Under the pieces are notes generated by a model. The model saw only the letters and a program-made list of their open reading frames with translations, searched no databases and was not told the DNA's origin. Made by a program: the position numbers and the translations under genes. Positions 1 through 64,000 of a stretch of 64,000 nucleotides of DNA are shown piece by piece (position 1 is the stretch's first letter; each line of letters opens with the position of its first letter). Source of the stretch: Intestinibaculum porci (GTDB lineage Bacteria > Bacillota_I > Bacilli_A > Erysipelotrichales > Coprobacillaceae); the NCBI RefSeq assembly GCF_003925875.1, contig NZ_AP019309.1:744001-808000 (forward strand), written 5' to 3'.

Positions 1-1
1 G

Positions 2-2089
2 ATTATGAAAGGTGTTACTACTAAGCAAATTAGTGATTTGGTTGCCCAGTTAGGCATTGATTATATGCAGGGATCTTATTTCAAAGAATATGCTGTGTAT
101 TCAAGAATGCATCCCCGCTACAATAATTTGGATTTTGAATTGCCCGCTGAATATCATTATCAGGAAGCCATCAGCCGCCAGCCTTTATATGAAGCACCTG
201 ATCAGGCTTGCTGCATCGTTGAAGTAGAACATCATTTTAAAAAATTTCTGGCGATGAATGGGGCTTTCCAATCCTTATGGCATAATCTGCAGGTGAGCAG
301 CATCAGCGCCTTAGAAGATCTTTTCAATCATAAACCGCAAGTCTTTAAAAAGAATATGCGGATGATTGTCAATGAAGCGAAACGCCATCAGCAGCCGCAG
401 CTTTTTAGTGTGATTGTCAATACGTTTTTAGTGGAAGGGGAGCTTTCGGCGATTGCCTCAATGAAAACCAAAGAAGCGTATATGATTCGCATCAGACAGG
501 TGAAGGTCGCCGCAACGGATGATCGGCCAGAAAAACTGCTGGAGTATTTAGCGAGCCGTTATGAGCAGGCGTATTTATATCAGCCGAGTCGTGATCAGGC
601 AACGCCGATCTTACATAACAGCTCTCTCCATGATAATGTTTTACAGGCGAGTGCCCTGATGAATTTCTTTGTTGATCATCAGCTCTATCCGGAGGAAGAG
701 GAACACTATCGTCAGTTTATGTCTTCTAAGTCTCTGTTAAGTCGGATTTATAGTTCACCAAGTCAGTGCGTCGAAGATAACTTTCGTATTCTTGATGAAG
801 ATGGTCATTATCCATTAAAACGGATTACCATTTCGCTTTGTGAAGATGGCAAGGATCCCTTGCTGCTATATACTATTTCGTCTCCGCGCACGCAAACGTC
901 CTATGCGAAAAGTCTGACAAATAAAGGCGGCTTTTCTTACAGTAATCTCTTTGATAATATTCTCCATCAGTTAAAAATTGGCATCTTCTGGAAAGATCGT
1001 GACCGCCGCTTCGTCGGAACAAATCGCACTTTCCTCAAGTATTTCGGTTTTGCCTCAGAAAAAGAGTTACTGGGCAAACGGGATGAGGATTTAGGTTATC
1101 ACTTAGATCCGATGCAGTTTAAAGAAGATGAAGAGCATGTCATTAACGAAGGGGCAACGATTATTAATCGCGAAGGCATCTGTGTAGTCGATGGCAACTT
1201 ACGTAAGATTCGTAACTTTAAACTGCCCATTTATGAGCAGGGAGAGATTATTGGTTTATTTGGCTGCTTTGAGGATGTGACGGATCGCAGTATTATCGTG
1301 AAGAACTTTCTAAATTATCAGGATCAAGTCACGAAGTGTGCCAATAAGACAGGCTTAGAGATTGCTTTAGATCAGTATATTAAGGAATATACACTCAATC
1401 ATATTGATTTTAGTTATATCTGTTTGTCCATTGATAATTTAAAGGTGATGATTCATGATGAAGGCATGGATCAGGTGAATATCTTATTAAAGAAGATTGC
1501 GGATGTTTTAAAGAAATTAGTACGTAATCAAGGCTTAGTGGCTTATATTTATGGCGATCTGTTTGTCGTCATCAGTCAGGAGACAAATCAGCAGGCGATT
1601 GCTGATACGATTTGTTTAATGGGTGAACGGATTCAGGAAATTGTCGTCAGCGGATCACGGTTAACGCCCTATTTGACGAGTGCTTATGCTTTATATAGTG
1701 AAGCGGAGAACCAAAGCGCTATTGATGATCTGGTTTTAAAACGGTTATTAGAAAATAAGCAGGAAATGAAAAAGAAGCGGGAAGAGAATATGGTGAAACA
1801 GTCTCTTTCTACTTATTTGGAGATTGTGAAAAGCTATGAAGCCGTCTTTACGCATATTATCATTATGGATGAAGATTTGCAGATCTTACATCAGGTACAT
1901 ACCTTCCCTCATGTTCATGACTATCTGATGAGTGAAGATGTTGGTTATGATCTGCAGACACAAAAGCATCATAATACGTATTCGGGTATTGAAATGATCG
2001 ATGGGGAATCGTATTACTGTGTTACGAAGTGGCAGGAACTTGGTCATCGCGGTTATATTATTGAATTATCTAAGAAAGTAGAGATGTGA
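2..2089 (+). CDS. Degenerate EAL - PAS - GGDEF-like signalling protein (5' truncated by window edge)
   Basis: The frame is open to the left edge, so the N-terminus is missing. The first ~32 residues match the end of an EAL phosphodiesterase domain (KGVTTKQISDL, then LGIDYMQGSYF), but the usual AEGVET reads MKGVTT, so a catalytic Glu is Lys. A ~280-residue linker region that I do not recognise follows. A PAS-like domain lies near residues 315-430 (GIFWKDRDRRFVGTNRTF) and a GGDEF-like domain near 440-590, where GGDEF has decayed to YGDLF. No active-site signature for making or degrading c-di-GMP is visible, so a sensor or scaffold role is more likely than catalysis. It ends ~290 bp before rpsL and is probably a separate unit. 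Confidence 0.7.
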   Translation: MMKGVTTKQISDLVAQLGIDYMQGSYFKEYAVYSRMHPRYNNLDFELPAEYHYQEAISRQPLYEAPDQACCIVEVEHHFKKFLAMNGAFQSLWHNLQVSSISALEDLFNHKPQVFKKNMRMIVNEAKRHQQPQLFSVIVNTFLVEGELSAIASMKTKEAYMIRIRQVKVAATDDRPEKLLEYLASRYEQAYLYQPSRDQATPILHNSSLHDNVLQASALMNFFVDHQLYPEEEEHYRQFMSSKSLLSRIYSSPSQCVEDNFRILDEDGHYPLKRITISLCEDGKDPLLLYTISSPRTQTSYAKSLTNKGGFSYSNLFDNILHQLKIGIFWKDRDRRFVGTNRTFLKYFGFASEKELLGKRDEDLGYHLDPMQFKEDEEHVINEGATIINREGICVVDGNLRKIRNFKLPIYEQGEIIGLFGCFEDVTDRSIIVKNFLNYQDQVTKCANKTGLEIALDQYIKEYTLNHIDFSYICLSIDNLKVMIHDEGMDQVNILLKKIADVLKKLVRNQGLVAYIYGDLFVVISQETNQQAIADTICLMGERIQEIVVSGSRLTPYLTSAYALYSEAENQSAIDDLVLKRLLENKQEMKKKREENMVKQSLSTYLEIVKSYEAVFTHIIIMDEDLQILHQVHTFPHVHDYLMSEDVGYDLQTQKHHNTYSGIEMIDGESYYCVTKWQELGHRGYIIELSKKVEM

Positions 2090-2261
2090 TCATCTTTACT
2101 TTCTTTTACGTTAAGCAAATAGGTATTCGCAGACGTTATACAGCGATGTTAAAGAGGTGAGAAGATATACGTATTTTTCTTAAAAAAGTATTGTTCTGCT
2201 CATATAAAAGTGCTATATTAAACGCACGGGTTCGTTGATTTAAAAAAGAGTAAAAAAAGTG

Positions 2262-2290
2262 TTGACTTCAGGTAGTCAATTATGTATTAT
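2262..2290 (+). promoter_or_regulatory. Promoter of the rpsL-rpsG-fusA operon
   Basis: TTGACT and TATTAT are separated by 17 bp and lie ~90 bp before the rpsL start. The 2090-2377 gap holds nothing else I can identify. Confidence 0.65.
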
Positions 2291-2377
2291 ATCAAAGGTG
2301 CTTGTTGACAAGCATTATTTTATAACTGAATTTTTGAAACACCCGGAATTGTGTGTTAGAAAAGAAAGGAGAAAACA

Positions 2378-2791
2378 ATGCCTACAATTAATCAGTTAGT
2401 TAGAAAAGGACGTAGTGAAAAAGTTAAGAAATATAAATCTCCAGCATTACAGAGAGGTTATAACTCATTAGCTAAGAAAGCTACTAAGGTTGCTTCACCT
2501 CAGAAGCGTGGAGTTTGTACACGTGTGGCTACTATGACACCTAAAAAACCAAACTCAGCTTTACGTAAATATGCCAGAGTTAGATTATCTAACGGTTTAG
2601 AAGTAACAGCTTATATCCCAGGAATTGGTCACAACTTACAGGAACACTCAGTTGTATTAATTCGTGGTGGACGTGTAAAGGACTTACCAGGGGTTCGTTA
2701 CCATATTATCCGTGGTACTATGGACTGCGCTGGTGTTAAAGATCGTGCACAGGGCCGTTCTCGTTACGGAACTAAAAAACCAAAGAAATAA
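2378..2791 (+). CDS. rpsL: 30S ribosomal protein S12
   Basis: 137 aa, normal length. It carries the [14 protein letters not shown] and [14 protein letters not shown] segments that line the decoding centre; both lysines whose change gives streptomycin resistance are wild type. S12 helps the 30S A site check codon-anticodon pairing. An AAAGGAG ribosome site precedes the ATG. It is the first gene of the str operon, with rpsG 17 bp downstream. Confidence 0.98.
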
Positions 2792-2808
2792 AATAGGAGG
2801 AATTGCTA

Positions 2809-3279
2809 ATGTCTAGAAAAGGACGTATTGCTAAGAGAGATGTATTACCTGATCCAGTTTACAATAGCAAAACTATTACTAAATTAATCAATAACATCAT
2901 GCTCGATGGTAAAAAAGGTGTCGCTCAGAACATCTTATATAACGCATTTAAAGAAGTAGAAGCTAAGACTGGCAAACCAGCTATGGAAGTTTTTGATGCT
3001 GCAATCAATAACATCATGCCTGTTCTTGAATTAAAAGTAAGACGAGTTGGTGGTGCTAACTACCAGGTCCCAGTTGAAGTTTCACCAGAAAGAAGATTAA
3101 CATTAGGTTTAAGATGGTTAACTCAGTATTCTCGTTTAAGAAATGAAAATACGATGATTGATCGTTTAGCTAATGAAATCATTGATGCTTCTAACGGTAC
3201 CGGCGCTGCTGTTAAGAAGAAAGATGATACTCATAAAATGGCTGAAGCCAACAAAGCTTTCGCACATTTCCGTTGGTAA
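2809..3279 (+). CDS. rpsG: 30S ribosomal protein S7
   Basis: 156 aa from the ATG at 2809, the usual length. An AGGAGG at 2795-2800 sits 8 bp before it, so this start is preferred over the in-frame TTG at 2803. It starts [16 protein letters not shown], typical of S7, which nucleates assembly of the 30S head by binding the 3' domain of 16S rRNA and contacts E-site tRNA. It lies between rpsL and fusA in the conserved order and is cotranscribed with them. Confidence 0.98.
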
Positions 3280-3321
3280 TATCATTTTATATATAGAAGA
3301 AATATTTAAAAGGAGAAAATT

Positions 3322-5400
3322 ATGGCTCGTGAATTTCCACTAGAAAAAACACGTAATATCGGGATCATGGCTCATATCGATGCTGGTAAAACCACAACGA
3401 CTGAACGTGTCCTCTATTACACTGGTAAAATCCATAAGATTGGTGAAACACACGATGGTGCTTCACAGATGGACTGGATGGAACAGGAACAGGAACGTGG
3501 TATCACTATCACTTCCGCTGCCACTACTGCGCATTGGAAAGGTTACAGAATTAACATTATCGATACACCGGGTCACGTTGACTTCACAGTCGAAGTTGAA
3601 AGATCTTTACGTGTATTAGATGGTGCTGTTACTGTCCTTGACTCTAAGGCAGGGGTTGAACCTCAGACTGAAACAGTTTGGAGACAGGCTACAACTTATG
3701 GTGTACCTCGTATCGTATTCTCTAACAAAATGGATGCGACAGGTGCAGACTTCATTATGTCTTTAGAATCAATCGGTAAACGTTTAGGCGCTAATGCCGT
3801 AGCAATTCAGTTACCAATCGGTGCTGAATCAACATTCGAAGGCGTTATTGACTTAGTGACTATGAAAGCATTATATTTCGAAGGTGCTGAAGGGATCGAA
3901 GTCATTGAAAAAGAAATTCCTGATGAATACAAAGATCAGGCACAGGAATACCATGAAAAGATGTTAGAAGCTGCTGCATCATTTGATGATGATTTATTAA
4001 TGCAGGTTCTTGAAGGTGAAGAACCAGACATCGCACAGGTAAAGGCTGCCATCCGTAAAGGGACATTAGCAGTTGAATTATTCCCTGTATTATGTGGTTC
4101 CGCTTATAAAGATAAAGGTGTTCAGCCAATGTTAGATGCTGTTATCGATTACTTACCAGCACCTACTGATGTCCCTTCAATCAAGGGTACAGATGCTGAA
4201 GGCAACGAAGTAGATCGTCATCCATCAGATGATGAACCATTCGCAGCTTTAGCATTCAAAGTTATGACTGACCCATATGTAGGGAAATTAACATTCTTCC
4301 GTGTTTATTCAGGTACTGCTGAATCAGGAACTTATGTATTAAACTCTACAAAAGATAAGAGAGAACGTTTAGGACGTATCTTACAGATGCACGCTAACCA
4401 CCGTAAAGAAATCGATAAGGTTTATGCTGGTGATATCGCTGCCGCTGTAGGTTTCAAAAATACAACGACTGGTGATACTCTTTGTGATGAAAACAACTTC
4501 GTTATCTTAGAGAAGATGGAATTCCCAGAACCAGTAATCGAATTAGCTATTGAACCAAAAACAAAAGCTGATAACGATAAATTAGGTATCGCTTTAGCTA
4601 AGTTAGCTGAAGAAGATCCAACTTTCAGAACATCAACAAACCCTGAAACTGGTGATACAATCATCGCTGGTATGGGTGAATTACACTTAGACGTCATCGT
4701 TGACCGTTTAAAACGTGAATTCAACGTAGTCGCTAACGTTGGTGCTCCTCAGGTTGCTTACCGTGAAACAATCACAAAAGCAGCTGATGTTGAAGGTAAG
4801 TTCATCAGACAGTCTGGTGGTCGTGGTCAGTATGGTCACGTTTGGATCAAATTTGAACCAAACCCAGGCAAAGGCTTTGAATTCGTTGACGCAGTAGTCG
4901 GCGGGGCTGTCCCAAGAGAATACATTGGTTCAGTTAAACAGGGTCTTGAAGAAGCATTAAATAATGGTATCATCGCTGGTTATCCAGTCTTAGATATTAA
5001 AGCGACATTATTCGATGGTTCTTACCATGATGTCGATTCATCTGAACAGGCATACAAGATCGCTGCTTCTATGGCATTAAAGAACTCTGCTAAGAAGTGT
5101 GATCCAGTTATCTTAGAACCAATCATGAAGGTTGAAGTGACTGCTCCAGCTGAATACTTAGGTTCAGTTATGGGTGATATCTCATCTCGTCGTGGTATGA
5201 TCGATGGTCAGGAAGAAAGAGGTAACGCTGTTATGGTTGAAGCTTCTGTACCACTTTCTGAAATGTTCGGTTATGCAACTGACTTACGTTCATTCACTCA
5301 GGGCCGTGGTAACTACACTATGCAGTTCAACCGTTATGAACAGGTACCTAAGTCAATTCGTGAAAAGATCATTAAAGAAAAAGGCGGAAAAGAAGACTAA
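3322..5400 (+). CDS. fusA: Translation elongation factor G
   Basis: 692 aa, full length. The GTPase domain shows [13 protein letters not shown] (P loop), DTPGHVDF (G3) and NKMD (G4); domains II-V follow, ending with the EF-G C-terminal domain (SSRRGMIDG). It is the cytosolic GTPase that moves tRNA and mRNA through the ribosome. It lies 42 bp after rpsG with an AAGGAG site. The GGQ-like specialisations of tetracycline-protection proteins are not seen, so this is housekeeping EF-G. Confidence 0.98.
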
Positions 5401-5424
5401 TTCTTTCACGCAAACCGTTTTGTG

Positions 5425-5449
5425 AGTGGTAAGTCGGTGACTTATCACT
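5425..5449 (+). other. Hairpin in the fusA-tuf spacer
   Basis: An 11-bp stem (AGTGGTAAGTC paired with GACTTATCACT, one G-U) with a 3-nt loop follows fusA. No U tract follows, so it may be a processing or attenuation hairpin rather than a true terminator. Confidence 0.4.
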
Positions 5450-5549
5450 TGCAAGGCATGAAAAGTCATGAATTATATTGCTTTTTAGCAGTAATTCATA
5501 TAGAATGTATATGTAAAATTTTAAGTAATTAATAGGAGGAAGACCTTAA

Positions 5550-6734
5550 ATGGCAAAAGAACATTTTAACCGTGGTAAAGTCCATGTAAACGTTGGTACT
5601 ATCGGTCACGTTGACCATGGTAAAACTACATTAACTGCTGCAATCACTAAATACCTTTCTGAAAAAGGTATGGCTAAATTCGAAGATTACAGCCAGATCG
5701 ATGCCGCTCCAGAAGAAAAGGAACGTGGTATCACAATCAACACTGCACACGTTGAATACGAAACTGAACATCGTCACTATGCACACGTTGACTGTCCGGG
5801 CCATGCTGACTACATCAAGAACATGATCACTGGTGCAGCTCAGATGGATGGTTCTATCTTAGTTGTTGCTGCAACTGATGGACCTATGCCACAGACAAGA
5901 GAACATATCTTATTATCTCGTCAGGTTGGTGTACCTTACATCATCGTATTCTTAAACAAATGCGATATGGTTGATGACGAAGAATTAATCGACTTAGTAG
6001 AAATGGAAGTTCGTGAATTATTAAATGAATACGACTTCCCAGGTGATGATACTCCAATCATCCGTGGTTCAGCTTTAAAAGCACTTGAAGGCGATCCAAA
6101 ATGGACTCCTGCAATCCAGGAATTATTAGACACAATGGATTCTTATATCCCTGATCCAGTCAGAGATACTGATAAACCATTCTTAATGCCAGTTGAAGAC
6201 GTATTCACAATCACTGGTCGTGGTACTGTTGCTACTGGTAGAGTAGAACGTGGTCAGTTAAACTTAAATGATCCAATCGAAATCGTTGGTATCAAAGAAA
6301 CTCAGCAGTCAGTAGCTACTGGTATCGAAATGTTCCGTAAGTTATTAGACTACGCAATCGCTGGTGACAACGTTGGTGTCTTATTAAGAGGTATCAACCG
6401 TGATCAGATCGAAAGAGGTCAGGTTATCGCTAAACCTGGTTCAGTTCACCCACATAAGAAATTCAAATCTCATGTCTACATCTTAACTAAAGATGAAGGT
6501 GGACGTCATACTCCTTTCTTCGCTAACTATCGTCCTCAGTTCTATTTCAGAACTACTGACATCACTGGTGTTATTGAATTACCAGAAGGCGTAGAAATGG
6601 TTATGCCTGGCGACAACGTTGAATTAGACGTAGAATTAATTCACCCAATCGCTATCGAAAACGGTACTCGTTTCTCTATCCGTGAAGGTGGTAGAACTGT
6701 TGGTGCTGGTAACGTTACTGAAATCGTTGAATAA
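5550..6734 (+). CDS. tuf: Translation elongation factor Tu
   Basis: 394 aa, full length. GTPase motifs [21 protein letters not shown] and NKCD are intact, followed by the two beta-barrel domains. EF-Tu-GTP carries aminoacyl-tRNA to the ribosomal A site. An AGGAGG site precedes the ATG. It is the last gene of the str group and is closed by a strong terminator; the mobile mosaic starts just after. Confidence 0.98.
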
Positions 6735-6745
6735 GAGTAACATGC

Positions 6746-6777
6746 AAGAAGGTATCCTTAGGGATATCTTCTTTTTT
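6746..6777 (+). terminator. Rho-independent terminator of tuf
   Basis: 12-bp stem (AAGAAGGTATCC / GGATATCTTCTT, one G-U), TTAG loop and a T run. Confidence 0.9.
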
Positions 6778-7093
6778 GGCGCCTTATATTTAAAATGGTA
6801 TATTTAAACTTACGCATATTGAATTTATAGAAATTTTTGAACAGAAAATGCGCTGATTTTCTTCTAGGGTTTTAATAGCAAATACAGGCTGCTGAGAAGA
6901 GTCTTATAGGCAGCAAATTAACTTTTAATACTTATTGGAAGATCTAAAAACTTGCATGACCGTCTGAAGATAAATTATGATCATGAAACAAATCATAGAA
7001 TTGTACCTGGATTCAAAAATTAAAAAACAGGGTATTATAATGAAATATATTTAAAGTATTTAAAATATAATTAAAAAACAGTGTTTTATAACC
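6778..7093. other. Left junction region of the ermB mosaic; no gene seen
   Basis: AT-rich, with no convincing ORF. A short repeat (ATTAAAAAACAG) occurs at about 7018 and 7072. The border between chromosome and imported DNA must lie between the tuf terminator and the ermB promoter, but I cannot place it exactly. Confidence 0.5.
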
Positions 7094-7122
7094 TTGACAA
7101 GATAATTAAAATTTTGTATAAT
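7094..7122 (+). promoter_or_regulatory. ermB promoter
   Basis: Consensus TTGACA and TATAAT separated by 17 bp, 57 bp before the leader peptide start. Confidence 0.85.
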
Positions 7123-7178
7123 AGGAATTGAAGTTAAATTAGATGCTAAAAATTTGTAATTAAGAAGTAGGGATCGTC

Positions 7179-7262
7179 ATGTTGGTATTCCAAATGCGTA
7201 ATGTAGATAAAACATCTACTGTTTTGAAACAGACTAAAAACAGTGATTACGCAGATAAATAA
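7179..7262 (+). CDS. ermBL: ErmB leader peptide (translational attenuation)
   Basis: A 27-residue ORF that begins MLVFQMRNVDKTST and ends YADK, matching the known ErmBL peptide. In the known system a ribosome with bound macrolide stalls at the Asp of MLVFQMRNVD, which refolds the mRNA and frees the ermB start. The ribosome site here reads GTAGGGAT, weaker than the GGAGGGAT I recall from other copies. Confidence 0.92.
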   Translation: MLVFQMRNVDKTSTVLKQTKNSDYADK

Positions 7263-7386
7263 ATACGTTAGATTAATTCCTACCAGTGACTAATCTTATG
7301 ACTTTTTAAACAGATAACTAAAATTACAAACAAATCATTTAACTTCTGTATTTATTTACAGATGTAATCACTTCAGGAGTGATTAC
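7263..7386 (+). promoter_or_regulatory. ermB attenuator; hairpin covering the ermB ribosome site
   Basis: GTAATCACT (7364-7372) pairs with AGTGATTAC (7378-7386), so the AGGAG of ermB lies in the loop and 3' arm and the ATG follows at once. This fits drug-induced unmasking after stalling in the leader peptide. Confidence 0.75.
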
Positions 7387-8124
7387 ATGAACAAAAATAT
7401 AAAATATTCTCAAAACTTTTTAACGAGTGAAAAAGTACTCAACCAAATAATAAAACAATTGAATTTAAAAGAAACCGATACCGTTTACGAAATTGGAACA
7501 GGTAAAGGGCATTTAACGACGAAACTGGCTAAAATAAGTAAACAGGTAACGTCTATTGAATTAGACAGTCATCTATTCAACTTATCGTCAGAAAAATTAA
7601 AACTGAATACTCGTGTCACTTTAATTCACCAAGATATTCTACAGTTTCAATTCCCTAACAAACAGAGGTATAAAATTGTTGGGAGTATTCCTTACCATTT
7701 AAGCACACAAATTATTAAAAAAGTGGTTTTTGAAAGCCATGCGTCTGACATCTATCTGATTGTTGAAGAAGGATTCTATAAGCGTACCTTGGATATTCAC
7801 CGAACACTAGGGTTGCTCTTGCACACTCAAGTCTCGATTCAGCAATTGCTTAAGCTGCCAGCGGAATGCTTTCATCCTAAACCAAAAGTAAACAGTGTCT
7901 TAATAAAACTTACCCGCCATACCACAGATGTTCCAGATAAATATTGGAAGCTATATACGTACTTTGTTTCAAAATGGGTCAATCGAGAATATCGTCAACT
8001 GTTTACTAAAAATCAGTTTCATCAAGCAATGAAACACGCCAAAGTAAACAATTTAAGTACCGTTACTTATGAGCAAGTATTGTCTATTTTTAATAGTTAT
8101 CTATTATTTAACGGGAGGAAATAA
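7387..8124 (+). CDS. ermB: 23S rRNA adenine N6-methyltransferase ErmB
   Basis: 245 aa, full length and, as far as I can tell by eye, the canonical ErmB sequence. It is an SAM-dependent Rossmann methyltransferase ([11 protein letters not shown] for SAM binding near residue 36; the catalytic NPPY-like motif is GSIPYHLST). It dimethylates A2058 of 23S rRNA (E. coli numbering), giving macrolide, lincosamide and streptogramin B resistance. It is acquired: it follows a leader peptide and is surrounded by plasmid and transposon remnants rather than chromosomal genes. No frameshift is seen, so it should be functional. Confidence 0.98.
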
Positions 8125-8128
8125 TTCT

Positions 8129-8194
8129 ATGAGTCGCTTTTGTAAATTTGGAAAGTTACACGTTACTAAAGGGAATGTAGATAAATTATTATGA
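8129..8194 (+). CDS. Short truncated ORF after ermB
   Basis: 21 codons starting MSRFCKFGKLHVTKGN, 4 bp after ermB, with a GGGAGGAA ribosome site. It commonly trails ermB and looks like the 5' stub of a longer plasmid gene cut by the fusion to the Mob remnant, whose frame overlaps it. It probably has no function. Confidence 0.5.
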   Translation: MSRFCKFGKLHVTKGNVDKLL

Positions 8195-8567
8195 AGATTT
8201 ATATAAATCGAATGAGCAACTAAAAAAATATGCAGAAACAGATTTACCAAAAAGAATTGATTACGTAAAAGGCAAATACAAAGAGGTAGTGCGTGATTAC
8301 AATGATTTGGCAGATAGATTTAATAATAATTTAGAGAAAATTGATTCGTTGGAGAAAGAGAATAAATCGCTTAAAAACGAAATTAAGGGCATTTACAGAG
8401 GTTTTAATCAGTTTATGGAAAATACCCTTGGTGCAACTGTTGGACAAGCTAAAAAGCTCATGAATAACCTTGTGAGCGAAATTAAAGAGTTTGTAAAAGG
8501 TGGAGAGTTTGAAAAAATTCATAGAAATGAAACTCAAACACGAGATAGAGATGAATTAAGTCGTTAG
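8181..8567 (+). pseudogene. C-terminal remnant of a MobV/Pre-type plasmid mobilisation protein
   Basis: After a stop at 8178 the frame stays open through DLYKSNEQLKKYAETDLPK to the stop at 8567, with no proper start until a GTG at 8289. The coiled-coil stretch (NNLEKIDSLEKENKSLKNE) and the tail resemble the C-terminus of Pre/Mob relaxases of Gram-positive plasmids. The N-terminal relaxase domain is absent, so it cannot nick DNA. It marks the plasmid origin of the ermB segment. The family call rests on pattern only. Confidence 0.55.
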
Positions 8568-8856
8568 AAGCTCATATTTGCGTTCTAAGACGTTTTAAAT
8601 CAATTCGAGTATATTTACACGTGATTATTACTTTTCGTCGGCATAAGCGTTTAAAATGGCTATAAATAATAAAGACGGCGCTTTAAAGTAGCGTAGGCTA
8701 TCCAGTTTTTTGGGGTTTTTCAAACCGTAGGGTTTGCACCTCCCCACGAAAACTTATAGGCCTTTGGAGTAAATAAAACTCCCACTATACTGAGCGTATT
8801 GTTAGCGAAGACTCACAGTCTGAGAAATCTGGCTGATGGGTCTTCGCTATTTACTT
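8568..8856. other. Non-coding remnant between the Mob relic and the next gene
   Basis: No gene seen. An inverted repeat AGCGAAGAC (8804-8812) / GTCTTCGCT (8840-8848) is present. A segment near 8617-8637 (ACGTGATTATTACTTTTCGTCG) is similar to the reverse complement of 19095-19120, so the two outer parts of the mosaic share diverged sequence. Confidence 0.45.
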
Positions 8857-9528
8857 TTACAGGTGTGCCTGGTGATAAGCCAGGCGCTTTTTATATCGCT
8901 CAACTGCCTGATTATAAAACCGGTAGGCCTCCAGAAAGCTGGCTGAATACAGGAAGAACATGCCATCCAGTTTATAAAGCGGATTGGTAAAGAACCAGTG
9001 ACCATCATTAATCCATTTAATGCATGCTCCTTCCTCACGGGGAGTGACTGGGTGATCCTTCTTGTACTTCTCGAAATCATAGAAATCAATAACCATGTAG
9101 CTTTGATCCTCTTCAGTCAGTTCGTCTGTATGAGGATCTCTTTTTTGAATATTAGTGTAATCAGCTTCGAAGTAGTTATTTCTAAAGCCGTTTTTATAGG
9201 CTTCAATGATGAGTCTCTGCATGAATGTGGCTTCGGCTATGTTCATAGGACGGCCGTTGTTGTCTTTCATATTAAATTCATTGGCATAGAAGCTATGGCC
9301 GCTGCGTATCCAGTCAATACAGTGCTGTTCCTCATCATTCATAAGCTCAATGGATGTTTCCTTATCAAGAAACCTATCGAGTTCATCCAGATAATGACGA
9401 GTGTCCTCGTCGTCGTAATAAATATTATTATCAGGAGCACAGCTGGGTTCCAGTCTATCGCAGGCATCATATTCCTTTCTGTATTCTCCATAGTTTTTAA
9501 GATCTTTTGAGTAGGTGTGTTTGCTCAT
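8857..9528 (-). CDS. Hypothetical protein with an internal duplication
   Basis: 223 aa, not recognised. Two repeats are visible: residues 66-112 (EEQHCIDWIRSGHSFYANEF ... LIIEAY) and 165-203 (EEGACIKWINDGHWFFTNPL ... FLEAY), sharing C-I-x-W-I-x-x-G-H-x-F and a LEAY end. The N-terminal 60 residues are very acidic. No signal peptide or membrane segment. An AAAGGA site precedes the ATG. It follows the RHH gene on the same strand, with a terminator-like hairpin between. The last ~12 residues run into the hairpin at 8867, so the C-terminus may be a junction product. Confidence 0.6.
   Translation of the reverse strand: MSKHTYSKDLKNYGEYRKEYDACDRLEPSCAPDNNIYYDDEDTRHYLDELDRFLDKETSIELMNDEEQHCIDWIRSGHSFYANEFNMKDNNGRPMNIAEATFMQRLIIEAYKNGFRNNYFEADYTNIQKRDPHTDELTEEDQSYMVIDFYDFEKYKKDHPVTPREEGACIKWINDGHWFFTNPLYKLDGMFFLYSASFLEAYRFYNQAVERYKKRLAYHQAHL
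8867..8892 (+). terminator. Rho-independent terminator (plus strand)
   Basis: GCCTGG / CCAGGC stem followed by GCTTTTTA. It overlaps the 3' end of the minus-strand gene that follows, which suggests that gene's tail was taken from foreign sequence. Confidence 0.6.
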
Positions 9529-9560
9529 AATATTTATGTCCTTTCTGTTTATAAAATAAA

Positions 9561-9585
9561 GCGGAGAGGCATAAAGCTTCTCCGC
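9561..9585 (-). terminator. Hairpin between the RHH gene and the duplicated-domain gene
   Basis: GCGGAGA / TCTCCGC stem followed on the minus strand by TTTATTTT. It may reduce expression of the downstream gene relative to the RHH gene. Confidence 0.6.
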
Positions 9586-9594
9586 AGATGGTTG

Positions 9595-9786
9595 TTATTC
9601 ATCTGGTTCATGATCGAATAGTGATTCCTGCCTCCAGCTTACGTCATATTTGACTTTCGCATTCATGATCCAGGATGTCAGTGCTGATGACATCGACTGG
9701 TGCTGTTCAAATGCATACTGGTGAAGTCTTTCGTAGACTTCGGGATCAAGAGAGAAGGAAACCATTTTTCTTTTTTGCTTTTTCAT
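9595..9786 (-). CDS. Small ribbon-helix-helix DNA-binding protein
   Basis: 63 aa. The start KKQKRKMVSFSLDPEVYERL followed by an amphipathic helix pair (HQYAFEQHQSMSSALTSWIM) fits an Arc/CopG/MetJ fold: a basic strand, then two helices. These proteins bind tandem operator repeats as dimers, and four 11-bp repeats lie directly upstream, so autoregulation is likely. It heads a two-gene minus-strand unit with the 223-aa protein. A copy-control protein, an antitoxin or a transposon regulator are all possible; I cannot choose. Confidence 0.65.
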   Translation of the reverse strand: MKKQKRKMVSFSLDPEVYERLHQYAFEQHQSMSSALTSWIMNAKVKYDVSWRQESLFDHEPDE

Positions 9787-9803
9787 TTTCTTTGCTTCCT
9801 TTC

Positions 9804-9847
9804 ATATATAATGGCTATATAGGCGTTATATAAGACTTATATAAGGT
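9804..9847. repeat. Four tandem 11-bp operator-like iterons upstream of the RHH gene
   Basis: ATATATAATGG, CTATATAGGCG, TTATATAAGAC and TTATATAAGGT follow each other with no gap: one helical turn each, sharing the TATATA core. They fill the space between the RHH start and the ISL3 transposase stop. Confidence 0.7.
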
Positions 9848-9848
9848 T

Positions 9849-10868
9849 TTATCGCTTGCTTCTGGAACCTTTGTCGTTAATTCTGTCTCTGCTGATTGGC
9901 TGCGGCTCCAAGAAGAAAGATGTATCCATGCCAAGACAGTAAAGAACTCTGTTGCGGAATCTTGACCAGTTGGAATAACCATTAGCGCAGCACTTTATCG
10001 ATTGTATAATGCGGTTACGATTCTCTATTACGCTCGAGTTCATGCGTCTGGTTTTCTTCTGACGGTTCTTAGCGATAAAATTCTTAATCAGTTCGGTCTC
10101 AGCGTTATTGAGATCGTCATCAATGATAAATTCTTCGCCGATCTGAACAGGCTCAAAGTAGTTGAGAATTTCCTGCTTCCAGTTGGCAAGTGTATTAGCG
10201 AAATCATTCATTTCCTTCACCTGTGAGGCGTGGAAATTGGTAATAAGCTCCTTGAGAGCCTTGGCGGCTGTCTTCAGGTCATTTTTTCTAAAAAAAGCAT
10301 ATAGGCATTCCTGCAGCGCGACAGCTTCTCTTAACTCATCATCTATATCGAGAATCATATAGTAGATTTCATAGTAATTAAGGTAACGTTTAAATACTTT
10401 GTTGTATTTCTTTTCGTTATTGGGATCAAAACATTTGTCATCAGGACGTTTGTAGAACATCCATTTGAATTTTTTCAGAAGATAGTAGTTAATGATCTTC
10501 TGTTCATATTCTTCCTGTTCCTGAGGCGACATCGCTTTGATTTCCTCAGGCTTCTTTTTCTTGACGTAATTGTCTTTCATAACACGGATACGTACATCCT
10601 GCAGCTTTCTAGAAAGTTCAGCCTTAAGATGAAATGTATCAACTACGTGCTTGCTGTTGGGGAAGAACTGCTTTGATACAGAACGGTAGGTTTCCCACAT
10701 GTCCGAGCTGGTCATGCGCACCTGATCTCTTTCATCCTTAGGAATCTTAGAAAAGTAGTTCTGAAGATCATCCTTTTTTCTTGTAGGAAGGATATCAATG
10801 ATTGCTAGTGTCTCAAAATCCATAAGGACATATACATAATCCCCTTGAGAAGAGTGAAAACTATAGGT
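9849..10868 (-). pseudogene. ISL3-family transposase, C-terminal part (split gene)
   Basis: About 339 codons in frame, running from the 6-bp core at 10869-10874 through DETYSFHSSQ, LMDFETLAIIDILPTRKKDD and SSDMWETYRSVSKQFFPNSKHVVDTFH to the stop. This is the catalytic DDE region of ISL3 transposases with the all-alpha insertion. The matching N-terminal 186 codons lie at 15011-15568, and the RIT-like element separates them. Joining at the core gives one protein of about 525 aa. As it stands this half has no start of its own except an internal ATG at 10823. Confidence 0.85.
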
Positions 10869-10955
10869 CTCATCTTATGGAGAAAAAGTATTATGGGAAG
10901 TCGTTTTTAATTATGACCAAGTGCTAGTCTTTTTTCATTCCGGACTTCCCATAAT
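10869..10955 (+). repeat. Left 87-bp terminal inverted repeat of the RIT-like element
   Basis: It matches the reverse complement of 14904-14990 with one mismatch. It contains the core CTCATC and two oppositely oriented TTATGGGAAGTC motifs (10890-10901 and 10943-10954), good candidates for recombinase binding sites. Confidence 0.85.
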
Positions 10956-10964
10956 TATTTAAGC

Positions 10965-11990
10965 TTATCGAATCATTTTATTAAGCCATTCTTCCAAGTT
11001 GTCTTTTTCGTCTTCATTGAATTCCTCTTCTTCAATAAGATTTTGTGCAGCTTCTTCAAGGTGCTTTCTTTTGATTTCTGGATTTGTTTTAGAATAGATC
11101 TCAGTTGTAGTAACTGATGCATGACCAAGAAGATCTCTTATATAAATTAAGTTGACGCCATTTTCAAGTAGATGTGTTGCTTTAGAATGGCGAAGTGAAT
11201 GTGGTGAAATCCTTTCAGGGAAAAGGCTCGGATTCATTTGCTTAGCTCTCTGAAAGCATTTATTGACAATATAAGCGACACCTTTGCGTGAAAGCTGTTC
11301 TCCATGTATATTCATAAATAAAAAATCTTCTGCATCAATTCCATATAGATCAGTATATCTTTTAATAATCCTGACTACGCTTGCATCGATGGGAACTATT
11401 CTTGATTTATTTCCCTTGCCGTGTAATATTAATGTATGTGGTGCTTTAAGCTTGATTTCACTTCTTCTGATGGCAGTCAGTTCTGAAACTCTTGCACCAC
11501 TTTCGTATAAAAGAAGAATAATGCATAGGTCCCTTAAATCACCGGGATCATTTTGATCAAATGTAGAGAATAAGAATTCAGTTGCTTCAACTGTTAAATA
11601 GTTCATTGGCTTGCTTTCAAATTTCTTCATTTTGATTTTTGAGACTGTACTGCATGTATTAACATATTCAGGCGCTTCATAGCTTACGTAAGCCATAAAT
11701 GATTTGATAGCTGCCAGCCTGTTGTTTCTGGTGTTCGCTGAAACACCTTTTTCATTTTCAAGATAATCAAGGAAACTGATGATACTGGCATATCCGAGCA
11801 TTTCTATCGTTATTTTAGAAGGATTTATATTTTCTTTTTCCTTCATGTAATCAAACAATTCCTTAAAAGCATAACTATAGTTAGTGACCGTATTACTGCT
11901 GAAGCCCCTCTGCTTAGGCAGATAAACCATCAGAAACTTGCTTAACAGTTTTGGAAAGTCATTCTTAAATGTCTTTTTCTTCATTGTCAT
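10965..11990 (-). CDS. Tyrosine recombinase C of the trio
   Basis: 341 aa. An N-terminal SAM-like core-binding domain (to ~120) is followed by a phage-integrase catalytic domain: Arg in ESGARVSELT, then HSLRHSKATHLL, LLGHASVTTTEIYSK with the nucleophile Tyr. All catalytic positions look intact. It overlaps recombinase B by 26 bp, so the two are probably translationally coupled. The acidic C-terminal tail (EEEEFNEDEKDNLEEW) is unusual. It ends just inside the left inverted repeat. In RIT elements all three recombinases are thought to act together in transposition. Confidence 0.9.
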   Translation of the reverse strand: MTMKKKTFKNDFPKLLSKFLMVYLPKQRGFSSNTVTNYSYAFKELFDYMKEKENINPSKITIEMLGYASIISFLDYLENEKGVSANTRNNRLAAIKSFMAYVSYEAPEYVNTCSTVSKIKMKKFESKPMNYLTVEATEFLFSTFDQNDPGDLRDLCIILLLYESGARVSELTAIRRSEIKLKAPHTLILHGKGNKSRIVPIDASVVRIIKRYTDLYGIDAEDFLFMNIHGEQLSRKGVAYIVNKCFQRAKQMNPSLFPERISPHSLRHSKATHLLENGVNLIYIRDLLGHASVTTTEIYSKTNPEIKRKHLEEAAQNLIEEEEFNEDEKDNLEEWLNKMIR

Positions 11991-12954
11991 TTCCTAACCC
12001 CTTTTCATAAATATAGTGACCGGCATTAACGATTTCATCATAATGCTCTTTGGTTAACCTTAAATATTTCTCAGTGCTTTCAATTCCCTTATGTCCAAGC
12101 ATGGTGCTAAGATAAGGAAGCGCACAGTAGGGATCCCAGCCAAGCTCAATCATATGGCTAAGCATAGCGCATGCAGAACTATGACGAATGTCATGAATAC
12201 GTATTTTGTACTTTCCATTCCATATATTTATGCCTGCCTTTGGCAGTATGGTTCTTTGAAATAGTATGCAAACTTGCTGTGATCTTTTCCTTTTCCCTGT
12301 TTTTCCTGCTCTTGGAGCTGGAAAGAAATAATCATCTGGATCGCCATCTATATTTCCACCTTTAAGAAGCCATTTTCTAAGTGATTCATTAAAAGGAATT
12401 AGTCGAGTAACGTTGTTCTTAGCATTATTTACTTTGATAACGTTACTTGTAAAATCTACATCCTTCACCTTAAGATCAAGCGTTTCTCCAACCCTCATCG
12501 CTGTAGCATACAGGAGTCTGAGCTCTGTTTGATAGAAATGATACATCATATTTTCTGAAGCGAGGATATCGATAGCCTTGAAAATACTTTGCATTTCCTG
12601 TTTTGAGAATATATATGGAACGAAATCTGTAGTATTTTTAATATGCTTTTCAGGATAGACATAAACATTTTCATATCCCATATTCTTCATATATAGACCG
12701 ACCTGTCGTATACGTGATTCACAGTTATGGATAGTGGACGGGGCCTTGCCTTCGTTTTGATGAATATATCCCTTAGCCATTTCACGTGTGAGTATGGGCG
12801 CATTAAGATCGTATGTTTCAAGATAATTATTCAGTTTTAATAGTCCTGCAATAATGGTGTAATCGAACGCAAATCCGAGTGACCTTTTATATTCTACATA
12901 GCCAACAAATACCTCTCGGAAAACGCCATGAAAGTTTTCAATCGTGATACTCAT
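11965..12954 (-). CDS. Tyrosine recombinase B of the trio
   Basis: 329 aa from the ATG at 12954, chosen because GGAGGT lies 5 nt before it; an earlier in-frame ATG at 12996 lacks this. Catalytic signature: TAMRVGETLDLK (Arg), IHDIRHSSACAML and MLGHKGIESTEKYLRL (Tyr). The 5' end overlaps recombinase A by 17 bp. It presumably forms a complex with A and C on the 87-bp ends. Confidence 0.9.
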   Translation of the reverse strand: MSITIENFHGVFREVFVGYVEYKRSLGFAFDYTIIAGLLKLNNYLETYDLNAPILTREMAKGYIHQNEGKAPSTIHNCESRIRQVGLYMKNMGYENVYVYPEKHIKNTTDFVPYIFSKQEMQSIFKAIDILASENMMYHFYQTELRLLYATAMRVGETLDLKVKDVDFTSNVIKVNNAKNNVTRLIPFNESLRKWLLKGGNIDGDPDDYFFPAPRAGKTGKRKRSQQVCILFQRTILPKAGINIWNGKYKIRIHDIRHSSACAMLSHMIELGWDPYCALPYLSTMLGHKGIESTEKYLRLTKEHYDEIVNAGHYIYEKGLGNDNEEKDI

Positions 12955-13852
12955 TGGGAACCTCCAGGCAGAGACAGCGCAGTGTTTCCACATCAATAGA
13001 AAGATATCTGCTTGTTGTATTAAGATTTTTATGGCCTAGAATACCTGTGATAACAGGCATTGGTGTGTTTTTATTTAGTAAATTGGTTGCAAGTGAATGG
13101 CGCAGGGCATGCGCTCCATTCTTTCTCTCGCCAATCTCCACATCAGATTTTTTAAAGTAATACTTAACAAGGGCTGTAAGTTCTGAACGGCAATATGTGG
13201 TCCCGGTGTCTGGGTTAATAAATACATACTCATTATAATCTTTCAGGCTCTTTGGTCTTATATCTCTTAGGTATGCAATTAGCAGATATCGAACTTCTTT
13301 TGATATGGGAACGCTGACTCTGCAGGCTGTCTTTATCTGTGGCTTTTCAATAAGATTCTTATCCCATTTAATGTCACTTAGCTTCAGCTGAAGAATATCG
13401 CTAGCTCTTAGACCTGTCTGAGCAGCCAGCATAATCATAGTTTTTGTCCGTAAGTAGTTTTGACTATTCGGTTTGATTTCACTCAACATCATTTTGATTT
13501 CTTTTTCTGTATAATAGGAAGGGAGCGTCGATCGCCTATTCGTAAAGATAACTGGAAAAAGTCTACGTCCATCAACAGTTGCTAGATCATTTTTATGGAG
13601 AATATCGAAGAAATTTCTCAATGTAAAAGCAACCATACTTTTCGTTTGTGATCTGTAAGGAAGCTGATTAATAAATTTGAATACAATAGAAAGGTCAAAA
13701 TCATGAAAATCATTTACATCATTATCAAATACATAGCTTAGAAAGGGTTGTACGTGATTACACTTATGTTTAATCGTAGCTTCTACCAAATCAGGCTTCT
13801 GATTATCTCTAAATATCTTCAGATAATAATTCACAAATTCACTTTTATCCAT
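12938..13852 (-). CDS. Tyrosine recombinase A of the trio
   Basis: 304 aa, first of the three. Catalytic residues: AAQTGLRASDIL (Arg), AHALRHSLATNLL and ILGHKNLNTTSRYLSI (Tyr). GGGAGGT precedes the ATG by 9 nt. It overlaps a 30-codon ORF upstream by 8 bp. The three genes differ strongly from each other, as expected for a stable trio rather than a recent duplication. Confidence 0.9.
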   Translation of the reverse strand: MDKSEFVNYYLKIFRDNQKPDLVEATIKHKCNHVQPFLSYVFDNDVNDFHDFDLSIVFKFINQLPYRSQTKSMVAFTLRNFFDILHKNDLATVDGRRLFPVIFTNRRSTLPSYYTEKEIKMMLSEIKPNSQNYLRTKTMIMLAAQTGLRASDILQLKLSDIKWDKNLIEKPQIKTACRVSVPISKEVRYLLIAYLRDIRPKSLKDYNEYVFINPDTGTTYCRSELTALVKYYFKKSDVEIGERKNGAHALRHSLATNLLNKNTPMPVITGILGHKNLNTTSRYLSIDVETLRCLCLEVPNEYHD

Positions 13853-13937
13853 TACTCATTACCTCCCACAAAAGGACATACTGCATCTTAATCTGTACTT
13901 TCAATTTAGCTGATGCAGTCATACTAATACTCGTCAT
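13845..13937 (-). CDS. 30-residue ORF leading into the recombinase operon
   Basis: It starts with a strong AGGAGG site 8 nt before the ATG (MTSISMTASAKLKVQIKMQY...) and ends 8 bp inside recombinase A. The better ribosome site belongs to this ORF, so it may couple translation or act as a leader peptide. A TATAAT-like -10 lies ~30 bp upstream (near 13975). No homology claimed. Confidence 0.5.
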   Translation of the reverse strand: MTSISMTASAKLKVQIKMQYVLLWEVMSNG

Positions 13938-14071
13938 TTTATATACCTCCTCTCGCTTTAAATGACAAAATCATTATATAACAGACATAATCATGAATCG
14001 TGTCCTGTCTTATTTATAAAGCAAAATATGAAGCTATAATCGAATATATTTGAAATGTATCCAAATAATAT

Positions 14072-14704
14072 TCATGTCACATATTCGTAGTGAATCATAT
14101 GTTTTAAAGAAAATATTCGCTCTTTCAGGATATTGTAAATAATGTTTATTGAATTGTTTGGATTACTAAAAAATGCACGAATAAAGTAGCTGAAGACAGA
14201 TTCACCTAAATACTTTTTATAAAGTATCAGGTAACGTAAATAGTCTTTCTTCCATCTATACATGGTCGAACGTGGAATATTAAACTTAGTAGATATACTA
14301 CAGGCTGTCTTATCATTCTTATGATTATCCCAGTATATCAAAACAGATAAAATGAACTGAATGGAATACTGGTGTTTAAACATGATAAAAAAGGCAGGAA
14401 GAAGCGAATGATAGCTGTTTGTATTCACGCTGTACATGAGCGGTATTTCAATTGTACTTATATTCATTTGCCCGTTATAAAATGTGATAAGATATCTAAA
14501 ATATTTTCTTTTTGTAAGTTTACATGGTATCTTTTTTGGCTTCTTTCTGCTCTTGTAAGAATGATGATCATAACAGCAGGACTGAGAGGATAATTCATTT
14601 ATAAAACTGCAGAAATCTTCAAAATCGATATCAAAGATCGATCTTCCTTCATAAAGTCTTTTTCTCAAAAAGGTGTTGAAAAAAGCAAACACTGATAGTA
14701 ACAT
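14072..14704 (-). CDS. RIT-associated accessory protein with a helix-turn-helix (DUF6431-like?)
   Basis: 210 aa. The middle has basic and cysteine-containing stretches (SCCYDHHSYKSRKKPKK) and SLLPAFFIMF; the C-terminal half has a clear HTH (ACSISTKFNIPRSTMYRWKKDY). The pattern C..H.Y..R followed by a LLPAF/VLPSF block is shared loosely with the 200-aa proteins at 15652 and 18260. I think both belong to the DUF6431 group found beside recombinases, but this is a pattern judgement. The N-terminus (MLLSVFAFFNTF) is atypical and may be truncated. Confidence 0.5.
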   Translation of the reverse strand: MLLSVFAFFNTFLRKRLYEGRSIFDIDFEDFCSFINELSSQSCCYDHHSYKSRKKPKKIPCKLTKRKYFRYLITFYNGQMNISTIEIPLMYSVNTNSYHSLLPAFFIMFKHQYSIQFILSVLIYWDNHKNDKTACSISTKFNIPRSTMYRWKKDYLRYLILYKKYLGESVFSYFIRAFFSNPNNSINIIYNILKERIFSLKHMIHYEYVT

Positions 14705-14903
14705 GGTGCACGTGGGGAATCTTCAAAGTAAGCGACCAAACTTATAGCTTTGAAGATCCTTTCCTTTCTGTATCTTTGCATGAGATAATTTTATCATAAT
14801 TACATCAGTCACGAAATATAAGTTATCTGAATGGTCACTTTTTGCCTCAGATAACTTTTTAATTTGAGTATACAGTACATAAATGTGATTCCAAAGATAA
14901 AAT

Positions 14904-14990
14904 ATTATGGGAAGTCCGGAATGAAAAAAGACCAGCACTTGGTCATAATTAAAAACGACTTCCCATAATACTTTTTCTCCATAAGATGAG
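14904..14990 (-). repeat. Right 87-bp terminal inverted repeat of the RIT-like element
   Basis: Reverse complement of 10869-10955 with one mismatch. Outside it lie 20 further bp with another TTATGGGAAG (14991-15000) before the outer CTCATC core, so the right end is longer than the left and the ends are not symmetrical. Confidence 0.85.
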
Positions 14991-15010
14991 TTATGGGAAG
15001 CTAGACATAA

Positions 15011-15568
15011 CTCATCCATTACCAAATATTTAGTAAGTTTTTTTCTGGGAATGTTGACATGCGCATCAAAGATTCTCTGAACGGTGGTGGGGCTTAGAAA
15101 ATATCTGTTGGCGACCGATGTGAACGTTTCGTTGGGATCACGCAAGTCCTTCAAAACCAGAAACACGGTCGTGACAGAGACTTTTTCACCAGGAAAGGTG
15201 AAGGGGTTTTCCTCATTGAACGTCTTACCGCAGTTCTTGCATTCGAATCTTCGCTGTTTGTAATCAATTATGCATGGCGCATGAGCGAGGACGGAATGGC
15301 GGACCTTCTTGATTTTGTATCCCTTAACCTTGATCTCTTCGGATCGGCACATAGGACAGCTGCAGTCGCCTCTGTTGAGCGTTATCTGAACATGAAGCTC
15401 ATCTTTTTCACTGGATATTTTAAACTCTTCAACCTGGGATTCCTTGATGTTGAAAAGCTTTAGCACATCATCATTGAATGAAAAAGCTTTAACGGTGCTA
15501 TCGGAAACAGCATCAGAGCTGCTCCCGGCGTTCTTGTTACTGATTATTAAGTTTTTATCTTTAGGCAT
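15011..15568 (-). pseudogene. ISL3-family transposase, N-terminal part (split gene)
   Basis: 186 codons of transposase, from MPKDKNLIISNKNAG to KYLVMDE, where the RIT-like element begins; the frame then reads 95 more codons into the element (stop at 14723). A zinc-binding domain is visible (CSCPMCRSE and RRFECKNCGKTF), then an HTH (TSVANRYFLSPTTVQRIF). The break falls on the MDE codons, at the first catalytic Asp. An AAAGGAG site lies 13 nt before the start. Its rest is at 9849-10868. Confidence 0.85.
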
Positions 15569-15621
15569 TGTAAATTATGCACTCCTTTCATCAATGCAGC
15601 TTCATTATAGGAAAGAACGAA

Positions 15622-16201
15622 GGGCACAAAATACATAGCTCGTGTGGAAAGTTATATCAAAAAAATCAGTCTCTTAATGGAAAGGCTTACATTTAAAGGC
15701 ACTCGACTGAAAATCCTAAAGAGATCTTTTACTGAGCTGATGATGCGGCCCTTGAGCTTTGCTTTGATGTAGCTGAAAAAGGATGAACTGCAGGGCGGCA
15801 CATAGTTGATGATTCTGCTCGCCAGAGACTCATTAGCCGTATTGTCAGACTGATCACTGACTTCATCATTATTGAGGATATTAAGTTCTATGCAGACATG
15901 AATGACATCCTGGACACAGTTCTGCATGTAAGGTAATAGAAAGCTTGGAAGGACAACGTGCGTCTCATGATCATCAGGATTATCTCTGTTGATTTTCTTG
16001 ACGCGTAAAAGTTTTAGGGTGTATTTAGCACCATTAATAATAACACTGCGATGGACATAGCCATGAACGTAGCACTTGTAATTGCGCCACTTGCTTCTGA
16101 GCTGATCAAGGATCTGCTCTGTGTCATAGTATTTATTAAAGTCATTTAGGAAAGTTTCTTCATCAATCGTATTGATTTCTTGCTTGTAATGCGATATTAT
16201 C
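15622..16201. repeat. 580-bp direct repeat, copy 1
   Basis: Identical in my reading to 18230-18809. It holds nearly all of a DUF6431-like gene. The IS1634-type element lies exactly between the two copies. Confidence 0.9.
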
Positions 16202-16257
16202 CCATATTTTACAGTTAATAAGCTAATAAAGGCAAAATGTATTGATGTATTCAACAT
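15652..16257 (-). pseudogene. DUF6431-like protein, copy 1, with 5' end replaced by IS sequence
   Basis: From GIISHYKQEINTIDEETF onward it equals the copy at 18260. The first ~18 residues (MLNTSIHFAFISLLTVKYG) are encoded by the end of the neighbouring IS, so the native start was lost. Core features: YKCYVHGYVHRSVIINGAKY, then THVVLPSFLLPYMQNCVQDV, a putative Zn or nucleic-acid-binding block. Such proteins often accompany ISL3-like or recombinase-bearing elements; their role is unknown to me. Confidence 0.6.
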
Positions 16258-18229
16258 ATTTTGCCTTCCTTTTATTTAAATCAGTTTCGTACTTTTTTTA
16301 GAATTAACGACTCTTTGAAATTTTTTTAAATATTTTTGAGTAATTATTTTTCGTGAGGGCTGAAAGCCAAAAACTTCAGCCAGGTCATCCACAATTTCTG
16401 TCCTTTTAAAGGACGGAATATAGTTTGTTCCATTTATATAGGTTAGGTTAAGATCACGGAGTGTATCAAATAATTCTGCACATGTATATTTCTCATTCAT
16501 ATACTTTTTCTCAAGCAGGCGATAAACCAGCAGGGCAATAAAGCATATTAGGAGATGACCGTTGATTGAATGTTCTTTTGTGACATACATAGGTCTTGTT
16601 TTTAGTTCGCTTTTCATTATTTCAAAGTTTTCTTCAATCTCCCAGCGCTGCTTGTTTGCGCTAATAATCAATGAAAGATCATCGTCTTCAAGATCAGTGG
16701 TAACGGCATAGAAGCCATCATACTTTTCTTCCTCAGCGATTTTTTCCTCATCAATCATATAAACCGTTTCATTAGCCACCTCGCCATTCTTGGTGACTGA
16801 TGCTTTAGAAATATAGTAGCGGGGATCTCGCTGGTTTGTTTTTGTGAGCTTTCCTGGGTTATTAAGGAGCTTTCTGGCTCTTTCCAGTTTCTTTTCTCTG
16901 ATGTGTTTCTGATAGCTGGCAAATTTTCTTGAATAAGTAACTATGTAGTTTTCTTCAAGGGTGTACTTGCCGCCCGATGACTCGGATTTCTTAGTTCTTT
17001 TTTCCCATCGGTTCTTGTAGAAAACAAGATCCTTTATTTTTCTTTTTACACCCTCAATTTCAATGGTTTCCTTATCAGCCAGGTCATTAAGATTAAAAGT
17101 TCCGGCATACCCCTCAAGCTTCCATCCTTCTGGAGATATTGCCCATTCCTTCATGACTTTTGACATTTTCTTGATTGGCTGGGTGACAATATAGGCACCG
17201 TTTTTCTTCATGTCATTATATACCTTGTTTTCCCAGCCGTTGAGACCTGCATCAGCACAGACAACAAACTTTGAAACTGCAAAGTCCCTTTCAACAATAG
17301 CCTCTAACTCTCTCATGGATTTTTGCTCATTCATATTGCCCTGAAAGACATAATCAGCTAAAGGGAGACCATCAGCATCCATAAACAGACCATACTGAAC
17401 AATAGGATTAGGTCTGTTTTCCTTGCTTTTTCCGTATTTTCTGTAGTCATCCTCTTCTTCAATCTCAAAATAGAAATTTGTGCAGTCATAGTAGAGAACC
17501 GCTGTGTTCTTCTTGAAAAGCTGTGAACTGTTTTTGTAAAGCATTTTTTCAATGAAGTATCTTTGCTCAGAGAGAACCTTGAGGGAACGGTAAACATCCG
17601 CCAGTTCATAATCAGACAAATCAAAAAACTTACTGCATGACTTATACGTAGACAGCTTTGATGAGGGATAAATAACCCTGGCAGAAACAAGATCATTAAT
17701 AATGCTCGCTAAATTATACTGAAACTTGTACTGGTCTGATATCTCATTGCAGATATCCTTAATGCCCAAAGAACACAGTATGTTTCTGATGTACATATAG
17801 CCGATATTAAAGAGATTTTCCTTGTCTTTTTCTATTAGGTCATCCTGACTAAGAATCAGCTTAACATCTGCCTTGTCCTCACTGTCTTTTTGTCTGAGTT
17901 CATCAAGATAAAGCTTAAGCTGCTTCATGACCTCATCACGGGAATCGGTATGATACTTGTCCATGAGAGTCCTAATATTGCCCAGTTTTTCAACAACGAA
18001 GGTTGATTTTTTTCTAGTGTTAGGATCATAGAAGTCGTCGATAATATAGAATGATTCAGAGTTTTTAGATTTGGTTGATTTTAAACGTTTAGCCATATGG
18101 AAGCCCTCCCATATCATTATAACATACATTACGGAATATTACGAGTCTAAAATTAACAAAAGTTGACAAAAAAACGCTTTTTTCAAGCGCATAATTTGAG
18201 ATATTAGGTTGTCTAACTGTAAAATCCCC
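16202..18229 (-). mobile_element. IS1634-type insertion sequence
   Basis: 2028 bp between the two 580-bp repeats, with one transposase gene. Near its ends ATTTTACAGTTA (16206-16217) faces TAACTGTAAAAT (18214-18225): a perfect 12-bp inverted repeat. The exact ends and target duplication cannot be fixed because the repeats abut the element. Confidence 0.75.
16276..18096 (-). CDS. IS1634-family transposase (IS4 group, DDE)
   Basis: 606 aa from the ATG at 18096; GGGAGG lies 8 nt before it, which favours it over the ATG at 18129. The catalytic DDE residues are visible in LYYDCTNFYFE, VVCADAGLNGW and KQRWEIEENFEIMKSEL, the last being the YREK-like region. Length and order agree with IS1634/IS1549 transposases. 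No stop or frameshift, so the IS is probably active. Confidence 0.9.
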   Translation of the reverse strand: MAKRLKSTKSKNSESFYIIDDFYDPNTRKKSTFVVEKLGNIRTLMDKYHTDSRDEVMKQLKLYLDELRQKDSEDKADVKLILSQDDLIEKDKENLFNIGYMYIRNILCSLGIKDICNEISDQYKFQYNLASIINDLVSARVIYPSSKLSTYKSCSKFFDLSDYELADVYRSLKVLSEQRYFIEKMLYKNSSQLFKKNTAVLYYDCTNFYFEIEEEDDYRKYGKSKENRPNPIVQYGLFMDADGLPLADYVFQGNMNEQKSMRELEAIVERDFAVSKFVVCADAGLNGWENKVYNDMKKNGAYIVTQPIKKMSKVMKEWAISPEGWKLEGYAGTFNLNDLADKETIEIEGVKRKIKDLVFYKNRWEKRTKKSESSGGKYTLEENYIVTYSRKFASYQKHIREKKLERARKLLNNPGKLTKTNQRDPRYYISKASVTKNGEVANETVYMIDEEKIAEEEKYDGFYAVTTDLEDDDLSLIISANKQRWEIEENFEIMKSELKTRPMYVTKEHSINGHLLICFIALLVYRLLEKKYMNEKYTCAELFDTLRDLNLTYINGTNYIPSFKRTEIVDDLAEVFGFQPSRKIITQKYLKKFQRVVNSKKSTKLI

Positions 18230-18809
18230 GGGCACAAAATACATAGCTCGTGTGGAAAGTTATATCAAAAAAATCAGTCTCTTAATGGAAAGGCTTACAT
18301 TTAAAGGCACTCGACTGAAAATCCTAAAGAGATCTTTTACTGAGCTGATGATGCGGCCCTTGAGCTTTGCTTTGATGTAGCTGAAAAAGGATGAACTGCA
18401 GGGCGGCACATAGTTGATGATTCTGCTCGCCAGAGACTCATTAGCCGTATTGTCAGACTGATCACTGACTTCATCATTATTGAGGATATTAAGTTCTATG
18501 CAGACATGAATGACATCCTGGACACAGTTCTGCATGTAAGGTAATAGAAAGCTTGGAAGGACAACGTGCGTCTCATGATCATCAGGATTATCTCTGTTGA
18601 TTTTCTTGACGCGTAAAAGTTTTAGGGTGTATTTAGCACCATTAATAATAACACTGCGATGGACATAGCCATGAACGTAGCACTTGTAATTGCGCCACTT
18701 GCTTCTGAGCTGATCAAGGATCTGCTCTGTGTCATAGTATTTATTAAAGTCATTTAGGAAAGTTTCTTCATCAATCGTATTGATTTCTTGCTTGTAATGC
18801 GATATTATC
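18230..18809. repeat. 580-bp direct repeat, copy 2
   Basis: Identical to 15622-16201. This copy keeps its native right-hand context (18810 onward), which reappears in decayed form at 48800-48975. Confidence 0.9.
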
Positions 18810-18862
18810 ATCTTGTCTTGTTGGACAGATGAAGAACAAACTTTGGTCGGAGAGTTCTTCAT
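18260..18862 (-). CDS. DUF6431-like protein, copy 2
   Basis: 200 aa. The start is uncertain: MKNSPTKVCSS at 18862 or MIISHYKQE at 18808; neither has a strong ribosome site. It shows YKCYVHGYVHRSVIINGAKY, basic LKLLRVKKINRD, and THVVLPSFLLPY, then a C-terminal segment rich in hydrophobic and basic residues (FSYIKAKLKGRIISSVKDLF). Function not known; it is probably an accessory protein of a mobile element, since the same gene end occurs at a second locus (48.8 kb). Confidence 0.6.
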   Translation of the reverse strand: MKNSPTKVCSSSVQQDKMIISHYKQEINTIDEETFLNDFNKYYDTEQILDQLRSKWRNYKCYVHGYVHRSVIINGAKYTLKLLRVKKINRDNPDDHETHVVLPSFLLPYMQNCVQDVIHVCIELNILNNDEVSDQSDNTANESLASRIINYVPPCSSSFFSYIKAKLKGRIISSVKDLFRIFSRVPLNVSLSIKRLIFLI

Positions 18863-19020
18863 CTTTTTTTTCTTTCTGTAGATTTTTAAGTTCTGTATAT
18901 GGATAATAACATAGTTTAGAACGTATCAGAACCCCACGAAAGTGAAAAGAACAAGAAATATTTAAAAACCAAAAACCACACAAAATGGTGGAGCCTGCTC
19001 AGACCCCACCGTAATTTAGA
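18770..19020. repeat. Intact counterpart of the element end also found at 48.8 kb
   Basis: From TTGATTTCTTG through a hairpin to AGAACAAGAAATATTTAAAA and a GGTGG...CCACC hairpin, this segment is similar to 48800-48975. Changes in the second hairpin stem appear compensated between copies. Confidence 0.6.
18828..18871 (+). terminator. Terminator-like hairpin at the 5' side of the DUF6431-like gene
   Basis: GATGAAGAAC / GTTCTTCATC (10-bp perfect stem, 16-nt loop) followed by a run of T. Its decayed equivalent is at 48846-48876. Confidence 0.65.
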
Positions 19021-19027
19021 TTATCAT

Positions 19028-19076
19028 AAAGACAAGGGCGAACAACGTGAGCAACGTTTACCCTTGTCTTTTTATT
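19028..19076 (+). terminator. Rho-independent terminator
   Basis: AAAGACAAGGG / CCCTTGTCTTT, perfect 11-bp stem, then TTTATTTT. Confidence 0.8.
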
Positions 19077-19244
19077 TTAGGCATTTAGCTTTTGCTGAGC
19101 GACGAAAAGTAATTACGTGATAAAGCTACTTTTCAGAGGCATGATCAAACGCATTGCGTTTGTCAGGGGTGGGCGGAAGCCCACGGTTTTTAAAAGGGTT
19201 TTTGCGGAGCAAAATACCCTTTTCTTCTTATCTTGATACTATTA
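19072..19244. other. Remnant sequence, no gene
   Basis: It contains GACGAAAAGTAATTACGTGA, similar on the other strand to 8617-8637, and short hairpins (GGGCGGAAGCCC). No ORF supported. Confidence 0.4.
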
Positions 19245-19605
19245 GGGGTCCCGAGCGCCTACGAGGAATTTGTATCGATAAGAAATAGATTTAAAAATTT
19301 CGCTGTTATTTTGTACATTTAACTTGACGGTGACATCTCTCTATTGTGAGTTATTAGTGGTACAGTTTTCAACCGTTTTAATTATAAAAAAGTGGTGCAT
19401 TTTTAAATTGGCACAAACAGGTAACGGTTATTGCAGGTGTATTTCTTATCTATGGGTTTAACATGGATTTTATCATTAAAATCATGAGTATTGTCCGAGA
19501 GTGATTGGTCTTGCGTATGGTTAACCCTAAAGTTATGGAAATAAGACTTAGAAGCAAACTTAAGAGTGTGTTGATAGTGCATTATCTTAAAATTTTGTAT
19601 GATGT
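19245..19605 (+). mobile_element. Tn917/Tn551-like (Tn3 family) end fragment with an ermB-upstream segment
   Basis: GGGGTCCCGAGCGC followed by ACGAGGAATTTGTATCGATA matches, from memory, the 38-bp terminal repeat of Tn917. It continues into the known Tn917 left region and ends with AAATTTTGTATGATG, the degraded match of the ermB -10 region (AAATTTTGTATAATA at 7112-7126). No Tn917 transposase or resolvase is present. The fragment ends exactly where an ermB leader would be expected. Confidence 0.6.
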
Positions 19606-19650
19606 ATTTGCTGATTAAGAGTATTTAGTCAGTGTTAATTGAAGTGAAAG

Positions 19651-19688
19651 TACCATGATGACCTACGTGGCTCATGGGCGTATTTTTT
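19651..19688 (+). terminator. Terminator-like hairpin, first of a tandem pair
   Basis: TACCATGA / TCATGGGCGTA stem followed by TTTTTT. Confidence 0.5.
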
Positions 19689-19725
19689 AGAGAGGTTGGT
19701 TCGCTAGCCTCTCTATTATTTTTGC
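19689..19725 (+). terminator. Terminator, second of a tandem pair; right border of the mosaic
   Basis: AGAGAGGTTGG / CTAGCCTCTCT stem with a TTCG loop and ATTATTTTT. The chromosomal gene order resumes after it. Confidence 0.75.
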
Positions 19726-19828
19726 TTCTTTTTTTTACGTGTTTTTAACCGTTCCTTAAAGTCTTGTGTCTTCTCATGTCTGCACTTTTATGTTAGAATT
19801 TGCGTTGTTTAAAGGAGTATAAAGTGTT

Positions 19829-20623
19829 GTGAATAAAAAAATGATTTTCTTTGATATCGATGGGACACTCATCGAAGTCAGTAAAAATATATACCGTATC
19901 TTGCCAGAAGTGGAAGAGGCTTTGAACCAGCTTAAGGCCAATGGACATGATGTCTTTTTAGCGACGGGCCGCTGTGAATGCTTTATCGTTGATGGCGTAT
20001 CTTATTATCCCTTCAGTGGGATGGTGACCTGTAATGGCGGTCGCGTGGATTATCATCATGAACCGCTTTACCGCAATATTGTTCCGGTAAAAGGAATTGT
20101 CGAGACGATGAAGCTCTGCTCAGAATATGAGATGAACTATTACTTTGAAAATTCTGAAAATATTTATATTAAAGATAAACAGGATCCAACCCATATTCAA
20201 TTCGCCAAGAAATGGGGGATGAAAGATGAAATCTGTGTAGATGATTTTGATCCTTTTAAAATTGAAACATACATTGGCATGATCTACTGCGCACATGTCG
20301 AAGATATTCCGGAGATGAAGCGTCGTCTTTCGCCATACTTTGAATTACAGAAACATCGCAGTGCCCATTCCTTTGATTTAACGCTTAAAAATACCAGCAA
20401 GGCTTTAGGTATTGAAAAGATGGTGGAGAAGTTAGGGCGTTCCATGCATGATACGATTGCTTTTGGCGATGGCAATAACGACTTAGAAATGTTAAAAAGT
20501 GTGGGGTTAGGAATTGCCATGGGCAACGCCGTAGAACCTTGCAAAAAGGCCGCTGATTATATTACCGATGCGATTGATGAACACGGTATTGTCAACGCGC
20601 TCAAACATTTTGAACTCATATAA
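19829..20623 (+). CDS. HAD-superfamily phosphatase, Cof type (IIB)
   Basis: 264 aa from a GTG at 19829, with GGAG 11 nt upstream; an ATG 12 bp further in is an alternative. Motif I FFDIDGTLIE with the two catalytic Asp, motif II ATGRC, motif III Lys region, motif IV FGDGNNDLEML. The mid-protein cap fits Cof-type sugar-phosphate phosphatases; substrate not predictable. It begins the chromosomal block after the mobile mosaic. Confidence 0.9.
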   Translation: MNKKMIFFDIDGTLIEVSKNIYRILPEVEEALNQLKANGHDVFLATGRCECFIVDGVSYYPFSGMVTCNGGRVDYHHEPLYRNIVPVKGIVETMKLCSEYEMNYYFENSENIYIKDKQDPTHIQFAKKWGMKDEICVDDFDPFKIETYIGMIYCAHVEDIPEMKRRLSPYFELQKHRSAHSFDLTLKNTSKALGIEKMVEKLGRSMHDTIAFGDGNNDLEMLKSVGLGIAMGNAVEPCKKAADYITDAIDEHGIVNALKHFELI

Positions 20624-20643
20624 AGAGATACAAAATGTTACGG

Positions 20644-20671
20644 TTGAAATCGCTCACAGGTATGCTATAAT
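20644..20671 (+). promoter_or_regulatory. Promoter of the PTS IIA gene
   Basis: TTGAAA, 16-bp spacer, TATAAT with an upstream TG (extended -10). Confidence 0.7.
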
Positions 20672-20712
20672 AAAACCGTATCGAAAATGTTAATGAGAAG
20701 GAGACAATTGTA

Positions 20713-21027
20713 ATGGATGAACAAGAACAGTTAGTCATTAATTTAATCGTTAATGCAGGGAGCGCAAGAAGCTCTGCGATCGAAGCTATTCAGTATGCAA
20801 AAGCTGGAGATTTCGAAAAAGCAGATGAATCTTTACAGACAGCGAAAGAATCAGTAAACCAGGCACATCATTCACAGACTGAAATGATCCAGGCTGAAAT
20901 CCGCGGCGAAAAGACACCATTAAGCTTATTAATGGTACATGCTCAGGACCACTTAATGTGCGGATTAGTTGTTATTGATTTAGCTCAGGAATTTGTAGAC
21001 GTTTACAAAAAAATGGCTGGAAAATAG
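20713..21027 (+). CDS. PTS lactose/cellobiose-family IIA component
   Basis: 104 aa, the normal size of a free-standing IIA(Lac/Cel). The phospho-His lies in the conserved LMVHAQDHLM block, together with the Asp that shapes the trimer metal site. It transfers phosphate from HPr to a IIB protein. No IIB or IIC gene is adjacent, so its partner is elsewhere; it forms a single-gene unit with its own promoter and terminator. Confidence 0.9.
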   Translation: MDEQEQLVINLIVNAGSARSSAIEAIQYAKAGDFEKADESLQTAKESVNQAHHSQTEMIQAEIRGEKTPLSLLMVHAQDHLMCGLVVIDLAQEFVDVYKKMAGK

Positions 21028-21035
21028 AAGAGCGG

Positions 21036-21060
21036 CGCTTCCCTTTAAGGAAGCGTTTTT
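21036..21060 (+). terminator. Terminator of the PTS IIA gene
   Basis: CGCTTCC / GGAAGCG stem with CTTTAA loop and T5. Confidence 0.85.
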
Positions 21061-21189
21061 CTTTGCCATTATTCATAAATGCAGAGCAGGTTAAAAATGA
21101 CCTGATATGTAAAAATGAGCGATTATGCGCAATAAAATGCCTGTATACCACATTTTTTAACGAAACATTCAAAAAATCTTAAAAAACAC

Positions 21190-21218
21190 TTTACAAGCAG
21201 GAAGGAAAATGGTATATT
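21190..21218 (+). promoter_or_regulatory. rRNA operon promoter
   Basis: TTTACA, 17-bp spacer, TATATT, ~150 bp before the mature 16S start, preceded by an A-rich stretch resembling an UP element. Confidence 0.7.
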
Positions 21219-21367
21219 TAGTGAGCACTCCGGTAAGGAGCGCAATGCAGAACATTGAAAACTGAAAAGAAACACGTCAAAGAACTCATTTTTGAGCGGT
21301 GAACAAAACACCGAAAACAAATAGTCAGAAGTAATTTAAAGAGCTTATTCAAAGCTCCATTCATAAA

Positions 21368-22895
<1,528 letters not shown>

Positions 22896-23157
22896 AGGGA
22901 GAAATGCGTGTTTCTTTTCGGTTTTCTCTGCTTTGCAGAGAAGGAAGACCCTTGAAAACCGCATACAATCAAAAGCAAAGAGAAGACTTATTAATTCAAA
23001 TTAGTAAGACTTCCTGCAAACACTATATAAGGATAAGATCAGAGAAACATCAAAGGTCTAGAATCTGGTATAGTGGGCAAAAGCTAAGATAAACAAGAGA
23101 AACAGTTAGATCAAGAATAACAGTCAGTAAACTCAAGCTTATTCATATCAACTTTCA
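22896..23157 (+). other. 16S-23S spacer without tRNA
   Basis: About 260 bp with processing stems and TTGAAAACCGCATAC, typical of antitermination and leader regions. I see no tRNA cloverleaf here. Confidence 0.8.
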
Positions 23158-26043
<2,886 letters not shown>

Positions 26044-26081
26044 GAGAAGAGATTGTGTGCGGTTTTCAGGGGAGATCCTGA

Positions 26082-26193
26082 GATCCGGTAGCGAAGGCGT
26101 GATGGAGACACCCGTACCCATGCCGAACACGGAAGTTAAGCATCACAGCGTCGATGATAGTCAGCAATGGCGACAATAGAACGCTGCCGGTCG
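26082..26193 (+). rRNA. 5S ribosomal RNA
   Basis: About 112 nt. ATCCGGTAGCGAAGGCG pairs with CGCTGCCGGT at the 3' end, and CCGTACCCATGCCGAACACG is the conserved loop B/C region. Confidence 0.95.
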
Positions 26194-26195
26194 AT

Positions 26196-26220
26196 AGCAC
26201 CTCATATGAGGTGCTTTTGT
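26196..26220 (+). terminator. Terminator of the rRNA operon
   Basis: AGCACCTCA / TGAGGTGCT, perfect stem followed by TTTTGTTTTT. Confidence 0.9.
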
Positions 26221-26296
26221 TTTTCGTGAGAGTTATACCTCACGTTTTTTTAATTGCGCCCATGAAATGTGAATATCATTTCTGATAATCATATTT

Positions 26297-26517
26297 ATCC
26301 ACCAAGGCAGTGAATAACACATTCAGAAACACAAATAATCCACCAACGCTGTCGATAAGCATAAAAAGAGCAGGAGAAACGCACAATGATGGTGGAAAAG
26401 AGCTCTGAGCAAAGAAGAAAGTCACTTATTATGTGTATAAATATCATTGGATGAAGGTTATCCACTAAAAATGTGAATGATACAAAAAGAAACGAGATAT
26501 GCACCGCATTGGTGGAT
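26297..26517. repeat. Cluster of five 16-bp motifs before cdaA
   Basis: ATCCACCAANGCNGTG-like copies: 26297-26312 and 26338-26353 (plus), 26460-26475 (plus, diverged), 26382-26397 and 26502-26517 (minus). All share WTCCACYA-N5-GTG/C. This is the only structure I see in the 26220-26540 gap. Confidence 0.6.
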
Positions 26518-26540
26518 ATCTTTTTGGCTTGTAAACAATG

Positions 26541-26569
26541 TTTTCAAGGGCTTTTAAAACTGATATAAT
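26541..26569 (+). promoter_or_regulatory. Promoter of cdaA-cdaR-glmM
   Basis: TTTTCA, 17-bp spacer, TATAAT preceded by TG (extended -10). Its position rules out the in-frame ATG at 26568 as the main start. Confidence 0.65.
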
Positions 26570-26591
26570 GTTGGTGATTGAAGGTGAGAAA

Positions 26592-27398
26592 ATGATTGCA
26601 GCTGTGAACTTTGATGTTTCACTGGTATTAAAAATGTTTAGAATAGCCATCGATTTAATTTTAGTATGGCTGCTTATTTATTATGTTATCTCGGCTTTTC
26701 GTAATAATGTGAGAACTTTGCAGTTATTCAAAGGGATTATTGTCATTGCTTTAGTGAAGGTGCTTACGAGTTTCTTTGGTTTAACGACTTTAGGCGGGAT
26801 TGTCGATGCTGTTTTGACGTATGGGGTACTCGGGATTATTATTATCTTTCAGCCTGAGATTCGTGCGATCCTGGAAAAGATGGGGCAAACGAATAATGAT
26901 TATGTCCATACGGTGAATTTAGGGGAACGTGAGAAGATTTTAAATGAGCTCGTGAACTGTGTCACGGATCTGTCGAAAACGCAGACCGGTGCTTTAATTA
27001 CTTTTGAAAGACGGCAGTCTTTGCAGGATTTTATTAATACAGGTATCAAATTTGATGCACAGATTAAAAGTGAACTGTTAAAGACGATTTTCTATGAAGG
27101 GACGCCTTTACACGATGGCGCGACGATTATCAAAAATGACCGCATTGTGGCGAGTGCCTGTTTCTATCCGCCAACCAATAAGGAAGTGCCCGCCAAATAT
27201 GGGGCAAGACATCGCGCGGCGATCGGGATTAGTGAAATCACGGATTCTTTAACGATCGTTGTCTCTGAAGAAACCGGGACGATCTCTTTCGTGACAGATG
27301 GGGACTTACGTCCGGTCAATCCAAAAGAATTACGTGCCCAGTTAGTGTCCGAACTAGACTGGTATCATAGTGACGAGGGGGATAAACAAGATGAGTGA
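26592..27398 (+). CDS. cdaA: Diadenylate cyclase CdaA
   Basis: 268 aa from the ATG at 26592 (AAGGTGAG upstream). Three membrane segments lie in residues 1-95, then the DAC domain with DGA at 175-177 and GARHRAAIG at 204-212, the ATP-binding and catalytic motifs. It makes c-di-AMP from two ATP at the membrane; c-di-AMP controls potassium and osmolyte uptake and wall homeostasis. It overlaps cdaR by 8 bp in the conserved cdaA-cdaR-glmM operon. Confidence 0.97.
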   Translation: MIAAVNFDVSLVLKMFRIAIDLILVWLLIYYVISAFRNNVRTLQLFKGIIVIALVKVLTSFFGLTTLGGIVDAVLTYGVLGIIIIFQPEIRAILEKMGQTNNDYVHTVNLGEREKILNELVNCVTDLSKTQTGALITFERRQSLQDFINTGIKFDAQIKSELLKTIFYEGTPLHDGATIIKNDRIVASACFYPPTNKEVPAKYGARHRAAIGISEITDSLTIVVSEETGTISFVTDGDLRPVNPKELRAQLVSELDWYHSDEGDKQDE

Positions 27399-28497
27399 TA
27401 AAGACCCTAAGAAAAGAGATTCCACCACTGATTTCTTTTTGAACTTTGTGAAGAAAGAACGAGAAGAAAATGCGAAGCAGGAAGCGAAAAAAGAAGCCGT
27501 AGAAGAGCGTAAGGTAAAGACCGTATCAGATGTCCTGGTGGGCTTTAATTACATTAACAAGGCCTTAGATAAGCTGTTAAGTAATAAGATGTCGATCCGC
27601 ATTATTTCTGCTTTGTTGACAGTGATTCTGTTTATTACGTTTTCCGGCGGTGATGTGTTAACCTCAGCGACGAGCGGGGTGACGATCAAAAATGTGGCCG
27701 TCTCGGTCGAAGGTTTAAAACAGGGGTATGAAGTCTCAGGAATTCCATCGAGTGTGACGGTGGGGCTGATTGGCCCATCAGTGGATATTTATACGACCCA
27801 GTTAACAAAGAACTATCAGGTCTATGCGGATTTATCGGAATATAATACCGGCTCGCATAATGTGACACTGAAGTATCGAAACTTCAATAATAATTTAACG
27901 GTTATGATCATGCCGGAAACGGCCAATGTACGTATTTCACCAAAGATTACGAAGAATCTGCCATTGACGGCGAAGTTCAAGAATGAAGCGAAGCTTGGTG
28001 ATAAGTATTCTGTTTCCGTGAATTCGCTGTCAAAGAAGACGGTGGCTGTAACTGCCTCACGTTCGACGCTGTCATCAATTGATCAGGTGTGTGCCGTCAT
28101 TGATGTGGAAGGTAAGAGCAAAGCCTTTACGCAAACGTGTGAAGTTAAAGCTTTTGATAGTGATGGCGATGAAGTCAACTGTGAGATTTCACCTAAGAAA
28201 GTGATTGCTAACTGCTCAGTCAATACGTATTCGAAAGTGGTGGCCGTTAAACCAAACTTCATAGGGAAAGTAAAATCAGGTTATAAGATTTCTAATTATA
28301 AACTGAGTCCATCAACCGTGACCATTTATGGTAAACGTAGTGATATTGCGGATATCTCAGCATTATCATGTGATGTGAATATTGATGGTTTATCTGGTTC
28401 TACGACCTTAACCGGTCTGGAACTCAAAGGTAACGATAAAATTACGAAAATGTCTGCGAGTACAATTCGTATTGATATGACAATTGAAAAGAAATAG
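27391..28497 (+). CDS. cdaR: CdaA regulator CdaR (YbbR-domain protein)
   Basis: 368 aa from the ATG at 27391. A cytosolic N-terminus rich in charged residues, one transmembrane helix near residues 65-85 (RIISALLTVILFITF), then four extracytoplasmic YbbR repeats (for example NVAVSVEGLKQGYEVSGIPS). CdaR binds CdaA and modulates c-di-AMP synthesis. The gap to glmM is 10 bp. Confidence 0.92.
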   Translation: MSDKDPKKRDSTTDFFLNFVKKEREENAKQEAKKEAVEERKVKTVSDVLVGFNYINKALDKLLSNKMSIRIISALLTVILFITFSGGDVLTSATSGVTIKNVAVSVEGLKQGYEVSGIPSSVTVGLIGPSVDIYTTQLTKNYQVYADLSEYNTGSHNVTLKYRNFNNNLTVMIMPETANVRISPKITKNLPLTAKFKNEAKLGDKYSVSVNSLSKKTVAVTASRSTLSSIDQVCAVIDVEGKSKAFTQTCEVKAFDSDGDEVNCEISPKKVIANCSVNTYSKVVAVKPNFIGKVKSGYKISNYKLSPSTVTIYGKRSDIADISALSCDVNIDGLSGSTTLTGLELKGNDKITKMSASTIRIDMTIEKK

Positions 28498-28507
28498 GAG
28501 AAACACA

Positions 28508-29857
28508 ATGGGAAAATATTTTGGTACCGACGGCTTCCGTGGGGAAGCGAACGTCGACTTAACAGTAGAACATGCCTATAAAGTAGGCCGTTATTTAGGC
28601 TGGTATTATGGTGTCAATAAAAACCATAAAGCCCGCATCTTAATCGGCAAGGATACCAGACGTTCAAGCTATATGTTTGAATATGCTTTAGTATCTGGCT
28701 TAACGGCTTCCGGAGCGGATGCTTACTTATTGCATGTCACAACGACGCCTTCAGTAAGCTACATCGTTCGCAGTGATGGTTTTGACTGTGGAATTATGAT
28801 TTCCGCATCACATAACCCTTTTTATGATAATGGTTTAAAAGTTATTGATGGCAATGGCAAAAAACTGCAGGGGGAAGTAGAAGCTGGCATTGAACGTTAT
28901 ATTGATGGCTTAAGCGATGAAATTCCTTTTGCAAAGCGCGAAGACATTGGCCGCGCTTTGGATTATTCGATGGGCCGTAACCGTTATATCGGTTACTTAA
29001 TGTCGATTCCAACCAGAGCATTCAAGGATTTAAAGGTGGGCTTGGACTGTGCCAACGGCTCTTCTAGTTCCATTGCGAAAGCAGTCTTTGATGCCTTAGG
29101 GGCCAAGACCTATGTCATTAATAATCAGCCTGATGGGACAAATATCAATACCAACTGCGGCTCTACGCACATTGAAAGCTTACAGTCATTTGTGACCAGC
29201 AATGCTTTAGATGTTGGTTTTGCCTATGATGGTGATGCCGATCGATGCATTGCGGTCGATGAATTTGGCCGCGTCGTTAATGGTGATTTGATTCTTTATG
29301 TCTGTGGCAAGGAATTAAAGAAACATGGCGAATTAAACAATAATAAGATCGTTACGACCGTAATGAGTAATATCGGTTTATACAAAGCATTAGATGAAGC
29401 CGGCATCGGTTATGCGAAAACCCAGGTCGGTGATAAATATGTATATGAAAACATGGTGGAAGAAGGCAATGTCATCGGCGGTGAACAGAGCGGGCATATT
29501 ATCTTCTCGAAACATGCGACCACTGGTGATGGGATCTTAACATCTTTAAAGATTGTCGAAACGATGATGGAAGAAAAACAGACTTTAGCGCAGTTAATTG
29601 AACCGGTGAAGATCTATCCGCAGTTGCTTATTAATGTCCGCGTGAAAGATAAGAAGGTTGTCTTAGATGATCCGGATATCAAAGCGGAAGTCGATAACGT
29701 TGAAAAAGCGTTAAAAGGTGATGGCCGCGCTTTAGTGAGAGCTTCAGGGACAGAACCAGTGATTCGTGTGATGGTGGAAGCGTCTACCGATGCATTATGT
29801 CACGAATATGTTTTGAAGGTTGTCAATAAAATCAAAGAAAAAGGATATGCAATTTAA
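28508..29857 (+). CDS. glmM: Phosphoglucosamine mutase
   Basis: 449 aa from the ATG at 28508, after an AGGAG site. The phosphoserine loop is ISASHNP with Ser101; the metal loop is DGDADR; sugar-binding GGEQSGH and the phosphate-binding RASGTEPVIRVM are present. It converts glucosamine-6-P to glucosamine-1-P for UDP-GlcNAc synthesis. In other Firmicutes GlmM binds and restrains CdaA, which matches the operon. Confidence 0.97.
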   Translation: MGKYFGTDGFRGEANVDLTVEHAYKVGRYLGWYYGVNKNHKARILIGKDTRRSSYMFEYALVSGLTASGADAYLLHVTTTPSVSYIVRSDGFDCGIMISASHNPFYDNGLKVIDGNGKKLQGEVEAGIERYIDGLSDEIPFAKREDIGRALDYSMGRNRYIGYLMSIPTRAFKDLKVGLDCANGSSSSIAKAVFDALGAKTYVINNQPDGTNINTNCGSTHIESLQSFVTSNALDVGFAYDGDADRCIAVDEFGRVVNGDLILYVCGKELKKHGELNNNKIVTTVMSNIGLYKALDEAGIGYAKTQVGDKYVYENMVEEGNVIGGEQSGHIIFSKHATTGDGILTSLKIVETMMEEKQTLAQLIEPVKIYPQLLINVRVKDKKVVLDDPDIKAEVDNVEKALKGDGRALVRASGTEPVIRVMVEASTDALCHEYVLKVVNKIKEKGYAI

Positions 29858-29870
29858 TCACATGATTAGC

Positions 29871-29903
29871 CAAAATATTGCCATACTTGTATGGCAATAT
29901 TTG
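29871..29903 (+). terminator. Hairpin between glmM and the two-component system
   Basis: AAATATTGCCATA / TATGGCAATATTT, 13 bp, but followed only by GTGCATAA. Probably a partial terminator. Confidence 0.5.
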
Positions 29904-29935
29904 TGCATAATAAAAAGCAGAAGGGGTGAAAGTAA

Positions 29936-30592
29936 ATGAAATATCGTATTAATATTATTGATGATGAAAAGAATTTAAATGACTTAGTACGGACTTACTT
30001 AGAAAAAGAAGGTTACGAAGTGCAGTCATTCTATACATATGATGAAGCGCATGCGCATGTCGATGATGATGTCCATTTATGGTTAGTGGATATTATGTTA
30101 GATAAAAAGAGCGGTTTTGATTTACTCAATGAAATCAAAGCTGTCAAACCAGAAATGCCAGTTGTCTTTATGTCTGCTCGTGATCAGGATTTTGATCGTA
30201 TTATTGGCTTGGAAAAAGGTTCAGATGAATATATTACGAAGCCTTTCAATATGAAAGAAGTGCTCTTACGTATTGCGAATATCTTAAAACGGGTTTATAA
30301 GAATGCGTCAGGAATGGTGGAAATCGATGGTTATATGATTGATGAAACCAAACGTAAAGTCTTATTAAACAATGAAGAAATTGAGTTAACAACAAAAGAA
30401 TATGAATTACTGCTTTACTTTGTGAAAAACAAGAACATTGCCATCTCGCGTGAACAGGTTTTAACAAAAGTCTGGGATGAGAACTATTTCGGCAGTGATC
30501 GTGTTGTCGATGATACCTTACGTCGTTTAAGAAAGAAAATGCCAGAGATCAATATTAAAACCATCTATGGCTTTGGCTATCGTTTAGACTAA
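29936..30592 (+). CDS. OmpR-family response regulator
   Basis: 218 aa. Receiver domain with the acidic pocket NIIDDE, phospho-acceptor Asp52 in WLVDIMLDKKSG, Thr/Ser in VFMSARD and Lys in ITKPFN; C-terminal winged helix (LTTKEYELLLYFVKNKN ... VDDTLRRLRKK). It probably binds direct repeats as a dimer. Its stop overlaps the kinase ATG by one base. Targets are unknown; the pilus promoters with TGTGAC repeats are candidates. Confidence 0.93.
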   Translation: MKYRINIIDDEKNLNDLVRTYLEKEGYEVQSFYTYDEAHAHVDDDVHLWLVDIMLDKKSGFDLLNEIKAVKPEMPVVFMSARDQDFDRIIGLEKGSDEYITKPFNMKEVLLRIANILKRVYKNASGMVEIDGYMIDETKRKVLLNNEEIELTTKEYELLLYFVKNKNIAISREQVLTKVWDENYFGSDRVVDDTLRRLRKKMPEINIKTIYGFGYRLD

Positions 30593-31938
30593 TGAAAAGC
30601 AAGAAGAATCTCTTTTCCCTGAAACATTATTCATTAGTGAAGCAGCTGCTGATCGTCTTTGGCTTATTAGCGATTGCTTTTGTGATGATTCTGATGCCGG
30701 TGCTTGATTCCAATGTGAAAGGCATTATTGCCGATCAGATGTATGATTCCTTAGAGGAATCACAGACAGCTTTAAAATCTTTTACGATTACACGTGATGA
30801 CACGGCGAAAGGCCGTGTCAGCCACATCTTTTATAATTCTAAGCTGAATTATATTCCCTGGTGTACTGGTTTTCGAGATCGCTCGATGCCTTTATTCTTA
30901 TATCAGTATGTCTATGGTGATGATCTCGTTAATATCGTTAAAGATAATGCTCATAAAAGTATTGAAGGCAAAGGCATCTATGAGGGAAAAACATATTACT
31001 ATCGCATTGCGAAATTCTCTATTTCGGCTTTAAACTCAGATTATGTCATCAGCATTATCAGTGATGATTATTCCGCTGAACTGTTATCAAGCTTAACGAA
31101 TCGTGTCGTTTATATCCAATATGTCTTTTTAGGCATTACGGCCTTTATATTAATCATTTGGGTATTCTCACTGATTAGACCTTTAAATAAGATCAAGAAC
31201 TATGTTGATGCGATTAAAAACCGTGAGGATATTGAATTTGATATGCCGCGTGAAGATGAGATTGGCATCGTCGGTAATGCGATTGTGGATATGAATCATG
31301 AAATCAAAAAACAGGAAAAAGCCAAAGAAGAAATGATTCATAATATCTCACATGACTTAAAGACCCCAATTGCCTTAATTAAAAACTATTCTCAAGCGGT
31401 AAAAGATGATATTTATCCTTATGGGGATAAAGATTCAACGATTGATGTCATTTTAGAAAATGCCGATCGCTTAGAGCATAAAGTTAAATCCTTACTTTAT
31501 CTAAATCGTCTGGATTATGTCGAATCAGAAGAAATCTCTTTTGAAGAATTTGATATGAAAGAACTCATTGAACATACGATTATTCAGATGCAGTCAATGA
31601 ATCATTTCCATATTGAATGTGACTTAGAAGATGTGAAGTTTGTGGGTAATCCTGATCATTGGCGGGTGGTTATTGAAAACATTGTCGATAATGCGACCCG
31701 TTATGCGAAAAGCCTCATTAAGATCACCTTACGTAAAGATGAGATGATTATTTATAACGATGGTGAACCAATTGAAGAAGATAAGATTGAAGATCTTTTT
31801 GATCCCTATGTCAAAGGCGTGAAAGGTCAGTTTGGTTTAGGCCTTTCCATTGTAGCTAAAACCTGTGATATGTATGGCTATAAAGTCACAGCTCGCAATG
31901 AAGAAACAGGGGTATCCTTTATCTTTACCAAACAGTAA
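30592..31938 (+). CDS. Sensor histidine kinase
   Basis: 448 aa. Two membrane helices (about 17-38 and 172-196) enclose a ~130-residue extracellular sensor, followed by HAMP, HisKA with His254 in NISHDLKTP, and a HATPase domain (NIVDNATRY; GQFGLGLSI). It phosphorylates the upstream regulator; signal unknown. A sortase fragment follows directly, suggesting that this pair once sat beside a surface-protein locus. Confidence 0.93.
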   Translation: MKSKKNLFSLKHYSLVKQLLIVFGLLAIAFVMILMPVLDSNVKGIIADQMYDSLEESQTALKSFTITRDDTAKGRVSHIFYNSKLNYIPWCTGFRDRSMPLFLYQYVYGDDLVNIVKDNAHKSIEGKGIYEGKTYYYRIAKFSISALNSDYVISIISDDYSAELLSSLTNRVVYIQYVFLGITAFILIIWVFSLIRPLNKIKNYVDAIKNREDIEFDMPREDEIGIVGNAIVDMNHEIKKQEKAKEEMIHNISHDLKTPIALIKNYSQAVKDDIYPYGDKDSTIDVILENADRLEHKVKSLLYLNRLDYVESEEISFEEFDMKELIEHTIIQMQSMNHFHIECDLEDVKFVGNPDHWRVVIENIVDNATRYAKSLIKITLRKDEMIIYNDGEPIEEDKIEDLFDPYVKGVKGQFGLGLSIVAKTCDMYGYKVTARNEETGVSFIFTKQ

Positions 31939-31940
31939 GA

Positions 31941-32045
31941 ACTAAGTTTGAAAGCTATGATAAAAGTTTACCTATTGTGGCTTTATCAACTTGTGTGAAT
32001 GCGACAAGTGAAAAACGTGTTGTTGTCTTTGGAACGATCAAATAA
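31941..32045 (+). pseudogene. 3' remnant of a class B sortase gene
   Basis: Thirty codons from 31956 read YDKSLPIVALSTCVNA and end VVVFGTIK-stop, nearly the same as the C-terminus of the sortase at 47787-48509 including its catalytic Cys block. No start or upstream part is present. It lies 3 bp after the kinase stop and just before a terminator, so it is a relic left by a deletion or recombination. Confidence 0.85.
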
Positions 32046-32070
32046 AAGAGCTGAGGAAACTCAGCTCTTT
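32045..32070. terminator. Bidirectional terminator
   Basis: AAAGAGCTGAG / CTCAGCTCTTT with GAAA loop; serves the two-component operon and the converging minus-strand gene. Confidence 0.85.
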
Positions 32071-32456
32071 AAGTCTTTGATTGCATTGTAGGTATAACAG
32101 CCAGCCCAAATGATAGGCAGATAACCATAACTGATGAGGAAATCATCAATGGTATCAGGGATGAAGCTATAATGGACTGCTAATAAGTTAAAGGTGCCTA
32201 AAAAGAGGATGACAGCGATGATGCTGCTAAGGAGTAAATGACTATTGATGAAGTCTTCATAATCGATATGGGAGATAAAGAGCATCATCAATCCCTGAAT
32301 CAAAAAACTGATACAGTTGAGTAAAAGATAAAGTACTCTTGTGGCGGCTGCCTCAGCGGTAATGTTATGGTCTACTAAGACATAGATGATCCACTGGAAA
32401 AAGAGCATTACAAAAGGGGTTATGGTATATAAAAAGAGTTTTAGTTTTGTCGACAT
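32061..32456 (-). CDS. Small integral membrane protein
   Basis: 131 aa from the ATG at 32456, preceded by AGGAGG; an upstream in-frame ATG has no such site. Four hydrophobic helices are visible (LFLYTITPFVMLFFQWIIY; VLYLLLNCISFLIQGLMMLF; LSSIIAVILFLGTFNLL; ISYGYLPIIWAGCYTY). No family recognised. Single-gene unit on the minus strand. Confidence 0.7.
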   Translation of the reverse strand: MSTKLKLFLYTITPFVMLFFQWIIYVLVDHNITAEAAATRVLYLLLNCISFLIQGLMMLFISHIDYEDFINSHLLLSSIIAVILFLGTFNLLAVHYSFIPDTIDDFLISYGYLPIIWAGCYTYNAIKDLKS

Positions 32457-32575
32457 CGTTAAGCCTCCTAGGCGCATTCTACAAAAGATTACGTTTTTAT
32501 GCAATGCTCAGAGGCTGTTTCACAAAATGTTGCAGAAAATGAGAAATTCATTTTATAATGGGCATAGGTGATGAT

Positions 32576-33001
32576 ATGAAAAAAATAATATGTGTAATAG
32601 TCATGCTGTGCTTATGTGCCTGCAGTAACACTGAGAAAGTAAAGCTAAAGAAAACGGTGACCATTGAATTTTACTCAGTGGCGACATGTGCGGAGTGTAA
32701 AGCTTTTAAGAAACATGCAATCCCTTATTTTAAAGAAAGATATGGGGGCAAAGTGAAAATTAAGATGTATGATATGGATGATGATGGGACCAAAAAGCCT
32801 TATGATCAGGTGATTAAGTCATTAAAGGACTTTGATGAAAATTATTATGGTATGTCGCCTTTTGTGAATATCAAAGGGTATATGGCTTATTTAGGCTATC
32901 GCACAGGTGATGAAAAACAGATTGCGAAAGATTTAGAAGCGAAGCTGAAAGGAAAGAAGATGTCGGCTGCGTTAAGCGGACATCGCTATATGTATAAATG
33001 A
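32576..33001 (+). CDS. Thioredoxin-like lipoprotein (CxxC)
   Basis: 141 aa from the ATG at 32576. Lipoprotein signal with LCLCAC lipobox, then a thioredoxin-like domain with SVATCAECKAF, the usual place of the redox pair, and a cis-Pro-like GMSPFVNI. It is probably anchored outside the membrane and acts in thiol redox or metal handling. It overlaps the next lipoprotein gene by 4 bp, and the two resemble each other. Confidence 0.75.
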   Translation: MKKIICVIVMLCLCACSNTEKVKLKKTVTIEFYSVATCAECKAFKKHAIPYFKERYGGKVKIKMYDMDDDGTKKPYDQVIKSLKDFDENYYGMSPFVNIKGYMAYLGYRTGDEKQIAKDLEAKLKGKKMSAALSGHRYMYK

Positions 33002-33405
33002 AAAAGTTATTTGTTGTTTTGATGCTTATTCTTAGCGGCTGTGCTAAGCAAAAAGTTACTCATATCGATGTATATTATCTGACGACTTGTGGAGCCTGTC
33101 ATGCATTAAAAAGTGAATTAACGCGTTATCAAAAAAAGCATTCTGCTCTTTATGTGAATTATTATGATTTAGATGATGAAACGTCTTTAAAGCGTTATAC
33201 CAAGTTAATGAAACAGCTCAATGTCAATGAAAATAAAACACCACTGATTGTCGCCAAAGGCTCTTTTGTGAAAATAGGGTATCGCGCGCAGGATCGCCAG
33301 GTTTTAGGAAAGGCGTTAGCGACGGCGATGAAGGGACAGGTCTTTCATGATCAGCGCTTTTATTTAGATCCAAATGCGAAAAAGAATACGAAAACAAAGG
33401 GGTAA
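32998..33405 (+). CDS. Thioredoxin-like lipoprotein (CxxC), second of a pair
   Basis: 135 aa. Signal peptide with LSGC lipobox, then YLTTCGACHALK carrying the CxxC, and NKTPLIVAKG as the cis-Pro loop. It shares the GYR..D/Q..LGKAL tail pattern with the upstream gene, so they are old duplicates. The ATGA overlap implies coupling. Confidence 0.75.
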   Translation: MKKLFVVLMLILSGCAKQKVTHIDVYYLTTCGACHALKSELTRYQKKHSALYVNYYDLDDETSLKRYTKLMKQLNVNENKTPLIVAKGSFVKIGYRAQDRQVLGKALATAMKGQVFHDQRFYLDPNAKKNTKTKG

Positions 33406-33446
33406 TATGTTATACTTGTAGAGATGGAAAAAAGGAGGAAAAATGA

Positions 33447-34151
33447 ATGAGTACACCACATAATGAAGCGAAAAAAGGTGATTTCGCAAAAACAGTATTA
33501 ATGCCAGGTGATCCGCTAAGAGCGAAATATCTCGCGGAACATTATTTAGAAAATGTTCGTCAGGTTAATGGCGTACGTGGGATGTTAGGCTTTACTGGCA
33601 CTTACAAAGGAAAAGAAGTATCGATTATGGGTTCCGGAATGGGGATGCCATCTATTGGGATTTATTCTTATGAACTGTATACGGAATATGATGTGGAAAA
33701 CATTATTCGTATCGGTTCGGCTGGTTCGATCCATAAAGATGTCCATATTCGTGATGTCATTATTGCCCAGGGGGCTTCAACGGATAGTAACTTTGCTCAT
33801 CAGTATGAACTGCCAGGGACGTTCTCTGCATTATCTTCTTATGAATTATTAGAAAAAGCAGTGAACTGCGCGAAAGCGAAAAATGTCCACTATCATGTCG
33901 GCAATATTCTTTCGAGTGATTTATTCTATCATGCGGATGTGGAAACGAATAAACGCTGGCAGAATATGGGCTTATTAGGTGTCGAAATGGAAAGTTATGC
34001 ATTATTCTGCACTGCTGCTTATTTAGGCAAGAAAGCTTTAACTTTATTAACTGTTTCTGATTCATTAGTCAATGATGAACCTGATACCACCGCTGAAGAA
34101 CGTGAAAAGACCTTCACGGATATGATGGAAATCGCTTTGGAGATTGCTTAA
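33447..34151 (+). CDS. deoD: Purine nucleoside phosphorylase DeoD type
   Basis: 234 aa, usual for the hexameric bacterial enzyme. Phosphate site in MPGDPLRAKYLAE and GSGMGMPSIGIYSYEL, substrate residues in LGVEMESYALF and VSDSL (catalytic Asp). It cleaves purine (deoxy)ribonucleosides to base and sugar-1-phosphate. AAGGAGG precedes the ATG. The next gene starts on its stop codon. Confidence 0.95.
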   Translation: MSTPHNEAKKGDFAKTVLMPGDPLRAKYLAEHYLENVRQVNGVRGMLGFTGTYKGKEVSIMGSGMGMPSIGIYSYELYTEYDVENIIRIGSAGSIHKDVHIRDVIIAQGASTDSNFAHQYELPGTFSALSSYELLEKAVNCAKAKNVHYHVGNILSSDLFYHADVETNKRWQNMGLLGVEMESYALFCTAAYLGKKALTLLTVSDSLVNDEPDTTAEEREKTFTDMMEIALEIA

Positions 34152-34771
34152 TGAAACAGGTCAAATGTGCATTCTTTGATTTTGATAATACGATTGCGAA
34201 AGGGGATACGATTTATAAACTGTTGCCCTATACATTAAAAAGACATCCCTTAGCGATCTTTCGTTTTGTCAAAACACTCTTTCTAGGAATTGGCTATGGC
34301 CTGCATATGGTTTCTATGGAAACGTTAAAGAGTTCAATTCTCTTCCCGCTCACTTTATTATCGGAAGAGGAGCAGAAAAAGTTCTATCAGGATGTAGTTG
34401 TCCCAAGTTATTATCCTCATATGGTCGAAGAGTTAAAAAAGCGTCAGGAGGAAGGCTGTATTGTTTTCTTAGTGACGGCTTCTTCAGAAGCCTATATGCG
34501 CTTTAATAAACTGCCAATTGATGTTTTAATGGGGACTGTGACGAAGCAAGTCAATGGCCATTATACGTCGAGAATTGTTGGCAAGAACTGCAAAGGAGCG
34601 AATAAATGTGATCGCATCAATGATTATCTCAAAGCTCATGATATGGCTATTGATTATGATCATTCGTATGCTTATTCGGATTCAAAAAGTGATATCCCGA
34701 TGTTAAAAATGGTAAAAAACCGTTACCGGGTTTCACTGGAAGATGGATCACTCTCCGAGTTTATCTTTTAA
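34151..34771 (+). CDS. HAD-IB family phosphatase (SerB-like)
   Basis: 206 aa. Motif I FFDFDNTIAKGD, motif II VTASSEAY, motif IV AYSDSKSDIPML, a helical C1 cap with hydrophobic segments. It belongs to the HAD-IB group that includes phosphoserine and phospholipid phosphatases; substrate unclear. Coupled to deoD and ended by a terminator. Confidence 0.85.
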   Translation: MKQVKCAFFDFDNTIAKGDTIYKLLPYTLKRHPLAIFRFVKTLFLGIGYGLHMVSMETLKSSILFPLTLLSEEEQKKFYQDVVVPSYYPHMVEELKKRQEEGCIVFLVTASSEAYMRFNKLPIDVLMGTVTKQVNGHYTSRIVGKNCKGANKCDRINDYLKAHDMAIDYDHSYAYSDSKSDIPMLKMVKNRYRVSLEDGSLSEFIF

Positions 34772-34793
34772 AGGAGTTTCGACTCCTTTTTTA
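34770..34793 (+). terminator. Terminator of deoD-HAD
   Basis: AAAGGAGT / ACTCCTTT, TTCG loop, T6. Confidence 0.85.
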
Positions 34794-34794
34794 A

Positions 34795-34823
34795 TTGAAA
34801 ACATAGGCCTGGTGGGCTATACT
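34795..34823 (+). promoter_or_regulatory. alr promoter
   Basis: TTGAAA, 17 bp, TATACT, starting directly after the terminator. Confidence 0.75.
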
Positions 34824-34848
34824 TAAAAGCGTGAGAGGTGTGAAAAAA

Positions 34849-35937
34849 ATGACAACACGTTATCGTGATACGTTTGCGACAGTCAAACTGAGTAATTTAG
34901 AAAAAAATATTGCGACGATTTATGAGAAAGAACAGAAACCATTAATTGCCATTATTAAGGCGAATGCCTATGGTCATGGCTATAAAGAAGTCGCTAATGA
35001 AATTAAGGATAATCCCCATATTGCCTTATTTGGGGTGGCTACTTTAAAAGAAGCCGTTGATTTAAGAGAATTAGGCGTAAGACAGGATATTCTTGTCTTA
35101 GGAGCGATTCCTCTTGAAGATTTATCGATTGCGATTGAAAAAGATATTACTTTACCATTATTCTCTTTTGATTTTCTAGAAAAGATCCAGGCTTTACATC
35201 ATGGCGATCAGCCTGTAAAAGTGCATATTGCTATTGATTCAGGCATGAACCGTATTGGCTTTAAGTCAAGAGAAGAATATGAACAGGCAATGCGTGCCAT
35301 TGATCCTAATAAGATTGCCGTGGAAGGGATCTTTACCCACTTTGCGACGGCTGATGAACCAGATAACGAAGCCCAGAATCAGAACTATGAAAAACAGTTA
35401 GCTTTATTCAAATCTATTGTTGGCAATAACAAGTTTAAATATATTCACTGTGATAACTCCGCTGCGATGATGTTCCATAAAAGCAATTTCGGCAACTTAG
35501 GCCGTATTGGAATTGCTTTATATGGTGTTGATCCTCGCGGCGTAGATAATGATGAACTCAAACAGGTGATGTCATTATATTCCCGCGTGGCAATGATTAA
35601 ACGTGTCCCTAAAGGAGAAAAGATCGGCTATGGCATGACCTATACAACGAGTGATGATGAACTCATCGCGACGATTCCAATTGGTTATGCAGATGGTTTT
35701 ATCCGTACCAACCAGGGGCGAGACGTCTATATTAACGGACATTATTACCCAATTGTTGGTCGTGTCTGCATGGATCAGTGCATGGTCAAAGTTGATGAAA
35801 ACATTCATGTTCATGATCAGGTAGAAATCTTTGGGGAGCATATCTCATTATCCAAGATGGCTGCGGAATTACATACCATTCCTTATGAAATTACCTGTCT
35901 GATTTCGCCAAGAGTGGAGCGTGTCTATGAAAAATAA
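34849..35937 (+). CDS. alr: Alanine racemase
   Basis: 362 aa from the ATG at 34849 (AGAGGTG upstream); the GTG at 34831 is less likely. The PLP lysine lies in IAIIKANAYGHGY, the catalytic Tyr in KIGYGMTYT, and the PLP-phosphate residues in IPIGYADGF. It makes D-alanine for peptidoglycan. The following small membrane protein gene overlaps its end. Confidence 0.96.
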   Translation: MTTRYRDTFATVKLSNLEKNIATIYEKEQKPLIAIIKANAYGHGYKEVANEIKDNPHIALFGVATLKEAVDLRELGVRQDILVLGAIPLEDLSIAIEKDITLPLFSFDFLEKIQALHHGDQPVKVHIAIDSGMNRIGFKSREEYEQAMRAIDPNKIAVEGIFTHFATADEPDNEAQNQNYEKQLALFKSIVGNNKFKYIHCDNSAAMMFHKSNFGNLGRIGIALYGVDPRGVDNDELKQVMSLYSRVAMIKRVPKGEKIGYGMTYTTSDDELIATIPIGYADGFIRTNQGRDVYINGHYYPIVGRVCMDQCMVKVDENIHVHDQVEIFGEHISLSKMAAELHTIPYEITCLISPRVERVYEK

Positions 35938-36253
35938 TGTGACAAGAAGAAGCCTCACCAAACGTATTCGTATTTTAGAAGTAGTGGCGAACTTAGAATT
36001 GCTGATTGTAGCGATCTTTGTCTACATCTTTGATTTAGGTATGTTTGGTATTATCTGTGACTTAATTATTTATGTAGGGTTAAGTGCTTATACTTATACT
36101 TTAATCAAACGCTGTCGCTGTGATAAGTGCGGTTCGACAGATGTTTTTGAAAAACGCATGGGCTTTACGATGGGGATCGCTGATCGCTGTCATCACTGTA
36201 ATAAGAAATTAGCGAACGATAAGCCTTTATCATCAATTCATTTTAACAAGTAG
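35927..36253 (+). CDS. Small membrane protein with a zinc-ribbon end
   Basis: 108 aa from the ATG at 35927, inside the alr 3' end. Two hydrophobic segments (LELLIVAIFVYIFDLGMFGI and DLIIYVGLSAYTYTLI) are followed by a C-terminal RCDKCGSTDVF ... ADRCHHCNKK, four cysteines in two CxxC pairs suggesting Zn. Function unknown; coupled to alr. Confidence 0.7.
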   Translation: MKNNVTRRSLTKRIRILEVVANLELLIVAIFVYIFDLGMFGIICDLIIYVGLSAYTYTLIKRCRCDKCGSTDVFEKRMGFTMGIADRCHHCNKKLANDKPLSSIHFNK

Positions 36254-36343
36254 CGCGTGCGCTGCTTGTTTTCCATATTTACCCATAATTGCAAGATAAT
36301 ATCTCATAGGTTTGTGTGTATAGTAGAAATAGAGGTGATACGG

Positions 36344-36694
36344 ATGAGTAAAAGACATTATAAAATGCTTGGCAGTCTCAGCGTGCTGATGATTATAATC
36401 ATTATTTTATTAGCCAAATTTGTCTTAGTACGCTTCCGTTTGTCAGCTTCTCAGATGGTTATGATTGCTGGCTGTTTCGCAATCTTTTCCTATTGCGTGG
36501 CCATGGTGATAATGAAGAATAATAACAAGAAGCGCTTAAGCGTGCTGATTACCGTTTTGACGCTATCGCTCTCACTTTGTACATTCTATTTAACGAATCG
36601 TTATATTTTACCATCACAGCCGCCGCTAAGACGGCAAGGCGGCGTTTTACCAACTATGCCATCTCATTTTGAGGAAATGAAAAAAGCCCGATAG
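36344..36694 (+). CDS. Small membrane protein
   Basis: 116 aa from the ATG at 36344, with AGGTGAT upstream. Three hydrophobic helices (LSVLMIIIIILLAKFVLV; MVMIAGCFAIFSYCVAMVIM; VLITVLTLSLSLCTFYL). The C-terminal tail is Pro/Arg-rich. No family recognised. Confidence 0.6.
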   Translation: MSKRHYKMLGSLSVLMIIIIILLAKFVLVRFRLSASQMVMIAGCFAIFSYCVAMVIMKNNNKKRLSVLITVLTLSLSLCTFYLTNRYILPSQPPLRRQGGVLPTMPSHFEEMKKAR

Positions 36695-36706
36695 AGGGCT
36701 TTATTT
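36683..36706. terminator. Bidirectional terminator
   Basis: AAAGCCC / GGGCTTT around GATAGA; used by the membrane gene and by ridA from the other strand. Confidence 0.75.
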
Positions 36707-37084
36707 CTTTGCAATCACTTCAATTTCTAAGAGCGCACCAGCTGGTAAACGATCGATGCCCACAGCGGAACGGGCAGGGAATGGTTCAACGAAATACTGT
36801 GCATAAATCTCATTCACTAATTTAAAGTTATCAATGTTTTCTAAGAAGCAGGTTGTTTTCACGACATTTGCGAATGTTAAACCCTGACTTTCTAATAAAC
36901 CTTTGATATTTTTTAAGACCTGATGCGTCTGGGCTTCAATCCCTTCAGCCATTTTACCGGTTTTTGGATCTAAGGCAATCTGTCCTGAGAAAAAGATCAA
37001 ATCTCCGGTATCAATACCCTGTGAATAAGGACCAATAGCACCTGGTGCATTTTCTGTTTTCACAACTTTATTCAATGTTATCAT
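36701..37084 (-). CDS. ridA: Reactive intermediate deaminase RidA
   Basis: 127 aa, normal length. IGPYSQGIDTGDLIFFSGQI and the active-site Arg in PFPARSAVGI are present, with GALLEIEVIA at the end. It hydrolyses 2-aminoacrylate-type enamines that would damage PLP enzymes such as alanine racemase, encoded nearby. AGGAG-like site before the ATG. Confidence 0.95.
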   Translation of the reverse strand: MITLNKVVKTENAPGAIGPYSQGIDTGDLIFFSGQIALDPKTGKMAEGIEAQTHQVLKNIKGLLESQGLTFANVVKTTCFLENIDNFKLVNEIYAQYFVEPFPARSAVGIDRLPAGALLEIEVIAKK

Positions 37085-37188
37085 CTCCTTAAGAGATATT
37101 ATATACTATCTTTGGTAGGTTGTCATTTTAAATGTGATTGTATTTTATGCATAACTTTGGTAATATATCTAAGTCGGAGGTAAGTCTC

Positions 37189-37599
37189 ATGAAATTTATT
37201 AAGAAATTTGCGAAGGAAATCAGTGTCTTCGGTCTGGTGCTTGTGGTCTTCTTATGCTTATTAGCGTATCGTATCGCAACTTATGCAACCTATAAAACAA
37301 TCTCTGCTGCGCAGCTTGAAAAAATGATTGCCAATAAAAAGGACTTCATTTTAGTGGCGGGGACATCTAGTGATTCAAGTATGTCATCATACCAGGATGT
37401 TATGACAGAATTCGCCACAAAGAACCGTAAGTATAAGATCTATTATGTCAATAAGAATAGTGCTTATGTGAAAAAGACTTTAAAGAAGGCTGTCGCTACG
37501 CCAGCTACCTTCATCATCAAGGATGGAAAGGTTAAAGCTTACCGTTCAGGAGCACTGCAGTACTATTACTTAAAAGATTTCGTACAGTCTAACTATTAG
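37189..37599 (+). CDS. Membrane-anchored thioredoxin-like protein lacking CxxC
   Basis: 136 aa from the ATG at 37189 (GGAGGT upstream). N-terminal helix (ISVFGLVLVVFLCLLAYRI), then a thioredoxin-like fold in which the redox site reads AGTSSDSSMSS, with no cysteine, while the cis-Pro loop ATPATFIIKDGKV remains. Resembles PedC/BrcD-type bacteriocin accessory folds; non-redox role likely. Single-gene unit. Confidence 0.65.
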   Translation: MKFIKKFAKEISVFGLVLVVFLCLLAYRIATYATYKTISAAQLEKMIANKKDFILVAGTSSDSSMSSYQDVMTEFATKNRKYKIYYVNKNSAYVKKTLKKAVATPATFIIKDGKVKAYRSGALQYYYLKDFVQSNY

Positions 37600-37602
37600 A
37601 AG

Positions 37603-37626
37603 AAACTGCTTCGGCAGTTTTTTCTA
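37603..37626 (+). terminator. Terminator of the thioredoxin-like gene
   Basis: AAACTGC / GCAGTTT, TTCG loop, T6. Confidence 0.85.
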
Positions 37627-37629
37627 TAT

Positions 37630-37658
37630 CTAAAAAGCTGCGTATGAGCGCAGCTTTT
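37630..37658 (-). terminator. Terminator of trpS
   Basis: AAAAGCTGCG / CGCAGCTTTT; on the minus strand it is followed by TTTAGA. Confidence 0.75.
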
Positions 37659-38655
37659 ACTTAATGGTAATACCCATTTTTCTTTCCACTTTTGCGAGTT
37701 TCTTATGAGCCATACGACGGGCTTTTTCGGCGCCTTCATTGAGGATCTCGGTAATTTCACCGCTATTAATGATCTCATTATAACGATCCTGAATGGCCTG
37801 TAATTCATTACCAACGATTTCTGCTAAATCCTTTTTGAATTCACCATAGCCTTTTCCTTCATACATCGCTTCAATTTCATCATAAGACTTATGATCTAAA
37901 ATAGAATAGATTTCCATCAGGTTAGAGACACCTGGCTTATTTTCTTTATCATAACGGATATGGGAATCACTATCCGTGACCGCTGACATAATCTTCTTCT
38001 TAGAGATATTAATTGGATCTAAGATATAAATACAGCCCTTACCAGTTGGATCAGATTTAGACATCTTGCTGGTTGGATCCTGCAAAGACATAATACGACC
38101 GCCAACTTTTGGGGTTAATGGTTCTGGCAGTTTGAATGTTTCAGAATAACGTGAGTTAAAACGTTCCGCGACGTTACGTGCTAATTCTACATGCTGTTTC
38201 TGATCATCACCAACAGGAACATAATCAGGATCATACATCAAGATATCCGCATTCATTAAAGAAGGGTAGTTGAAGATTCCGGCACCAATTGAAACATCAT
38301 GACGTGCCTGGGCTTTTTCTAACTGCATCTTGTACTGGGTCATACGTGATAATTCACCCATAGAGACCATGCAGCCTAAATACCAACCGAGCTGGGCATG
38401 TTCTAAGACATCACTCTGTAGGAATAAGGTTACCTTCTGAGGATCAAGACCAGCTGCTAAATACAAAGCAATTAAATCTTTGGTATTTTTTCTTAAATCT
38501 TTAGGTTCCTGATAAATTGTCATCGAATGTAAGTTCGCGATGAAGATGATCATTTCATATTCATCCTGATAACTAACAAAAGGCTTAATTGCCCCGATGT
38601 AGTTTCCTAAAGTTACCCGTCCGGTTGGTTTGATTCCGCTTAACATTCTTTTCAT
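37657..38655 (-). CDS. trpS: Tryptophanyl-tRNA synthetase
   Basis: 332 aa from the ATG at 38655, which has AGGAGGA upstream. Class I signatures: KPTGRVTLGNYIGA with the HIGH-like TLGN, and KMSKSDPTG. Charges tRNA-Trp with Trp. It is preceded by a T-box leader with its own promoter, so it is controlled by uncharged tRNA-Trp. Confidence 0.97.
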   Translation of the reverse strand: MKRMLSGIKPTGRVTLGNYIGAIKPFVSYQDEYEMIIFIANLHSMTIYQEPKDLRKNTKDLIALYLAAGLDPQKVTLFLQSDVLEHAQLGWYLGCMVSMGELSRMTQYKMQLEKAQARHDVSIGAGIFNYPSLMNADILMYDPDYVPVGDDQKQHVELARNVAERFNSRYSETFKLPEPLTPKVGGRIMSLQDPTSKMSKSDPTGKGCIYILDPINISKKKIMSAVTDSDSHIRYDKENKPGVSNLMEIYSILDHKSYDEIEAMYEGKGYGEFKKDLAEIVGNELQAIQDRYNEIINSGEITEILNEGAEKARRMAHKKLAKVERKMGITIK

Positions 38656-38688
38656 AATATAATTTCCTCCTAATCTCCCCCAGGAAAT

Positions 38689-38905
38689 GAAAAAACATCT
38701 ATCCCTTTGGAATAGATGTACAATAATCTTTAAGCCACCAAATCTGGGAGAATGCAATCACATTCTGTCATATAACGCTGACTGACGTCTTATAACTCGT
38801 GCTATAAGAAGCTCCTGAAACCCAATTTCACCTACTGCGCGGTTCTGTTTACACCATCCACAGACTCTCTAGACGTTAAACAGCGGCTACTTATTTTCAT
38901 TCATT
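38689..38905 (-). promoter_or_regulatory. T-box leader of trpS
   Basis: On the minus strand: stem I elements with GGTGAAATTGGGT and a long paired arm, then GATTTGGTGGCTTAAAG as a T-box-like sequence, and a terminator CATCTAT / ATAGATG followed by TTTTTT (38696-38718). A TGG codon suitable as specifier lies in CTGTGGATGG (near 38857). The T-box core is diverged from the usual GGGTGGTACCGCG. Confidence 0.7.
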
Positions 38906-38916
38906 GCTTGCTCACT

Positions 38917-38945
38917 ATTATAGGAGCTTAGTATATGAAAATCAA
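38917..38945 (-). promoter_or_regulatory. trpS promoter
   Basis: TTGATT, 17 bp, TATAAT on the minus strand, just before the T-box leader. Confidence 0.75.
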
Positions 38946-39011
38946 TCATTATTCAAAAAAATATATACAACATATGTTTTTATTTGTATAATGAAGGCTA
39001 GAGGTGGAACC

Positions 39012-39464
39012 ATGATAAGAATATATACAGCTCCTAGCTGCGCTTCCTGCCGTAAGGTGAAAGCTTGGCTAAAAGAACACGACATTCCCTATGTAGAGAA
39101 AAATATATTTTCCACATTACTGCGCGAAGATGAACTGCGAGAACTTTTAGAACGCAGTGAAAACGGCACTGATGATATTATTTCTAAACGTTCTAAGATT
39201 ATGAAAGAGGGAAACGTTGATATCGATGATATGTCCGTTAATGAACTGATCAAGTTCATTCAGGAAAATCCTTCTATTTTGAAACGTCCGATCATTATCG
39301 ATGAACGCCGTTTCCAGGTCGGCTATAACGCTGAGGAAATCAGAGCCTTTATTCCTCGTGAATTACGTAAGTTAGCTGAATGTGATCATGCGGATTACTG
39401 CCCGCCATTTTATAATGCGAAATCTCTCAAAGAGGAATATGATCGGGATCATAAAAATAAGTAA
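39012..39464 (+). CDS. spx: Spx/ArsC-family regulator
   Basis: 150 aa from the ATG at 39012 (AGAGGTGG upstream). CASC redox switch at residues 10-13 and KRPIIIDERRFQVGYN with the RPI motif are typical of Spx, which binds the RNA polymerase alpha C-terminal domain and redirects transcription under disulfide stress. About 18 residues longer than B. subtilis Spx, with an extra Cys pair near the end (ECDHADYC). Confidence 0.85.
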   Translation: MIRIYTAPSCASCRKVKAWLKEHDIPYVEKNIFSTLLREDELRELLERSENGTDDIISKRSKIMKEGNVDIDDMSVNELIKFIQENPSILKRPIIIDERRFQVGYNAEEIRAFIPRELRKLAECDHADYCPPFYNAKSLKEEYDRDHKNK

Positions 39465-39467
39465 CTT

Positions 39468-39493
39468 AAAAAGCACCGCAAGGTGCTTTTTAA
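39468..39493 (+). terminator. Terminator of spx
   Basis: AAAAAGCACC / GGTGCTTTTT with GCAA loop. Confidence 0.85.
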
Positions 39494-39519
39494 AGTGCCA
39501 CTAAAATTTGATGTTCAGT

Positions 39520-39690
39520 TCACTGGGGTTCCAGGCTGGGAAAACAAACAATTGTATTTTGCTTGCAGCCTGGCCTTTTATTTTCTATCATTTTGATTAG
39601 TGTTCAATGAACGTCATAAAAAGGGTGCAGCGTCTCTGTAAATCCATATGAAATGAAAGCGGGGCTCTTTATGACTTATGACAAAGACTT
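39520..39690. repeat. Left flank repeat of the pilus island
   Basis: A hairpin (CCAGGCTG at 39531 / CAGCCTGG at 39566) is followed by TATCATTTTG and TTCAATGAACGTCATAAAAAG. The same arrangement in diverged form is found at 48620-48790 on the other side of the island. Confidence 0.55.
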
Positions 39691-40099
39691 TAATGACTGT
39701 AGCTTCATTTTTCGTATGATCGCATACTTTTAGATTCGCTCTATTAGACCAATACAGAAATACGAACTTTCAGAAAGTGACTTGTATTTGTGATTGACAG
39801 GTAAAATCTGCTTTCACTTGCGTCACTTTCTTTTTATTTAGTGAACAGAGATTATAAAACTATACATTTAAATAATGAAGCAATACGCTAAGAGGAATCT
39901 TAAAATCATCAGAATAAGCACTGATTTGTGCAGATAAAGAAAGATCACATAAACAGGAAGTAATTTAAAAATTAATACAAAAACATATTTAATGTGACAT
40001 ATTTGTGACCGTAATGCTGTATTCTAAAATTAAGAAAGGATATAAGCACTTACAATTCATTATTTCCAATTTTTGATAAAATTTTACGGAGGGTTATTT
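39691..40099. other. Upstream region of the adhesin gene
   Basis: About 400 bp, AT-rich, no ORF supported. It contains the TGTGAC direct repeat and a plausible start region near 40020-40030. Confidence 0.5.
39993..40009 (+). promoter_or_regulatory. TGTGAC direct repeat before the adhesin gene
   Basis: TGTGAC at 39993 and 40004, period 11 bp, preceded by TTTAA. TGTATTCT follows 8 bp after the second copy. Identical architecture at 45816-45832. Confidence 0.6.
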
Positions 40100-43000
40100 A
40101 TGAACACATTCAAGAACTGCTTGTGGAAGCTTGTGGTAATCGCAGTTGTGCTCATGATGGTTATCTCTGGTATATCAAATGCTAGAAGCGTATATGCTGT
40201 GAATGAAAATACACAGCAAACCATTGTTAATCAGAATGAAACAGCTCCGCAAACAAGTGAAGACACAACACAAGAAAATGCAAAAGAAGGGGCGACAGGC
40301 ACATCGGTTCCAGCATCTGAGAATGAAAAAGCTGAAGAAAAAACAGATGCAGATCAATCGACGGGCCTAGATCCACCAGCTGTTACAGAAAATAAGACAG
40401 ATTCGGTCGAGATGCCGGAAGCATCTTTTACGGCATCAACTGACAAATTAACTATTTCTGTCACAGCACTTGCCAACACATTCCCTAAGGGGACAAAGAT
40501 GGATGCAAAAGAAATCAGTGCCTCTGATGCAAAATCAATTGCAAAAGAAAAACTGAATAATATCGATGAAGCAGTCGGTGCTGATATTACATTCTCTTAT
40601 GAAGGAAAAGAAATTGAACCGGCTAACGATAAAAATGTCACTGTAAAGATGACATTAAAGAATGAAATGGATGGAAAAAACTTCCAGGTACTGCACAAAA
40701 AGGACTCAGGTGACATTGAAAAGATGACAGCTGAAGTATCTGGGAAGAAAGCTGTCTTTAAGGCAAAGAGCTTTTCTATTTATGTTATCACATCAGAAAA
40801 CGTTGATACTTACAAATTCTATGATGGAAATAAACAATTGATGGATACTTATACCCAGAAGATTACTTCTGGTGAAAAACTGGATCAACCAAATGCTCCT
40901 GAAAAGGAAGGCTATAAGTTCATTGGCTGGTCTACAAGTGAAAATGCAACTGTAGCTGATTTTAAGTTTGGAAACCTTCCTGATGCTACAGGAACTACCC
41001 ATAACATCTATGCGGTTTTTGAAGAAGTTCACTATGTCTTCTTTATGGCTGGAGTGGATGAAGACAATGTGAAAAAAGTAGCCTCTACAAAAGAGGGCAT
41101 CAAAGGTGATACGATTAGTGCTGATGATATAAGTAAGGTAAAACTTGGCCTTGCTTCAAATCAGTCGATCGAAGGCTGGTATTATGATAAGGAATTCAAT
41201 GAAAAAGTTAATTCAATCACGATTGGTAATGAAAATATTCGCGTCTATCCAAATATTCAGAGCGGTCACCATATTACTTTTGATAGCGATGGTGGAACTT
41301 ACTTCGAACCCCGTTTTGTGAATGCTGGTACGTCTGTAGAAGAGAAAGACATGCCTACACCTAACAAGAAAGGTTATAAGTTCTTGTATTGGTCAACAAC
41401 AAAAAGCGGTGATGAGTATAAATATGGTAATACCTTAGACAAAGACATCAAGTTGTATGCTGTGTATGAAGCAGCTGAAACAAATTATACTGTTGTGTTC
41501 TGGCAGCAGAGTCTTAATGATAAATTTAATACATTAGATAAAGACAAAACATATGAAGTTGAATCAACTGTTTCGTTAAAAGCAAAAACAGGTGAAAAGA
41601 TTCGTTTGCAAAACGTAACAACTGTATCAAATTATAGAAATCGCTATGAAAGAGGTTTTACTTATAATGCGACTAAGTCTGAAGTTGAAAAAACTATTAC
41701 CGCTGATGGAAAGACTGTCTTTAATGTCTACTATGATCGAAAAGTTGTGACCTTTAAATTTAATTATCCGTCTGATTCTATCGAATATAGTGATAGAAGT
41801 GTAATCAAATTACACAAAGGTTTATATGGACAGGAATTAGATTTTACATGGCCAACGTATTACACAGTTTACGAATACGATCGGTGGTCTGGTAAATATA
41901 CTATACAAAGGCATAATTGTAATTGGAAACATAAAGATACAAATTTTGTTACCACGCTTATTACAACATATATTTCTCCAGGTAATGACAGAGAGGTTGA
42001 TATCTTTAATACTGATCGTACTGGTAATGCAGTTATTAGATTTTATAAAGAAAATTTAAAAGGTGAAGACATTCTTGCCGATGTATCGCATGCTACTGGA
42101 GGGACGACTTATAATATTAATGATAAATATAATGGGTTTACACCGGTTCGATATACTGCAGATGATGGACATAGGTATTCTACAAGCGGTGATTTAAAAG
42201 AAAAAGATGAAAATGGGTACTATGCAGCAGTTTGGTATAATTCTTCTTTAGATATTTACTTCAAACGTAATTCTTATAACCTAAGCTTCTATAACTATAA
42301 TAAATTAGATAAAAGCAAATCAATAAAATACGAAGCATCGTTAAAGGATAAGAATTATAATCCAGATCGACCGGATGGATTAGATGAAGAATATCAATTT
42401 AAAGGATGGTATAAAGATAAAGCATATACAACGGAATTTGATTTTAATACAACGATGCCTGCACATGGTATTACACTTTATGCAAAATGGGAGGCTCCAA
42501 ATGTTAATGTAAAAGTGCATGGTCTTGATGATGGTAAGACACAAGCATTCAATGAGCTGTCATTCCGCAGCAAAATTGATATCAATAACTTACCAACTGT
42601 AAAAGACAGTGACGGAAAGGTTATTGTCGATGGAAATGATAGTTACACTTATACCGTACCAAATGGATCACATTGGGTTGGCTGGGCGACAAAAGATGAT
42701 AATGGTAATTATACATTATTCAACTTTGATACCGAGTTAAAGAAAAATCTCAATCTTTATCCATATGTCATTGATTCTAATAAATATATTGTAAGCTATG
42801 ATGCTAATGGTGGTAAGGGCACTGTACAAGATGACAAGCAATATGCATTAAATAGTTTTGCTGATGTGAAATTTGCTAAGGAGATTACAGCCCCTGAAGG
42901 TAAAATGTTCTTGAATTGGCAGGTTTATGATGTGAATGATGATGGAACAAGTACAGCTACAGATACTTACCTGTATCCAGGTGATAAACTTAAGATGACA

Positions 43001-43831
43001 GGAAATAAGTTATTAAAGGCAAATTATGTTCCAGTTCCACAAAAAGTGAGCTTGGTTTATTATGCTAACAATGGAAAAGATTTTAGTCCTCTAAAGCATA
43101 GTGAGAATGGTAATACTGAGTTTGTTAACAATGATGAAATTACACTATATGAGGGTTCAAAGTTCGTCGCACCAACCAATAGTGAAGGTGTAAAGGCTGT
43201 CTTTGATAGCTGGAATACTAAAGCTGATGGCAGTGGTAAATCTTTTAAAGCTGGTCAGAAAGTTGGCATTAATAAACTTGGTACCGATGAGAATAGAGAG
43301 AATAAGCTTTATGCACAATGGAAATATGTTGCTGACTTAACAATTTCTAACTCTGTAACTGGAAATCAGGGTGATAAGACAAAATACTTTGCATTTAATG
43401 TTGTTATCAATAATGTTAAAGCAAATACAGAGTATTTGTTAGATACAACCAATGCGACAGATCCAAGAAATCCAAGTAAAGTTACAGCTAATGCTAATGG
43501 TGAGATTAACAGAACTATCTATTTGAAAGATAAAGAATCAATCACCTTTAAAGAAGTTAATATTACTAATAAAGATGCAACATATACTGTCAGTGAAACT
43601 GATAACACTAATTATAAGACAACATATCGAATTGATGATGAATCTGCAGTATCAGGTGTTAATACTTCCACAAAAGGCTTCCAAAAAAGTCATAAGGTTG
43701 CTTTTACGAACACATTGAGTGGCAGTGTTCCAACTGGTATACAAAGTAATACAATTATTACCTTCCCATTGCTTATTGCTGGTATTGGATTTGTATTAAG
43801 AATGTTAAAAATAAGAAATGATGGAGAGTAG
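40100..43831 (+). CDS. Large cell-wall-anchored repeat protein, probable pilus-tip adhesin
   Basis: 1243 aa from the ATG at 40100 (GGAGGG upstream). Signal peptide (LVVIAVVLMMVISGI), a Glu/Thr-rich linker to ~120, an N-terminal domain, then seven or eight Listeria-Bacteroides (InlB B-type) repeats, e.g. EGYKFIGWSTSEN and KGYKFLYWSTTKS. Close to the C-terminus an Ig-like module starts NSVTGNQGDKTKYFAFNV, shared with the main pilin. Sorting signal VPTGI at 1210-1214, a hydrophobic helix and a charged tail. It is probably linked to the pilin by the island's sortase. Confidence 0.85.
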   Translation: MNTFKNCLWKLVVIAVVLMMVISGISNARSVYAVNENTQQTIVNQNETAPQTSEDTTQENAKEGATGTSVPASENEKAEEKTDADQSTGLDPPAVTENKTDSVEMPEASFTASTDKLTISVTALANTFPKGTKMDAKEISASDAKSIAKEKLNNIDEAVGADITFSYEGKEIEPANDKNVTVKMTLKNEMDGKNFQVLHKKDSGDIEKMTAEVSGKKAVFKAKSFSIYVITSENVDTYKFYDGNKQLMDTYTQKITSGEKLDQPNAPEKEGYKFIGWSTSENATVADFKFGNLPDATGTTHNIYAVFEEVHYVFFMAGVDEDNVKKVASTKEGIKGDTISADDISKVKLGLASNQSIEGWYYDKEFNEKVNSITIGNENIRVYPNIQSGHHITFDSDGGTYFEPRFVNAGTSVEEKDMPTPNKKGYKFLYWSTTKSGDEYKYGNTLDKDIKLYAVYEAAETNYTVVFWQQSLNDKFNTLDKDKTYEVESTVSLKAKTGEKIRLQNVTTVSNYRNRYERGFTYNATKSEVEKTITADGKTVFNVYYDRKVVTFKFNYPSDSIEYSDRSVIKLHKGLYGQELDFTWPTYYTVYEYDRWSGKYTIQRHNCNWKHKDTNFVTTLITTYISPGNDREVDIFNTDRTGNAVIRFYKENLKGEDILADVSHATGGTTYNINDKYNGFTPVRYTADDGHRYSTSGDLKEKDENGYYAAVWYNSSLDIYFKRNSYNLSFYNYNKLDKSKSIKYEASLKDKNYNPDRPDGLDEEYQFKGWYKDKAYTTEFDFNTTMPAHGITLYAKWEAPNVNVKVHGLDDGKTQAFNELSFRSKIDINNLPTVKDSDGKVIVDGNDSYTYTVPNGSHWVGWATKDDNGNYTLFNFDTELKKNLNLYPYVIDSNKYIVSYDANGGKGTVQDDKQYALNSFADVKFAKEITAPEGKMFLNWQVYDVNDDGTSTATDTYLYPGDKLKMTGNKLLKANYVPVPQKVSLVYYANNGKDFSPLKHSENGNTEFVNNDEITLYEGSKFVAPTNSEGVKAVFDSWNTKADGSGKSFKAGQKVGINKLGTDENRENKLYAQWKYVADLTISNSVTGNQGDKTKYFAFNVVINNVKANTEYLLDTTNATDPRNPSKVTANANGEINRTIYLKDKESITFKEVNITNKDATYTVSETDNTNYKTTYRIDDESAVSGVNTSTKGFQKSHKVAFTNTLSGSVPTGIQSNTIITFPLLIAGIGFVLRMLKIRNDGE

Positions 43832-43847
43832 AAAGGAGAGAAAAGCT

Positions 43848-44627
43848 ATGAGAATGATTAAATATTGTCTCTTGATGCTCTTAGTAAGTATTGGGATGTC
43901 ACTTTCAATGATCAATGTTAATGCAACAACTGCAAAAAATGTGACTATTCCAGTCAAGATGGCAACGAATGATGGAAAAGCGCATGATGTAACCATTCAA
44001 TCTAGTAATGCTCCCCTTCCATCAACGACAACTTTAAGTGTTCAAGATGGCAGCAGTGCAAGTTTTGTTGTCACATTAACAAAAGCAGGAGAGTATACTT
44101 ATACGATTGTTTCTGATTTTAAAGATCAGATGGGTATCACTTTAACGGCTACAGATAATTCTTCTGGTGGATTAGATGTGACGACTGTTGCTTATACAAA
44201 TGATAAAAAGAAGATGGGGGTCACAGTATTCCCAACTTCGGAGAGTACTAATAATATACCAGTTGCTGAAACGACGACTGAGAATGGCTCAAATGCACCA
44301 ACACCGGCGTCTACATCAAATGATCCAGGTACTAAAACAACAACTGAGAATGAAGACGAGGGATCAACAAATAATTACAATACGCCAAATGATCCAACGA
44401 GTACAGAGAAGGCAAGTGAGCCGACGACTACTGAAAAGGCAAGTGGATCTACAACTACTGCCAATAGTAATAATACATCCCCTGACGGCAATGAAAATAT
44501 TATTACACAGGCTGTTAAGACAGGGGATTATACACTGATTGCTCCTTATGTTCTTGGACTGTTAAGTGGACTGGTGGTTATTGTGATCTTATTGAGAAGA
44601 CACTTAAAAGAAAAGAAACATTCATAA
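43848..44627 (+). CDS. Small Thr-rich cell-wall protein, probable minor pilin
   Basis: 259 aa from the ATG at 43848 (AAAGGAGAG upstream), 16 bp after the adhesin. Signal peptide to ~30, one FctA-like beta domain (~35-135: VTLTKAGEYTYTIVSD), a low-complexity Thr/Ser/Asn/Glu stalk to ~220, then VKTGD at 223-227 as sorting motif, a hydrophobic helix and RRHLKEKK. Likely a pilus base that attaches to the wall. Confidence 0.75.
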   Translation: MRMIKYCLLMLLVSIGMSLSMINVNATTAKNVTIPVKMATNDGKAHDVTIQSSNAPLPSTTTLSVQDGSSASFVVTLTKAGEYTYTIVSDFKDQMGITLTATDNSSGGLDVTTVAYTNDKKKMGVTVFPTSESTNNIPVAETTTENGSNAPTPASTSNDPGTKTTTENEDEGSTNNYNTPNDPTSTEKASEPTTTEKASGSTTTANSNNTSPDGNENIITQAVKTGDYTLIAPYVLGLLSGLVVIVILLRRHLKEKKHS

Positions 44628-44635
44628 TGAAAAAG

Positions 44636-44663
44636 ACAGGATCGGATATTGATCCTGTTTTTA
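44636..44663 (+). terminator. Terminator of the adhesin operon
   Basis: ACAGGATC / GATCCTGT stem followed by TTTTTATC. Confidence 0.85.
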
Positions 44664-45815
44664 TCTTTATATGACTTAAATCGGTCATACAAATGAAGAT
44701 GTCTCACTTAAAATGCTTAATCGGCTGCAATAAGTGAAATGAAAAATGGGTCACATGAAAAATGAAATGTATCAATTTGTATTAATAAAAACTTCTTGCG
44801 TTTTGTCTTTGAATTTGAAAAGGGATGCATCTCATGAATTAGTTTGAAATCGTTTTTTTTTGTATTGTTTTAATGTGTTTATTGATCTCTTTGCTTTAAA
44901 TTTGGGAATGTTTATCAAAGTGTTCTTACTTTGTAAATGATCAAGAGGAGACTTGGAATATTACATCATGTACGTGTCTTAAATCGTCAGAGCGTTGCCA
45001 TAAAGTAGATTACTTTTGACTTTGTATTATGTTTCTCTTTACATTCTTTACAGTAAGAAAGAGGTTAAAAAAGATGTATAGCAGTTGTTTCTTCTCAAAG
45101 CGGTTTATTCTTTACTAGCATAGATAGAAAAGCTATAGAAAAGAATTGTACGTTTCATGAAGTGATCTAGAGTTTCTCGTTTATAAACGTTTTTGTTTTC
45201 CAATCTTTATTTGATCACCTATGTCATGATTAAAGCTCTAAATTTGCTTTTATGACATTTTTTATCTTTAAGCTTTGTTTGCACCCTATAAGGTAAATAA
45301 TGTTCCTCATGGCGCTCTATAATGACCTCTTCAAGGGGTATTGGGGATGAGAGGTAAGGTGTAAAAAAGCAGCATGTCTATCAGAATTAGCGCCTGCCAT
45401 TAATTATCAAATCAAATGCAAGAGAAAATAGCTGAAGTGTTTATATCTTGCAAAAGTATAGACAATATTTTTATGAATACATATGCGCAATTGACAGGGT
45501 TTCGCATTCATCTTCCTTAGGTCAAAAAAATCTTTGGGGAACATTCATGAGAATTGTTTTTAACAAGAATCTAGGTATAAATGAAAGAAATCTTTTTGAT
45601 TTTGTACATATTACGGTTTTATCATTGTAACCGTTTTTAATAAAATGCTGATAGTGCATTGTATGATTTATTTGAAATTTCCTTACTTATATCAAATGAT
45701 CTGATGAATATCGTAAATTCGCATCGTAAGCTCTTTCTATTTAGAAATTATTGAAAACTTATTCTAGTAAATAAAAGGAATACAAAACTTAAAAAAACCA
45801 AATAATCATTTTAAA
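44664..45815. other. Long gene-empty stretch inside the pilus island
   Basis: About 1.15 kb, very AT-rich, with many stops in all frames. A 60-codon ORF at 45448 has no ribosome site and does not look like a protein. I see no recognisable gene, RNA or transposon relic; it may be decayed coding sequence. Confidence 0.5.
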
Positions 45816-45832
45816 TGTGACCGCTTTGTGAC
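45816..45832 (+). promoter_or_regulatory. TGTGAC direct repeat before the main pilin gene
   Basis: TGTGAC at 45816 and 45827, period 11 bp, preceded by TTTAAA and followed 8 bp later by TGTATATT. Matches the site at 39993. Confidence 0.6.
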
Positions 45833-46015
45833 AGTCTACTTGTATATTGTACTTGTAAGAAGAAAGTCATATACAATAAATCTTGGCCAAAATAATATGA
45901 TACGTATGATGAGAAATGGGATTATATTTGCTCAATTCTTCTTAGTTTGAAAGAAATGTAAATCATTTCGAATTATAGCTAGTTTAAATGAAATATATAG
46001 GGAGGAACTATAATT

Positions 46016-47185
46016 ATGAAAACTAAAACAAGAAAAACAACAAGAATCTTATGCGCGTCTAGTATTGCTGCGATGACATTATTAGGGAGCGTTGCTCCAG
46101 CCTTAACAACCGTTGCTGCTGAAGGATCAACTACAGCAGCTACTGTAGGAGATACTACTACACCAAATCAAATTTCATTTGATAAGAAGATCCTTCTTGA
46201 TAAAAATGAGAATGTACCTAATACCACAATTAGTTATGAAGCAACACCAAGAGCAGTTGGTTCTACGGAGAAGGATGCACTTGAACACGCAGGGTTTCAT
46301 AATGTTGTAGATGATAAAACTCCTACGTTTACGTTACCTACGTTAAATGCTACTACTACATTCTCTACGAATGATGATAACGATGTTTCAATTGATCCAA
46401 CTACTGGAAAAAAATCTATTACTAAACAAACTAATATCACAGCGAGTAGTTTAGTAAGTCTTGTGAACAAGCCAACAGTTTTCACTTATACCTTAACTGA
46501 ATCTACTACAGATGGTTTTATCACTGATAGTGAGGGGAAAACAAGAAAGTTAAATATCTTTGTTGGTTATAGAAATGTAGATGATGAAAATTCTCATACG
46601 TTATCAGTAGTGGATTACACTCTTGCAGATGAAAATGGAGATAAAAAAAGTGGATTTGTAAATAATTATTTAACATCTGATAATCCAGATCCAGATCCAA
46701 ATAAGAATACGAAAGCCATCAAAGTTACAAAGAAGGTAACGGGGAACCAGGGGGATCAAACTAAATATTTCGACTTTAAGGTTACAATCACAGGCCAGCA
46801 TTCAAAAGTAACAGCTACTAATTCAGGTGATTCTAAAGTAAATGATACCACTCCAACAGCTTCTAATAGTACAGTAATAGTAACAACGCAGCTTAAACAC
46901 GGTGAATCTTTAACTCTCAAAGGTTTAACTAAGGGCGCTGAATATAAAGTAGAAGAAATTGATCCAGGTGAATATGAGTCTTTACCAGGGACTCCTCATG
47001 ATGTTGGTGATAATACTGCAGAAACTGTCGTAACAAATACTAAAAATGGTACACTCCCAACTGGTATTTATTTAAATCATAAGTTACCATTCAATATCTT
47101 AGGTGTTGCATTAGCAGGTGGTGCAGTAGCATTAATCGCTAAGAAACGTCATGAAGATGTTTTAGAAGATGAAGATGACGAATAG
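46016..47185 (+). CDS. FctA-like major pilin with LPTGI anchor
   Basis: 389 aa. Signal peptide (LCASSIAAMTLLGSVAPALT), a first domain beginning ISFDKKILLDKNENVPNTTI that matches FctA/Spy0128-type pilins with isopeptide-forming Lys/Asn, then a second Ig-like domain from KVTKKVTGNQGDQTKYFDFK, shared with the adhesin. LPTGI at 347-351, hydrophobic helix, KKRH then acidic tail. GGAGG upstream. It probably forms the shaft. Confidence 0.85.
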   Translation: MKTKTRKTTRILCASSIAAMTLLGSVAPALTTVAAEGSTTAATVGDTTTPNQISFDKKILLDKNENVPNTTISYEATPRAVGSTEKDALEHAGFHNVVDDKTPTFTLPTLNATTTFSTNDDNDVSIDPTTGKKSITKQTNITASSLVSLVNKPTVFTYTLTESTTDGFITDSEGKTRKLNIFVGYRNVDDENSHTLSVVDYTLADENGDKKSGFVNNYLTSDNPDPDPNKNTKAIKVTKKVTGNQGDQTKYFDFKVTITGQHSKVTATNSGDSKVNDTTPTASNSTVIVTTQLKHGESLTLKGLTKGAEYKVEEIDPGEYESLPGTPHDVGDNTAETVVTNTKNGTLPTGIYLNHKLPFNILGVALAGGAVALIAKKRHEDVLEDEDDE

Positions 47186-47214
47186 TTATTTCTGAGATAT
47201 AATTGATATTGAAG

Positions 47215-47245
47215 GCTCCTAGGCATAAGCCTAGGGGCTTTATTT
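47215..47245 (+). terminator. Attenuating terminator between pilin and assembly genes
   Basis: GCTCCTAGGC / GCCTAGGGGC, ATAA loop, TTTATTTT. The assembly genes follow after 20 bp with no evident promoter, so this would keep pilin mRNA more abundant than theirs. Confidence 0.8.
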
Positions 47246-47264
47246 TCGCAAAGGATGTGGAACT

Positions 47265-47786
47265 ATGGAAGCTAACAATGAAGTAAAAAAGAAGAAAAAG
47301 AAATCAAAGAAAAAATCAAAGAAGTCTTTAAGAAGATGGTTATGGCCAATTGAAAAGCTATTAGTTTTCATAGTTATTCTTGCGGCTGTTTTTACCTTTG
47401 AGTTCAGCGCTCATTTAACGGAAGGTGGATCAATGTATCCCTACTTACAGGATACTACCCTTGTTCTTTATTATCGGCATGGCAAAATTGTGCGTAATCT
47501 TGTTGTTGCGTATAAATCAGATAATAAGATCAGAGTAGGGCGTGTTATTGGTGTTCCGGGAGATAAGGTGTCAGTAGAAGCGGGAAAATGTTACATCAAT
47601 GATGTTGAACAGGAATCTTTTTATCGTATTAGGGGAAGTGTTAAGGAACATATCATTGGTGCTGATCAGTATTTTATTTTGAATGATTATCGTATAGATA
47701 CCAATGATTCACGTACTTTTGGTGATATTAATGCAAGTGCGATTGAGGGCACATACTTTTGTTCATTCCATACGGGGGTGATTTAA
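47265..47786 (+). CDS. SipA-like signal peptidase I homologue lacking the catalytic Lys
   Basis: 173 aa. A highly basic N-terminus (residues 8-24 almost all Lys/Ser), one membrane helix (LLVFIVILAAVFTFEF), then S26 boxes: GGSMYPYL with Ser56, RVGRVIGVPGD where the general-base Lys is Gly92, and LNDYRIDTNDSRTFGDI. Loss of the Lys argues against peptidase activity and matches SipA-type pilus assembly factors of streptococci. It abuts the sortase gene. Confidence 0.85.
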   Translation: MEANNEVKKKKKKSKKKSKKSLRRWLWPIEKLLVFIVILAAVFTFEFSAHLTEGGSMYPYLQDTTLVLYYRHGKIVRNLVVAYKSDNKIRVGRVIGVPGDKVSVEAGKCYINDVEQESFYRIRGSVKEHIIGADQYFILNDYRIDTNDSRTFGDINASAIEGTYFCSFHTGVI

Positions 47787-48509
47787 TTGAAAACACTATT
47801 TTCTAAAAGAAAACCTAAGGATAAAGAAAAGTATACATTGGATCGACGCGCTTATAATATTTTCAATAACCTCATTGACTTCATCATCACAGCTGGTATT
47901 GTCATTGCATTAGGTGTTGGCGCTTTTTCAATCTTTGTCGATGTAAAGAAAAACAATGATTTAAAAATTGGTTATACTAGTTATTCAATGGAAGATTTAG
48001 GAGCTGTTGCATGGTTAAAGGTTGATAAAACGGAAATTAATTTTCCGATTATGCAAGGATCAACCAATACAGAATATCTGAATAAAAATCCTTTAGGACA
48101 GGTGGATATTGCTGGTTCAATCTTCCTTGATAGTACAAATAATGCAAAGTTTACAGACCCTTATAGTGTTGTTTACGGACATCATCTAGATAAAGGTCTT
48201 ATGTTTGGAACATTGGATCCTTATCTTAAAAAAAGTTATTTAAAGACGCATACGACAGGGACAATTGAAGTAAAAGGCGGTCCAACTTATAAGTTAAAGC
48301 TCTTTAGCTGTATTCATGTGCTGTCTACGAGTGATACCATCTTCAATGCTTCGGCGCAGACGACGACAAAAAAAGTAATAAAGTACATTGAAAAAAACGA
48401 TCCTGATCATTTAACATATGATAAAAGCTTACCAATTGTGGCTCTGTCAACGTGTGTGAATGCGTTAAGCGCAAAAAGAATTGTTGTCTTTGGTACATTG
48501 CAAAAATAA
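47787..48509 (+). CDS. Class B sortase (pilus polymerase)
   Basis: 240 aa from a TTG with GGGGTG before it. N-terminal membrane helix (LIDFIITAGIVIALGVGAFSIF), then the sortase fold with VVYGHHLDKG (His132/133), ALSTC with catalytic Cys223, and Arg231 in AKRIVVFG. Class B, as with SrtC2 of S. pyogenes T3 pili that need SipA. It likely acts on VPTGI and LPTGI substrates. Its 3' end resembles the relic at 31941. Confidence 0.92.
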   Translation: MKTLFSKRKPKDKEKYTLDRRAYNIFNNLIDFIITAGIVIALGVGAFSIFVDVKKNNDLKIGYTSYSMEDLGAVAWLKVDKTEINFPIMQGSTNTEYLNKNPLGQVDIAGSIFLDSTNNAKFTDPYSVVYGHHLDKGLMFGTLDPYLKKSYLKTHTTGTIEVKGGPTYKLKLFSCIHVLSTSDTIFNASAQTTTKKVIKYIEKNDPDHLTYDKSLPIVALSTCVNALSAKRIVVFGTLQK

Positions 48510-48619
48510 AATTGTGATAGAATCTTCAATTCATAAATAGACTATAAAAAGCGCTCAGGAATTGAAATGATTTATGTGATCATATTGAGCAGATTAATAA
48601 CAGTCTCATTTAGTTAACG

Positions 48620-48790
48620 AGGTTTCAGGCTATGGTGAAAGCAAGTAATTGCGTTTATTCCATAGCCTGATCTTTTTTTATCATTTTGGATAGTATCCAA
48701 TGAACATAAAAAGCCACAACATCCCTAAACATAAGTAAGAAATCTCCGTGATTTATGATTATCTCGTATTTAAGGGTGTTAGTGGCGACG
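48620..48790. repeat. Right flank repeat of the pilus island
   Basis: Hairpin CAGGCTATGG (48626) / CCATAGCCTG (48660), then TATCATTTTGG and TCCAATGAACATAAAAAG. Diverged copy of 39520-39690. The rest of 48510-49112 has no gene. Confidence 0.55.
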
Positions 48791-48799
48791 GCTTCATTA

Positions 48800-48975
48800 A
48801 TTGGATTGATTTCTTGTCTGTAATGTACTCATATCTAGTTGGATAGGGGAAGAACTAAAGCAGGTTCTTCATCTTTTATGTAGCTTTTAAGCTTTGAATA
48901 AGAACAAGAAATATTTAAAAACCAACAAAATGGTGGGCCAGCTCAGCCCCCACCGAACTTTAGATTATCATTAAA
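48800..48975. repeat. Decayed end of the DUF6431-type element
   Basis: Similar to 18770-19020: TTGATTTCTTG, the GAAGAAC/GTTCTTC hairpin, AGAACAAGAAATATTTAAAA and GGTGGG/CCCACC hairpin. The protein-coding part is missing. Confidence 0.6.
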
Positions 48976-49112
48976 AATGCTATCATTTCCTTTAGATGAT
49001 GAATCTATTCCTGCTTTTTACCTTTTTAAAAATAAAAAGTTAGTTCACTTCAATGAAAAGTAAACTAACCTAGCGATTGACTAACTGAATGACGTTGTCT
49101 GAAGGGTGCTTT

Positions 49113-49670
49113 TTAAAGTGTTGCGAGAACACGTTTGATTTTAGAATCACAGTTACCGGTATAGGTTAAATGGAAGAGGGCACATAATTCATCAAACTGT
49201 AAAGCCCCTTTCTTTTCATCATTGACCTCAAATTCGAATTCATAATCATGATGTCCATTATAGAAGTTTTCATCCATTGAAAGCATACCATAATCAAGGG
49301 GAATATCATGACGAATGGTTTTCAAAGAATATTCCTGTTTAATAAGCGAAAGATCAAAACCTTGAGATGCTAATAAACGGGTAATATCATTATCAATCAT
49401 CACACCATTTTCAATGCTTTCAAAATCAGCCTTGGAAATCATCTCATTATGTTCCATCTTCGCAAAGCCTTGAGGAATCTTTAAAGTCATTTCATAAGTT
49501 CCGTCTTTTTCTCTGACCCGTAAAGCATAACGCTTGGCAGCTAACTGGGGACTTGTCAAATAATAGTTTACCTGAGTATAGGTATGATGTTTTGGGTAAA
49601 ACTGACAGATTTGGTTAAAGGTCTCTTTTGAGACGAGAATTTTATATTCGATTTCTTTATTTTTTTCCAT
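49113..49670 (-). CDS. CYTH-domain triphosphatase-like protein
   Basis: 185 aa from the ATG at 49670 (AGGTGAG upstream). It starts with the EIEYK signature of CYTH proteins, then RYALRVREKDGTYEMTLKIP, whose Arg/Lys/Glu residues line the tunnel for polyphosphates and metal. YjbK-like; inorganic triphosphate or thiamine triphosphate are usual substrates. In other Firmicutes such genes occur next to nadK/rlu clusters, here separated by the IscB element. Confidence 0.85.
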   Translation of the reverse strand: MEKNKEIEYKILVSKETFNQICQFYPKHHTYTQVNYYLTSPQLAAKRYALRVREKDGTYEMTLKIPQGFAKMEHNEMISKADFESIENGVMIDNDITRLLASQGFDLSLIKQEYSLKTIRHDIPLDYGMLSMDENFYNGHHDYEFEFEVNDEKKGALQFDELCALFHLTYTGNCDSKIKRVLATL

Positions 49671-49756
49671 TTTTCTCACCTGCATCTATTGTATGTCTCG
49701 TTGCGTAAAACGTCAATGGACGATATAATAAGACATGCAAACAAAATAAAAGTTGG

Positions 49757-50143
49757 TGGTCAACTACCCGCGACTAAAGTCGCAGGCTTGTCTCGCGCAA
49801 GTCTAAGACTGGCGTCGGTACATATGTACTAGCTGATTAGCCTAATGTGTTTCGGGCACTACGTTATCCGCAAAAATACAGGCACCTGGGGATTCTTCCC
49901 ACGTCCCTCGCTCTGCGGGCATGCATTAAACATCTCTGACGGGCAGGAGAAGTGTGCATGTCATACACAACTGCGGATAACCTTGGCGATGGGAACTACC
50001 CTGAAAGGGAGAAACTGCATATATACTGCCTCTGGCAAGCATATGCAGGCGTGCGTAAGCACACACTTATTCATCAATCTTAGCTCAGCTGATTAAGTTT
50101 ATATATTCAAACGTTATTATTTTACAGGAAAGGAGGAATTTCC
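49757..50143 (+). ncRNA. Candidate omega-RNA of IscB
   Basis: A ~390-nt non-coding, GC-richer stretch directly before iscB, as in known ISC loci. Several stems: the terminal hairpin, GTACATATGTAC, GTGCGTAAGCAC, and a long-range 10-bp pairing GTTATCCGCA (49863-49872) with TGCGGATAAC (49972-49981). The guide would be read from the flank just left of the element, around 49740-49757, aimed at the empty site. Confidence 0.65.
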
Positions 50144-51499
50144 ATGAGCGTATGCGTTGTAGCGCCGGATAAAAAGCCGCTGATGCCGACAAGCGAGTAC
50201 CGTGCAAGAAAGCTGCTGAAAAGCGGTAAGGCTGTTATCTTTAAGTATAAGCCGTTCACGATCATGCTTACAAGAATCGTAAGCGAGAATATGCAGCCGA
50301 TCGAGTACTGCTGCGATACGGGATACAAACATATTGGTGTATCCATCAAATCAGAAAAACACGAGTATTTTGACTGCCAATTTGACATGCTTCAGGATGA
50401 GAAGAAGTGTCACGATGACCGTCGGAAAATGCGCCGCGCAAGAAGAAACAGGCTTCGCTACAGAAAGCCCCGTTTTGATAATCGGACAGCTTCCAAAAAG
50501 GAAGGATGGCTGGCGCCGTCGCTAAGAAACATCCGTGATCAGCATATCCGTATTTTTGAGCGGTTCCTTGAGGTCATGCCGATAGTCTCAGCCACGTTTG
50601 AAATGGGCTCGTTTGACGTCCATGCCATGCATGAGTTTGAGGCAACAGGCACCGTGCTTAAAGGCGATGATTATCAGAAGGGGCCGCGATACGGCATGAA
50701 CACGCTGAGAAAAGCCGTTTTCTATCGTGACAATTACACATGCCAGGTGTGCGGGAAAACCACAGACAAAGGCGCTATTCTGAGAGTGCATCATATCGGT
50801 TTCAAAACGGGCGATCATACGAACCGCATCAGCAATCTGCTGACCGTCTGCACAAAATGCCATACTTCGGCAAACCACAAGCCGGGCGGAAAGCTGTACG
50901 ACCTGAAGCCTAGGACGAAGCCGTTTAACGGCGCAGCCTTCATGAACGCTGTCAGATGGCAGATGTTCAGAACGCTGAAAAGCACCCACCCTGATTTAGA
51001 ATGGCACATGACATATGGAGCTGCTACGCAGGAGGCAAGAAGAGTCCTACACCTTGAAAAGTCGCATGCCAATGACGCCTACGCCATGGGAGAATTCCAT
51101 CCAAGACGCAGGACGCCTTTTATGCATTTTCAGAAGCTGAGACGGAATAACCGCATCCTTGAAAAATTCTTTGATGCAAAATACGTTGATGCGCGAGACG
51201 GCAAGACAAAGAAAGGTGCAGAGCTGTCATGCGGACGCACAGACAGAAGCGAGTCAAGACACTCCGAGAAGAACCTTCGCGTATTCAGAGAGCGGAAAGT
51301 TTCGAAAGGCAGACGCGTGATCAGAAGAAGTCACTATACACTGCGTCCCGGCGATAATGTTGTTATTGGCGGAGAGAAGCATAGGGCCAAGGGCGTTCAT
51401 AACAAAGGCACATATGTTGTGACAGACGCTAAGAAGTCAGTGCCTGTTAAGAAAGTAGAGAAGATTATTCATGCAGGTGGGTATATGCCTGTTAAATAG
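50144..51499 (+). CDS. iscB: IscB RNA-guided HNH/RuvC endonuclease
   Basis: 451 aa; AAGGAGG upstream. PLMP domain at the start (KKPLMPTSEYRARKLLKSGK), RuvC-I Asp58 (YCCDTGYKHIGV), arginine-rich bridge helix 92-111, RuvC-II Glu153 (TFEMGSFD), an HNH domain 198-245 with Zn cysteines 200, 203, 236, 239 and His217, Asn231, His240, then RuvC-III HANDAYAMGE (Asp311). All catalytic positions look intact. IscB is the ancestor-like relative of Cas9 that cuts DNA guided by an omega-RNA and helps its element persist at the donor site. Confidence 0.9.
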   Translation: MSVCVVAPDKKPLMPTSEYRARKLLKSGKAVIFKYKPFTIMLTRIVSENMQPIEYCCDTGYKHIGVSIKSEKHEYFDCQFDMLQDEKKCHDDRRKMRRARRNRLRYRKPRFDNRTASKKEGWLAPSLRNIRDQHIRIFERFLEVMPIVSATFEMGSFDVHAMHEFEATGTVLKGDDYQKGPRYGMNTLRKAVFYRDNYTCQVCGKTTDKGAILRVHHIGFKTGDHTNRISNLLTVCTKCHTSANHKPGGKLYDLKPRTKPFNGAAFMNAVRWQMFRTLKSTHPDLEWHMTYGAATQEARRVLHLEKSHANDAYAMGEFHPRRRTPFMHFQKLRRNNRILEKFFDAKYVDARDGKTKKGAELSCGRTDRSESRHSEKNLRVFRERKVSKGRRVIRRSHYTLRPGDNVVIGGEKHRAKGVHNKGTYVVTDAKKSVPVKKVEKIIHAGGYMPVK

Positions 51500-51520
51500 A
51501 GAGGAGGATGGCACAATTCC

Positions 51521-51540
51521 TCCCGCGAATGAATTCGCAG
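51521..51540 (+). repeat. Right-end palindrome of the ISC element
   Basis: CCCGCGAATGAATTCGCAGG; arms CGCGAA/TTCGCA mirror those of the left hairpin at 49768-49787. Confidence 0.7.
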
Positions 51541-51562
51541 GTATCCTTGTGCCTATATATCA

Positions 51563-52339
51563 ATGAAATTGAAAAAATTTGCAATTGTCAGTAAACAGGA
51601 TGAACCGTCAGAGAAGATTGCGAAAATCGTTCGTGATCAGGTGAGCAGTTTCATGGATTATGATGAAGCGCATCCCGAGTTAGTAATTGCGGTAGGCGGC
51701 GATGGGACAATTTTATATGCTGTTCATAAATATTTAGAGCAGCTGGAAACCGTCCATTTTGTTGGGTTACATACTGGGACATTAGGCTTTTTTACGGATT
51801 ATAAAAAAGATGAAGTGTATGATCTGATTAATGACTTACAGTCAAAAAAGCCGCAGGTCTTTGAACGTGCTTTATTAGAAGTCCACTTACATGGACAGGT
51901 ACATTATGCGCTCAATGAAATGCGCTTAGAAAATAACCGTCATTCCCAGGTGATTGATGTTTATATTAATGAAGAGCACTTAGAGACTTTTAGAGGCAAT
52001 GGCCTCTGCGTTTCTACGCCTTCTGGCTCAACCGCTTATAATAAGTCGATTCAGGGCGCCGTTTTAGATCCTTCGCTGCAGCTGATGCAGCTCAGTGAAA
52101 TTGCCGGCATTAATCATAATGCCTATCGTTCTTTAGGGTCTTCCTTGATTTTAGGGGCAGATAAGTATATTCGTTTAAAAACGGTCAACTATGAACATTC
52201 TGTCATGTGCTGTGATATTGAAGCGTTTGAATTAATGGAGAATGAAGTGGTGGATGTCATGTTATCAAAACGTGTGGCGAAATTTGCGGATTATCGGCAG
52301 ATCAATTTCATTGACCGCCTCAAGAAGAGTTTCTTATGA
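51563..52339 (+). CDS. nadK: NAD kinase
   Basis: 258 aa. GGDGT motif (AVGGDGTILYAVH) and the NAD-binding STPSGSTAYNKSIQGAVLDP segment. Makes NADP from NAD. It starts only ~5-20 bp after the ISC element's right end, and no Shine-Dalgarno lies before its ATG (TGCCTATATATCA), so the insertion probably separated it from its leader. Stop overlaps the next start by 4 bp. Confidence 0.95.
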   Translation: MKLKKFAIVSKQDEPSEKIAKIVRDQVSSFMDYDEAHPELVIAVGGDGTILYAVHKYLEQLETVHFVGLHTGTLGFFTDYKKDEVYDLINDLQSKKPQVFERALLEVHLHGQVHYALNEMRLENNRHSQVIDVYINEEHLETFRGNGLCVSTPSGSTAYNKSIQGAVLDPSLQLMQLSEIAGINHNAYRSLGSSLILGADKYIRLKTVNYEHSVMCCDIEAFELMENEVVDVMLSKRVAKFADYRQINFIDRLKKSFL

Positions 52340-53157
52340 AATTAGTTTATCAAGTGGATGCTGATCATACGAATATGCGTCTTGATGATTTCTTCTATAA
52401 GCAGGGAATCTCTAAAAAATTAGTCAAGGATTCCCGCAATCATGGCGCTATTTTAAAAAATGGACAGCCGGTTTTCCTCTGTGAGAAAACGGCTTTAGAT
52501 GATGAAATCACGATTGTCTTTCCAAAAGAGGAGAGTCAGGTCATTCCTGTCAAGATGGATTTTGGCATCGTTTATGAAGATGACTATTTAATGGTTATTG
52601 ATAAGCCAGCGCATTTAGCGACGATTCCTAACCGTATGTATTTAACCAATTCCTTAGGCAATGCCCTGATGTATTATTATCAGGAACATGGCATTGAAGG
52701 TGCGATTCACTTTGTCAACCGCTTAGACAAAGAAACCCAGGGCCTTTTATTAGTGGCGAAGTCGCGTTATGTGCATGATTTTTATTCCCGAGATATTAAA
52801 AAGGTGAAAAGGGTGTATCATGCCATAGTGGAAGGCCATCCAGGAGAAGGCACGATTGATGCGCCGATTGCTCATCGGTTAGATCATCCCACTAAAAGAA
52901 TGATTGATCCTCAGGGCGCCCATGCTATTACGCATTATAAAACCTTAAAAGAGTATGCTGGTACCAGTTTAATTGAATGTCGGCTAGAGACGGGAAGAAC
53001 GCATCAGATTCGCGTCCATCTCGCTTCAATTGGGCATCCCTTAGTTGGTGATGAACTGTATAATGATAAGCCAGGGAACTTTTACTTAGATAGTGTAGAG
53101 ATTGCCTTTGAACATGCGATGACGCATCAAATGATGGTATTTAAAAAGCGAGTGTAA
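52336..53157 (+). CDS. RluA-family pseudouridine synthase
   Basis: 273 aa. N-terminal S4-like region, then the catalytic HFVNRLDKETQGLLLVAKS with the nucleophile Asp, and CRLETGRTHQIRVHLASIGHP. Converts specific uridines in 23S rRNA or tRNA to pseudouridine; the exact target is not predictable. Translationally coupled to nadK. Confidence 0.93.
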   Translation: MKLVYQVDADHTNMRLDDFFYKQGISKKLVKDSRNHGAILKNGQPVFLCEKTALDDEITIVFPKEESQVIPVKMDFGIVYEDDYLMVIDKPAHLATIPNRMYLTNSLGNALMYYYQEHGIEGAIHFVNRLDKETQGLLLVAKSRYVHDFYSRDIKKVKRVYHAIVEGHPGEGTIDAPIAHRLDHPTKRMIDPQGAHAITHYKTLKEYAGTSLIECRLETGRTHQIRVHLASIGHPLVGDELYNDKPGNFYLDSVEIAFEHAMTHQMMVFKKRV

Positions 53158-53171
53158 AATCACTCGCTTTT
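53144..53171. terminator. Bidirectional terminator
   Basis: AAAAGCGAGTG / CACTCGCTTTT, 11-bp stem, TAAAAT loop, between converging genes. Confidence 0.85.
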
Positions 53172-54369
53172 AATAACCCTTGGCTGATAGGCTGGTAATT
53201 TTATTCATATGATCGATATCAAAGAAAATGCCCATCGCAAAGAGATAAGATAATAAGGAACTGCCGCCATAAGAAATAAGCGGTAAAGTAATCCCGGTAA
53301 TAGGGGCTAAGCCTAAGACCATCCCGATATTCCAGACCTGCTGGAAAACCAGACAGCCAATCATACCCATTGTGTAGTGTTTATCACGTTCGTTATCACT
53401 GCGTAAACCAATGCGTAATAAGATGACATCGAAAGCGACGATCGCCGCAATCGTAATTAACGCGCCCACATAACCGAAGTCGGTGCAGATAACGGCAAAG
53501 ATAAAGTCAGTATGCCCTTCAGGGAAACTCATGACAGAAGCTCTAAAGCCATGACCAAACCATGATGCGGTGCCATACGATAACATCGCAAACCATAACT
53601 GCATCCCCTGGTTGCCAGCGGTGCCTTCGGGGTCTAACCAGCCGTAGAAACGATCTAAGCGGTGACCGCTGATTAAAGAAGTAAAGATGCCATTATGATA
53701 AACGAATAAATAAGACATCAAGGCAATAATAATAGCCAGGGCGGAGAAGAAAAAGATAAACCAGCGCCCGTTCATGCCGCTCGAAATGAGAATGAAGAAG
53801 CAGGCCGCCGCCATAATCATAATGACCCCGGTATCATTTTCTAAGAGGATTAAAATAGCTGGCGGCAAAGCAATCTTTAAGACTTCGCTGATGTATTTTA
53901 ATTCACTGTCACTGGTTCTGACTAAGACTTTATTATTAAACTCTTTCGTCATTTGCGCTAAGTACATGACCATAATAACTTTCATGAACTCAGAAGGCTG
54001 GAACGAGAAGACTTTAAAGTTATACCAGCAGGTTGACCCATTGACATATGAGGCAAAGGGAACAATATGGGTATGTAATAACTTGGTGTAACAGATATGG
54101 TCAATCGCCAGACCAATTAATAGGACCATAAAGATCCAATAGAGCAGCCGGATATTACGATAGAGCGTATCCATCCCCACTTTATAAATGGCAAAGGCGA
54201 TTAATCCGCCAACCGCATAATAAGCCAGCTGCATGATCCACATACGATCCGGATTGGCAATATTTGTCATCACCGGGGCAGCTGAGGCAATGGTAAAAGT
54301 AGAAATGGCACACAACGCTAGTAATATCAATATTAATGGATGTTTTTTAACGGCCTCAAAGAAACTCAT
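53170..54369 (-). CDS. rodA: FtsW/RodA/SpoVE-family glycosyltransferase
   Basis: 399 aa with ten or so hydrophobic helices. SEDS signatures: FQPSEFMKVIMVMYLAQM, the catalytic-loop region RASVMSFPEGHTDFIFAVI and LISYGGSSLLSYLFAMGIFFDI. These polymerise lipid II into glycan with a partner class B PBP. RodA is favoured over FtsW by gene isolation from division genes, but the assignment is not certain. Confidence 0.85.
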   Translation of the reverse strand: MSFFEAVKKHPLILILLALCAISTFTIASAAPVMTNIANPDRMWIMQLAYYAVGGLIAFAIYKVGMDTLYRNIRLLYWIFMVLLIGLAIDHICYTKLLHTHIVPFASYVNGSTCWYNFKVFSFQPSEFMKVIMVMYLAQMTKEFNNKVLVRTSDSELKYISEVLKIALPPAILILLENDTGVIMIMAAACFFILISSGMNGRWFIFFFSALAIIIALMSYLFVYHNGIFTSLISGHRLDRFYGWLDPEGTAGNQGMQLWFAMLSYGTASWFGHGFRASVMSFPEGHTDFIFAVICTDFGYVGALITIAAIVAFDVILLRIGLRSDNERDKHYTMGMIGCLVFQQVWNIGMVLGLAPITGITLPLISYGGSSLLSYLFAMGIFFDIDHMNKITSLSAKGY

Positions 54370-54458
54370 GGCCTCACCTCCAATTTTATTTCCATTTTAA
54401 CTCGCATATAGTATACTATATTTTGTAGCTGTTTCAACAAAAAAACGAGGTGAAGATA

Positions 54459-54803
54459 ATGGATCAAACAACTCTTATTGTGATTATTGTCGCATGTGTC
54501 ATTGCGCTTTTCGTTATTGCTTATTTTGTCTCTAAAGCGCGTACGAAAAAGAAGGCGACGGAGTGTCCGATTGATTTAGAGGCGCTTTTTAAAGCCTTAG
54601 GCGGCGTGGATAATATTGTGAAGGCCGAAAGTACGCCTTCGACCTTAAGAGCCACTTTGGAATCACAAAACGGTATCGATCTTGATGCAATCAAAGCGTT
54701 AGGCGCTTCTGGCGTGGTCCAGGGAGCGGATTCGGTAACGATGATTTTTGGGAAAGCATCGGCGGCGATTGAAGCTGCCATGAATGCAAGACTAGGGAAA
54801 TAA
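54459..54803 (+). CDS. Membrane-anchored PTS EIIB-like domain without the phosphocysteine
   Basis: 114 aa from the ATG at 54459 (GAGGTGA upstream). One membrane helix (LIVIIVACVIALFVIAYFV), then a domain with LEALFKALGGVDNIVKAEST, TLRATL and LGASGVVQGADSVTMIFG like glucose-type EIIB. The CATRLR block reads STPSTLR, so the phospho-Cys is gone and phosphotransfer is not possible. A sensor or protein-binding role is likely. Confidence 0.7.
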   Translation: MDQTTLIVIIVACVIALFVIAYFVSKARTKKKATECPIDLEALFKALGGVDNIVKAESTPSTLRATLESQNGIDLDAIKALGASGVVQGADSVTMIFGKASAAIEAAMNARLGK

Positions 54804-54821
54804 AAGCCCTGGTCTTTTTTT
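54790..54821 (+). terminator. Terminator of the EIIB-like gene
   Basis: GACTAGGG / CCCTGGTC stem overlapping the stop codon, then T7. Confidence 0.75.
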
Positions 54822-54912
54822 ATCAGAAATGTGAAAAAACTTGCAAATAAGAAAGTCAATACTTTTGAAAAATGTAAGAAAAAAAGTTGAGGCTTTTTTA
54901 TTACCATAAATC

Positions 54913-55111
54913 ATGATGAAACGAATGGTAAAAATGGTATTAATACAAATTATATAAATAAATATATGAATAGACTAAATATTGATATGATGAAACGATA
55001 TGTAAGCGTTGTAAGTAAGAATCATTACTGAATTTTCACAAGCAAAAGCATAGACATTTCTAAAAATTCATGGTAAATTAAATGAGTCAAAAGAATGTAA
55101 GTACTTACATT
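54913..55111 (+). promoter_or_regulatory. pflB upstream region with repeats and an 18-bp palindrome
   Basis: ATGATGAAACGA occurs at 54913 and 54987. AATGTAAGTACTTACATT at 55094-55111 is a perfect palindrome ~37 bp before the start, a likely operator. A half-site like the Rex box lies at 55029-55041 (TGAATTTTCACAAG). Confidence 0.55.
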
Positions 55112-55148
55112 TACATTTTCGTTGGCAATCACTAGGAGGTAAACAATT

Positions 55149-57407
55149 ATGGCAGAACGCTTTGAAAAAGAATGGGAAGGCTTCTTCGGGGATGCCTGGA
55201 GAGATGACATCAATGTCAGAGATTTCATTCAGAAAAACTATACAGAATATACTGGAGATGAATCTTTCTTAGCCGGCCCAACTGAGGCTACGAATAAGCT
55301 TTGGGGTGAATTACAGAAATTACAGAAAGAAGAACGTGCTAAAGGCGGCGTTCTTGATATGGAAACTGAAGTCGTATCAGGTTTAACAGCTTATGGACCT
55401 GGTTATATCAATGAAGATTTAAAAGATTTAGAACAGGTTGTTGGTTTACAGACTGATAAACCTTTAAAACGTGCATTCATGCCTTATGGCGGCATCCGTA
55501 TGGCTGAACAGGCTTGTACAACTTATGGTTACCAGCCATCAGAAAAATTACATGAAATTTTCACAAAATATCATAAGACACACAACCAGGCTGTCTTTGA
55601 TGTTTATACACCAGAAATGAAGAAAGCAAGACACTCACACGTGATCACTGGTTTACCAGATACTTATGGTCGTGGCCGTATCGTTGGTGATTACCGTCGT
55701 GTTGCTTTATACGGGATCGATTTCTTAATTGAAAAGAAACAGGAAGATTTCGCTAACTGCATCAGTGGTGATATGACTAATGATATCGTGCAGTTAAGAG
55801 AAGAAATCGCTGAACAGATTCGTGCTTTAAAAGGTATGAAAGAAATGGCCGCTGCTTATGGTTACGATATTTCTCGTCCAGCAAGCAACGCGAAAGAAGC
55901 GGTACAGTGGTTATACTTCGGTTACTTAGCAGCCATCAAGACACAGAATGGTGCCGCTATGTCCGTTGGTCGTGTTTCTACTTTCTTGGATATTTATATT
56001 CAGAGAGATTTATTAAACGGGACAATTGATGAAGCCCATGCACAGGAATTAATTGACCATTTAGTTATGAAATTCAGAATGGTTAAATTCGCGCGTATTC
56101 CTTCTTACAACGAATTATTCTCAGGTGACCCAGTATGGGCAACCCTGGAAGTTGGCGGGATGAGCAATGATGGTCGTTCATTAGTAACGAAAACATGTTT
56201 CCGTTTCTTACATACATTAGAAAACATGGGTCCATCACCAGAACCAAACTTAACCGTTTTATATACTGTTAACTTACCAACAAAATTCAGAGCGTATGCC
56301 TCTAAAGTATCCATCGCTACTTCATCAATTCAGTATGAAAACGATGAAGTCATGAGACCTGTATGGGGCGATGACTATAGCATCTGCTGCTGTGTATCGG
56401 CAACGCAGACGGGTAAAGAAATGCAGTTCTTCGGCGCTCGTGCTAACTTAGCAAAATGTTTAACTTACGCAATCAATGGTGGCGTTGATGAAAAGAACCA
56501 TGAACAGGTAGGTCCTAAATATCGTCCAATTACTTCTGAATACTTAGATTATGATGAAGTTATGGAAAAATTCGATGATATGATGGAATGGTTAGCTGGT
56601 TTATATGTCAATACTTTAAATGCCATCCAGTATATGCATGATAAATATTACTATGAAGCAGCGGAAATGGCTTTAATCGATACGGATGTACGTCGTACTT
56701 TCGCAACAGGGATTGCTGGTTTCTCACACGTTGTAGACTCAATCTCAGCTATTAAATATGCCAAAGTTAAAACTGTTCGTGATGAAAACGGCTTAGTTGT
56801 TGATTACGAAACAGAAGGTGAATTCCCAAGATATGGTAATGATGATGACCGCGCCGATGATATCGCGGTATGGTTATTAAAGACTTTCATGAACAAGATC
56901 AAGAAACATCATACATATAGAAATTCAGAACCAACAACTTCTATTTTAACAATCACTTCTAACGTTGTTTATGGTAAAGCTACTGGTGCTCTTCCTGATG
57001 GAAGAAAAGCTGGTGAGCCATTATCACCAGGGGCTAACCCAGCATACGGTGCAGAACAGTCTGGTTTATTAGCTTCATTAAACTCAGTTGCTAAATTACC
57101 ATACGAATATGCTTTAGATGGTATCTCAAATACACAGACGATCAACCCATCTGCTTTAGGTAACGAAGATGAAGAAAGAAAATATAACTTAGTGTCTGTC
57201 TTAGATGGTTACTTCAAGAAAGGCGCTCATCACTTAAATGTGAATGTCTTCGGTACAGAAAAACTGATCGATGCGATGGAACATCCAGAAAAAGAAGAAT
57301 ATGCTAACTTCACGATCCGTGTATCTGGTTACGCCGTTAAGTTCATTGACTTAACACGTGAACAGCAGTTAGATGTTATCTCTAGAACTTGCCACGATCA
57401 TTTATAA
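55149..57407 (+). CDS. pflB: Formate C-acetyltransferase (pyruvate formate-lyase)
   Basis: 752 aa, full length. Active-site cysteines in [14 protein letters not shown] (the CC pair), the glycyl radical site in [13 protein letters not shown] near the C-terminus. Converts pyruvate and CoA to acetyl-CoA and formate under anaerobic conditions. AGGAGG before the ATG. Codon use is that of a highly expressed gene. pflA follows after a terminator. Confidence 0.97.
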
Positions 57408-57413
57408 AATCAT

Positions 57414-57437
57414 AAAGGCCTCAATCGAGGCCTTTTT
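57414..57437 (+). terminator. Terminator between pflB and pflA
   Basis: AAAGGCCTC / GAGGCCTTT with AATC loop and T5. Confidence 0.85.
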
Positions 57438-57459
57438 ACTTGAAAGTTGAGGAAATATC

Positions 57460-58200
57460 ATGGAAATTTTAGGAAAAGTCCATTCTATTGAAAGCTTTGG
57501 CTCCGCTGATGGACCAGGTGTCAGATTCCTGATCTTCTTACATGGCTGTCCCTTACGCTGCCAATTCTGTCATAATCCCGATACCTGGGGTTCGCAAAAG
57601 TTTACCGAAGAAACAGCGGATGCTCTACTGAAAAAAGCTGTTCGTTATAAGGACTACTGGGGGACAAATGGCGGAATCACGGTATCGGGCGGAGAACCGC
57701 TTTATCAGATTGATTTCTTATTAGATTTATTGAAGAAAGCAAAAGCCCAAGGCATTAATACGTGTATTGATACGTCCGGCGGCTGTTTTACCCATGAAGG
57801 AGAATGGTTTGCAAAGTTTGAAGAACTGATGCAGTATACCGACTTGCTTTTATTAGATATCAAAGAAATCAATAATGAGCGCCATAAAGTCATTACTGGG
57901 AAAGAGAATACCAATATCTTAGAAATGGCTCGCTATTTATCAGATATCAAGAAGCCGGTCTGGATCCGACATGTCTTAGTTCCGGAAAGATCAGATTATG
58001 ATGAAGACTTAAAGGCTTTACATGACTTTATTGAAACGTTAGATAATGTGCAGCGCGTAGAAGTCTTGCCTTATCATACTTTAGGTGTTTATAAATGGAA
58101 AGAATTAGGGATTCCTTATAAATTAGAAGGGATTGACCCGCCAACCCCGAAGCGCGTTGCCAACGCTAAAGCTCTATTACATACAGATGAGTACCACTAA
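57460..58200 (+). CDS. pflA: Pyruvate formate-lyase activating enzyme
   Basis: 246 aa. Radical SAM cluster CPLRCQFCHNPDTW (CxxxCxxC), GGEP-like SGGEPLYQIDFL. It generates the glycyl radical on PflB by reductive SAM cleavage. Start ATG 57460 after GAGGAAATATC. Probably transcribed by read-through from pflB. Confidence 0.96.
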   Translation: MEILGKVHSIESFGSADGPGVRFLIFLHGCPLRCQFCHNPDTWGSQKFTEETADALLKKAVRYKDYWGTNGGITVSGGEPLYQIDFLLDLLKKAKAQGINTCIDTSGGCFTHEGEWFAKFEELMQYTDLLLLDIKEINNERHKVITGKENTNILEMARYLSDIKKPVWIRHVLVPERSDYDEDLKALHDFIETLDNVQRVEVLPYHTLGVYKWKELGIPYKLEGIDPPTPKRVANAKALLHTDEYH

Positions 58201-58277
58201 TGTGGTACTTTTTAAATATCAAAATAAATTGACATAAGAAATAACCTATGATAAAAAGATAGGGAGGTGAAGGAAAA

Positions 58278-58943
58278 TTGAAAGTCAAAAGAATAAAATG
58301 GCTTTATCGCTTACTCTATATCATGTTATTAACCTATGGTTTATCCTTAGATTATGCCAGCTGGCTCAATCATCCGCATAATGAATTTCTGGTATACTAT
58401 ACTTCGCAGTCTAATCTCTTATGCCTGGGAATGATGATACTTTTATTTGTTCAAACAACCAGAGAACTATTAATGAAAAGGGAAAGTGGACATTTACTGG
58501 TGGTGCCGCAGTATCTCATCAGTATTTATATCCTTATAACCTGCCTGATTTATAATGTCTTATTAGGCAATCCCTTTTCAGCTAGTTACTGGACGCGTAA
58601 CAGCTATAACTGGATCATCCATTTGGCTGGACCAATCCTCTTTATCTTAGATTTCTTTTTGTTTAGTAAAGCGGGAAAATTAAAAAAGACCACGCCGTTA
58701 TGGATCATCATTTATCCTTATATCTACGTGCTCTTTATTTTAATAAGAGGGATCATGTTAAATCATACTTATCATGGTCATATTCCCGCTTCTTATGTTG
58801 TTTATCCTTATTTCTTCTTAGATGTCAGTCATTTAGGATATTCTGGGGTTTTCCTATGGGTAGGGATATTAACGATTGTCTTTATCGCTTTGGGTTATCT
58901 CTTCTACGCCATTGATCGCCTTAAAACACCAAAAGCAGCCTAA
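58278..58943 (+). CDS. Pr6Pr-family (FAR-17a/AIG1-like) membrane protein
   Basis: 221 aa from a TTG with GGGAGGTGA before it. About six helices. YYTSQSNLLCLGMMILLF near the second helix and IIHLAGPILFILDFFLF are typical of the Pr6Pr group, related to FAR-17a/AIG1 hydrolases. Function in bacteria unknown. Ends in a tail overlapping the next gene by 4 bp on the opposite strand. Confidence 0.75.
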   Translation: MKVKRIKWLYRLLYIMLLTYGLSLDYASWLNHPHNEFLVYYTSQSNLLCLGMMILLFVQTTRELLMKRESGHLLVVPQYLISIYILITCLIYNVLLGNPFSASYWTRNSYNWIIHLAGPILFILDFFLFSKAGKLKKTTPLWIIIYPYIYVLFILIRGIMLNHTYHGHIPASYVVYPYFFLDVSHLGYSGVFLWVGILTIVFIALGYLFYAIDRLKTPKAA

Positions 58944-59305
58944 TCAGCTGCTTTTTTTAATAAGGCAAGATCAACAAGAGGGGCATTACAGAGATGCTCT
59001 AATAGCGCTAAAGAATAGGGGCGCTGATTGAGATCGACACTTGCGCGATAGTAAAGCGTATTTGTCTTTTGATCATAATCAAAATTACCATAGGTAGTTT
59101 CTAAGTTGACATCGTTAATTAAATCCGGAATATTTGAATAATGGCCCTTAATTGTAGTCACTAAGAAGAGGGCATGCGCTTTGACGATGAGTTTTAAAAG
59201 ATCACAATCTTCTTCCTGATGAGCAATGTAAAAGATGTTGCCTTGCTGCTGATAGGTATGTCCTGTTAAATACTTCTTTGTCTGTGTTATTAATATTAAA
59301 TCCAT
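58940..59305 (-). CDS. YbjN-like small protein, distal of a pair
   Basis: 121 aa; GAGGTAAG upstream. Not firmly recognised. The block YGNFDYDQKTNTLYYRASVDL parallels YGYFSLNKSNGLMSHIIKVDC of the upstream 150-aa protein, so the two look like paralogues of the YbjN/secretion-chaperone fold. 4-bp gap to its neighbour, so one operon. Confidence 0.55.
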   Translation of the reverse strand: MDLILITQTKKYLTGHTYQQQGNIFYIAHQEEDCDLLKLIVKAHALFLVTTIKGHYSNIPDLINDVNLETTYGNFDYDQKTNTLYYRASVDLNQRPYSLALLEHLCNAPLVDLALLKKAAD

Positions 59306-59309
59306 AGTC

Positions 59310-59762
59310 TTACCTCGCTACAAAATCCATTGCCTGCGCTGGCGTAAGGATACCAGAGAGCAGATAATAAAGGGCACTCGCTACGCCATAAGCACCAAAA
59401 AGGCGAATACCGGTCATAATACTTTCATTAATGACTGCATCGGAAGGAAAGGAATCAGCACAGTCGACTTTGATAATATGGCTCATTAAACCGTTGCTTT
59501 TGTTTAAGGAAAAATAACCATATTCCATGGTCACATTCAGACGGGTAAAAAAGTCGATTACCATTGGAAAGCCCGCTTCTTTAAGCGGCATCGGTAAACT
59601 GGTCTGCACCATATAACTGTCTTCGTTAATGAAGAGAAAAGAAGTTAAATGGGTAAATTTACCTTCAATGGTAAAATCAAAACAAAGCGTATCATCAGTC
59701 AGCTGCTTATAATGAATTTGCTCTTTTGTTAAGTAATCACAAAGTTTGTCATAAATTGTCAT
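59310..59762 (-). CDS. YbjN-like small protein, proximal of a pair
   Basis: 150 aa. It has an alpha/beta pattern with KQLTDDTLCFDFTIEGKF and FFTRLNVTMEYGYFSLNKSN, as in the YbjN family, and a C-terminal helical end (SALYYLLSGILTPAQAMDFV). Soluble, no signal. Function unknown. Confidence 0.55.
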   Translation of the reverse strand: MTIYDKLCDYLTKEQIHYKQLTDDTLCFDFTIEGKFTHLTSFLFINEDSYMVQTSLPMPLKEAGFPMVIDFFTRLNVTMEYGYFSLNKSNGLMSHIIKVDCADSFPSDAVINESIMTGIRLFGAYGVASALYYLLSGILTPAQAMDFVAR

Positions 59763-59819
59763 AATATCACCGCTGGTATTATAACAAAAAAAATAAAGGT
59801 CGCAAACGACCTTTATGCG

Positions 59820-60392
59820 TTAGTTCTTATTCTGCATTTCTAACTGTTCCGTGTATTCACGGCAGTGTCTGAAGAATGTAGAAGTATTCATACCGATGGC
59901 TGCGGCAGCTTCCTTGATTGGCAGCTTTTTCGCTTTCCAGAGATAATAGTACTTCTCGAAGTTTTCTGGGTTTTTCACTTTCCGACGACCAAATTTAACA
60001 CCGTTAGCTTTGGCTTTCTTCATACCAGAAATCTTCTTCTGGTTCAGGTAGAAATTGTTCATTTCATAACCGGCTTCAGCGATGTGGATCATAATGTCTT
60101 CCTGGTCGTCAGTCGCGTATTCCCCCGTGCTAAAGAAATCATCAACGATAACTTTGAACTGAACGCCCATTTCATATAACCGATGCCAGCGTGTCACAAA
60201 ATCTTTCCAGTCGGAAGCTAAATCGTGGATCTGGTAGAGAACAAGAGTATCGCCATCCGAAATCTTAGTGAGTAATTCTTCATAACCAGCGTTGTTTGCG
60301 TAGAGATTTTCTGCGCCAACTTCTTCCATCAGCAGCGTTTTTTTATGATCTGAATTTTCCATCAAAAAATCTGTAATAAATCCAAATCTCAT
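59820..60392 (-). CDS. Serine-recombinase-like protein lacking catalytic residues
   Basis: 190 aa from the ATG at 60392 with GGAGG upstream; an upstream extension to 60626 is non-coding. The fold follows resolvase/invertase: GDTLVLYQIHDLASDW where RLDRLGRS is expected, GVQFKVIVDDFFSTGEYATDD, GMKKAKANGVKFGRRKVK, then an HTH (IKEAAAAIGMNTSTFFRHC). The Ser region (RVST) and the catalytic Arg residues are absent. It probably works as a DNA-binding regulator. Confidence 0.75.
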   Translation of the reverse strand: MRFGFITDFLMENSDHKKTLLMEEVGAENLYANNAGYEELLTKISDGDTLVLYQIHDLASDWKDFVTRWHRLYEMGVQFKVIVDDFFSTGEYATDDQEDIMIHIAEAGYEMNNFYLNQKKISGMKKAKANGVKFGRRKVKNPENFEKYYYLWKAKKLPIKEAAAAIGMNTSTFFRHCREYTEQLEMQNKN

Positions 60393-60756
60393 ATGTGTAC
60401 CCTCCTTTTCGTGTTGAATTATAAACAGGTGATTTCCCTCATAGATAATATAGCACAATTGTAAACGAAAAACACAAAAAAATGATGTATTTACAAAATT
60501 AGCAGTCCTCTTGGTAACATAAATTATCTTCATCATTACAATGTAATTTAATTTGAGATAGTAAAAAAAGGTATTGAATCGACATGTTAAATAAATCATA
60601 AAAACAATACAGTAATAAAAAAACATTGATCATAAGAAGGAAAAATGAAATCTCATTAAATATAATTAGCATAAATAGTAATTATTGATAGAAAATATGA
60701 TAATACTGCTTGTTGTTTCATTATATAGCGATTTCGAGATAATTTCAAATATTAAA
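60393..60756. other. AT-rich spacer, no gene
   Basis: About 360 bp between two minus-strand genes; the first ~100 bp should hold the promoter of the resolvase-like gene. No repeats or RNAs recognised. Confidence 0.5.
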
Positions 60757-60777
60757 AATGGCACATGATGTGCCATT
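60757..60777 (-). terminator. Terminator of pepT
   Basis: AATGGCACA / TGTGCCATT perfect stem with TTTTTAATA on the minus strand. Confidence 0.8.
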
Positions 60778-62002
60778 AATAGATGTTGCGGGTATTATTG
60801 CGCAGTATCGCCAGAAGCAATTCTACGGCTTTTTTCATTTCGGTGAGATCACAGTATTCATAAGGACCATGATAGTTATAACCGCCGGTTCCTAAGTTTG
60901 GTGTCGGTAATCCTTTTAAAGAGAGGATCGCTCCATCGGTGCCGCCGCGAATAGGGCTAGCCTTAGGCGTTAAACCAACATCTAACATCGCTTCAGAAAC
61001 CTGATCGACCACTTCTGGATACTGTTCGATGACCGATTTCATATTTTCATACTGCTTTGTAAAGGTGATCTCGATAACGTCGCCATATGTTTCATTGAGA
61101 TATTCCGCTGCCCGGTTCATACGATTCAGTAAGACTTCCATCTTTTCTTCATCGTGTTCACGAATAATATAGCTTAAATGACACGAAGACACATCACCGC
61201 TCATATTATGGAGGTGGATAAAGCCTTCATAATCAGAGGTGTATTCCGGACGATCATGTTCCCCCAGTAAAGCATCAAAATAACGTCCTAAGGTAATGGC
61301 ATTGACCATTTTTCCTTTCGCTGCCCCAGGGTGATAAGATTTCCCGGTAATGATAACTTCGGCTTTATAAGCATTAAAGTTTTCATAGGCAATTTCATCG
61401 ATTGGACCACCATCGACCGTATAGGCATAATCGGCACCAAAACGGTCGATATCAAAGTGTTCGACGCCGCGGCCGACTTCTTCATCAGGAGTGAAGGCCA
61501 CGACGATATCGTGATGTTTAAATTTAGGATGACGATAGAGATATTCAGCCATAGTCATAATAATGGCGATACCGGCTTTATCATCCGCGCCTAATAAGGT
61601 ATTGCCATCAGTGGTAATGAGATCGTGATGGACCTTATTTAATAAAGGGGTCTCAAATTCTGGATCGAGTACCATCCCTTTTTCTTTATTAATGGTAATA
61701 ATCGAACCATCATAATCATGGATGACCTGGGGATGAATATCATGCCCCGGTGCATCAGGTGATGTATCCATATGGGAAATAAAACCAATGACATCTCCTT
61801 TGGTATCGGTATTCCCAGGAATACGGCCATAAACGATACCATATTCATTTCTTTCAATATCTTTGAAGCCTAAAATCTGCATTTCTTCCTTTAAAAAATC
61901 AGCTAAATTGAGCTGCTTCGCCGTGGATGGCGACTGCGTAGAGGCTTCATCAGACTGGGTATCAAAACTTACATACTTTAAAAATCTATTTTCTATTTTC
62001 AT
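60776..62002 (-). CDS. pepT: Tripeptide aminopeptidase (peptidase T)
   Basis: 408 aa. M20B metallopeptidase: GFISHMDTSPD (first zinc His/Asp), LLGADDKAG (bridging Asp), TPDEEVGRG (catalytic Glu and zinc ligand) and RGGTDGAILS. It removes the N-terminal residue of tripeptides in the cytosol. AAGAGGTT before the ATG. Confidence 0.95.
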   Translation of the reverse strand: MKIENRFLKYVSFDTQSDEASTQSPSTAKQLNLADFLKEEMQILGFKDIERNEYGIVYGRIPGNTDTKGDVIGFISHMDTSPDAPGHDIHPQVIHDYDGSIITINKEKGMVLDPEFETPLLNKVHHDLITTDGNTLLGADDKAGIAIIMTMAEYLYRHPKFKHHDIVVAFTPDEEVGRGVEHFDIDRFGADYAYTVDGGPIDEIAYENFNAYKAEVIITGKSYHPGAAKGKMVNAITLGRYFDALLGEHDRPEYTSDYEGFIHLHNMSGDVSSCHLSYIIREHDEEKMEVLLNRMNRAAEYLNETYGDVIEITFTKQYENMKSVIEQYPEVVDQVSEAMLDVGLTPKASPIRGGTDGAILSLKGLPTPNLGTGGYNYHGPYEYCDLTEMKKAVELLLAILRNNTRNIY

Positions 62003-62111
62003 ATCTTAAACCTCTTTTCCATTATAAAGAATTTTCTATTCCTTCTCAACAAATTGTCTAGACAAAATTGATGATATTTTTTATGATGATAGGCGAAAGA
62101 GAGGGCGTGCC

Positions 62112-62696
62112 ATGAAATATTATGCAGTAAAAAAAGGACGAAAAACCGGGATCTTTACCACCTGGGATGACTGTAAAGCGCAGGTAAATGGCTATAAAGG
62201 GGCGGTTTATAAATCATTTTCCACGCGTAGTGAAGCTCAGGCATATTTACAGGCAGCAACGCAGACAAAGGCGCCGGAAGGTTTAGTGGCTTATGTTGAT
62301 GGCAGCTTTAATGCGAAAACGCATGTTTATGGGTATGGCTGTGTCATAATGGAACAGGGGCAGGTGATCAAAAAGATCTATGGCAAAGGGACGCATCCCG
62401 ACTATGTCGGCATGCGGAATGTGGCAGGAGAGATTTTTGGCTCAGAAGTGGCTATTGAATATGCAATTGCCAATGGCTATCAGCATATTAGTGTTTACTA
62501 TGATTATATGGGTATTGAAAAATGGGCTAATGGCTCATGGCAGGCTAATAAACCAGGGACTAAAGCTTACGCCGCTAAAATCAAGGAATATAAAAACCAT
62601 ATTACGATTCATTTCTGCAAAGTCTTAGCGCATTCCGGTAATACGTATAATGATATGGCTGATGCCTTGGCGAAGAAAGCTGTTGGGATTGTATGA
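62112..62696 (+). CDS. Ribonuclease HI with N-terminal RNA-binding domain
   Basis: 194 aa. An N-terminal caulimovirus-VI-type hybrid-binding domain (YYAVKKGRKTGIFTTWDDCK...GYKGAVYKSF), then RNase H: YVDGSFN (Asp), NVAGEIFGSEVAI (Glu), YYDYMGIEKW (Asp) and NDMADALAK (Asp). It cleaves RNA in RNA-DNA hybrids. Overlaps the next gene by 4 bp. Confidence 0.92.
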   Translation: MKYYAVKKGRKTGIFTTWDDCKAQVNGYKGAVYKSFSTRSEAQAYLQAATQTKAPEGLVAYVDGSFNAKTHVYGYGCVIMEQGQVIKKIYGKGTHPDYVGMRNVAGEIFGSEVAIEYAIANGYQHISVYYDYMGIEKWANGSWQANKPGTKAYAAKIKEYKNHITIHFCKVLAHSGNTYNDMADALAKKAVGIV

Positions 62697-63583
62697 GCGA
62701 ACGCATCACGGTCTTTGATATAGAAGTGCTCAACGGCGATCCCGCTTCTGTCTGCTCCATTGGGATTGTCGAATTATTAGACCGGCAAATTGTTAATACC
62801 TACTATTCCCTTATTCGTCCAAAGAATTTAAGCTTTGATGTCTATCGTTATAATGTGCATCATATTCGCATTCAGGATTTAAAAAAGGCGCCATCTTTTA
62901 AGGAAGTATGGCAGGAGATTGCCGTTTACTTCGATCATCGGGTTGTCGTTTCCCATGATGTTCAGGGCGATATGGCTGCTTTACGGGCAGCGATGAAACG
63001 TAATAAAATCGCTTATCCAAGCCTACAAATGAGCTGTACCAATGTGCTAGCCCATTTGCTGGAGCCGCAGTTAGAAAAATATAGTGTGACTGATTTATGC
63101 CAGTATTATGGCATTCCTATGGCTCAGGCTCATCATGCTTTAGCGGATGCACAGGCCTGTGCAAACATCCTTATCAAATTATTAGAAAAAGCGCATATGC
63201 CGAGTTTAACGGTCTTACATGAAGCCTATCATATTGCCTTCGGGGAAATGCATGCCAACTATTATCGCAATATCATTTCTCCGGAGCATGCGGCTTCGGT
63301 CTCGCCGCAAAAGCATGCCTTAACCAATCTCTCGATCGCTTTTACCGGCAATTTACTTACCAGTAAAGAAGATTTACATCGCCAGTTAGATCAGGTGAAA
63401 GCTTATTATAATCGGGAAGTCAATTCGCATACGTCTTACTTAGTGATTGGCAGCCTGGGTTATCGGAAGGTGCGCTATGGCAAAGAAAACCGTAAGGTGC
63501 TTAAAGCCATTGCGCTGCAAAAAGAAGGGCAGGACCTTCAGATTATTCATGAAAAAGAATATCTCCAGTTATTAAAAAAGTAG
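62693..63583 (+). CDS. DnaQ-like 3'-5' exonuclease with C-terminal BRCT domain
   Basis: 296 aa. DEDDh exonuclease: VFDIEVL, SHDVQGDMAALR and HHALADAQA; then from ~205 a BRCT-type domain (LSIAFTGNLLTSKEDLHRQL ... YLVIGSLG). Related to DNA polymerase III epsilon; it may act in repair with the coupled RNase H. A variation is the FDIE with Val-Leu in place of the usual TETTG. Confidence 0.88.
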   Translation: MSERITVFDIEVLNGDPASVCSIGIVELLDRQIVNTYYSLIRPKNLSFDVYRYNVHHIRIQDLKKAPSFKEVWQEIAVYFDHRVVVSHDVQGDMAALRAAMKRNKIAYPSLQMSCTNVLAHLLEPQLEKYSVTDLCQYYGIPMAQAHHALADAQACANILIKLLEKAHMPSLTVLHEAYHIAFGEMHANYYRNIISPEHAASVSPQKHALTNLSIAFTGNLLTSKEDLHRQLDQVKAYYNREVNSHTSYLVIGSLGYRKVRYGKENRKVLKAIALQKEGQDLQIIHEKEYLQLLKK

Positions 63584-63602
63584 AGCCTTATGACTCTACT
63601 TT
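63577..63602. terminator. Bidirectional terminator
   Basis: AAAGTAGAG / CTCTACTTT between converging genes. Confidence 0.8.
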
Positions 63603-63998
63603 CTTGATATACTGGTAATCTCTGACACCCAAGAGACCATTTTTGACTTGGATTGCCACCTTATCACCAGGCTTTAAAGATAACGCTTCTTTCTCCGTAA
63701 TCATAATGCGGTTATAATGTGGGACATCATAATACACCTGATAGCCGCTGGAGATTTTCTTAATGGCTTTGATGGTGACTTTCTTTTCATCGATATTCGT
63801 ATTAAAGAAGCCGTTACGCTCATAGATCGTGATTTGATCACCCGGTTTCTTACCTTGCCCGGCTTTTGTCTTTACCACCGTTTGAAGGTGATCAACTGAG
63901 GTGATATATTTTGCATTATAAACACTGATCATTTTGGTGTTTTGAACATTAACACTGGCGACTTTTCTGGTAATCGTTGTCGCTGATAGAGAAATGTT
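63588..63998 (-). CDS. Unrecognised protein, possibly HlyD/efflux-adaptor-like C-terminus (5' end outside the window)
   Basis: The frame stays open from the stop at 63588 to the window edge, past the ATG at 63932, so this is the C-terminal ~137 residues of a larger protein. Beta-rich with two KPGD-type turns (QGKKPGDQITIYERNG and LKPGDKVAIQVKNG), as in the last barrel of HlyD-type adaptors, but nothing conclusive. Start and family open. Confidence 0.45.
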   Translation of the reverse strand, partial: NISLSATTITRKVASVNVQNTKMISVYNAKYITSVDHLQTVVKTKAGQGKKPGDQITIYERNGFFNTNIDEKKVTIKAIKKISSGYQVYYDVPHYNRIMITEKEALSLKPGDKVAIQVKNGLLGVRDYQYIKKVES

Positions 63999-64000
63999 GA

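Follow-up and report, generated by a model that had tools for sequence, protein, structure and literature searches.

Two questions about RIT elements are still open in the field (PMC3414803, PMC10214605): how they select a target, and what makes a set of three recombinases necessary. The locus analysed here raises the first of them: within the window, the whole 64,000-nucleotide stretch of Intestinibaculum porci DNA, a trio of recombinase genes splits an ISL3 transposase exactly at the codons of an Asp-Glu pair. The most likely explanation is that a RIT element was inserted site-specifically, at a 6-bp core, into the transposase codons for the first catalytic Asp and the Glu that follows it through tyrosine-recombinase strand exchange; the strand exchange and the activity of the element are inferred from its sequence.

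Membership of the RIT family and insertion exactly at the core are very likely. Three adjacent, co-directional and overlapping tyrosine recombinase genes, all assigned to Phage_integrase and all with intact R, HxxRH and Y catalytic motifs, meet the RIT criterion, as do imperfect terminal inverted repeats of ~110 bp. The best matches of the A, B and C products were the colinear RitA (29%), RitB (30%) and RitC (36%) of Cupriavidus pHG1. The element thus resembles the RITs of Cupriavidus pHG1/CH34 in its three co-directional overlapping genes with one-to-one homologues, and known RIT elements in general in having inverted terminal repeats whose ends carry a palindrome and in earlier cases found inside a transposase gene and in radC (PMC3414803). 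It differs from the pHG1/CH34 elements in a RitA without the N-terminal part, in its ~110-bp terminal repeats and in a passenger ORF. RitA proteins carry two successive CB domains (PMC8138268), and the first ~140 residues of pHG1 RitA have no counterpart in the window protein; judged from this alignment, the trio is likely a short-RitA variant from which the first CB domain is probably missing. Evidence for transposition of the RIT is indirect only, namely three identical copies in two orientations. Elsewhere in the genome, a 31% relative of the passenger ORF is found upstream of a further transposase that a RIT has interrupted (L059 2626-3132).

Table 1. Features of the RIT-interrupted ISL3 element (window positions) and target sites of related trio loci (L numbers).
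Feature	Location	Strand	Remark
RIT-like element including both outer cores	10869-15016	-	3 identical genomic copies
Outer core GATGAG, N-side junction, codons D185-E186	15011-15016	-	
20-bp near-palindrome TTATGTCTAGCTTCCCATAA, two back-to-back half-sites	14991-15010	-	Inverted in copy 3
Inner inverted core CTCATC (GATGAG on +)	14985-14990	-	
Far core GATGAG, C-side junction	10869-10874	-	
Terminal inverted repeat, N side, ~112 bp	14879-14990	-	93% identical to the C-side repeat
Terminal inverted repeat, C side	10869-10981	-	
ritA-like tyrosine recombinase, 304 aa	12938-13852	-	Matches pHG1 RitA 141-419 only; N-terminal part absent
ritB-like tyrosine recombinase	11965-12996	-	Listed start TTG, likely ATG at 12954
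ritC-like tyrosine recombinase, 341 aa	10965-11990	-	
Passenger ORF, 210 aa	14072-14704	-	HTH-like stretch by visual inspection; matches no family
ISL3 transposase, N-terminal part: zinc ribbon, HTH	15017-15568	-	
ISL3 transposase, C-terminal part: DDE domain	9849-10868	-	
Whole ISL3-family IS with RIT inside	8677-19025	-	Also broken by IS1634-like element
8-bp target duplication ATAAAGAC of the IS	8669-8676 and 19026-19033		
IS21 IstA D-W	L051 (both ends), L050 (one end)		D124-W125 of solved IstA
IS21 IstA N-L directly after D187	L136, L139		Mapped on solved IstA
IS21 IstA, few codons before third Glu	L119		By motif
IstB Walker A	L096		
AAA_14 ATPase Walker A	L101		
Predicted AAA-ATPase DEYDTP	L049 (one end)		Core GATGAG again; Walker B is our own reading
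IS66 GC-WAH-ARR	L055, L056, L057		Three copies, both orientations
IS66 LD directly before third Glu	L126		
rve-type transposase adjoining KIER	L059		
rve-type transposases, few codons before KIER	L061, L109, L125		
Group II intron RT PQ-GG	L052, L099, L102, L105, L138, L176, L184		
ISL3	L121		
IS1182-like	L064		
IS200	L127		
IS256	L181		
Tyrosine recombinase at ERY-LGY in pHG1	L135		Motif evidence only
Helicase	L185		
Directly beside group II intron domain V (non-coding)	L054, L111, L112, L123		Rfam group II intron matches, some below gathering score

The first-pass annotation had claimed that GATGAG occurs at both junctions on the minus strand, encoding the D-E of KYLVMDE, and that removal of the element plus one core joins 186 and 339 codons in frame. 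Both claims held: the joined frame is a 525-aa ISL3 transposase reading ...KYLVM-DE-TYSFHSSQGDY..., with ISL3 domains on both halves (Pfam), and the target IS meets the ISL3 family criteria of an ISL3 DDE transposase, a zinc ribbon and an 8-bp target duplication. Missed at that stage were the third, inverted core, the 20-bp near-palindrome between the two left cores (outer GATGAG and inner inverted core), the ~110-bp repeats and two more copies of the element, one of them inverted.

The claim that the pair includes the first catalytic Asp was also supported. D185-E186 was present and invariant in all 25 uninterrupted ISL3 relatives (23 non-redundant) taken from the same taxonomic order, and ranked in the top 0.85% of two-residue windows by conservation. 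D185, D242 and E468 were all invariant in the same set, consistent with a DDE triad, the triad assignment itself being inferred from family knowledge. At the DNA level, GATGAR codons occupied the site in 21 of 21 relatives whose site DNA was read, and the nearest uninterrupted relative (55% identity) carries GATGAG-ACCTATG at the insertion point, as in the window. GATGAG bounds all three copies and is present in uninterrupted relatives, which shows that its role at the junctions is beyond chance. The hexamer was found 39 times in the window (33 expected), and extrapolation of the window density to the 3.21-Mb single-contig genome gives an expectation of ~1,600-2,000 sites. Therefore, recognition is inferred to extend beyond the 6-bp core, and the core alone as the full target was rejected as too common. 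An ISL3 relative at L170 (G002:C62, 540-2800) is broken a few bases past the same GATGAG codons; it was considered as a second RIT case and rejected, as the interrupting element is an IS21.

A genome search found three full RIT copies without a single difference in 4,148 bp, each flanked by the same ISL3 C-part, and none in unrelated sequence; the three ISL3-family IS copies that carry them are all entered at the same GATGAG. The three IS loci carry differing 8-bp target duplications, ATAAAGAC, TTTTTTGA and GGAGATGT, indicating that the IS transposed three times. While the RIT copies were identical, the IS flanks (~3,380 bp) differed at 12 sites between copies 1 and 2 and at 24 sites between copies 1 and 3, which under equal rates has a probability of ~7e-5 and ~5e-9, respectively. 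Therefore, the RIT entered, or was exchanged between, IS copies that had already diverged, and separate insertions, or homogenisation of the RIT only, probably fit better than co-transposition. A conversion tract between copies 1 and 2, which share one orientation, is not excluded, and homogenisation of the RIT copies by gene conversion could possibly imitate independent insertion.

Relative to the IS, the RIT of copy 3 is turned round, precisely between the cores. Along the coding strand of ISL3, the sequence of copies 1 and 2 is GATGAG-TTATGTCTAGCTTCCCATAA-CTCATC-TTATGGAG...CTCCATAA-GATGAG, and copy 3 reads GATGAG-TTATGGGAAGCTAGACATAA-CTCATC-TTATGGAG...; the layout is thus the same, with the element and the 20-bp piece both inverted. 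One inversion between the inner and far cores cannot yield this layout; a circle that came back in through its other core would, we infer, produce it in a single step. In the proposed mechanism, the trio would join both ends into a circle, which is inferred from the sequence, none having been observed. The joint of the circle would consist of two tandem symmetric core sites, (half-site)-X-(half-site)(half-site)-X'-(half-site), with X' the inverted core. Either core of the joint may recombine with the target core, which would allow entry in both orientations and always leave the 20-bp piece on the same side of the target. A preference for DNA that encodes conserved motifs of multicopy mobile elements would secure a supply of targets and break the host element, an adaptive reason that is likewise inferred.

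Related trio loci were drawn from relatives and from plasmids, and their junctions were sought by script. A junction call required the outer core, the 20 bp, the inverted core and the arms, since a looser automated search gave many false pairs inside terminal repeats; candidates with a long joined frame were favoured in ranking, and target families were named by Pfam. A scan of genome contigs with the RitA-like protein confirmed no relatives. Junctions were clear at only 5 of the 14 additional plasmid loci, and many trios were left with unresolved ends (L134, L137, L100, L098, L107, L108, L177-L180, L183, L186-L189 and others); two loci with resolved junctions (L182, L106) had no clear target gene.

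The resolved trios share one junction order: an outer 6-bp core comes first, followed by a 20-bp near-palindrome of two half-sites and an inverted core, and the far end repeats the outer core. The 20-bp piece in relatives is a near-perfect palindrome, e.g., TTATGTGGAA-TTCCACATAA, that is, two back-to-back half-sites resembling the ends of the terminal repeats. Its side was fixed by the target whatever the orientation of the trio, as seen in 13 insertions at three mixed-orientation sites (ISL3 DE, RT GG and IS66 WAH); the IstA D-W site also obeyed the rule, with L050 included by hand reading. This constant side fits the joint with two symmetric cores, itself an inference from sequence. In several loci the cores differ by at least one base, the three core positions carrying different alleles (L055/L056/L057, L052, L102, L176). 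At L112 (G035:C72), a RIT carries the 20-bp dual-core piece at both ends and joins two domain V sites of differing cores, GTGCAA and GTGGTG, possibly as the product of a rearrangement. In the present genome, a second RIT lineage fills all three copies found of one IS66 (G000:C1 846068-851278, 1230187-1233623 and 2205341-2208777), in both orientations and with reassorted core alleles.

Of ~30 related trios with resolved ends, most interrupt conserved motifs of other mobile elements (Table 1; IstA catalytic residues from PMC10122671); in rve-type transposases the site hit is that of the third Glu. The claim of the first-pass annotation that the target lies inside conserved IS catalytic codons thus held when related trios were examined, both those in group II introns and those in IS families other than ISL3. 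It has two limits. RIT lineages do not all use one core (GATGAG, GACTGG, GG codons and others occur), and the conserved motif is not in every case the catalytic residue itself (rve NSK, ISL3 YAN, IS200 VA and IS256 FYD). Conservation was scored as the fraction of windows of equal size that match or exceed the core in conservation, in alignments of 7-23 non-redundant sequences. The fractions were 0.0085 for ISL3 DE, 0.0098 for IstA DW, 0.020 for IS66 WAH, 0.039 for RT GG and 0.047 for IstA NL, and weaker for ISL3 YAN (0.17), rve KI (0.18) and rve NSK (0.46). Hence, the tendency of RIT cores to fall in conserved motifs is strong, but not absolute. The bias most likely arises because conserved codons are conserved DNA in multicopy elements, and sensing of the protein is not needed.

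Three other explanations were considered. The first is a single RIT insertion after which the ISL3 element copied itself with the RIT inside, as a composite IS::RIT with transposase supplied in trans. All three copies are indeed IS::RIT with clean 8-bp duplications, and near-identical Tn::RIT composites are known in Acidithiobacillus (PMC3414803). However, the divergence of the flanks around identical RIT copies, the inversion of the RIT with its 20-bp piece within the same cores of copy 3, and the broken transposase in every ISL3 IS copy of this kind in the genome make it unlikely. The second is that the active-site preference is a sampling effect, as mobile elements are abundant and a frame-based search over-represents conserved motifs. 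The ranking did reward long joined frames, and some sites are only moderately conserved; however, junctions had to show dual cores and arms at the DNA level, the same motifs recurred independently (RT GG seven times, IstA D-W twice, IS66 WAH three times), and non-coding targets also lay at a conserved catalytic part, intron domain V, so we doubt this explanation too. The third, that the trio is mainly a switch inverting or excising in place within the ISL3 transposase and not a transposon, is very unlikely: although the inverted inner and far cores and the two direct outer cores make both inversion and precise excision possible, and one copy is inverted, a single inner/far-core inversion would leave the 20-bp piece unturned, the reading frame is restored in neither orientation, and relatives sit in many unrelated genes.

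Site-specific RIT insertion, the reading we prefer, can be compared with known systems. Like the Tn554 family, the element has tyrosine recombinases, a 6-bp footprint and a site-specific target (PMC10214605); the core of Tn554 is GATGTA, in radC. Membership of that family (TnpA, long TnpB and TnpC) was not met, as the element has three short recombinases, no long TnpB and no TnpC-like gene that could be found in it. Strand-biased circularizing elements (SEs) likewise have a 6-bp spacer between inverted end motifs and a 6-bp fingerprint and footprint, and one of them entered insJ of IS3 (PMC10214605). Membership was again not met, as SEs carry IntA, Tfp, IntB and Srap, whereas the window element consists of the trio and one unrelated ORF, and the description of SEs includes neither a 20-bp piece made of two half-sites nor, with it, a second inverted core (PMC10214605). 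The 6-bp footprints of SEs and Tn554 (PMC10214605) are reminiscent of the differing core alleles of RITs. GInts share three recombinase-type genes, site-specific circular forms and variants of the attachment-site sequence (PMC5385486), but have a four-gene set, ginABCD, and often lie at gene ends (e.g., ssb) without full inactivation, whereas the RIT cuts its target gene in the active site. Inteins and homing introns also favour those codons of a target gene that are most conserved; unlike them, the RIT has no splicing and inactivates its target.

RIT target specificity was not tested in PMC10214605, and no description of RIT target motifs or of the 26-bp dual-core end was found in the literature searched, which excluded the main RIT paper (Ricker 2013, Plasmid 70:226). 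RIT elements themselves are known; within that literature, the suggested target rule and the dual-core end anatomy appear new. A rule placing cores in conserved motif codons of mobile elements, with a two-core end explaining both orientations, provides concrete substrates and predictions. If the rule is general, insertion sequences and group II introns would have in RITs a natural inactivator guided by sequence. On balance, and by a narrow margin, we lean towards a bolder reading in which the whole class of RITs lives as hyperparasites on other mobile elements: any one lineage would recognise the DNA of a motif that is conserved and in most cases catalytic (in transposases, group II intron RTs, intron domain V or helper ATPases), and the symmetric two-core joint would permit entry in either orientation, with the host element disabled.

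Several other features were noted. The IS1634-family element that also breaks the host IS (transposase 16276-18129) is bounded by an exact 580-bp direct target duplication (window 15622-16201 and 18230-18809), and a second IS1634-family copy, in the G000:C1:2412000-2414000 region, has a 92-bp duplication; very long target duplications are known from IS1634. A complete rRNA operon (16S, 23S and 5S; window 21367-26192) is separated by 2.3 kb from the nearer end of the ISL3 element, and a HEARO RNA (HNH endonuclease-associated RNA) was found at window 49759-50001, with a score above the gathering threshold.
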